A stretch of 33,126 bases of DNA, taken from assembly GCA_905235395.1 (NCBI GenBank), contig CAJOLN010000020.1, positions 1 to 33,126 on the forward strand, read 5' to 3'. The first letter of the stretch is position 1; every line of letters starts with the position of its first letter. Both the position numbers and the translations under genes were made by a program. Source of the DNA: an uncultured Synergistales bacterium (GTDB taxonomy: Bacteria; Synergistota; Synergistia; Synergistales; Aminobacteriaceae). Positions 1-33,126 of the stretch are shown here, piece after piece. The notes beneath the pieces are model-generated. The model did no database searches. It worked only from the letters and a program-made list of their open reading frames with translations, and was not told where the DNA came from.

Positions 1-186
1 AGAATATCAGAGACAGAAACACGAATAGCAGATATTGATGAGGAATTATGCAGGCCAGAGACACTGAAGAACTCGAATAAGATTCAGAAATTGATGATAG
101 AGCGTGATAAACTTAATATTGAACTAAAAGATTTATATGCTGAATGGGAAGAATTGAATCTGAAACTTGAAAACCTAAAGGAGTGA
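1..186 (+). CDS. ABC-F family ATPase, C-terminal fragment
   Basis: Frame 1 is open from the window edge to a TGA at 184-186, giving the last 61 residues of a protein that begins outside the window. The fragment is rich in Glu, Lys and Leu with heptad-like spacing. It contains the phrases ISETETRIADIDEEL and LYAEWEELNLKLENL, which match the C-terminal coiled coil of ABC-F proteins (Uup/YheS/EttA type), cytosolic paired ATPases acting on ribosomes or DNA. No ATPase motif lies inside the window, so the subfamily cannot be told. The next gene starts 9 bases downstream and its ribosome binding site overlaps this stop, so the two are probably co-transcribed. Confidence 0.7.
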   Translation, partial: RISETETRIADIDEELCRPETLKNSNKIQKLMIERDKLNIELKDLYAEWEELNLKLENLKE

Positions 187-195
187 TAATGTTAC

Positions 196-981
196 ATGAG
201 TGAAGTAACAATAGTATGCTGTTACAACAAAGAGAAAGTGTACAACGATTTTGTGAGTACGCTTAAGACTCAGACATGCGAGTATGATCTGATAGGAATA
301 GACAACAGAGGCAACAAAAAATTTACGTCATGTGCTGCGGCGTATAATTCAGCAATTGATGATGTGAAGACAAAGTACGTGATATATTCTCATCAGGATA
401 TATTGCTTGATGATACGGAAGCACTCGCAAAGTTTGTAGATTATCTAAAGAAGACAAATAATGATGATATTGTGGGGGTTGCAGGTGTCAGGACAGATAT
501 TGATACAACGCTGACAAAAATACGCCGCATTGACCCTGCAACTAAAAAACTAATACCTGAAGGGAAACCCACAACAGATGAAGATATGACTGAGTGCGAG
601 ACACTTGATGAGTGCTTTTTTGGAGGACATACGGAACACTTCAGAAATTATCCGTTCGATGAGGGAGTATGTAACGGTTGGCACTTATATGCTGTTGAAG
701 CATGTCTCAGAACTAGATTTATGCATAATACAGTTAATGGTGAGAGGGGACGGGTTTATGTTTGTTATGTTGATCTTATTCATAACTCTATTGATGGAGT
801 TAATTTCGCATTTTATTGTCAATGCTTCAAACTGTGCAGGAAGTATGCTCATTGCTGCCCTAGAGTCAAAACAACATGTACTGATGCTAGGACAGACATG
901 CTTCATAGATACGTCCGTATTGTTCATGCAGCTATTCTCGCATTGAAGGACAGCATAGTACACAAGATTGCAGGCAGGTAA
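196..981 (+). CDS. Glycosyltransferase family 2-like protein (StrF-type)
   Basis: A 261-residue cytosolic protein without signal peptide. It opens with a short beta strand (VTIVCCYN), followed by an NxAI segment and YVIYSHQDILL, the HQD replacing the usual DxD of GT-A fold enzymes. The later segment CNGWHLYAVEACLRTR and the VDLIHNS motif fit the StrF-like GT2 family (Glyco_tranf_2_5), where the G(W/F)H triad lies near the acceptor site. The sugar donor and acceptor are unknown. The ATG at 196 follows AAAGGAG at 177-183 at about 12 bases. The last 75 residues are unusually Cys-rich but stay in frame. The end overlaps the next gene by 14 bases, which suggests translational coupling. Confidence 0.72.
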   Translation: MSEVTIVCCYNKEKVYNDFVSTLKTQTCEYDLIGIDNRGNKKFTSCAAAYNSAIDDVKTKYVIYSHQDILLDDTEALAKFVDYLKKTNNDDIVGVAGVRTDIDTTLTKIRRIDPATKKLIPEGKPTTDEDMTECETLDECFFGGHTEHFRNYPFDEGVCNGWHLYAVEACLRTRFMHNTVNGERGRVYVCYVDLIHNSIDGVNFAFYCQCFKLCRKYAHCCPRVKTTCTDARTDMLHRYVRIVHAAILALKDSIVHKIAGR

Positions 982-1717
982 TTTTTTCGAAGACTTATCC
1001 GTAATTATCAACACAAAACATGATGCTCACATCTCACGCTTAATTCTCGGCTGGCATGCGAGCTTCATTCTAACTGATGACGGAAGATTCAACACAGGCT
1101 TCGTTCCCGATTCAATGAAGGAACCTCACACAGCAAGACCAATTCACACGGAAGCGTTATTGACTTCAACATTGAAGGAATTAGCCGGTCTGTATGTCTC
1201 ACCTTTCCCGCAGGAATTTGCCGCCGCAAGTGCTGCATGTTCCCTTCTCGTGCCATTCATGAATGATTCAGGCATGCCTCTTGATGCAGTCATGACATCT
1301 GCACGAGGTGACAAGGTTGCAGTTCTTGGTTACGAACGTGATTTACTTCCCTTCATGCGTGAATGGGGGTGGAGAATTGCAGTCTTCGATGACAGATGTG
1401 CAGGCAGAAATGAATGTTATTCTCAAGATGAATTCTCACGAGGTGTATGTGAAGCTGAATGGGTATGGCTTTCACCTGAAGCAATCAGAGACCGCTGGCT
1501 GTTATCAACACAGAATATATTGCGTGAAAAGAAAGGTTGCTTTCTTCAGGGGCCGGGCATACCAGCAGTGCCTGAAATATTTTCGCGAATGGGAATAACT
1601 CATCTCGTTGCCCCAGTCATAAATAACGAATCAGATTCACGAAGCATTGAGGCACATATATCAGCAGGAGGGAGCACGTGGTTATGTAATGGATTAACGT
1701 GGCGGGTTTATGCTTGA
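968..1717 (+). CDS. DUF364/DUF4213-type putative metal-chelation protein
   Basis: A 249-residue soluble protein. The N-terminal half (about residues 1-105) resembles the DUF4213 enolase-N-like region and includes the segment GFVPDSMKE. The C-terminal half is a Rossmann-like DUF364 domain: DKVAVLGYERDLLPFM is the first strand and glycine loop, AEWVWLSPEAIRDRWL the second unit, and the chain ends in GGSTWLCNGLTWRVYA, typical of the family's end. Members are called heavy-metal chelation domains from structure; no reaction is established. The start lies inside the preceding glycosyltransferase gene (14-base overlap), so both should come from one mRNA. I see no functional link between a glycosyltransferase and this protein beyond the arrangement. 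Confidence 0.65.
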   Translation: MQAGNFFEDLSVIINTKHDAHISRLILGWHASFILTDDGRFNTGFVPDSMKEPHTARPIHTEALLTSTLKELAGLYVSPFPQEFAAASAACSLLVPFMNDSGMPLDAVMTSARGDKVAVLGYERDLLPFMREWGWRIAVFDDRCAGRNECYSQDEFSRGVCEAEWVWLSPEAIRDRWLLSTQNILREKKGCFLQGPGIPAVPEIFSRMGITHLVAPVINNESDSRSIEAHISAGGSTWLCNGLTWRVYA

Positions 1718-1744
1718 TATTTTTTGCAGTTGTTATGATATAAT
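1714..1744 (+). promoter_or_regulatory. Probable sigma-70 type promoter for the ferredoxin gene
   Basis: TTGATA at 1714-1719 and a perfect TATAAT at 1739-1744 are separated by 19 bases, slightly longer than ideal. The -35 box overlaps the stop codon of the upstream gene. The implied start site near 1751 would give a leader of about 70 bases before the ferredoxin ATG. Confidence 0.5.
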
Positions 1745-1823
1745 TCATCTTATCATGAAGCAAGAGGGGCTTTGTGATAAAACAATTCGAGGCAAGATTA
1801 CACGAGGGGAGGACACATAAATT

Positions 1824-1997
1824 ATGGCAAAGGCAGTAGTCGATAAGGATGCGTGCGTAGGATGTGAATCATGCGTAGGTGCATGCCCAGTTTCAGCTAT
1901 CTCCGTTAATGACGGCAAAGCAGGTGTTGATGCAGGTGCATGCGTAGAGTGCGGAAGCTGTGTATCAACATGCCCGGTAGGCGCAATCTCACAGTAA
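1824..1997 (+). CDS. 2[4Fe-4S] ferredoxin
   Basis: A 57-residue clostridial-type ferredoxin. Two cluster motifs of the form CxxCxxCxxxCP are visible: C11, C14, C17 with C21-Pro, and C40, C43, C46 with C50-Pro. Each half has the ligands for one [4Fe-4S] cluster, with the fourth ligand exchanged between the motifs. Such proteins carry electrons for pyruvate and 2-oxoacid oxidoreductases and hydrogenases in anaerobes. The ATG follows a GGGGAGGA ribosome site at about 1806-1813. The gene has its own likely promoter and is closed by the terminator at 2034-2070, so it is probably monocistronic and strongly expressed. The two halves are near repeats, as is usual for the family. Confidence 0.95.
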   Translation: MAKAVVDKDACVGCESCVGACPVSAISVNDGKAGVDAGACVECGSCVSTCPVGAISQ

Positions 1998-2033
1998 GAA
2001 TTGATTTACAGAAAATAACTTCAGAATTTTATG

Positions 2034-2070
2034 CTGGCAGGGAAAACTATAAAACCCTGTCAGTTTTTTT
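2034..2070 (+). terminator. Rho-independent terminator after the ferredoxin gene
   Basis: CTGGCAGGG at 2034-2042 pairs with CCCTGTCAG at 2055-2063 (nine pairs, one G-U) around a 12-base A-rich loop, followed at once by seven T at 2064-2070. Confidence 0.9.
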
Positions 2071-2094
2071 ATATTCAAAGGAGAAAATTATACA

Positions 2095-5000
2095 TTGAAA
2101 TATTTATTGCCGCCTGAAACACCAAAAGGTCAAAGAGATGCAGTGAATGCGAATGAGAAATTAATAACGGTAGGAGCAGGAGCAGGAACAGGTAAGACAT
2201 GGGTATTGGCACAGAGATATTTGCGTCTTCTGGTTGAGAATGATGATGTTCTGCCGCAGGATATTCTCACGCTTACGTATACTGAAGCAGCCGCAGAGGA
2301 AATGAAAGAGAGAATACAGAATCTAATTGAGAAAGAGCTTGATAGATTCGATGATGAACGAAGACGTGAAATTGAAGACGGACTTTCTGATTTATGGATT
2401 TCAACTATACATTCATTCTCGTCAAGATTGATTCGCGAGTCTGGATTGAAGCTCGATATTGATCCAATGGCATCGGTGATCAGTATGCATACGGAACAAA
2501 ATTTCTGGGAGGACGTAAAGAATGCGGCAGAGTTTGCGAATCTAAGAATGCTTGCGAGGGCATACGGAGATGAAAAGCTGAAGAAACTTGCAAATGAACT
2601 TGATGCTGATAAATATTTCAGTGCGGCAGTAAGTAAATGGAAATCTGTTAATTTAAGTGTGTTCGCAAAAAGAGTTTCGGAACTTCATGCGTCTTCGGAT
2701 TCAGATTGGGAAGATATGCTTGAATGGGCAGAGAATGATACGCTGATTGATAGTACACGACCAAAAATTGAAGAGATATTGCTTCCTGAATGGCGAGCTG
2801 AATGGGACATCTGGCAAAATATGAATCTTCCCAGAGCAAAGAAGACTAATCAGGCAGGAATGGCATTGAATGAGCTTCTTGATAGATACAAGACAGACCA
2901 TGCAGATGATGAGACAAGGATAAGATTTTATGATGAGCTTATCGTTGATTCAGAAAAGAACATAAAAGGCAACAACGGAGAACCCTTCAAGACAATCAAA
3001 GCGATATTAGGAGAGACACTCGGCGACCATAGGAAGAATAAACCAAGTTCGTATTTGAATATAACGCACGGATACATCAACGGCTTCACTGAAGAAGAAC
3101 TACGAATGCGAAAAGTGTTGATGAAATTCTGTGCACTGTCTTGGGGAATGTGGTCAATGATGAAACAGCGAAGAGGTTTTCTCTCATTCTCGGATATGAT
3201 AAGCCATGCAAAAACGATAATCGATTCGGGAGGCATAAACAGAAACTTCAAACACATTCTTGTTGATGAATTCCAGGACACAGACCCATTGCAGTATGAG
3301 ATGATAGAAACATTATCACATAAGTCAGACGATACCGTGATGTTCGCAGTAGGAGACCCAAAGCAGTCAATCTACAAGTTCAGACATGCAGAACCTTCAT
3401 TGTTCTCAGATATGATAGACCGTGCAGACACAAACGTAAATCTTGATACAAGTTTCAGAACACGAGAGTCATTATTGAACCTCATCAATCAACTCTTTGC
3501 ATCAATCTGGCCTTACGGAATCTCAGAGAGAATGAAGAATTTGAAGTTTAAATCATTGAGAGCAGCAGACCATGAAGAAAAACGAGATTCAGGAACAATG
3601 CCGGACTTCAGAATTATATTGTCACGCAGGGAATCAAAATCATCTGACACAGCCAAAAAAGAATTAGCAGACGTATTAGCACGTGAAATAGCAAGATATG
3701 TTCATGAAGGTTTCACTATATGGGACAAAGAAGATAAACGCATAAGAGATGTTAAATTTTCAGATTTTGCTGTGTTGTCGCGTTCACGTTCATGCTTTGA
3801 CGTTCTTGAAGATGCATTCACGAAATACGGAATAAAATCCGTTCGTGATAAGAGCGATGAATATTTCAGCAGAGGTGAAATCAATGATATTGTGTGCATG
3901 CTCAGAGCTGCCGCAGATATGAATGACTCTTTTGCTCTTGCAGGCTGGGTAATGTCTCCGTTCTCATATGTGCAAGAAGAAGACGCAGTGAAGTCATTCC
4001 TTGAAGAACTGAATCATCACGAACAAAAACCTTCAGAGATTCTAAAATCTAAACTTCCTGATGCATATTCACGACTTGAAAAGCTGTCTATTATCGGCGA
4101 ACTTGAAGGCCCAACAGGATTACTCTATGTGTACGACAGAAATCGAAGCTGGTTATCGTCTTACAGTATCAATGACAGAATACGTGTACTGCGTAACTTC
4201 AGATATGCAATCTCAATTGCAAGAGACTTTCAGAGCACAGGAACTTCAGGATTGATTGCGTGTGCAGAATGGTTGACGCGTGCAGTGAGAAATGAACTAA
4301 GCATAGAAGAGCCTGCGTGGCATGACAAAGATGAAAATGCTGTGAGGCTCGGTGCAGTTCATTCAGCAAAAGGTCTTGAATACCCCGTTACAGTAATCTT
4401 TGAGCACAGAACAAGCAAGAATGTTGACCGCGATAATCTAAGACCATCGAAAGAACTTGGTGTAGTGTTCAGAGATATGCCTGATGAAATTACGAAGGGT
4501 GAATCAATCGAAGCACAGGGCATATTGTGGGAAAAATTGTTGTCCGAACAGGGAGATGCTGAAGAGGAAACACGATTATTCTATGTTGCCGCGACAAGAG
4601 CACAGGACAGTTTGATATTCTGCGGATTGGTAAACGCAAAAGATAATTCGCCGTATAAAGACACATGGACTAAGTTAATGCTCGAAAACATGAAAGATAT
4701 TAAGCCCGAATACACAGATGAATTTGATGATTCAGATATGCCTGAAATTGCACATGATGAATCAAATGAATCAAAACATGTTCTTGATGTCGTGAGTGTG
4801 AAGAATGCCTTGCGTCAGATTTCAGCTACATCATTTGCATTATTTGAGTTCTGTCCTTTTGCATGGAGACGAAGCTACAGGCAAGGGTTAAATCTGAAAT
4901 GGGAACTTGATGAATATGATGATGATAATGATGATTACGGCGGAGCAGATTTAGGAAGTCTCGCGCACTGGGTATTATCACAATGGCCTAAAGGTGATGA

Positions 5001-5553
5001 TTATGTTTCGGAACTTGATACACTTCTCGATAACAGAAACAGCACATATGAACGTTTGCCAGTGAGATTGAGAGGTGCATGGAGAAATGAGCATAGCAGG
5101 AAGAAACTTTATGAGTGGCTGATGAAATTTTCGGAGACAGAATTATTCAGCAGACTGAAAAATGAAAATGTAAGGCGTGAATTCAGATTTAGATTGAAGC
5201 TCAATGAATCAACTGCACTTGCCGGAGCAATAGATGCATTTTATGATAATAACATCATTGATTACAAGATAACAAGCATTGACTCAGTGCCTCCTGGTCT
5301 CTATGAATCACAATTAGACTTTTATGCTCTCGTCATGCATGAACTATTTGGTCATGAGAGCGTGAATATCTCCGTAGTGTTTCTCAGGGAAGGCATAATA
5401 TCTCAAAGAGTGTGCGATAATTTTGACGCGATAAGGGAACGGATCACAAATGCATCAGAAGTATGCGCATCAGGGCCATATAATGTGAACATCAAAAACT
5501 GCGGAGTATGTCCATTCAAAAAAGGCTGTGCAAAGTATGAAGAGTTAGATTAA
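2095..5553 (+). CDS. AddA/RecB-like UvrD-family helicase with Fe-S PD-(D/E)XK nuclease domain
   Basis: An 1152-residue DNA helicase-nuclease for double-strand end processing and recombination repair. Superfamily 1A motifs appear in order: Walker A GAGAGTGKT (27-35), YTEAAAEEM, STIHSF, Walker B LVDEFQDTD (D391, E392), GDPKQSIYKF (near 420), VHSAKGLEYP (755-764) and RLFYVAATRA (827-836). The C-terminal nuclease shows AIDAFY with D1047 and IIDYK with D1056 and K1058. Cysteines C920, C1136, C1139 and C1145 have the C...CxxCxxxxxC layout of the Fe-S cluster in AddB and Cas4 nucleases. The start is a TTG; the next ATG would cut into the helicase fold, and AAAGGAG lies about 11 bases upstream. No AddB/RexB partner is in the window. 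A RecB-like or stand-alone enzyme remains possible. Confidence 0.85.
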   Translation: MKYLLPPETPKGQRDAVNANEKLITVGAGAGTGKTWVLAQRYLRLLVENDDVLPQDILTLTYTEAAAEEMKERIQNLIEKELDRFDDERRREIEDGLSDLWISTIHSFSSRLIRESGLKLDIDPMASVISMHTEQNFWEDVKNAAEFANLRMLARAYGDEKLKKLANELDADKYFSAAVSKWKSVNLSVFAKRVSELHASSDSDWEDMLEWAENDTLIDSTRPKIEEILLPEWRAEWDIWQNMNLPRAKKTNQAGMALNELLDRYKTDHADDETRIRFYDELIVDSEKNIKGNNGEPFKTIKAILGETLGDHRKNKPSSYLNITHGYINGFTEEELRMRKVLMKFCALSWGMWSMMKQRRGFLSFSDMISHAKTIIDSGGINRNFKHILVDEFQDTDPLQYEMIETLSHKSDDTVMFAVGDPKQSIYKFRHAEPSLFSDMIDRADTNVNLDTSFRTRESLLNLINQLFASIWPYGISERMKNLKFKSLRAADHEEKRDSGTMPDFRIILSRRESKSSDTAKKELADVLAREIARYVHEGFTIWDKEDKRIRDVKFSDFAVLSRSRSCFDVLEDAFTKYGIKSVRDKSDEYFSRGEINDIVCMLRAAADMNDSFALAGWVMSPFSYVQEEDAVKSFLEELNHHEQKPSEILKSKLPDAYSRLEKLSIIGELEGPTGLLYVYDRNRSWLSSYSINDRIRVLRNFRYAISIARDFQSTGTSGLIACAEWLTRAVRNELSIEEPAWHDKDENAVRLGAVHSAKGLEYPVTVIFEHRTSKNVDRDNLRPSKELGVVFRDMPDEITKGESIEAQGILWEKLLSEQGDAEEETRLFYVAATRAQDSLIFCGLVNAKDNSPYKDTWTKLMLENMKDIKPEYTDEFDDSDMPEIAHDESNESKHVLDVVSVKNALRQISATSFALFEFCPFAWRRSYRQGLNLKWELDEYDDDNDDYGGADLGSLAHWVLSQWPKGDDYVSELDTLLDNRNSTYERLPVRLRGAWRNEHSRKKLYEWLMKFSETELFSRLKNENVRREFRFRLKLNESTALAGAIDAFYDNNIIDYKITSIDSVPPGLYESQLDFYALVMHELFGHESVNISVVFLREGIISQRVCDNFDAIRERITNASEVCASGPYNVNIKNCGVCPFKKGCAKYEELD

Positions 5554-5589
5554 AAGCCTCACGGACATTAGAAGAGTGGAGGTGAGAAA

Positions 5590-5832
5590 ATGAAAACAGT
5601 ATTAATGCGTAAGGCATGGGAGAAACCGACAAGGAAGCTGACTGATGAAGAGATTCAAGAGATTGTAGAGAATTTTGATTACGATGCATATCTTGAAGAT
5701 TTCAATGAAGATGCTGACCCTGAACCTGTTTACGACAGATACGGTAACCCTACGAGAGATACATTTGCATCTTTGTATGAATCTCTTCATGATTTAGGTG
5801 AAGAGACCACTATTGAAGAATTATTTTCTTAG
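5590..5832 (+). CDS. Type II antitoxin, partner of a YafQ-like toxin
   Basis: An 80-residue acidic protein (rich in Asp and Glu) directly upstream of a YafQ-family toxin gene with a 14-base gap. The ATG is preceded by GGAGGTGA at about 5579-5586. The C-terminal part, DRYGNPTRDTFASL and the end TIEELF, resembles the toxin-wrapping tail of RelB/DinJ-type antitoxins. I do not see a clear ribbon-helix-helix or HTH in the N-terminal half, so the DNA-binding class is unknown. By analogy it should neutralise the toxin and repress the pair; that is inference from position and composition. Confidence 0.65.
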   Translation: MKTVLMRKAWEKPTRKLTDEEIQEIVENFDYDAYLEDFNEDADPEPVYDRYGNPTRDTFASLYESLHDLGEETTIEELFS

Positions 5833-5846
5833 GCGGACAGTTTGCA

Positions 5847-6134
5847 ATGAGAAGAATAAAAAGATCAAAGAACTTTAAACGCGATATAAAGAAACTGGAG
5901 CGAAGCGGCAAATACAGTGAAGCGATGAAGAAGAGATTTGAACCTGCTCTTAATGCATTAATGAATGATGAACCGCTTAACTCCTCATATTACGATCATC
6001 AGCTTATCGGCAGCATGCAAGGTGCTCGTGAATGTCATATATTGTTTGATATTGTTCTTGTTTACTGGCTTGTTGGTGATGATGTTCTCTATCTCGACAG
6101 GCTTAACACTCATAGCGAAGCATTAAGACTTTAG
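5847..6134 (+). CDS. YafQ-family mRNA interferase toxin
   Basis: A 95-residue basic protein of the RelE/ParE superfamily, YafQ branch. It starts with a Lys/Arg-rich helix (RRIKRSKNFKRDIKKLE), then has a central YYDHQLIG region and the family's C-terminal core ARECHILFDIVLVYWL followed by LDRLNTHSEAL. The conserved His, Asp and late H-S-E positions match the YafQ active-site region (His near the C-terminus). Such toxins cut mRNA on the ribosome. The Shine-Dalgarno (GGCGGA near 5833) is weaker than that of the antitoxin, consistent with lower toxin synthesis. A terminator follows 12 bases after the stop. Confidence 0.85.
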   Translation: MRRIKRSKNFKRDIKKLERSGKYSEAMKKRFEPALNALMNDEPLNSSYYDHQLIGSMQGARECHILFDIVLVYWLVGDDVLYLDRLNTHSEALRL

Positions 6135-6146
6135 GCAAAAAATTAA

Positions 6147-6169
6147 CCCCTCAGTTTTTAGCTGGGGGG
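6147..6169. terminator. Bidirectional terminator between toxin gene and sugar permease gene
   Basis: CCCCTCAG at 6147-6154 pairs with CTGGGGGG at 6162-6169 (eight pairs, one G-U), loop of seven. On the minus strand the hairpin is followed after TTAA by six T; on the plus strand the T-tract is short. It serves the two convergent operons. Confidence 0.75.
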
Positions 6170-6187
6170 CTTTCATTTATCTTCGTA

Positions 6188-7159
6188 TTATTTTCTGCGC
6201 TTCTTCAGCATATCTACATACACTGCAAGCAATATAACTATACCCTTTGCAATCTGCTGCCAGAATGAATTTAATCCTAGCAGGTTCAATCCGTTGTTCA
6301 GAACTCCGATAATCAAAACACCTATCATCGTTGAACCAATCTTACCGACTCCGCCTGACATTGATGTTCCGCCAAGAACTGTCGCCGCAATTGCGTCCAT
6401 CTCGAAGCTCTGACCTGCTGTGGGCTGACCCGATGCCATTCTTGCACATAGAACTACACCCGTGAATGCCGCAAGAAATCCGCTCATCGTGTAGACCATC
6501 ATCTTTGTGCGTGCAACGTTGACACCTGAGAATATTGCCGCCTTATCATTGCCTCCGACTGCGTAAACATGTCTTCCGAATCTCGTTTTACTCAGAAGGA
6601 TTATAGATATTATCAGGAACACCAGCATATAGATGACTGGTAACGGTATAGGGCCAAGATAACCAGTTCCGATAATCATATATTCAGGAATCATTGCTCG
6701 TATCGGCTGACCATTCGAGTATATGTATGCCGCTCCTCTTGCCATTTGCATCATTGCAAGCGTTACGATAAACGGAGGGATTGTTGTCTTCGCAATCACG
6801 AATCCGTTGAACAATCCGAGTGCCGTACCTATTATGATTGATGTCGCAACTGCACCGGGAACACTGAAACCGCTCTTTACGATTAAACCTGCGCTGAGAG
6901 TTCCTGAAATTGCGAGAATTGAACCAACCGACAAATCAATTCCGCCCGTGATTATTGCGAATGTCATTCCGAACGCTAAACATGCATTCGATGATACCTG
7001 ACGAAGAATGTTGATTAAGTTCCGCTGTGAATAAAATACTCCGTTTGTTGTGAATGATAAGAGTACACACATTGCGAACAGTCCGATTAACGTTCCCATA
7101 TTCTCCTTTAGGTATCGCATTACCGCATTCTGTGATTTTATGTTCGTCTCAAGCGACAT
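6188..7159 (-). CDS. Sugar ABC transporter permease (RbsC-like)
   Basis: A 323-residue integral membrane protein with about nine to ten hydrophobic segments, of the BPD_transp_2 family (ribose/xylose/galactose type). Recognisable pieces are the segment FGMTFAIITGGIDLSVGS, the later NALG-like glycine-rich helices, KTRFGRHVYAVGGNDKAA, and ATVLGGTSMSGGVGKI with its GxxG loops. It forms the inner-membrane channel with the ATPase encoded upstream. The start codon overlaps the ATPase gene by 11 bases, with GGAGGAACTAG as ribosome site, so the pair is translationally coupled. Substrate cannot be read from the permease itself; the neighbouring kinase suggests a ketose. Confidence 0.92.
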   Translation of the reverse strand: MSLETNIKSQNAVMRYLKENMGTLIGLFAMCVLLSFTTNGVFYSQRNLINILRQVSSNACLAFGMTFAIITGGIDLSVGSILAISGTLSAGLIVKSGFSVPGAVATSIIIGTALGLFNGFVIAKTTIPPFIVTLAMMQMARGAAYIYSNGQPIRAMIPEYMIIGTGYLGPIPLPVIYMLVFLIISIILLSKTRFGRHVYAVGGNDKAAIFSGVNVARTKMMVYTMSGFLAAFTGVVLCARMASGQPTAGQSFEMDAIAATVLGGTSMSGGVGKIGSTMIGVLIIGVLNNGLNLLGLNSFWQQIAKGIVILLAVYVDMLKKRRK

Positions 7160-8666
7160 TTCTAGTTCCTCCGTTTCCTGTTGCGTAACGCATTATTATT
7201 TCCTGGCTGAGTTCATTCTTCCCGAGATTCGCCGTTATCCTTCCCTCATGCATGACTAATACCCTGTCTGACATGTTGATCACTTCAGGAAGGTCTGAGC
7301 TTATCATTAATATTGCTACTCCCTGTTTCGCAAGTTCATTCATGAATCCGTAAATCTCTGCCCTTGCTCCTACATCAACGCCTCGTGTAGGTTCATCGAG
7401 AATAAGTAATTTCGGTTTCGTTGCGAGCCATTTCGCGATAACTATCTTTTGCTGATTTCCTCCCGAAAGATTTTCCGCTAACTGGTCGGCTGACGGTGTC
7501 TTTATTGCAAGTTCCTTTATGTGTCTGGCGATTTCTTCTTCTTCTCTTGCAGGATTGCCGAGAGGATGACCCTTGAAAATTTCATGAAGGATCGTGAGTG
7601 TCAGATTGTAGCCTACGGAATTAACCAGCACAAGACCTTCTTCTTTTCTGTTTTCAGGTACAAGTGCAATTCCGTTTTCCATTGCCTGCCTCACTGAACG
7701 TATATGCACAGGCTTTCCTTCAACGAAAATTTCACCTGTGTATCTGTCATCAAGTCCGAAGATACAATGTGAGGTTTCACTTCTTCCTGCACCAACAAGA
7801 CCAGACATGCCAACAATCTCACCTTCACGGATTGCGAATGATACTCCGTTCACAAATGGCGGACTCACTAAGTCTTTAACCTCAAGAACAATTTTTCCGG
7901 GCTTCACTTCATCTTTGAAGTATAACTGCGTAAGTTCTCTTCCAACCATCATGGCGATAAGCTGGTCATTCGTTGTCTCTCTGGTGTTCACTGTTCCGAC
8001 ATACTGACCGTCACGCATGACTGTTACGCGGTCTGTTATCTCAAAAAGCTCACTCATTCTGTGAGATATGTAGATGATTCCGATTCCCTCAGCCTTGAGC
8101 TGTCTCATCGTATCGAACAATACTTCTGTTTCTTTTTCCGTGAGTGACGCTGTAGGTTCGTCCATAACGAGAATGTCTGCTTTAACCGAGAGTGCCTTTG
8201 CAATTTCAACCATTTGCTGCTGTGCAATACTCAAATCCTTAATGAGAGTGTTCGGATTAAAATCCAATCCTAACCTTGAAAGCATCTTCTTGGCCTCTTC
8301 GTTTTCCTGAGCACGTTTGATGATGCCTCCTACATTTCGTTCACGACCTAAGAACATGTTCTCCGCGATTGAAAGATACGGAACTAAACATAACTCCTGA
8401 TGTATTACGCTTATTCCGTGAGCCTGTGAATCTGCAACGCTCGTCATAATATGTGATTTTCCGTTTACAATCACTTCTCCTTCTTCAGGGATATATATTC
8501 CTGCGAGGCATTTTATGAGCGTTGATTTACCTGCTCCATTCTCACCTAAAAGCGCGTGAACTTCTCCGGCTTTGAGTTCAAAGTTTACGTCTTTGAGAGC
8601 ATACACACCTGGAAATTTCTTGTGAATGTTCTTCATCTGAAGCAAAATTTTTCCTTGTTCTGCCAT
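7149..8666 (-). CDS. Sugar ABC transporter ATP-binding protein (RbsA/MglA-like)
   Basis: A 505-residue cytosolic protein with two fused ATPase domains. The first has Walker A GENGAGKST (41-49), a Q-loop at VIHQELCL, signature LSIAQQQM and Walker B ILVMDEPTASL. The second has the degenerate Walker A GLVGAGRSE without the lysine, as in RbsA and XylG, but keeps signature LSGGNQQK and Walker B LLILDEPTRGVDVG. This asymmetry is normal for the carbohydrate uptake transporter-2 (CUT2) class. The ATG has a strong GGAGGTGA at 9 bases. A terminator-like hairpin lies between this gene and the upstream binding-protein gene. Confidence 0.95.
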   Translation of the reverse strand: MAEQGKILLQMKNIHKKFPGVYALKDVNFELKAGEVHALLGENGAGKSTLIKCLAGIYIPEEGEVIVNGKSHIMTSVADSQAHGISVIHQELCLVPYLSIAENMFLGRERNVGGIIKRAQENEEAKKMLSRLGLDFNPNTLIKDLSIAQQQMVEIAKALSVKADILVMDEPTASLTEKETEVLFDTMRQLKAEGIGIIYISHRMSELFEITDRVTVMRDGQYVGTVNTRETTNDQLIAMMVGRELTQLYFKDEVKPGKIVLEVKDLVSPPFVNGVSFAIREGEIVGMSGLVGAGRSETSHCIFGLDDRYTGEIFVEGKPVHIRSVRQAMENGIALVPENRKEEGLVLVNSVGYNLTLTILHEIFKGHPLGNPAREEEEIARHIKELAIKTPSADQLAENLSGGNQQKIVIAKWLATKPKLLILDEPTRGVDVGARAEIYGFMNELAKQGVAILMISSDLPEVINMSDRVLVMHEGRITANLGKNELSQEIIMRYATGNGGTRNVA

Positions 8667-8684
8667 GAAAATTTTTCACCTCCG

Positions 8685-8723
8685 CAAAAAAATTAAGGCA
8701 AGAGTTTTTGTTGCTCCTGCCTT
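8685..8723 (-). terminator. Intergenic attenuator between binding-protein and ATPase genes
   Basis: Read on the minus strand, AAGGCAGGAG (8714-8723) pairs with CTCTTGCCTT (8695-8704), ten pairs with one G-U and a nine-base loop, followed by AATTTTTTT (8685-8693). It sits inside the operon, 18 bases before the ATPase start. It probably lets most transcripts end after the binding-protein gene and sets the usual excess of binding protein. Confidence 0.8.
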
Positions 8724-8737
8724 CTTATTTCAAAAGT

Positions 8738-9661
8738 TTACTGCCAGCCGTCTACACCAAACTTGTCAACGTTCTCAATCGTGATGAGCTGAACGGGCAC
8801 AGGAATATGTTTGTCTACTTTTTCACCAGCAAGAATCTTATATGCCATTTCAACGCCAATCTTCCCAATGTTAATCGGTGACTGTGCTGCTGTTCCTGTC
8901 ATATCGCCTTCCTTGATTGCCTTCTTCGCATCAGGTGATCCGTCTACTCCGTAAATGAGTACACCTTTCATATCTGCTGCCTTGAGTGCCTGAATTACTC
9001 CGCGTGCTGTCGGGTCATTTACGCACATTACAACGGCCATGTCTGGGTGAGCCTGAATGATGTTCTCCATTTTGGGCATTGCGATTTCAAGCTGACCTTC
9101 TGAGCTGTCCTCTGCAACAATCGTGAACTGCGAGTTTTCTGATACAACCTTTTTGAAGTTTGCAATTCTGTCGATTCCTGTCTTCGTTGTAGGATGTCCA
9201 AGAATTACTACCTTTCCGCCTTTGGGTAATCTCTTCAGCATGTCTTCTCCGCATACCTGACCTGCCGCGAGGTTATCTGATGCAACGATGCAAGCAACGT
9301 AATCCTCATCATAGACTGCCGCGTCAACGTTGATGATTGGGATACCTGCTTCATGAGCCGCCATAAGTCCGGGTGCAACTGCCTGCCAGTCTACGGGGTT
9401 AAGGAAGATTGCGTCTACTCCCTGAGCAACCATGTCCTCAATCTGCGAGATCTGCTTCACTGCATCGAGTGCAGGGTCTAACGTGATGAGCGTATCACCA
9501 TTTGCTTCAACTGCTGCTTTGATTGCGTCATTCATGACTCCGAAGAACGGGTTATTCATCGTCATGTAGGTTGCTCCGAACTTCTTGCCCTGAGCACCTG
9601 CAATACCGAATGAACATACAACAAGAACAACAGCGAGGAAAAGAATAAAAAATTTCTTCAT
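8738..9661 (-). CDS. Sugar ABC transporter substrate-binding protein (RbsB-like)
   Basis: A 307-residue periplasmic binding protein of type I. A signal peptide is clear: KK, a hydrophobic core up to residue 19, and a signal peptidase I site after IAGA. No lipobox precedes the only cysteine in the leader. The mature part has the two-lobe pattern: GATYMTMNNPFF at the start, EDMVAQGVDAIFLNP, IPIINVDAAVYD, and in the second lobe VDGSPDAKKAIKEGDMTGT and the MAYKILAGE segment, matching ribose/allose/galactose binders. It should deliver a monosaccharide to the permease and ATPase encoded downstream. The ribosome site AGGAGG is at about 9673-9678. Confidence 0.93.
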   Translation of the reverse strand: MKKFFILFLAVVLVVCSFGIAGAQGKKFGATYMTMNNPFFGVMNDAIKAAVEANGDTLITLDPALDAVKQISQIEDMVAQGVDAIFLNPVDWQAVAPGLMAAHEAGIPIINVDAAVYDEDYVACIVASDNLAAGQVCGEDMLKRLPKGGKVVILGHPTTKTGIDRIANFKKVVSENSQFTIVAEDSSEGQLEIAMPKMENIIQAHPDMAVVMCVNDPTARGVIQALKAADMKGVLIYGVDGSPDAKKAIKEGDMTGTAAQSPINIGKIGVEMAYKILAGEKVDKHIPVPVQLITIENVDKFGVDGWQ

Positions 9662-9754
9662 GATTATAGAAGACCTCCTGTGAAAATAAATTTTGGAACT
9701 AATAAAACAACTTGGATTTTAGAATTATATAACAGAACATAAAAAAATTCATTT

Positions 9755-10498
9755 TCAGCGTTTAAAATCTGCGGGATAAAACCTTCCGAATGTCTGTCCT
9801 GCGGGAATAAAATCAGGAGGTTCTATCTTCTCTGATATGGACGGTATGTTCACTTCAACCTTCCATGACCAGTCATCTCTTTTCGCCACAAGAATGAATT
9901 TCTTGTACAACTGATCCCCTAAATAAAATTCTCGGCAGTACAAATGAGATTCATCAAACCCATGAAGCTGATTATACTTCTCATTCTGTTCTATGTAGTA
10001 CATGCCAACATCTTTGAATTCCTTTCCTCTTCTTGAAGGAGGAACATGAAGAGCAATGTCATACATCCCCATTGCGAATGCAAAATAATCCGCTTTCTCT
10101 ACCCAGTTTCTTACGCTGTTATGTCGTACTGATTCATGTCTCATTATGCTGACTGTGTACCATGCCTGTTCTCCTTCTTTACAGTAATAGTGTATCTCGT
10201 TGCAATCAAAAGGAGGTGTTTGCGGCTCAACTTCGGGTATCTCATCAGCGGTTTCTGTGTATAGCATTAAGCTGTAATTGCACTTTAAGTTCATGACTTC
10301 CTTCATTTTGTCCTTGAATATCATGTTTGAAATTGCATCTTCAGGGTATGCAAGATAGGGCGGTATTCCTTTTGAGAGATCATCATTTCCTGAACGTTTA
10401 CCAGTCGCGTACATTCTGGTATCTTCCTGAGCGTAAGATTCTGCTCCTGCTGTGAAAACCACAAGAACAGCCACTAACACAACGACAAAAAATTTCAT
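9755..10498 (-). CDS. Secreted protein of unknown function in the sugar locus
   Basis: A 247-residue protein with a typical signal peptide (MKFFVVVLVAVLVVFTAGAESYAQ, probable cleavage after SYA or TAGA). The mature chain is soluble, rich in Tyr, Glu and aromatic residues, and has no family motif I can name. A block near YFAFAMGMYDIALHVPPSRRG and the segment FILVAKRDDWSWKVEVNIP suggest a beta-rich domain. It lies upstream of the binding-protein gene on the same strand (93-base gap) and divergent from the kinase gene (75 bases between starts). It could belong to the sugar operon or stand alone. An AGGAGG ribosome site is just upstream of the ATG. Confidence 0.6.
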   Translation of the reverse strand: MKFFVVVLVAVLVVFTAGAESYAQEDTRMYATGKRSGNDDLSKGIPPYLAYPEDAISNMIFKDKMKEVMNLKCNYSLMLYTETADEIPEVEPQTPPFDCNEIHYYCKEGEQAWYTVSIMRHESVRHNSVRNWVEKADYFAFAMGMYDIALHVPPSRRGKEFKDVGMYYIEQNEKYNQLHGFDESHLYCREFYLGDQLYKKFILVAKRDDWSWKVEVNIPSISEKIEPPDFIPAGQTFGRFYPADFKR

Positions 10499-10573
10499 TA
10501 AGCTGTACCTCCTAATTTAGTGTATAGTTAAAAAACTGGATTGCACAATTATATAGTAAAGAGGGGAAAAGGA

Positions 10574-11860
10574 ATGAAATATTATTTAGGTATCGATACC
10601 GGCACTACATCAATAAGCATAGCGGCAATTGATTCATCAGGGCAATTACTCGAACACAGAACACTGAATCATTCTTCATTCATAAAAGGCGAATCGTTCA
10701 ATAAGATTCAGAATCCCGAACGCATATTGAATTTCGTGAATGAGATTCTCGATGACATAACGAAAACTCTCGGCACTCCTTCAGGAATAGGATTCACAGG
10801 ACAAATGCACGGAATGCTTTACGTGAATGCTGAAGGTGATTCGGTCAGCCCTCTCTACACATGGCAAGATCAGAGCGGAAGTGAGACAGTGAAGATTTTG
10901 CGTGAGAATGGCATGAAGTGTTCAGTAGGTTATGGGCTTTCAACGCATTTATATCTTCAGAAGGCCAGAAAGATTCCGAATGACGCAGTGAAGATGACGA
11001 CAATCAGCGACTACATAGCGATGAAGTTATGCGAAAAGAATTCGCCGGTTCTATCGTCAGACATGGCCGCAAGCTGGGGATGTTTCAATCTTCGCACTCA
11101 CGAATTCATGTATGACAGTCTCAGGAGTGCAGGTGTTGATGTCTCATATCTCCCTGAAGTCATGAAAGGCTATCACGTAATCGGACACACGAAAGATGAT
11201 GTGCCTGTTTTATGTTCAGTCGGGGACAATCAGGCGGCGGTTATGGGTTCATTGAAGAATGCGAAAGATGATTCTGTTCTGCTGAATGTCGGAACTGGAT
11301 CGCAGATTTCACTTGTAACGAATGAATATTATGATTCAGAGGGGGACATTGAGACGCGTCCATTCGGAGAAGACAAATACATTTTATCAGGTGCAGGATT
11401 ATGCGGAGGACGTGCCTATGCGATGCTCGAAGGATTTTACGAATCGTTATGCGGCTATGAATGTTACAGCATGATGTTGACGAATGCAGAGAGCTTCATT
11501 GAGACGCATGGAATGAATGACGCATGGAAAGTTGAAACCACGTTTTCAGGAACGAGGTCAGACCCAGCGAAGTGCGGAAGTATATCGGGAATAAGAGTTG
11601 AAAATTTCTGTGTAGGCGCATTAACTGTAGGAGTGATTCGGGGAATCATAGAGGAACTTCACGAATACTATACGAGAATGAAAGCAATCACAGGAAGAGA
11701 GGCGAAATATCTTGCGGGTTCAGGGAATGGACTGCGGAAGAACAGATTAATGCAGAGGATAGCATGTGAGATGTTCGGAATGGAGGTTCACATACCAGAG
11801 TATACAGAGGAGGCAGCATGCGGGTGTGCATTGAGTGCAAAGGAAATTGAGAATATGTGA
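10574..11860 (+). CDS. FGGY-family carbohydrate kinase, sedoheptulokinase-like
   Basis: A 428-residue cytosolic kinase of the ribokinase-unrelated FGGY/actin-fold group. Visible are the N-terminal phosphate loop DTGTTS (8-13), GFTGQMHGM, TWQDQSGS, GYGLSTHLYL, SSDMAASWGCF, the catalytic base region GDNQAAV (D218), NVGTGSQ and the C-terminal GSGNGLRKN. GQMHG followed by TWQD, the DxxAASWGxFN block and the GDNQA loop agree better with sedoheptulokinase (SHPK-like) than with xylulokinase, which usually has GQMHG with LWND. The likely product is sedoheptulose 7-phosphate or another ketose phosphate for the pentose phosphate pathway. The ATG at 10574 sits at the start of the domain; a TTG at 10541 would add eleven residues and overrun the ribosome site. 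Substrate is unproven. Confidence 0.8.
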   Translation: MKYYLGIDTGTTSISIAAIDSSGQLLEHRTLNHSSFIKGESFNKIQNPERILNFVNEILDDITKTLGTPSGIGFTGQMHGMLYVNAEGDSVSPLYTWQDQSGSETVKILRENGMKCSVGYGLSTHLYLQKARKIPNDAVKMTTISDYIAMKLCEKNSPVLSSDMAASWGCFNLRTHEFMYDSLRSAGVDVSYLPEVMKGYHVIGHTKDDVPVLCSVGDNQAAVMGSLKNAKDDSVLLNVGTGSQISLVTNEYYDSEGDIETRPFGEDKYILSGAGLCGGRAYAMLEGFYESLCGYECYSMMLTNAESFIETHGMNDAWKVETTFSGTRSDPAKCGSISGIRVENFCVGALTVGVIRGIIEELHEYYTRMKAITGREAKYLAGSGNGLRKNRLMQRIACEMFGMEVHIPEYTEEAACGCALSAKEIENM

Positions 11861-11874
11861 TTATGTGATATAAT
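11847..11874 (+). promoter_or_regulatory. Promoter upstream of leader ORF and Synerg-CTERM gene
   Basis: TTGAGA at 11847-11852 and TATAAT at 11869-11874, spacer 16 bases. The -35 box is inside the last codons of the kinase gene. Transcription would begin near 11881, just before the ribosome site of the 48-codon ORF. Confidence 0.6.
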
Positions 11875-11906
11875 CCAAAAAATAAAGTTCGGGAGGGTAG
11901 ACAAGA

Positions 11907-12053
11907 ATGTTCAATGTGTGTATAATCCACGCATCACGCCTGAACTATGTCTTAAATTATTATCATAACACAAATTACGAAGAAGAGGAAAAAGCCTTCC
12001 ATGTGAAATTTTTGCATGGAGGGCTAATTTTATGTCTCGAAAGGAGATATTAA
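11907..12053 (+). CDS. Possible 48-residue leader ORF
   Basis: A short ORF with a good ribosome site (GGGAGGG at 11891-11897, nine bases before the ATG) directly after the promoter at 11847-11874. Its TAA at 12051-12053 lies one base before the ATG of the Synerg-CTERM gene, and the ribosome site of that gene is within its last codons. Residues 12-24 (LNYVLNYYHNTNY) hold four Asn and four Tyr. The hairpin at 11993-12025 is inside its coding region. It could be a leader peptide that controls the hairpin, or a chance ORF in a leader; I know no homologue. Confidence 0.35.
   Translation: MFNVCIIHASRLNYVLNYYHNTNYEEEEKAFHVKFLHGGLILCLERRY
11993..12032 (+). terminator. Terminator-like hairpin before the Synerg-CTERM gene
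   Basis: AGCCTTCCATG (11993-12003) pairs with CATGGAGGGCT (12015-12025), eleven pairs with one G-U and an eleven-base loop, followed by AATTTTAT. The T-tract is imperfect. It may end transcripts from the kinase gene or act as an attenuator in the leader. Confidence 0.6.
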
Positions 12054-12054
12054 T

Positions 12055-13760
12055 ATGTTCAAAAAATTTTTTGCGTGCTTCATTTTTCTTCTGGTTATGG
12101 TTTCATCGGCATGGGCGGATATGGGATTGTATACTGCCCATTGGTCAATTGCAGGACTCATAACGGACAATCTGATTATTCCGATGCAAGGTTTCTTGAA
12201 TTTCGTGTAGAAGTCGTTGACCTCGATTTTGATTCCATTGCAACAAGAGAAGACGTTAATCGTTCTGGCACTATCACGATTGCAGGAGGCAATTATTCCT
12301 TCTGGAACGGAAAAGAAATGCAGAGAGTTTCAGGAACTCAGCAGACGTTCAAGTTGAATTTTGAATCGTGGTCGGGAGTAGGAGACAATGTAGCCTACAT
12401 GCTTGTTATGGATAACGATGAGGAATTCAGTTGCGGAGTTGAAGCAGACAACGGCTTGAACGGTATATCTGCAAGCTGGAATTTTCCTGATAAGCCTTCA
12501 TACAACGGGCAGGGTGTAGTTCCGAATTACAAGACGACAAGAGAACAGCTGAATACTTTTGTGCCTTACGTTGAATATATACGTTCAGGTTCAAGTGTAA
12601 CAGGCATAAAATGGCGTGTAGTGAATCCTTCTGACACATCAAAACCGCTTTCACAGGATTTCGGAATGAGCTTCAATGTCAATCATGTATGTGATGCATA
12701 CGGAGATTATCTCTATTCTGGCCCATGGGAGTACATTGAACCTGGCCGGATTCCAGAAGGCACAGTAATGTTTGATGAACCGATTGATGAATCAGAAATA
12801 CATGTAATCAGAGTATATCTCAATTACGAGATTGACGGCAAAGAGACAACAAATCATTGGTTTTTCAAAAAATCATCAGACCCTAAAACTTGGCTTTGGC
12901 AGAACAGCGTCAGCAAAGCCTCATTAGTGAACGGAAAATCAAATTACAAAGATGCAAAATTTGCTCATCTTTACTTCGATATTCTGGCAGATGAAGGGAT
13001 CGTTGTTGAAGCTAAACATTTCACAAATGAAGGCCGCATGACAATACCAGGAGGAGGTTACAGTCTCTGTGATGACGATACAGGAGAAGAACTCGGTATA
13101 ACTGTAGGGACTGGAAGCGACAGAACATATAAGCTGAGGATGTATGACGGTGTAACTCTTGATAATTCGTACCTGGAGTATCAGCCAGTAGACGATAACG
13201 GGATAAACCTTGCTTTCTCTGGTGGAGCAGAAAAAGGGCTTAATGGCAGAACGATAACATGGACATTCCCAAGCGAGCTTAAAATGAATGGGAGTGCAAT
13301 TGTGAATAATTTCAGGTCAACAGCAGAACAGTTAGCTCAGGGAGTTCCTTATGTTGAAGTTGTGAGTTCTGACGGAAAGATTACGGCAATGAATTATAGA
13401 CTAGTTACTTCACAGAATACATCAGCAACCGTACAACCTTCCTATAGGACAGATTTCAGGCTTTATGTTGTACGTTCAACAGGAGGCCCATACAACAGAT
13501 ACAGTTCAAGCTGGCAGAATAATACAACTTCAGGCACATGGACTTTACCAGAACCACAGGACGTGAGCAACATGGGATATGTTATGGTACGCTTACGCAC
13601 ACATGAAGGTACAGCAAATCCGTCAATATATCAGTGGGAATTTCACCCTGCGGACACTCAACCAGATATTCCAGGCAACAGCAGCGGAGGAGGAGGATGC
13701 AGTGCAGGATTCACATTCGCAGGTCTTGCATTAATCGCAATGCTCGTCAGAAAACATTAA
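12055..13760 (+). CDS. Synerg-CTERM surface protein, duplicated domain, frameshifted near 12161
   Basis: The ATG at 12055 (AAGGAG at 12041-12046) encodes a perfect signal peptide ending SSAWA, but this frame stops at about 12208. The long mature frame continues to 13760 in the -1 frame. Reading one base twice at 12162 gives GLINGQSDYSDARF, which aligns with SLVNGKSNYKDAKF in the second half of the protein, so one base has probably been lost there. The mature protein has two related units of about 250 residues (GTITIAGGNYSF and GRMTIPGGGYSL; NGLNGISASWNFP and KGLNGRTITWTFP; EQLNTFVPYVE and EQLAQGVPYVE). The end is a glycine stretch with GGGCSAGF, a hydrophobic helix and LVRKH, a Synerg-CTERM sorting signal for surface anchoring. 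Ligand unknown. Confidence 0.75.
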
Positions 13761-13777
13761 AACAAAGCACAATGAAA

Positions 13778-13814
13778 GCCGGAGAATTTTTCTCAACATC
13801 TCCGGCCTTCCCTT
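13778..13814 (+). terminator. Terminator-like hairpin after the Synerg-CTERM gene
   Basis: GCCGGAGA (13778-13785) pairs perfectly with TCTCCGGC (13799-13806). The following CTTCCCTTT is a poor T-tract, so efficiency is uncertain. Confidence 0.6.
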
Positions 13815-13875
13815 TATCTGAAGCTCTCAATCTTAATCCACGCATAATTATTTATAACCAACGTATGCCAATCAT

Positions 13876-13904
13876 TTGCATTCACTTTGAACAAGATGTA
13901 TAAT
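13876..13904 (+). promoter_or_regulatory. Strong sigma-70 type promoter of the 44-residue protein gene
   Basis: TTGCAT at 13876-13881, spacer of exactly 17, and TATAAT at 13899-13904. The predicted transcript begins near 13911 and would end at the terminator at 14094-14127, about 215 bases long. Confidence 0.7.
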
Positions 13905-13945
13905 TTTCAATTACTTTTCATGTCATGAAAGGAGGTGTGTCGCAA

Positions 13946-14080
13946 ATGACGTTAGTTGCAATCATTCTCAATATCGCAATACTTGTCGCAATATCATATG
14001 TGGATTTTGAAATCAGTTTTACACGTTACGAAAATGGATACTATAACATGCGCATAGACATAGGAATTAAGAAGAAGTAA
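13946..14080 (+). CDS. 44-residue membrane microprotein
   Basis: A small protein with one predicted transmembrane helix (residues 2-18, LVAIILNIAILVAISY) and a 26-residue basic tail ending IKKK. The start is well supported: AAAGGAGGTG at 13928-13937, a consensus promoter 40 bases further up, and a terminator 13 bases after the stop. This makes an isolated, probably highly expressed unit. I recognise no family. It could be a regulator of a membrane complex or a type I toxin-like peptide; no antisense RNA gene is evident, so no function is assigned. Confidence 0.6.
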   Translation: MTLVAIILNIAILVAISYVDFEISFTRYENGYYNMRIDIGIKKK

Positions 14081-14093
14081 CAGAAAACAAAAG

Positions 14094-14127
14094 GCCGGGA
14101 ATATCATAACGACATTTCCGGCTTTTT
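14094..14127. terminator. Bidirectional terminator
   Basis: GCCGGGAAT (14094-14102) pairs with ATTTCCGGC (14114-14122), nine pairs with one G-U, flanked by AAAAG on the left and CTTTTT on the right, so it works for both converging genes. Confidence 0.85.
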
Positions 14128-14148
14128 GATTCACAATTCAATCAAACG

Positions 14149-14496
14149 CTAAATCTTTATTCCTGCTTTCCTGAATACTTCAAGAACTTCCTTCAATGAT
14201 TTGTATCCAATCTCACGCGCAATCTCATTCCCTTTCGCATCCCTGAAGATCAGCATAGGAACATAACGAACATTGTACTTCTTCGCTACGTCAGGATTAT
14301 CTTCAAGATATATATGACTTGATGATACTGATGAACTATATTTTGATTTTAGCTCATTGAGGACTTTCATCATCTGTTCGCATGCAGGACATGTTTTAGT
14401 TGAGAGCATAGTGATTGAAGGAAGAGCAGCAAAGGCAGAGGAGCATAACACGAACACAAGAACGAACGCGAAAATTATTTTTGCAAACTGTTTCAT
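14149..14496 (-). CDS. Periplasmic thioredoxin-like protein
   Basis: A 115-residue secreted protein with a signal peptide (residues 1-24, ending SSAFA) and a thioredoxin fold. The active site is CPAC (C36, C39) after SITMLSTKT, and the cis-proline loop is RYVPMLIF. A conserved helix, KEVLEVFRKAG, closes the domain. It probably exchanges disulfides or reduces partners in the periplasm. The ATG at 14496-14494 was chosen over an in-frame GTG two codons upstream because the AAGGAAG ribosome site then has better spacing. It is a single gene, convergent with the 44-residue protein gene. The specific partner is unknown. Confidence 0.88.
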   Translation of the reverse strand: MKQFAKIIFAFVLVFVLCSSAFAALPSITMLSTKTCPACEQMMKVLNELKSKYSSSVSSSHIYLEDNPDVAKKYNVRYVPMLIFRDAKGNEIAREIGYKSLKEVLEVFRKAGIKI

Positions 14497-14648
14497 ATTC
14501 ACACACTTCCTTTTTGATTTTTATGATTGCATTGTAAAAATTTTTAGGGTTAAAGACAATACAGAATATTTGCGAAATTAATTGTGAGATATAATTTCAA
14601 ACAGTCATAAAGAAACAAATTCACAGTCAAAGGAGAATACCCGCAAGA

Positions 14649-15821
14649 ATGGAAGAACAAGGAAAGATAATCAGTACATGCGATGTAGATTCAAATCTCG
14701 CACTTCAAATGTGGACAAGAGGAAAGACACCGAGACTCTCAGTTGTGAACAAGAACAAGAATTCACGAAAGCTGATTCATATTTCGTGGGTTGAGAAACA
14801 GGATCGTACACTTGCGATTAACGGCAAAGAAAGAAACGAGATATTCACGTACACAGTGAAGGACTTTGAACCCGCAATCCAGAAGATACTAACGGAATAC
14901 TACGCACGCACGAACTTCAAGCTGAAATTTCTGAAACTCGCACTCGATCTTGAAAAGGCACTTGCACGACCAGAGACCATAATGACAGCTTCAGAGCTTG
15001 CATTGATGTCTGAAGAAAAACGTTCGTCATTGTGGATTGCAGATTGTTCCGTAAAAGACAAAAATAGATTCCTGCCGTTCTTTCAGGTCAGCGAAGAGGA
15101 ATCGGCGGTTATATCTGAGGATAAGCTGAAGATAACAAGCCCCGCAATGAGAAGCACAGACGGTTTGCTTAAAACAGGTGTAACGATTGCACTCAAAGAA
15201 GTGAACCCTGAACGCTGGCACAATACGATTCGTGTTACGGCAGCGGCAATGCTCTTGGGATTTTCATTCTGCGGTGCTGACGGAATAAAGACCTCCGATG
15301 AAATATGGAGTGAAGGTGAGAAGAAACCACCGAAGGAAATCGGACAGACAGCGATGAAAGTTCCCGTGAAGAAAATTTCGCTTCATGATGCAGACCTGCT
15401 CAGACTTGGCCACAAGATGACCGCATACCTGAGACATTATTACATACTCGATGACATAGAGATACTTTACGTTATGGACAGTGAGAAGGAATTACAGGAG
15501 AGCGGATTTGCACGTTCAAGAAGAATCGATTTCAACACAGGCACGTTAGGTGATGTACCCTACAGAGTGACATTCTTTGAGAATCCTGATGAGGGAATGA
15601 CGGCTTTTGGGTGTGATCCGAGAATGCAGACAGCAAGACATACAGGACATATGATAATCATGCTTCCGACAGAGACATACAAGAAGGCTCTGAAGAATGA
15701 TACATTCGGAACAGAAGATGATTTCTTCACGATTACGCGTTTGTTGTGGGCGAAACAATTCAAGGAATGGTACGAGACAATCAAAGTGTACGTGAATAAA
15801 TTTGCGGGGCTGAAAGCATGA
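14649..15821 (+). CDS. Conserved-looking cytosolic protein of unknown function
   Basis: A 390-residue protein without signal peptide or clear membrane segment; a single short hydrophobic run (AAAMLLGFSFCGA) lies in the middle. I recognise no domain. It opens with a beta-rich segment (IISTCDVDSNLALQMW), has a linker around residues 215-240 with SEGEKKPPKE, and a C-terminal alpha/beta part. It begins a run of five genes; its TGA overlaps the ATG of the CsgG-like gene in an ATGA, so translation is coupled. A possible role as the cytosolic member of the envelope cluster is inference from that. AAAGGAG lies 13 bases upstream of the ATG. Confidence 0.7.
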   Translation: MEEQGKIISTCDVDSNLALQMWTRGKTPRLSVVNKNKNSRKLIHISWVEKQDRTLAINGKERNEIFTYTVKDFEPAIQKILTEYYARTNFKLKFLKLALDLEKALARPETIMTASELALMSEEKRSSLWIADCSVKDKNRFLPFFQVSEEESAVISEDKLKITSPAMRSTDGLLKTGVTIALKEVNPERWHNTIRVTAAAMLLGFSFCGADGIKTSDEIWSEGEKKPPKEIGQTAMKVPVKKISLHDADLLRLGHKMTAYLRHYYILDDIEILYVMDSEKELQESGFARSRRIDFNTGTLGDVPYRVTFFENPDEGMTAFGCDPRMQTARHTGHMIIMLPTETYKKALKNDTFGTEDDFFTITRLLWAKQFKEWYETIKVYVNKFAGLKA

Positions 15822-16861
15822 AGAAATTTCTGTGTGCAATTTTGATTCTGCTTCTCTCATTGGGAGTTTCAGAGGCAGGACATACGCGGAGAATTTCAGT
15901 AGTGATATTCCCGACGATAAATTCAACGGAGCTTCAGATATGGGAGAGCAAATATTACCCTTATAATGTTCTTGAACAGAAGATGTCGAATTACCTTGAG
16001 GAAGTCTGCAAGAATTCACCGATGATTGAGGCACGTGTTCTCGATGAGGCAGCAATGAATCGCTGGTTATCAGGTTCACGGCGCGGTGATGATATGGCGT
16101 TACAGCTTGAATTGTATTCTGCGACAATGAAAGATAAGCATGTTATCGGAACGATGGAGTCTGCGAAATTTCTTGTGCGTCTGAGAGTTTTTGACACAAG
16201 GCAGGTGAAAGAGCTTACAGTTCGGACAGTCAAAGGAACAGATAGACGTTTCACATTGGATTCAGCAGAAGATGTATTCTTCTTTGACGCGGCAGTTGCA
16301 GGTTTGGGAATACCATTTGAGAATGGCTTAGACCTTTTCGGCCTCACGAATAAGAAATACACAGGCCAGAAAATGAGCCATTTAACATGGGCACAGTTTC
16401 AGGGTACACCATACTGGCAGGCGTTGAAGAAAGCAATCAATGAGGCATATCGTCAGTCAATGGAACAAGTACGCAATGCAATCCGAAGCAATGATCCGAA
16501 TGCAGAACTAACAGCTCATGATAATTTTTCGGATTCATACCGTACTGTTGGAAGGATACTCGCACCTACAGCAACAGCTACACGCAGACGGCGCGAATAT
16601 ATCATCTCGCTTGGAAGATTCGCTAATGGTAATCGTGACGCTGTACGTGTTGGTGAAGTTCTTGATGTCATTCGTTCGGATACATACATTACAGTTGACC
16701 CTGATAATCCGGTTGCAGTTCTGCCGAAGACGATAGGCAAAGTGAAAGTGATAAAGGTCTACGATGATAACGCAGTAGTGAGAGTAATAAAGGATAATAA
16801 GAAAGAACCTATAACGCTTCAGGACTTGGTAGTGAAGACAACGAAAATAGCAGGGAAGTGA
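15818..16861 (+). CDS. Secreted CsgG/FlgT-like envelope protein
   Basis: A 347-residue protein with a signal peptide (residues 1-20, SEA-G). After it, RRISVVIFPTINST and LEQKMSNYLEEV recall the first strand and helix of CsgG/LpoB-like domains, and FGLTNKKYTG with FQGTPYWQALKKAINEAY recalls their late glycine loop and last helix. The C-terminal part, VGEVLDVIRSD through VGKVKVIKVYDDNAVVRV-like strands, resembles the FlgT/CsgG-associated C-terminal barrel. There is no N-terminal lipobox cysteine, unlike CsgG itself, so it is not clearly a lipoprotein pore. It lies between the cytosolic unknown gene and the TPR gene with 7 bases to the latter. Assignment rests on weak motif similarity. Confidence 0.6.
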   Translation: MKKFLCAILILLLSLGVSEAGHTRRISVVIFPTINSTELQIWESKYYPYNVLEQKMSNYLEEVCKNSPMIEARVLDEAAMNRWLSGSRRGDDMALQLELYSATMKDKHVIGTMESAKFLVRLRVFDTRQVKELTVRTVKGTDRRFTLDSAEDVFFFDAAVAGLGIPFENGLDLFGLTNKKYTGQKMSHLTWAQFQGTPYWQALKKAINEAYRQSMEQVRNAIRSNDPNAELTAHDNFSDSYRTVGRILAPTATATRRRREYIISLGRFANGNRDAVRVGEVLDVIRSDTYITVDPDNPVAVLPKTIGKVKVIKVYDDNAVVRVIKDNKKEPITLQDLVVKTTKIAGK

Positions 16862-16868
16862 TATTAGA

Positions 16869-18218
16869 ATGAAAAAATTTGCAGTGATTATGATTCTTCT
16901 GGCCATGTTCGCAATGCCGTCATATTCTGCTGATGATGACAGTACACCTTACATGCCATACCCGGAACAGCCTCAACCTCAGCCTAAGTCTCAGCCGGAG
17001 AAGAAGCCCGAACCCAAGAAGAGAACTCCCGCGAAGAGACCAGCTCCTAAAAAAAGAACTCCCGCGAAGAAGCCTGCACCCAGAAAGACAACATCAAGAG
17101 CACCGTCTAAACCGAATTCACTTCAGCAGGCAATAACGCTGATCAATCAGGGAAGGTACAAGGAAGCAAAACCATATTTGCTCAATGCAATTAATGCTGA
17201 TAAGAATGACGCAAACGTATGGTACTGGTATGGTGTGTGGCATGAGAAGTTAGGTTGTTTTCATGAGGCGCAGTATTACTACACGAAGGCACTTAGGATT
17301 AACCCTTCATTTGAGCCTTTATCGAGAGTAGCATATTATCCTGAAGATCCCGACAAGATTCCGTTATGGGATCCGAAAAGACCTGCGAGGGTATATCCAG
17401 TTGAGACAGGCGACAAGAATTTTACGAGAGTTCCTCCGTTTGCGCGTGACAGCACGAATTTTCCAGAAGCACCTAATGATCCGGTGATACCAAAAGTACC
17501 CGTGTATACTCCTCCTGAACCAGGAAGCACTCCGCTTGACGGCGATTCGTGGAATCCTTCTGTGTATGTTCCTCCGTCACCGAATAACCCTAATGTCAGA
17601 GAAGGAACAGAACCTGTATACATGCCTCCGCAAGGGCCTGTTGAAGCAGAACGAAGAGAGAGCATAGAGATTGATATTGCACAGAGAGCATCAGATATAA
17701 ACGATACATCATCAAACTATGACCGCGACAGAATAATACGTGCTGATTTGCCGCTGTATACTCCTCCTGCACCAGGCCAGAGGGTAACTACTCCTCCAGC
17801 TGCACCGAAAGTAACAGAACAGCCTAAGAAGTCATCAGCGACATCACAGCCGAAGAAACAGCCAGAAGTGCCGAGAAGGGTTGTACGCCAGCAGAGGAAG
17901 ACGACAGCATCACAGCCTAAAACGCAGACACGTACTCGCGTTCAAAGACAAAGTTCAGCAGCTCCGCGAACTGCATCGCCTGACGTGAGACCAGTTCAGA
18001 CACAGCCGGCAAGAACACAACCGGAAAGACAGGAAAGACCTGCACAGCCTCAAGTACAGCAGGAAATTCCACAGGTACAGATACAGCAGCCAGAACGTGA
18101 ACCTCAGAGGCAGGCACCAAGACAGGAATATTTGCCGCCTGTCGGACAATTCGCACCTGATCCGGGAACTATATCTGAGGCACCGATTCCTCCTGTTGGA
18201 CAAGGGAATCAATACTAA
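16869..18218 (+). CDS. Secreted proline-rich TPR protein
   Basis: A 449-residue exported protein (signal peptide 1-20, PSYSA). Residues 31-82 form a Pro/Lys linker with the repeated KKRTPAK and KRPAP units. Residues 84-150 hold about two TPR units (LINQGRYKEAKPYLLNAI; YTKALRINP). Between 210 and 310 a short motif recurs: Y213TPPEPG, Y233VPPSPN, Y251MPPQGP, Y297TPPAPG. The rest is Pro/Gln-rich and probably disordered, ending in a segment that repeats PPVGQ. Such an architecture suits a periplasm-spanning or wall-binding scaffold. It follows the CsgG-like gene by 7 bases and precedes the two paralogues by 17. No homologue is recognised. Confidence 0.75.
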   Translation: MKKFAVIMILLAMFAMPSYSADDDSTPYMPYPEQPQPQPKSQPEKKPEPKKRTPAKRPAPKKRTPAKKPAPRKTTSRAPSKPNSLQQAITLINQGRYKEAKPYLLNAINADKNDANVWYWYGVWHEKLGCFHEAQYYYTKALRINPSFEPLSRVAYYPEDPDKIPLWDPKRPARVYPVETGDKNFTRVPPFARDSTNFPEAPNDPVIPKVPVYTPPEPGSTPLDGDSWNPSVYVPPSPNNPNVREGTEPVYMPPQGPVEAERRESIEIDIAQRASDINDTSSNYDRDRIIRADLPLYTPPAPGQRVTTPPAAPKVTEQPKKSSATSQPKKQPEVPRRVVRQQRKTTASQPKTQTRTRVQRQSSAAPRTASPDVRPVQTQPARTQPERQERPAQPQVQQEIPQVQIQQPEREPQRQAPRQEYLPPVGQFAPDPGTISEAPIPPVGQGNQY

Positions 18219-18235
18219 CGCGAGGTGATTTAGAC

Positions 18236-18946
18236 ATGAAGAAAATATTTGCTCTGGTCTTCATGGCCATGATGTTTTGTGATTCATCTTTCGGAGCTGA
18301 ATCTATGCTCGTCAATCAGCCTGCATATCACTCAATGAACTTTTACGTTCATAAACCCGTGAATGTTCCAAGAGATTTCTATGTTACTTATGACGGCTAT
18401 TTAGTCTACAAGAATGAAAAAGGCGTATGGCATTACGGCTCTGCGGAATCAAACGGCATAATAAGAACAGGCTATGTTGTCGGTTCAGTGATTCCTTCTG
18501 TGGTGAGACTGAAGCCATATAACGCAAAAATATCTTCAGTTGCTCCGATTCTAAATACACATAATACACGTACTGAATCATACAGCGAATCGAAGTCACC
18601 AGACTGGACAGGAAACACAAACTTCATTGCAATAGGACGCTGGCAGAAGAGCGTAGACAGAATCGGTGTAACTGGCAATCCTTCAATTCCTGTTGCATGG
18701 AAGGGCGAATATCCCGAAGTGATTTATGCGTGGACAGGCGTGCGGTGGAGACAGCTTGATGCGAATGCTAAACATGTTCCGGCAATAAGCACATTAAGAC
18801 GGGAGTTGTATGATTTGACGATTGAGATTAACCGAACGAATGCACTTCACTGGACAAATAATGATTCAAGAGTTCTCGCACAGTATGCATATCAATGGGG
18901 CTATCAATGGGTTGGTCTCGTCATACCTAACGGGAGGTTACGATAA
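18236..18946 (+). CDS. Secreted protein of unknown function, paralogue A
   Basis: A 236-residue exported protein (signal peptide 1-21, SSFGA). It is clearly paralogous to the next gene product. Shared features in order are PAY..M.FYV.KP, DGY.V..N..G.W.YG, VVGSV.PS, a DW..N..F.AIG.W block, SVDRIGV, NP..P.AWKG, and P.V.Y.WTG..W. The end has an LAQ.A..WGY.W motif. The fold looks beta-rich with many Tyr and Trp residues, as in carbohydrate or wall binding modules, but I know of no family name. GAGGTGA at about 18221-18227 is the ribosome site. The TAA overlaps the next ATG by one base, so both should be made at similar levels. Confidence 0.75.
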   Translation: MKKIFALVFMAMMFCDSSFGAESMLVNQPAYHSMNFYVHKPVNVPRDFYVTYDGYLVYKNEKGVWHYGSAESNGIIRTGYVVGSVIPSVVRLKPYNAKISSVAPILNTHNTRTESYSESKSPDWTGNTNFIAIGRWQKSVDRIGVTGNPSIPVAWKGEYPEVIYAWTGVRWRQLDANAKHVPAISTLRRELYDLTIEINRTNALHWTNNDSRVLAQYAYQWGYQWVGLVIPNGRLR

Positions 18947-19695
18947 TGAAGAAAATTTTTTTGTTCGCAATTTTGTTATGTCTCGTATGCAATGAATCAG
19001 AAGCAAAACGTTATGTTACTGAACCTCTTCTTGTTCCTAACCCTGCATATTCAGGAATGACTTTCTATGTTTACAAGCCATACAACATGCCCAAAGGCTG
19101 GTACGTTACATTGGACGGTTATCCAGTGAAGCAGAATCGTGATGGTATGTGGGTATACGGGAATGCAGAAGGGCCTAATCTCGTTGCAACAAATTATGTT
19201 GTAGGATCGGTTGTGCCTTCAATGGCAGGTATCACAAAATGGATTTCAGATGTTCAGATTTCGGAGCTTCGTAAACTTCCAACAGATGAAATGTTTGCTG
19301 TACGTCAGAACGGATTCTCGCGTTCGCAATTAGCACAAGGCAAAACTCATTCAACGTATATTCCTGACTGGACATATAACCATGCGTTCATGGCCATAGG
19401 AAACTGGAAGGGAAGCGTAGACAGAATAGGAGTGCTGAATAACCCAACTGTACCGATTGCATGGAAAGGGAAAAATCCGAAAGTATTATACATATGGACA
19501 GGCAGAACATGGTATCAGATAGATGTTCAGGAATCACGAACACCAGTAAACGCAATCAGACGGGACTACGTAAACATCAGAAGATTTGTTCGAGGCTCAG
19601 GCTTCCAATGGTACGAACAGGACATGCCGATACTTGCACAGCAGGCAAAAGCATGGGGATATTACTGGCTTGGTGAAATTAGAATCACAAAATAG
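18946..19695 (+). CDS. Secreted protein of unknown function, paralogue B
   Basis: A 249-residue exported protein (signal peptide about 1-20, ESEAK) that arose by tandem duplication together with the upstream gene. It has the same ordered motifs (FYVYKPYNMP, GYPVKQN, YVVGSVVPS, AIGNWKGSVDRIGV, AWKGKNP, IWTGRTWYQ). Between VVGSV and the DW block it differs, and it carries an extra stretch with FAVRQNGFSRSQL. The two copies are well diverged at the signal peptide and middle, so the duplication is not recent. No terminator is visible after it; the AAA+ gene follows 39 bases later and may share the transcript. Confidence 0.75.
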   Translation: MKKIFLFAILLCLVCNESEAKRYVTEPLLVPNPAYSGMTFYVYKPYNMPKGWYVTLDGYPVKQNRDGMWVYGNAEGPNLVATNYVVGSVVPSMAGITKWISDVQISELRKLPTDEMFAVRQNGFSRSQLAQGKTHSTYIPDWTYNHAFMAIGNWKGSVDRIGVLNNPTVPIAWKGKNPKVLYIWTGRTWYQIDVQESRTPVNAIRRDYVNIRRFVRGSGFQWYEQDMPILAQQAKAWGYYWLGEIRITK

Positions 19696-19734
19696 AATAA
19701 CGAAAAAAATTTTAATGGAGGATTGATTCATTAC

Positions 19735-20952
19735 ATGTGTGTACTTCTCGCCTATGAAGCTCCGGCAGACAGCCTCATTGTAAGATTGAGCACGGCATTC
19801 AGCAATAATGATGCGCTTGAGATTCATATACTTTTTCACGAATTAATATCTCAGGCATACAAACATAATTACGCGTCCGGTAATATATGGCAGAACTACC
19901 TTACTCACTTCATGCTCACAAATGAAAATTTCTTCTCGCTCTCATGCGAACGAAGAGATTCACCTTCAGGATCTCTAAAGGATGTAGCATTACATGACTT
20001 TGAAGCATTCCTGAGACTGTTTAATCTGAAAAACGAACACATGCATTATGTCAATAACTTCACGGGTAATGAGGCAAACAGTTCACCCATATGTGAAATC
20101 AGCAAGGCAATAGCAGAATCAAAAACAGCAAAGAGAATTTATGACATCGTTACGAATTTCTACAAGCGTCATGGTGCAGGCAATTTAGCGTTCAATAAGG
20201 CATTCAGGTTTGACAGTGATGAAGATAAATTCGTCCCCGTACCTGATGAGAATGTAGGCGATGTAAAACTATCAGACATAATCGGCTATGAAATTCAGAA
20301 GAAAGAACTCACAGCTAACACTGAGGCTTTCATATCAGGAAGACCAGCAAATAACGTTCTGCTTTACGGTGACGGCGGCACAGGAAAATCAACGAGCATT
20401 AAGGCACTTCTGAATGAATATGCACCGAGAGGACTGCGTGCAGTTGAAATTTTCAGGCATCAGTTCAGAGATATATTGCACATAACTGAAATGCTAAGAC
20501 GAAGGAACTATTACTTTGTCCTGTTCATTGATGATTTATCGTTTGAAGAGAACGAGAGCGAGTATAAATATCTTAAGGCAGTCATCGAGGGCGGAATAGA
20601 ATCGCGTCCGGATAACGTGCTTATATATGCGACATCAAACCGCAGGCATATAGTGCGTGAAGTCTGGAAGGATCGTTCAGATATGGAACATGAGGGAGAT
20701 ATTCACAGGTCAGATACGGTTGAGGAAAAATTATCACTGGCTTCACGTTTCGGAGTTGCGATTAATTATTCGAGTCCGTCAAGAAAAACGTATCATGATA
20801 TTGTTCTGACGCTCGCGAAAAATGCAGGGCTTGATGTGAATGACAAAGAACTTCTGAAAGGTTCTGATGCTTGGGAGATAAGACACGGAGGAATGACAGG
20901 AAGAGCAGCAAGACAGTACGTAGATTATCTTCTTGGCCGAATCACTGAATAG
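19735..20952 (+). CDS. DUF815-family AAA+ ATPase
   Basis: A 405-residue cytosolic ATPase. Walker A is GDGGTGKS (212-219, K218) and Walker B is FVLFIDDLSFE (D266, D267). The N-terminal 180 residues are helical; NVLLYGDGG, EIFRHQFRDI, ATSNRRHIV (sensor 1 asparagine), and EKLSLASRFGVAINY with a downstream arginine agree with DUF815, a AAA+ family of unknown role in many anaerobes. The start ATG at 19735 was chosen because GGAGG ends at 19721; an in-frame TTG at 19723 would leave almost no spacing. It lies after the surface cluster and before gatCAB with no clear functional tie to either. Confidence 0.88.
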   Translation: MCVLLAYEAPADSLIVRLSTAFSNNDALEIHILFHELISQAYKHNYASGNIWQNYLTHFMLTNENFFSLSCERRDSPSGSLKDVALHDFEAFLRLFNLKNEHMHYVNNFTGNEANSSPICEISKAIAESKTAKRIYDIVTNFYKRHGAGNLAFNKAFRFDSDEDKFVPVPDENVGDVKLSDIIGYEIQKKELTANTEAFISGRPANNVLLYGDGGTGKSTSIKALLNEYAPRGLRAVEIFRHQFRDILHITEMLRRRNYYFVLFIDDLSFEENESEYKYLKAVIEGGIESRPDNVLIYATSNRRHIVREVWKDRSDMEHEGDIHRSDTVEEKLSLASRFGVAINYSSPSRKTYHDIVLTLAKNAGLDVNDKELLKGSDAWEIRHGGMTGRAARQYVDYLLGRITE

Positions 20953-20988
20953 AAGTGAACGTGATGACTATCTCAGGAGGTCAGAAAT

Positions 20989-21201
20989 ATGAGAACATGG
21001 GATGATTATAAAAATTATGTCAGGTCAGTAAGTCCCGAAAGCAGAGATGAAATTGAAAAATGTGAGGAACTTTCACACATATTAACTTCCGCACTTCAAG
21101 GGCTACATAACTGCGGCCTCACTATTTTCTCAGCCGGTAAAACTGCGCTGTATAATACACGCGGAAAAAAAAAAAAACATACCATAAAGGAGAGTAAATG
21201 A
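20989..21201 (+). CDS. Small protein, possibly a decayed HTH antitoxin-like gene
   Basis: A 70-residue ORF with a strong AGGAGG at 20976-20981 before the ATG. The first 35 residues (MRTWDDYKNYVRSVSPESR, then EELSHI) resemble the N-terminal helix that precedes the HTH in Xre/HigA-like antitoxins. The expected HTH is not recognisable; the chain ends in a Lys run encoded by a 13-A tract at 21165-21177. This suggests a truncated or degraded gene. A real short protein cannot be excluded, since the ribosome site is good and the stop overlaps the gatC leader region. Confidence 0.45.
   Translation: MRTWDDYKNYVRSVSPESRDEIEKCEELSHILTSALQGLHNCGLTIFSAGKTALYNTRGKKKKHTIKESK
21165..21177 (+). repeat. Homopolymer of 13 adenines
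   Basis: An uninterrupted run of 13 A near the end of the small ORF and 28 bases before the gatC start. Such a run is prone to replication slippage, transcriptional slippage and sequencing error. Confidence 0.9.
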
Positions 21202-21204
21202 GCA

Positions 21205-21495
21205 GTGAAACTCAGCAGAGAAGAAGTAAATGATATTGCACTGGAATCACGTTTGCTTCTCACAGAAAAAGAATTAGACGGAGCTGTTAAGTACATCAAC
21301 AACTTTCTTGATATTCTTGACAGCTTCAAGGAACTTGATTTGACGAACGTTGAACCTTTCAGTTTTGCGGAAGCTCTTGAATGTCCATTGAGAGAAGACA
21401 AAGTGAAGGCATTCACGAATACGCAGGGGATATTCAATGAGAGTGAACATGTAGACGGATCATATTTCAAAGTGCCGCGAATAATGGAGGATTAG
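21205..21495 (+). CDS. gatC: Aspartyl/glutamyl-tRNA amidotransferase subunit C
   Basis: A 96-residue subunit of the GatCAB complex, which amidates Glu-tRNA(Gln) and Asp-tRNA(Asn) in the cytosol. The N-terminal helix KLSREEVNDIALESRLLL and the pattern KYINNFLDILDSFKELD, NVEPFSFA, LREDKV and FKVPRIM at the end are GatC hallmarks. The start is GTG at 21205, with AAAGGAGAG at 21187-21195; the nearby ATG at 21198 is out of frame and opens only an eleven-codon ORF. GatC wraps around and stabilises GatA. It is followed by gatA 4 bases later. Confidence 0.95.
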   Translation: MKLSREEVNDIALESRLLLTEKELDGAVKYINNFLDILDSFKELDLTNVEPFSFAEALECPLREDKVKAFTNTQGIFNESEHVDGSYFKVPRIMED

Positions 21496-21499
21496 CTTA

Positions 21500-22942
21500 A
21501 TGGAATTATATAAGCTTGATTTATACGAAGCCTCAAAGGGAATCAAAGACAGAAAATTTTCAGCGCAGGAACTATTTGAATCATGCAGAGAGAGAATAGA
21601 TTCATGTGAGGGTAAGATAAATGCATTCATAACACGTACAGACAACGCAGAACCCATAACCGAGAATCCATACGGAATATTTGCAGGAGTTCCTACAGTC
21701 CTGAAGGATAACCTTTGCACCAATGGAATCAGAACAACAGCCGCAAGCAGAATTCTTGGAAACTGGAAGCCTCCATATGACGCAACAGCATGGAAGTATC
21801 TTCGTGAGGCAGGAGCAGTCTTAATGGGCAAAGTAAACATGGACGAGTTCGCAATGGGAAATACATGCGGAAATTCTGCATTCGGCCCTACGCATAACCC
21901 AAATGACATATCACGTATTCCCGGCGGAAGTTCAGGAGGAAGTGCGGCGGCAGTGAGTGCAGGATACGTACCCTTCTCACTGGGAAGCGATACAGGCGGT
22001 TCAATTCGTCAGCCTGCAAGTTACTGCGGTGTCTATGGAATGAAACCCACATACGGAATGGTCAGCAGATACGGATTAATATCATACGGTTCATCATTAG
22101 ATCAGATTGGGCCATTCGCACGGACAATCAGAGATATTCAGCTAGTGATGAGTGTACTCGCACAGTATGACCCAATGGACTCAAGTTGTTTCCGCGAGAA
22201 GAACCCTGACTTTACGCACCATGAAGACGCAAGCATAAAGGGAAAACGAATCGCACTTGTGAAAGAATTTCAGAACTTCACGTTAGACGCACCTATAGCT
22301 GAGGCCATGAAGAAGACTCAGAAAGTCCTTGAGGAGAACGGAGCAATCATAACAGAAGTATCATTGCCTGTAGTATCGAAATACGCAGTCGCATGTTATT
22401 ACGCTCTCGCAATGAGTGAAGCACACACGAATCTTGAACGTTATGACGGAGTTCGTTACGGTTACACTGTGAATGACGCAGCAGGAATCAAAGAGATGTT
22501 TGAACGTGTACGGTCATACGGATTCGGAAGCGAAGTGAAATCACGAATCATAGCAGGAACATGCTTAACTGAACCGTCAAGATGTGATGAATATTACGTT
22601 GCCGCCACGAAGGTACGCACTCTAATTGCTCAGGAATTCATTCGTGCATTCGGTGAGTGTGATTTCATTCTTCAGCCTGTTACCCCTTCACTGCCTCACA
22701 AGATAGGCGAAGAGGACGAAGATGCAATGAAAGGTTATGAGACTGACCTCTACACATTGCCGGTGAACCTGGCCGGACTTCCTGGATTATCATTCTTCAC
22801 GGGCTATGATGATTCAACAAAACTTCCTGTAGGCTTGCAGTTAATTGGCCCTCGCTGGAGTGATTCTGAAATTCTGAATGCAGGAATGATACTTGAACGT
22901 CATTTAGGCTCACCGAAAATCGCGGACGGAGGAGTGAAATAG
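21500..22942 (+). CDS. gatA: Aspartyl/glutamyl-tRNA amidotransferase subunit A
   Basis: A 480-residue amidase-signature enzyme that frees ammonia from glutamine for GatB. The catalytic triad is visible: K69 in GVPTVLKDN, the cis-Ser S144 in PGGSSGGS, and nucleophile S168 in GSDTGGSIRQP. VNMDEFAMG and TYGMVSRYGLI are further family blocks. The length is usual. The ribosome site GGAGG lies just before the gatC stop. Presence of gatCAB suggests that the organism makes Gln-tRNA(Gln), Asn-tRNA(Asn), or both, by transamidation. The gene ends 1 base before gatB. Confidence 0.97.
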   Translation: MELYKLDLYEASKGIKDRKFSAQELFESCRERIDSCEGKINAFITRTDNAEPITENPYGIFAGVPTVLKDNLCTNGIRTTAASRILGNWKPPYDATAWKYLREAGAVLMGKVNMDEFAMGNTCGNSAFGPTHNPNDISRIPGGSSGGSAAAVSAGYVPFSLGSDTGGSIRQPASYCGVYGMKPTYGMVSRYGLISYGSSLDQIGPFARTIRDIQLVMSVLAQYDPMDSSCFREKNPDFTHHEDASIKGKRIALVKEFQNFTLDAPIAEAMKKTQKVLEENGAIITEVSLPVVSKYAVACYYALAMSEAHTNLERYDGVRYGYTVNDAAGIKEMFERVRSYGFGSEVKSRIIAGTCLTEPSRCDEYYVAATKVRTLIAQEFIRAFGECDFILQPVTPSLPHKIGEEDEDAMKGYETDLYTLPVNLAGLPGLSFFTGYDDSTKLPVGLQLIGPRWSDSEILNAGMILERHLGSPKIADGGVK

Positions 22943-22943
22943 A

Positions 22944-24407
22944 ATGTCAGAACTAACATTTACACCCGTAATAGGAATTGAAATACACATTCGTCTGAAA
23001 ACAGACACGAAGATATTCTGTGCATGTTCAACAGACACAGACGCACCTGCAAACACGAATATATGTCCTGTATGCATGGGACTGCCCGGTTCACTCCCAA
23101 GACTGAATCATAATGTCGTCGAAAAGGGAATGCTCGCGGGTATGGCTCTTCATTGCACGGTACAGCCCCGCTCTTTGTTCTTCAGAAAGTCATACTTCTA
23201 TCCTGACCTGCCAAAAGGACACCAGATCAGCCAGTGTGATTTACCAGTTGTAGCTGACGGATACATAGAGGTACATGACGCAGAAGGCAAGCTAAAGAAG
23301 ATTCGAGTGAATCATTTACATCTTGAAGAGGACGCGGCGGCAATGCATCACAGTGCATCAGACGGAAGGCTTGAGGGAGCATCGACATCATACGTTGACT
23401 ACAACAGAGCAGGAATGCCATTAGGAGAAATAGTGAGTGAACCTGATATATCATCATCGGCTGAAGCAGTTGAATACGCAATGAACCTTCAGAGACGTGT
23501 ACGTTATGCCGGAGCAAGTGACGCTGATTTAGACAAGGGAATGATGAGATTTGACGCAAACGTATCACTCAAATGTTCAGACGGAAGATGGGGCAGAAAA
23601 GTTGAAGTGAAGAATATGAATTCATTTCGTGCGCTTGAACGTGCAATTGAATTTGAAATTAAGAGACAGAAAAAAATTTTGCAGTCAGGCGGAGAAGTTT
23701 TGCAGGAGACTCGTCACTGGAACGATGCGAAAGGTGTAACGAGTGCCTCACGTGTAAAAGAGTTCTATCGAAAATTCATTGTTGAACCTGATCTGCCCCC
23801 TTTAATCGTAAATCAGGAATGGATTGACCGTGTGACAGCAATGATGCCTGAAATGCCAGACGTGAGAGCAAATCGTTATGTTCATGATATGGGACTTACG
23901 CAGGAAGCCGCAGATATTCTTACTGACGACAAGGCCACAGCAGACTACTTTGAAGCATGTGTGAAAGCCGGAGCAAATCCTGTGAGGGCTGCAAACTGGG
24001 TACGAACGGAAGTATTGAGAGTTCTGAATGAGACACAGAAAAAAATTTCAGAGTTCAGAGTTAAACCAGAAGTTCTTGCGGAGATTGTGAGACGCGTTGA
24101 TGACAGGAAGCTCTCAACAACTCAGGCAAAAGAAGTATTTGATTACATGTGTGCGAATGATTGCGTACTTGATGATGTAGTGAAGAAGCTCGGCATAACA
24201 GAAGGCGGAGTAGCGGGCAATGCACTTGCTGAGATAATATCGAACGTGATTAAAGCAAATCCTGATGTCTTAGCTGAAATTCAATCGGGCAAAGACACGA
24301 AAGGGAAAAAATTCAAATTCCTTCAGGGATTGGTCATGAAAGAATCAAAAGGCCAGGCAAAACCTCAAGAAGTTGTTGAAGCATTAACAGCGGCATTGAA
24401 AAAGTAA
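22944..24407 (+). CDS. gatB: Aspartyl/glutamyl-tRNA amidotransferase subunit B
   Basis: A 487-residue kinase-amidotransferase subunit that activates the tRNA-bound Glu or Asp with ATP. The N-terminus has the GatB signature VIGIEIHIRL, CPVCMGLPGSLP and FYPDLPKGHQISQ; the Cys pairs (C..C at 27-29 and CPVC) are the zinc-site residues. HLEEDAAAMHH and DYNRAGMPLGEIVSEP lie in the catalytic core, KVEVKNMNSF follows. The C-terminal part (FKFLQGLVMKESKG) is the tRNA-binding YqeY-like tail. It ends the operon just before a strong hairpin terminator. Confidence 0.97.
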   Translation: MSELTFTPVIGIEIHIRLKTDTKIFCACSTDTDAPANTNICPVCMGLPGSLPRLNHNVVEKGMLAGMALHCTVQPRSLFFRKSYFYPDLPKGHQISQCDLPVVADGYIEVHDAEGKLKKIRVNHLHLEEDAAAMHHSASDGRLEGASTSYVDYNRAGMPLGEIVSEPDISSSAEAVEYAMNLQRRVRYAGASDADLDKGMMRFDANVSLKCSDGRWGRKVEVKNMNSFRALERAIEFEIKRQKKILQSGGEVLQETRHWNDAKGVTSASRVKEFYRKFIVEPDLPPLIVNQEWIDRVTAMMPEMPDVRANRYVHDMGLTQEAADILTDDKATADYFEACVKAGANPVRAANWVRTEVLRVLNETQKKISEFRVKPEVLAEIVRRVDDRKLSTTQAKEVFDYMCANDCVLDDVVKKLGITEGGVAGNALAEIISNVIKANPDVLAEIQSGKDTKGKKFKFLQGLVMKESKGQAKPQEVVEALTAALKK

Positions 24408-24413
24408 AAAAAA

Positions 24414-24450
24414 TTTCCCCCTTGTGATTTGGCGAGGGGGATTTTATTTT
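24414..24450. terminator. Bidirectional terminator between gatB and the minus-strand operon
   Basis: CCCCCTTG (24417-24424) pairs with CGAGGGGG (24433-24440), eight pairs with one G-U, loop of eight. On the plus strand ATTTTATTTT follows; on the minus strand AAATTTTTTTT follows, which is the stronger T-tract. Confidence 0.88.
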
Positions 24451-24458
24451 GATTTTGA

Positions 24459-25412
24459 CTAGTACATTAAGATTTTCAGAACGTAAAGCAGATTTTCTAT
24501 TTTGCTGTGATGTCCTGAGTAATCAAGTCTCCTGAAACAGGCTAATCTTTTGCTTCTCTTCCCCGTGAATATACCAATGAAATCATCAACCTGTTTTAAC
24601 TTATCGGGCATCATCTTATCTGCGTATCTATCACGGAACATAACAACTCTCTCATGAAGCTCATGAAAGAATATCCCTGCACCGCGAATCTTTCTGAAGG
24701 GTTTGCACACAAACTCTTTCAGCCTGAACATCACGCCTCCTTCATCAGAGTAACCTATTGCATTATGTTCATGCTGTCTGTATAGCATCATTGCTTCAGG
24801 AACATAGCATATCACTCCGCAGGCACGAGCATAAAGGGCAGTCCACCAGTCATGATTTACGATGAGCGTATCATAATCTCCAATGTTCTCATAAAGCGAA
24901 CGGTTAATCATTTCAGTACAGCCGTTCACAAAATTTTCTTCAAACATTGAGACCAGACTGTTATGTTTTTTCGCATTCATATCCAGAGGCACAAACTCAT
25001 GAATCACGTTCAGCTTTTCGTCAGTTACATTCATTCCCGTAAACACTAAAACAGGCTTTCCGGGATTCATTTTCTCAGCTTCCTTCATGGCTTCAAGAGT
25101 GCGTTCAATCTTCTCATTCAGCCACACGTCATCCTGATCGCAGAACATAACGTAATCAGCTTTTGCATGTTTCATTAACTGAAAGAAATTCTTTGTCGGA
25201 TTTCTGCATACGACATCGTCATGTACAACTTCAATTTTGTCTGGATATTTTCCCGCGTAATCTTCAATTATTGCCGGCGTATTATCATTTGAACCGTCAT
25301 CGCGTATGATTATCCTGAAATCTTTAAACGTCTGTGAAAGAATCGAATCTAACTGTTCAGCAATGAATTTTTCGCCATTGAAAGCGGCAAGCAGTATATC
25401 AATTTCATGCAA
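24459..25412 (-). CDS. Family 2 glycosyltransferase (rhamnosyltransferase-like)
   Basis: A 317-residue GT-A enzyme. ILLAAFNGEKFIAEQL opens the nucleotide-binding domain, IIRDDGSNDNT and the metal-binding VMFCDQDDVW (DxD type) follow, and NHDWWTAL with YRQHEHNAIG forms the acceptor region. This combination is common in rhamnosyltransferases and other O-antigen or capsule enzymes. The C-terminal 80 residues are basic and helical, probably membrane-associated. The start is a TTG directly after the nusB TAA, with GGAGG 11 bases upstream, so translation is coupled to nusB. Being placed last in an efp-nusB operon is unusual for a glycan gene; donor and acceptor are unknown. Confidence 0.85.
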   Translation of the reverse strand: MHEIDILLAAFNGEKFIAEQLDSILSQTFKDFRIIIRDDGSNDNTPAIIEDYAGKYPDKIEVVHDDVVCRNPTKNFFQLMKHAKADYVMFCDQDDVWLNEKIERTLEAMKEAEKMNPGKPVLVFTGMNVTDEKLNVIHEFVPLDMNAKKHNSLVSMFEENFVNGCTEMINRSLYENIGDYDTLIVNHDWWTALYARACGVICYVPEAMMLYRQHEHNAIGYSDEGGVMFRLKEFVCKPFRKIRGAGIFFHELHERVVMFRDRYADKMMPDKLKQVDDFIGIFTGKRSKRLACFRRLDYSGHHSKIENLLYVLKILMY

Positions 25413-25898
25413 TTATGATTTCGCCTCCTCTGAAGTGAAATACTCTGCTACCTTGTGCATAACTCCATTCACAAATCTCGAAGAGTCTTTAGTCCCGAAA
25501 TTACATGCTAATGTTGTTGCCTCAGAAATCGCAGACTTAACTGGAAGCGTCTTCATGATGAATCCTTCAAGCACCATAAGACGCAGTATAGTCCTGTCAA
25601 CACTCACCATGCGTTCAGGTCTCCAGCCCGTAACGATTCTGAGAAGCAGGCCGTCAATATCATTCTTGTGATTCCAAACTTCAGCGGCAATATCACGGCA
25701 GCGTTCTTTGACTTCAGGCTTGTCATCTTTTGCAACTTCTTCAACGTTCATGAATAATTCAAGCGACTCATCAAAATTTTGTTCCGGGCAAACATCAAGA
25801 GAGTACAGGAATTGAACTGCAAGCTCTCTTGATCTGTGAATAGCTTCAAATTTCCGGCCAATATATTTTTTCTGTTTCTGTTTTTGAAGTCTGGCCAT
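25413..25898 (-). CDS. nusB: Transcription antitermination factor NusB
   Basis: A 161-residue all-helical protein that binds boxA RNA with NusE (S10) in rRNA antitermination complexes. Recognisable are RSRELAVQFLYSLDVC at the N-terminal helix, WRPERMVSVDRTILRLMVLE, PVKSAISEATTLACNFG and SRFVNGVMHKVAE, all standard NusB blocks. A basic 20-residue N-terminal extension precedes the usual start of the family; ATG at 25898 has GGAGAG nearby. It is preceded by the two-TM protein gene with a 4-base gap and followed by the glycosyltransferase gene without gap. Confidence 0.95.
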   Translation of the reverse strand: MARLQKQKQKKYIGRKFEAIHRSRELAVQFLYSLDVCPEQNFDESLELFMNVEEVAKDDKPEVKERCRDIAAEVWNHKNDIDGLLLRIVTGWRPERMVSVDRTILRLMVLEGFIMKTLPVKSAISEATTLACNFGTKDSSRFVNGVMHKVAEYFTSEEAKS

Positions 25899-25902
25899 GT
25901 GT

Positions 25903-26349
25903 TTATACTCTCCTAAAGCGTTTTGAAATCAGCGATATTCCCCGTATGAAGAACCATGCAGATGTCCCCCAGAAAACAGTCCAGAAGAATCCTGCGAACC
26001 CTGCCGTTATGATTATTGCAGTTGATGACGCTATCCCTGCCCACACATACGGATTGCCTAGAACCTGCATAATTCCACGTTCTGGTATTGCCCACACAAC
26101 CGAAGGCTTCAATCCCATAGGTCTCATGACAGTATCAAAATGTTTCTCAATCTTCTTGCGGCTTTCGGGATTCAAATCATCATCAGAGAACACAATTGTT
26201 ATATCAGCATGATCTTTTTTTCCCGAAGGCATGAGCGTCACACTGTACAACTTGAGCTTTGATTTCATCATGTCATCAGAAAACTCATACAGACCTTCGC
26301 ATGATATTCTGATTATCCCGTAAGGCGTATTCTTCCATAAGAAATACAT
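25903..26349 (-). CDS. Membrane protein in the Asp23 operon, possible anchor
   Basis: A 148-residue protein. Residues 1-95 look like a small alpha/beta domain (KLYSVTLMPSGKKDHADITIVF), and the last 50 residues hold two predicted transmembrane helices (IASSTAIIITAGFAG and FWGTSAWFFIRGI) and a basic tail RRV. The start was set at the ATG at 26349, one base after the asp23 TAG (TAGCATG); the longer frame inside asp23 lacks support. In Gram-positives the Asp23 protein is held at the membrane by AmaP; here a membrane protein lies in the same operon spot but with a different topology. A role as Asp23 anchor is inference. Confidence 0.65.
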   Translation of the reverse strand: MYFLWKNTPYGIIRISCEGLYEFSDDMMKSKLKLYSVTLMPSGKKDHADITIVFSDDDLNPESRKKIEKHFDTVMRPMGLKPSVVWAIPERGIMQVLGNPYVWAGIASSTAIIITAGFAGFFWTVFWGTSAWFFIRGISLISKRFRRV

Positions 26350-26350
26350 G

Positions 26351-26773
26351 CTAGTCTGCCTCATTGTCAGGGTCAGGCGTTTCTGAATCCTCAATCTTCA
26401 GTTGAAAATCATCACCCGCACCCGTGTATATTCCCTGAACGTTCACATTCACTGCTTTAACATCATAACCTGTGTAGCGTTCGAGATTGTCTTTTATCTT
26501 CTCCTGAACGTCCCATGCAAGATCTGGAATTCTCTGGCCGTATTTCACGAGAATATTTGCATCAACAGCTATCATTCTCTGCTTATGCTCTACTGATACG
26601 CGTATTCCTCCTGACCTGCGCCCTATCGTGAATCTCGACGGCAGTTTTCCGGCAACTTTTATGTTCTGGATTCCCTGAATCGTTTTTCTGGCAAGTTCTG
26701 CAATTACGTCCTCTGAGATATGAATCGCTCCGCCGTTCGCAAATTCTTCCTGACTGTTATTGTTCTCAGGCAT
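26351..26773 (-). CDS. Asp23/Gls24 family envelope stress protein
   Basis: A 140-residue protein of the Asp23/Gls24 family. GGAIHISEDVIAELARKTI is the first helix and strand, HKQRMIAVDANILVKYG the central strand pair, and AWDVQEKIKDNLERYTGYDVKAVNVNVQGI the signature end of the domain. A Glu/Asp-rich tail of 20 residues follows. Family members are abundant, membrane-peripheral and linked to cell envelope stress or to fatty acid metabolism neighbours. The ATG overlaps the efp stop by one base (TAATG), so translation is coupled. The standard synteny efp-asp23-nusB is kept here. Confidence 0.92.
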   Translation of the reverse strand: MPENNNSQEEFANGGAIHISEDVIAELARKTIQGIQNIKVAGKLPSRFTIGRRSGGIRVSVEHKQRMIAVDANILVKYGQRIPDLAWDVQEKIKDNLERYTGYDVKAVNVNVQGIYTGAGDDFQLKIEDSETPDPDNEAD

Positions 26774-27345
26774 TACTTCTTTGCTCTTTCGAGATATGCA
26801 CCTGTTCTCGTGTCTACTACGATGTCTTCTCCAGGCTCAATGAATACAGGTACAGTTACTACAAGTCCCGTCTCAAGTGTTGCGGGCTTGCCTCCTCCTG
26901 TTACTGTGTCTCCTTTGAATGCAGGCGGGGTATCCACAACTTTCATTGTCACGCTCTTGGGCAGTTCGATTCCCATGACTTTACCCTCAAAGAACTCAAT
27001 CTGAATCTCAATGTCATCAACGAGATATTTCGCTGCATCTCCCAAAACTTGAGGCGACAATCTCATTTCTTCATACGTTGCAAGATCCATAAAAACATAA
27101 TCTTCACCGTCACGATATGAATACTGTGCGGGTTTATCTTCATAAATTATGCGTTCAAATTTTTCGCCGGGCTTGAATGAATTCTCAACGATTGCTCCTG
27201 TCTCTACATTGCGTAACTTCGTGCGTACTACTGCTCCGCCTCTGCCCATTTTGTGATGATCATAGTCAACTATTTCCCATATTCCGTCCTGCCAGCGCAA
27301 TTTAAGGCCAACGTAGAACGTAGTGGTATCTGCTACCTGTGCCAT
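26773..27345 (-). CDS. efp: Translation elongation factor P
   Basis: A 190-residue EF-P, which relieves ribosome stalling at polyproline. Three domains are recognisable: an N-terminal KOW-like domain (TTTFYVGLKLRWQDGIWEI), OB domain II (DDIEIQIEFFEG) and OB domain III with the EF-P signature (VTGGGKPATLETGLVVTVPVFIEPGED). The tip loop reads HHKMGRGGA, so the residue that is Lys34 in E. coli is R35 here. No modifying enzyme gene (EpmA/B, EarP or YmfI type) is found in the window. Domain III and length are normal. The promoter at 27391-27419 and GGGAGG before the ATG drive it as first gene of the operon. Confidence 0.96.
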   Translation of the reverse strand: MAQVADTTTFYVGLKLRWQDGIWEIVDYDHHKMGRGGAVVRTKLRNVETGAIVENSFKPGEKFERIIYEDKPAQYSYRDGEDYVFMDLATYEEMRLSPQVLGDAAKYLVDDIEIQIEFFEGKVMGIELPKSVTMKVVDTPPAFKGDTVTGGGKPATLETGLVVTVPVFIEPGEDIVVDTRTGAYLERAKK

Positions 27346-27390
27346 AAAGATAAAACCTCCCGAAATAATTTTTGCGTTATGCTTGCTAAT

Positions 27391-27419
27391 TATATATTAT
27401 TGCGATTATTTGCTGTCAA
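27391..27419 (-). promoter_or_regulatory. Consensus promoter of the efp operon, inside the pilQ end
   Basis: On the minus strand TTGACA (27414-27419) and TATATA (27391-27396) have a 17-base spacer; an alternative TATAAT lies at 27389-27394 with 19 bases. The -35 box overlaps the last codons of pilQ. Confidence 0.8.
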
Positions 27420-29058
27420 GAATATACGGTGTGATGAGCATTACGGCCTGTGTATTATTTTTATCCGTTGTCCTGTATGTGAATATATTTCCTAGTAATG
27501 GTATGTTCCCTAATATCGGAATTTTGTTCGTCTGTGTAACTGTGCTCTCTGAAAATAAACCGCCTATCACAAATGGCATTCCGTCTTTCACACGGATTTT
27601 CGTATTCACTGTTCTGTCTGTCGTGCGTATATTTCCGTCATCGTCCTTGCCTATATAATCTCCCGTCTTGATATTTATATCAAGATTTATGTATCCGTCA
27701 TCCTCAATGCGCGGAGTGAATCTCAATTCAGGGCCTACAGTTTTTATGTCCCATTTAGGATTCTTATTGTCGTCCATTCCGGCCTGATACATTATCTCCT
27801 GCTTCAGTGTAATTGATGCCTGCTGTCCGTCTATTGCTGTCACCGATGGATTGGCTATAACACGTCCCTTGCCTCGTGACTCCAGTGCAGTGAATACATT
27901 CTCAATCGTTCTTGCTGTTCTAGGATTCCTGTTTGTACGTGAGCGATCCTCTGCATAATCAATAGTGATTTGTCCTCCGCCTAGTGATATTTGCCATTCA
28001 TCATATGCTATGTCGAGTGTGTTACGTATAAGATCCGAATCATCATCTGTGAACTCGAATATGCTTGCACGAATCATTACCTGTTTCATCGGAATGTCTG
28101 CACTGTTTATGAATTCTTCTGCCTCTTCCATTTTGGCCGGATTAGTCGTTACATATAGCATTCTGGTTCTCTCATCAACTGTTATATTGCCTTCTGGAAT
28201 ATTTGCAAGGTTCACTAAAAGTGTTTTTACATGTGCTGCTTCCGCAAACTTTATCTTGAATGCTTTTGTCTCATTTGCACCAGAGAGTTTATACAATCCA
28301 TCTTTTGTTCCGAATGCCGTAATGTTCTTTCCTGCGGGGAAACACGCAATGTTATATGTCCTGAGCAGATGATTCAGAACATCATCAATGCGTATATCTT
28401 CAATGGACATTGTTACGAAAACATCTTTAGGAAATGATGAATCAATTATAATATTGCGGTTTATCTGAGCCATTAACAGCCTGAATATGTCTCTGAGTTC
28501 TGCATCACGGAATTCTACACTCACCTTTGTATCCACTCTGAACGGAAGCATATTTTCAGGTGCAATTGCTGTTCTCTTAGGAATAATCTTTGCATTGATG
28601 AATGAACTTTCAGTTTCAAGTTTCTTCATTCTGAGTGTGTATCCATTTGATGATCTTTGAATTGAATCAAGTTTCATGGGTCTGCTGGTCTTTATTGTCA
28701 TAACTGCACGAAAGTTTTTTTTCTCATGCTCATCAGAAACATTTTCAGCTTCAAAGCTATAAATCAGTGGTATAGTCTCTGCAAGCGTCAATAAAGATGT
28801 GTTTATGTCTGCGGGATTTTTTATCTTAGTTCCATTAAATGTTATCTGTATTATGTCGTCAATGAATTCTGTCTCAGGGTCAGGTAACTTTCTGCCGGAT
28901 AATTTCATCACAAATTCATCTGTGCCAAGCTGATAGAAATTGCAATTAGTCAGAAGAGCATCGCTGTCTTTAGTGTTCTTTTTTGAAGCGGCACAAGAAG
29001 ATGAACATGAAAAAAGCATAACCCCCAAAATGCACACAAAGCAGAATCTCTTGAACAT
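27406..29058 (-). CDS. pilQ: Type IV pilus / type II secretion secretin (PilQ-like)
   Basis: A 550-residue outer-membrane secretin. The leader MFKRF...MLFSCSSS could be cut by signal peptidase I or lipidated (LFSC resembles a lipobox). Then come an AMIN-like beta domain (about 35-150), an STN/N0 domain (FRDAELRDIFRLLMAQ), a secretin N1 domain (IKFAEAAHVKTLLVNLAN, then LYVTTNPAKMEEAEEFI) and the C-terminal beta barrel, with GRVIANPSVTAIDGQQASI and the hallmark IPILGNIPLLGNIF. Domain order agrees with PilQ rather than T2SS GspD (only one N1). It follows PilO- and PilP-like genes. No terminator is seen after it; the efp promoter begins inside its end. Confidence 0.93.
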   Translation of the reverse strand: MFKRFCFVCILGVMLFSCSSSCAASKKNTKDSDALLTNCNFYQLGTDEFVMKLSGRKLPDPETEFIDDIIQITFNGTKIKNPADINTSLLTLAETIPLIYSFEAENVSDEHEKKNFRAVMTIKTSRPMKLDSIQRSSNGYTLRMKKLETESSFINAKIIPKRTAIAPENMLPFRVDTKVSVEFRDAELRDIFRLLMAQINRNIIIDSSFPKDVFVTMSIEDIRIDDVLNHLLRTYNIACFPAGKNITAFGTKDGLYKLSGANETKAFKIKFAEAAHVKTLLVNLANIPEGNITVDERTRMLYVTTNPAKMEEAEEFINSADIPMKQVMIRASIFEFTDDDSDLIRNTLDIAYDEWQISLGGGQITIDYAEDRSRTNRNPRTARTIENVFTALESRGKGRVIANPSVTAIDGQQASITLKQEIMYQAGMDDNKNPKWDIKTVGPELRFTPRIEDDGYINLDINIKTGDYIGKDDDGNIRTTDRTVNTKIRVKDGMPFVIGGLFSESTVTQTNKIPILGNIPLLGNIFTYRTTDKNNTQAVMLITPYILDSK

Positions 29059-29139
29059 AATTTAGCTCACCTTATCCTGTAAATTTTTTTCGTATTAGTT
29101 TTTACTTACATTGAATATATAATTTTACCCTCAATAATT

Positions 29140-29802
29140 CTATTTAATCAAATATTCGATTTCCTGCTTAGTGCTTGAATTTCTCACGGTCAGACCATTA
29201 GATTTGATTTGTACTACACGGCCAGCTCCTCCATGAAGCTCTGAGCCTACACTGATTATAATTCCCTTCTTGCCGTCAGCATCAACAACAGCAAGTTTTG
29301 ATTTCTCAGAGAGCATGATAGCACGCACAGCAACTTCATGAACTTCATGTTTCTCTTCATGGCCTTGTACAGATTGTGAGGGAGTAGCATTAACTTCTTT
29401 AAAGAAATCATCACCTGTACCTGATAAATTTTCCATGCCGAACTCATTGAAGCCGTCAATATTAAATAGTCTGCGATTCATTCCGTTCATTGCTTCTGCT
29501 ATGGCAAATCCTCCGTTCCTCATGTCATTAACTGTCGCGGCAAGGTCTGCTATTTTCTTGAGCGTTTCATTTTCATTTTCTGCAACTGCTCTCTGTGCTC
29601 TGATCTCTCTTTCAAAATAATCGCCTTCTTCGTTCGTGTTTCCGATTACGCTGACCTCAAAGTAATTCCATGCTGCCCAGATTATACCAATAAACAGCGT
29701 GATGAAAACAGAAAAACGAAGCATTCTGGCTTTATTGTCTTCAAGAACTCCTGTTATGCATTCCCAAAAGTACACGAAAGAATCATGAATATTATTCAGC
29801 AT
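29140..29802 (-). CDS. pilP: PilP-like pilus assembly protein
   Basis: A 220-residue protein with one N-terminal transmembrane helix (about 29-46, FSVFITLFIGIIWAAW), a helical linker region (residues 60-110) and a C-terminal small beta domain: VRAIMLSEKSKLAVVDADG, GSELHGGAGRVVQIKSNGLTV. That domain is like the homology region of PilP and GspC, which docks on the secretin N0 domain. Classical PilP is a lipoprotein; here it is a TM-anchored protein, more like GspC. The gene overlaps the PilO-like gene by 11 bases and precedes pilQ by 81 bases. The assignment rests on this order plus the beta domain. Confidence 0.65.
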   Translation of the reverse strand: MLNNIHDSFVYFWECITGVLEDNKARMLRFSVFITLFIGIIWAAWNYFEVSVIGNTNEEGDYFEREIRAQRAVAENENETLKKIADLAATVNDMRNGGFAIAEAMNGMNRRLFNIDGFNEFGMENLSGTGDDFFKEVNATPSQSVQGHEEKHEVHEVAVRAIMLSEKSKLAVVDADGKKGIIISVGSELHGGAGRVVQIKSNGLTVRNSSTKQEIEYLIK

Positions 29803-30295
29803 TGCTCATTCCCTCAATCGTAATTTCTGCTTCAATGAAATCTTCAGGTGCATTCCTGTCACGTTTCAGTCTAAGTGATGTGATTCGTGCAGCAACAGGC
29901 ATAGTCCTCCATGATGCGAGCAAATGTGCAAGTGAATAATACGTACCCTGAAGACTTAGTGAGAGCTTCATATCTTTTTCGTTCTGGCCTGACGACATTG
30001 AGATAAGATTCATTCCTTCAGTCTCGATTGCAAGACGTACCTGCGAAAAAAACGCAACTGCATCTGAAGCTGTACCAGTTCGGTTGATGTCGAGTTTTGC
30101 TATTTTTGAGAGTGTACTGTTACGTTCTTCAAGACTTTCAATCATGCCGGTATAGTTATTGCGTTCTGCTTCGAGTGTTTCATATTCTGTCCTGTATTCA
30201 TAAAGCACGTGAATCGAATACCAGACAGCAAACATTAAGGCCAGACATGACGCGAAAAATAATCCTACAAAGACCATGTAAAAATTTTTTTTCAT
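29792..30295 (-). CDS. pilO: PilO-like pilus assembly protein
   Basis: A 167-residue bitopic inner-membrane protein. The N-terminus has a short cytosolic tail, one transmembrane helix (about 6-28), and a coiled coil with Glu/Leu heptads (YETLEAERNNYTGMIESLEE). The rest forms a ferredoxin-like domain: AVAFFSQVRLAIETEGMNLISM, LSLSLQGTYYSLAHLL, ITSLRLKRDRN. This is the plan of PilO, which pairs with PilN in the alignment subcomplex. No strong Shine-Dalgarno is visible before the ATG. pilM and pilN, which normally precede it, are absent; the tRNA operon is upstream instead. Confidence 0.72.
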   Translation of the reverse strand: MKKNFYMVFVGLFFASCLALMFAVWYSIHVLYEYRTEYETLEAERNNYTGMIESLEERNSTLSKIAKLDINRTGTASDAVAFFSQVRLAIETEGMNLISMSSGQNEKDMKLSLSLQGTYYSLAHLLASWRTMPVAARITSLRLKRDRNAPEDFIEAEITIEGMSNAE

Positions 30296-30338
30296 AATCT
30301 AATTTGCTTATAATTACCTGAAATTCAAATTTTCTGCG

Positions 30339-30369
30339 ATTATATCATGTTCAAATTTATATTGTGCAA
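30339..30369 (-). promoter_or_regulatory. Possible promoter of the pilOPQ genes
   Basis: On the minus strand TTGCAC (30364-30369) and TATAAT (30339-30344), spacer 19 bases, located between the tRNA terminator and the PilO start. The long spacer lowers confidence. Confidence 0.45.
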
Positions 30370-30370
30370 C

Positions 30371-30404
30371 AAAAAAAGCCCCGAAGCATTTTCACTTCGA
30401 AGCT
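30371..30404 (-). terminator. Terminator of the tRNA operon
   Basis: On the minus strand AGCTTCGAAG (30395-30404) pairs with CTTCGGGGCT (30377-30386), ten pairs with two G-U, loop of eight, followed by a run of six T (30371-30376). Confidence 0.9.
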
Positions 30405-30421
30405 ATTATTTTCATTCACGA

Positions 30422-30494
30422 AGCCGATTTTCGGATTTGAACCGAAGACCCCATCCTTACCATGGATGTGCTCTGCCGGCTGAGCTAAATCGGC
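30422..30494 (-). tRNA. tRNA-Thr (anticodon GGT)
   Basis: A 73-base cloverleaf. Acceptor stem GCCGATT/AATCGGC, D stem GCTC/GAGC, anticodon stem CATCC/GGATG with loop ATGGTAA (anticodon GGT), T stem TTCGG/CCGAA with loop TTCAAAT, discriminator T. CCA is not encoded. It reads ACC and ACU codons. Confidence 0.95.
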
Positions 30495-30504
30495 AAAAGT
30501 TAAG

Positions 30505-30587
30505 TGGTGGAACATGGATTTGAACCATGGTAGACTCCCGTCGACAGATTTACAGTCTGTTGCCATTGACCACTCGGCCATTCCACC
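30505..30587 (-). tRNA. tRNA-Tyr (anticodon GTA)
   Basis: An 83-base type II tRNA with a long variable arm. Acceptor GGTGGAA/TTCCACC, anticodon stem ACAGA/TCTGT with loop CTGTAAA (anticodon GTA), T arm CATGG/CCATG with loop TTCAAAT, discriminator A. CCA is not encoded. Confidence 0.96.
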
Positions 30588-30607
30588 ATATTTATTTTTC
30601 AAATTAC

Positions 30608-30683
30608 TGGAGCCGGCAAGGGGATTCGAACCTCCGACCTGCTGATTACAAGTCAGCTGCTCTACCGACTGAGCTACACCGGC
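30608..30683 (-). tRNA. tRNA-Thr (anticodon TGT)
   Basis: A 76-base gene including an encoded CCA (minus-strand 30610-30608). Acceptor GCCGGTG/TGCCGGC, anticodon stem GCTGA/TCAGC with loop CTTGTAA (anticodon TGT), discriminator T. The T stem GGAGG/CCCCT has an A-C mismatch at pair 51-63, flanked by G-C pairs. Confidence 0.93.
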
Positions 30684-30705
30684 TTCAACATTTCAACGAA
30701 AAATG

Positions 30706-30734
30706 ATTTTACATGTGATGATTTATTCTGTCAA
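30706..30734 (-). promoter_or_regulatory. Consensus promoter of the tRNA operon
   Basis: On the minus strand a perfect TTGACA (30729-30734), a spacer of 17 and TAAAAT (30706-30711), about 20 bases before tRNA-Thr(TGT). It abuts the stop of the DUF2828 gene. Confidence 0.85.
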
Positions 30735-30738
30735 GCTC

Positions 30739-32184
30739 TCATGCTCTTATGTCGGCGTAACGTTCATCGTTAAGAATATAAAGCATATATTCAAGCGGTG
30801 AGAATCTCCCTGACTTTATCATTGAGAATATTCGAGGTGATACTCCGCTGATGAGACATACTCCTTGTTCATTCATAGTTACAGGCTGCTGATTATTCCT
30901 GCTGTCCACGTTCCAGAACACAACTTCAGGAAGTGTGTAGTTATGTTCGGCGAAAATTTTCTTTGCGTACTCGAAGTTAGTCATGTCAGAATCGTCCGTG
31001 CATGAATCAAATTCCATGTCAGAGATAATATATATCCGTGAAGGCATTTCATCTTGAGGAACATTATGATTCACTGCGGTGTTCAGGATAAGCTCAAAGA
31101 CTTTCTGAATGTTCGTGTTTGCAATTTCATCGAATGATGCGCAGTATTGAACCTTATCAAAAATGTTATCGCCCTTAATCTCGACAAGCTGAGGAGATCT
31201 AGAGAACGTGATGAAATGATTTGCGAATTTCCCCTTGTTACGTTCAGCGAAATATATTCCGAGTGAAACTGCAACTGCTATCGGGTAAATCACTATGCCT
31301 CCGTACATTGAGCCTGAGCCGTCGATAACAGCAAGTGCATTCTCATTGTTCGTGAAGTCTTCAAGAGCATTCCATGTTACATCAAGTGCCTTCTTTGCTT
31401 CTTCATCGGGCATACTTTTGAATATGGGCATGATTATTTCATATGGTGCTAATGTCCTGGTATTAAGTGTTGCTTTTCCTTCTGAGACCTCCTGAAGAAA
31501 TTTATTGTAGCGTTTGTTATCGTTGCGTATGAATGCCCGCCTGTATTTGAACATGGCCTTTGACGGTTGCTTTTCATAGTCGAACGTGTAATCTCTCATT
31601 CGCAAATTGTTCTCGATTATGCTTATCTTCTTTCGCAGAAGTGATAGCGTCTGCCTGTATTCTTTATTGTTCATGCCTAAGAAGCATGCTACATGTTTCG
31701 CTGTTCTTCTGACGAGCTTATTTGATGCGTTCACTGAAGGAAGCCACTTTGCAAGCAGTGAAGGATTTTCGGAAGCTATATCCTGTTCGAGCTGTGATTT
31801 CACGAGGCCAAGCATTAACTCTTCGCACTTTGTATCCATGAGCACAAGAAGGTCATCGTAGCGTCCGTATTCAGGAATTTTAGAGAGATTCTTGATGACA
31901 GAGGGAGAATGATTATCCGCAAGCCAGTTCAATATCACTCTGAAAACTCTTCGTTCACCAATTCCTCCCCGAATGTCGCGGGCATAAAATAAAATCTTCA
32001 TGGCCATGTTAGGATCTTCTGTGAACGCACGTATGAATCTATTTATGATTTCATCATCGGTCTGATTCCTCAATGCTCCGATTGTGGCGAATAGATCCAG
32101 ACAGAATGAGAGAGTTGATTTATATGTTGCAGCGAGATTTTCGGTGAGGGTTCTGTTAGCTTCGTTCCTGAGATGTTCAAGCAT
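30739..32184 (-). CDS. DUF2828 protein with HEAT-like repeats and vWA domain
   Basis: A 481-residue cytosolic protein of the DUF2828 group, related in layout to Ro60/TROVE proteins. Residues 1-260 are helical and include the family signature FYARDIRGGIGERRVFR (66-82) and VNASNKLVRRTAK. Residues 280-480 form a von Willebrand A domain with MIDAS motif DGSGSM (D288) and the later metal-loop region with ISDMEFDS. Ro-type proteins bind misfolded and Y RNAs; whether DUF2828 does so is not established. The start was set at the ATG at 32184, which has GGGAGGA at the right distance; the longer frame would begin 19 codons earlier without a ribosome site. Confidence 0.82.
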   Translation of the reverse strand: MLEHLRNEANRTLTENLAATYKSTLSFCLDLFATIGALRNQTDDEIINRFIRAFTEDPNMAMKILFYARDIRGGIGERRVFRVILNWLADNHSPSVIKNLSKIPEYGRYDDLLVLMDTKCEELMLGLVKSQLEQDIASENPSLLAKWLPSVNASNKLVRRTAKHVACFLGMNNKEYRQTLSLLRKKISIIENNLRMRDYTFDYEKQPSKAMFKYRRAFIRNDNKRYNKFLQEVSEGKATLNTRTLAPYEIIMPIFKSMPDEEAKKALDVTWNALEDFTNNENALAVIDGSGSMYGGIVIYPIAVAVSLGIYFAERNKGKFANHFITFSRSPQLVEIKGDNIFDKVQYCASFDEIANTNIQKVFELILNTAVNHNVPQDEMPSRIYIISDMEFDSCTDDSDMTNFEYAKKIFAEHNYTLPEVVFWNVDSRNNQQPVTMNEQGVCLISGVSPRIFSMIKSGRFSPLEYMLYILNDERYADIRA

Positions 32185-32365
32185 GAAATAATTCCTCCCT
32201 GATATATTTGATTCAAGAAAAGACAAAACGCAAGATTTCATAAAATTTAGAGTCCTATGAATGATTTGCTGTACGCGCCTTTAAAAGCCAAAGCACAATT
32301 TCGATTCAAACTATAAATGTATAAATGCCAATATATAATTGCTGTGTGTGCTTTTATGTTAGAGA

Positions 32366-33008
32366 TTATATCATTCCGGGATAAAATTTAAGTTCAGCTT
32401 TTACGTATTCTGTATCACTGCATGTGAGAATCGGAATCAGATTCAGAATCTCATCAATGCTTTTATCCCACCAGCATAATTTTTCCAGAAGAGCAATCAT
32501 CTCTTCATCAAAGCGTTTACGTATAACCTTTGCAGGATTCCCCAACAGCAATTGAATACGAATCTATATCGCTTCCTACAGTGCTGTTCATTCCGATAAT
32601 TGCTCCGTTCCCAATGTGAACGCCTGGTAATATCGTTGCATTCTCTCCTATCCACACATCATTTGCGATGACAGTATCACCTTTAAAAGGCAATTCAGAT
32701 AACGCTGGAGTGTTCGCATGTTCCTTCCAGCCGTCAAAAATGTAAAACGGGAATGTTGATACGCAATTCATTTGATGATTTGCTCCGTTCATGATGAATT
32801 TCACACCTGCGGCAATCTGGCAGAACTTCCCTATGATGAGTTTATCTCCGATGAATGGATAATGATGCAGAACGTGAGACTCAAAATCAGAATCAGTGAT
32901 GTATGTGAAATCTCCGACAATGATATTTGGATTAGTGATTGAAAGTTTAACATAAATTAAATTTTCAAAGTTCGCTAATGGATGTATGAGTTCAGGATTC
33001 GGTAACAT
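32366..33008 (-). pseudogene. Vat/CatB-type O-acetyltransferase, frameshifted
   Basis: A left-handed beta-helix acetyltransferase of the xenobiotic acetyltransferase family (streptogramin A and chloramphenicol acetylation). VGDFTYI, YPFIGDKLIIGKFCQIAAG, FIMNGANHQM with catalytic H78, NDVWIGENATILPG and the hexapeptide repeats match VatD/VatE. The first frame runs to SYSIAVG then stops; the expected continuation NPAKVIRKRF plus the helical C-terminus is in the next frame to 32366. Removing one G from the GGGG on the minus strand (CCCC at 32540-32543) restores one 213-codon gene. The true start is the ATG at 33008, with GAGGAGG before it. It is a recent pseudogene or a sequence error. An antibiotic substrate is not proven. 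Confidence 0.75.
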
Positions 33009-33126
33009 GATTCTATTGTGCCTCCTCAAAAAAAAGAATTACACAGAAAATTTTAACTTAATCGAATTATTTCAAAAATATATGCAAATGAGATAATATT
33101 CTCAAGCAGAAATAATATCAAAAATT

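Follow-up and report, generated by a model that had tools for sequence, protein, structure and literature searches.

A candidate flagellar accessory module of Synergistota comprising an FlgT-like protein, a TPR protein and a new family of exported proteins

The torque of the flagellar motor is influenced by periplasmic scaffolds, and detailed knowledge of these structures is limited to a few phyla. The polar flagellum of Vibrio possesses an H ring that contains FlgT (PMC7693769), together with FlgO and FlgP (structures 3w1e and 8z5n), and in Vibrio lacking FlgT the flagella are mostly periplasmic (PMC7693769, PMC7990780). Periplasmic TPR proteins are likewise known motor scaffolds, as exemplified by PflA, PflB and FlcA of Campylobacterota and spirochaetes (PMC7990780, PMC13023049). 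Strict flagellar co-occurrence was among the arguments by which FcpMNO were assigned to the Campylobacter motor (PMC11870540), and part of our argument is of the same kind. No mention of FlgT together with Synergistetes or Synergistota was found in the literature searched.

Here, we describe a row of genes in a 33,126-nucleotide stretch of DNA from an uncultured Synergistales bacterium, the whole of which is referred to as the window. An earlier note, made from the sequence, had singled out five of these genes, here called A to E, as a possible structure of the cell envelope. We compare their products, distribution and promoters with the systems named above.

An envelope gene row and its conserved core

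The row is operon-like and its junctions are tight, with overlaps of four bases between A and B and of one base between D and E, and gaps of 7 bases between B and C and 17 bases between C and D; gene F begins 27 bases past E on the same + strand (Table 1). Open reading frame coordinates agree with the earlier description of a five-gene row on one strand with overlaps and gaps of up to 17 bases, and the four signal peptides it listed were recognized again by inspection, being of Sec type without a lipobox on B, C, D and E and absent from A. Its individual assignments were also sound: A, having neither a signal peptide nor a Pfam match, is a cytosolic protein of no known family; the exported CsgG/FlgT-like protein is B, in which the FlgT_C domain scores 29.2 bits against a Pfam cut-off of 27; the Pro-rich TPR protein is C, in which two TPRs precede the Pro-rich tail; and the paralogous secreted proteins are D and E, which are 43% identical and, like A, match no Pfam family. 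Since orthologues of A, B, D and E occur in tens of genomes and those of C in 40 loci, A to E are real genes.

Table 1. Positions of the gene row and its promoter element in the window
Feature	Position	Strand	Description
TATAAT box	14590..14595	+	Probable housekeeping-type promoter of the cluster; conserved in the gene A upstream alignment of the window's genus
Gene A	14649..15821	+	390 aa; cytosolic; no known family; peripheral member
Gene B	15818..16861	+	347 aa; exported; predicted CsgG/FlgT fold; FlgT_C domain; core
Gene C	16869..18218	+	449 aa; exported; two TPRs; long Pro-rich tail; core
Gene D	18236..18946	+	236 aa; exported; new D/E family; core
Gene E	18946..19695	+	249 aa; exported; D/E family; two small beta-rich domains; core
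Gene F	19723..20952	+	DUF815 AAA ATPase; judged outside the module (negative control)

Synteny was assessed at 40 loci, all in other genomes of the window's family, in which genes were labelled by iterated HMMs. In 38 of the 40, B, C and D/E are direct neighbours that share a strand; of the two exceptions, one lies at a contig end and the other is a C–E pair with B elsewhere. The core is thus B–C–D/E, with one or two copies of D/E, and the genes that flank it vary among these loci. The order B–C–E recurs in two further families (f4 and f5), and in a third (f8) B is followed by a single protein that joins the TPR part of C to the C-terminal half of E, a fusion that is strong evidence of C and D/E acting together. 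E is separated from B–C in family f6. Conserved linkage, which the earlier note had named as one check on its reading, therefore holds for the core, and its picture of an envelope-located gene set is borne out for exported B, C and D/E across several Synergistota families. The unit does not consist of the five genes of the note: A lies upstream of B at 23 loci, all of the window's genus, and elsewhere has no linkage to the cluster. Gene F is downstream of the cluster in most of that genus (19 loci). Relatives within the genus are mostly MAGs from the guts of goat, sheep and deer, some named Fretibacterium, and the closest named genome is a reindeer MAG, also designated an uncultured Synergistales bacterium.

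Among the loci examined, no flagellar genes were identified as neighbours of the cluster; a flagellin gene beside it in genome G058 was left out, as the link spans a run of N. Outside the window's genus the neighbours of B include SIR2 in several families and nothing flagellar, and around A, in other genera, lie DUF72, nitroreductase, 2-thiouracil desulfurase and NYN genes, none of them flagellar. The SIR2-family gene immediately precedes B in families f4, f5 and f6 and in genus g3, which are four separate groups (loci L096, L097, L098, L215 and L217). In an f8 genome, the fused C–E gene is followed by one whose product weakly matches PDZ (L105:8319-9188, +).

Two other products of the window were recorded. 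A 561-aa protein (12075-13760, +) has two similar halves and a C-terminal tail of Gly/Cys, hydrophobic and basic segments, with a weak match, under the cut-off, to the Synerg-CTERM sorting domain (TIGR04564, E 0.046). Upstream of gene A, on the opposite strand (14149-14502, -), lies a gene for a small, divergent, exported thioredoxin-like protein with a CPAC motif.

Co-distribution with flagella and promoter motifs

We searched 188 Synergistota genomes for FlgI, flagellin, A, B and D/E, which were found in 126, 133, 114, 125 and 107 genomes, respectively. When genomes with FlgI or flagellin are counted as flagellated, 139 fall in this class and 49 are non-flagellated. B is present in 125 of the 139 and in none of the 49 (p = 8e-33, a value that ignores kinship), and each of the 125 genomes that carry B has FlgI or flagellin. 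Flagellin is found in all 11 B-bearing genomes that lack FlgI, so these gaps in FlgI are probably gaps in assembly. Three genomes of the window's own family that are without flagellin and FlgI (G004, G006 and G013) are likewise without A, B and D/E. In 14 flagellated genomes B was not detectable, and hence B is not essential to a flagellum. D/E occurs in 106 flagellated genomes and one non-flagellated genome (G137, a marginal match at E 4.8e-4). A occurs in 113 flagellated genomes and one non-flagellated genome (G151), which is 63% complete and comes from a flagellated genus; gene A thus follows flagella, and belongs to the cluster in the window's genus alone. Gene F, examined as a possible additional component, was ruled out by its distribution, DUF815 being present in 68 flagellated and 24 non-flagellated genomes (odds ratio 1.0), and is judged to lie outside the module.

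Kinship was corrected for with an rpoB tree that covers 79 genomes and contains 8-9 flagellar changes and 8 independent pairs; the placement of one row, G076, whose branch is very long, is unsure. B changes in the same direction as flagella in about 5 of the 8 pairs and in the opposite direction in none. The corresponding figures are about 4.4 concordant and no contrary pairs for A, about 2.8 and none for D/E, and about 0.2 concordant pairs for DUF815. Pairs without a difference trace to flagellated sister lineages in which B was not detectable (G092, G121 and G182). With so few events the sign test for B is borderline (median p 0.0625); the direction of co-loss is consistent and could not settle the matter by itself.

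Late flagellar genes are driven by sigma-28. In the window's family, CCGATA is found within 200 bp upstream of 11 of 30 flagellin genes, mostly after TTAAAG, in the form TTAAAG...CCGATAA. The flagellins of this family are numerous, with up to 20 Flagellin_N matches per genome (G010), and many are large, their open frames often being 780-1000 aa. Outside the window's genus, the pattern T[AC]A[ACG]-N16-18-CCGATA is present within 160 bp upstream of B at 9 of 31 loci, representing seven genera, and at 3 of 570 other genes, all three a single orthologous gene (p = 1.5e-10). This pattern was refined with the B sites already seen, so the plain count matters too: CCGATA alone lies upstream of B at 12 of 31 loci, as compared to 22 of 570 other genes (p = 9.5e-9), and on the reverse strand at none of the 31. 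In the window's genus, the region upstream of A holds degenerate matches to a sigma-28 site, and a TATAAT box, usually in the form TGCGnTATAAT, is conserved 5' of A. Given this box and the lack of a recognizable sigma-28 site, the promoter seems to have changed in this genus, where the module appears to have moved behind A and under a housekeeping-type promoter. When the window was scanned with promoter and terminator consensus patterns, matches were no more frequent than expected by chance.

The promoter result is a line of evidence separate from co-distribution. We conclude that B–C–D/E is very probably associated with the flagellum. The earlier note had regarded the genes as a free-standing system without a tie to anything named; the flagellated state of every B-bearing genome, the sigma-28-like promoters and the predicted FlgT fold of B speak against that view.

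Predicted proteins compared with known systems

An AlphaFold model of B (pLDDT 77.8) was compared with PDB structures. The top matches are the Vibrio LPHT ring (8z5n, E 1.2e-11) and FlgT (3w1e, 2.9e-11), and weaker matches are to CsgG (2e-6), CT253, HpaA and PelC. The match to FlgT is full-length at E about 1e-11, yet the TM-score is 0.31-0.32, perhaps owing to uncertain domain orientation. FlgT_C was found in 35 of 35 aligned B orthologues, in none of which did the FlgT_N or FlgT_M models match at E <= 0.01; sequence profiles of B, A and D/E gave nothing significant against PDB sequences. The signal peptide of B ends in ...LLLSLGVSEAGHT, and inspection found no lipobox. B resembles Vibrio FlgT in its FlgT_C domain, export and co-occurrence with flagella, and has FlgT structures as its best fold matches, but differs from it in having no FlgT_N/FlgT_M sequence match and a low global TM-score, and in its genetic setting, in which no flgO or flgP was identified near B and the companions of B are a TPR protein and the D/E family. 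With CsgG, the curli pore, B shares the fold of its N-terminal domain by structure comparison; unlike CsgG, it has no lipobox, carries the additional FlgT_C domain and gives a weaker match than to FlgT. The window's genome has both FlgH and FlgI (G000:C64), so B would be additional to the L/P rings rather than a replacement for them. A second FlgT_C protein is encoded in this genome (G000:C52:242-478, -; E 6.8e-6), and several relatives also have second copies.

C can be likened to PflA, PflB and FlcA only as an exported TPR protein; it shares with them flagellar co-occurrence and a position beside other periplasmic proteins. Unlike those proteins, C has two detected TPRs, a long Pro-rich tail (in the window's genus) and different partners.

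The D/E model comprises two small domains that are rich in beta structure and carry conserved Trp, Gly and Tyr residues, the C-terminal domain being of high confidence. Its fold has no match in the PDB at E <= 0.001, PHROGs returned nothing for it, and the alignments of D/E and A, when scanned against Pfam, gave isolated matches at the level of chance. D/E is accordingly a new family without known relatives by fold, Pfam, PHROGs or PDB sequence. In a scan of 84,980 genomes, the 76 loci kept were from Synergistota only, a search that used one peptide motif and leaves room for relatives elsewhere. A third, distant D/E paralogue lies in the window's genome (L034:5716-6573, -; G000:C58), where it adjoins an M48 peptidase and overlaps the ORF of a 302-aa protein without a Pfam match; relatives of this paralogue at 25-31% identity occur in many related MAGs (L179-L198).

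A proposed accessory ring or scaffold and its alternatives

The reading that we favor is that B–C–D/E is probably a flagellar accessory module of Synergistota with a ring or scaffold role, most likely situated in the periplasm near the L/P rings. B, as an FlgT-like periplasmic protein, would nucleate or itself make up a further ring encircling the canonical L/P rings. C may serve as an adaptor that docks the D/E proteins via its TPRs, and the Trp-rich beta domains of D/E, which would make up the bulk of the structure, could build a disk or scaffold between the B ring, the peptidoglycan and the outer membrane. Such a structure might stabilize the motor or its passage through the outer membrane. 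We infer the location at the motor, the formation of a ring, the contacts among the proteins and the effect on motility from what was computed: conservation, synteny, the C–D/E fusion, flagellar co-distribution, sigma-28-like promoters in seven other genera and the predicted FlgT fold of B.

The same distribution and promoter data would also fit genes that belong to a motility regulon without encoding motor parts, for example a co-regulated adhesin-like or sheath-like structure of the envelope or surface of swimming cells. The lack of a fold match for D/E and the position of the cluster away from identified flagellar genes are compatible with such a structure, but the top fold matches of B are motor-ring proteins and periplasmic TPR proteins recur as motor scaffolds (PMC7990780), and we regard it as unlikely. 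Considerably less probable is a curli-like secretion system, in which D and E would be surface subunits exported, with the help of C, through a CsgG-type pore formed by B in the outer membrane. CsgG, CT253, HpaA and PelC do appear among the fold matches of B, and D and E are paralogous secreted proteins; against this, B scores better with FlgT than with CsgG and combines FlgT_C with the absence of a lipobox, and the presence of the genes follows flagella. Furthermore, the cluster differs from a curli locus in having no gene for a short-repeat subunit: the D/E alignment comprises two globular domains without short curli-type repeats, and the fusion of the C-terminal one to the TPR protein, seen in f8, is not a feature of an exported subunit.

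A functional link to flagella would be lacking altogether if lineages of reduced genome size had lost the genes jointly with flagella and the motif in the promoters were coincidental. The borderline outcome of the kinship-corrected test leaves some room for this, but the adjacent DUF815 gene has no such pattern, non-flagellated genomes without B include large ones (G136 and G137, 3.5 Mb), and the promoters provide their separate evidence, so that we consider joint loss very improbable.

Returning to the accessory module, we advance tentatively, as a possibility somewhat short of an even chance, that it constitutes a phylum-specific motor ring or outer-membrane disk of Synergistota, built from an FlgT-like protein, a TPR adaptor and the new-fold D/E proteins, which would have evolved separately from the scaffolds of Vibrio and Campylobacter. 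A named set of genes makes the Synergistota motor directly testable. An FlgT-like protein would thereby be placed far outside the Proteobacteria, and D/E, a family without known relatives, would gain its first likely function.
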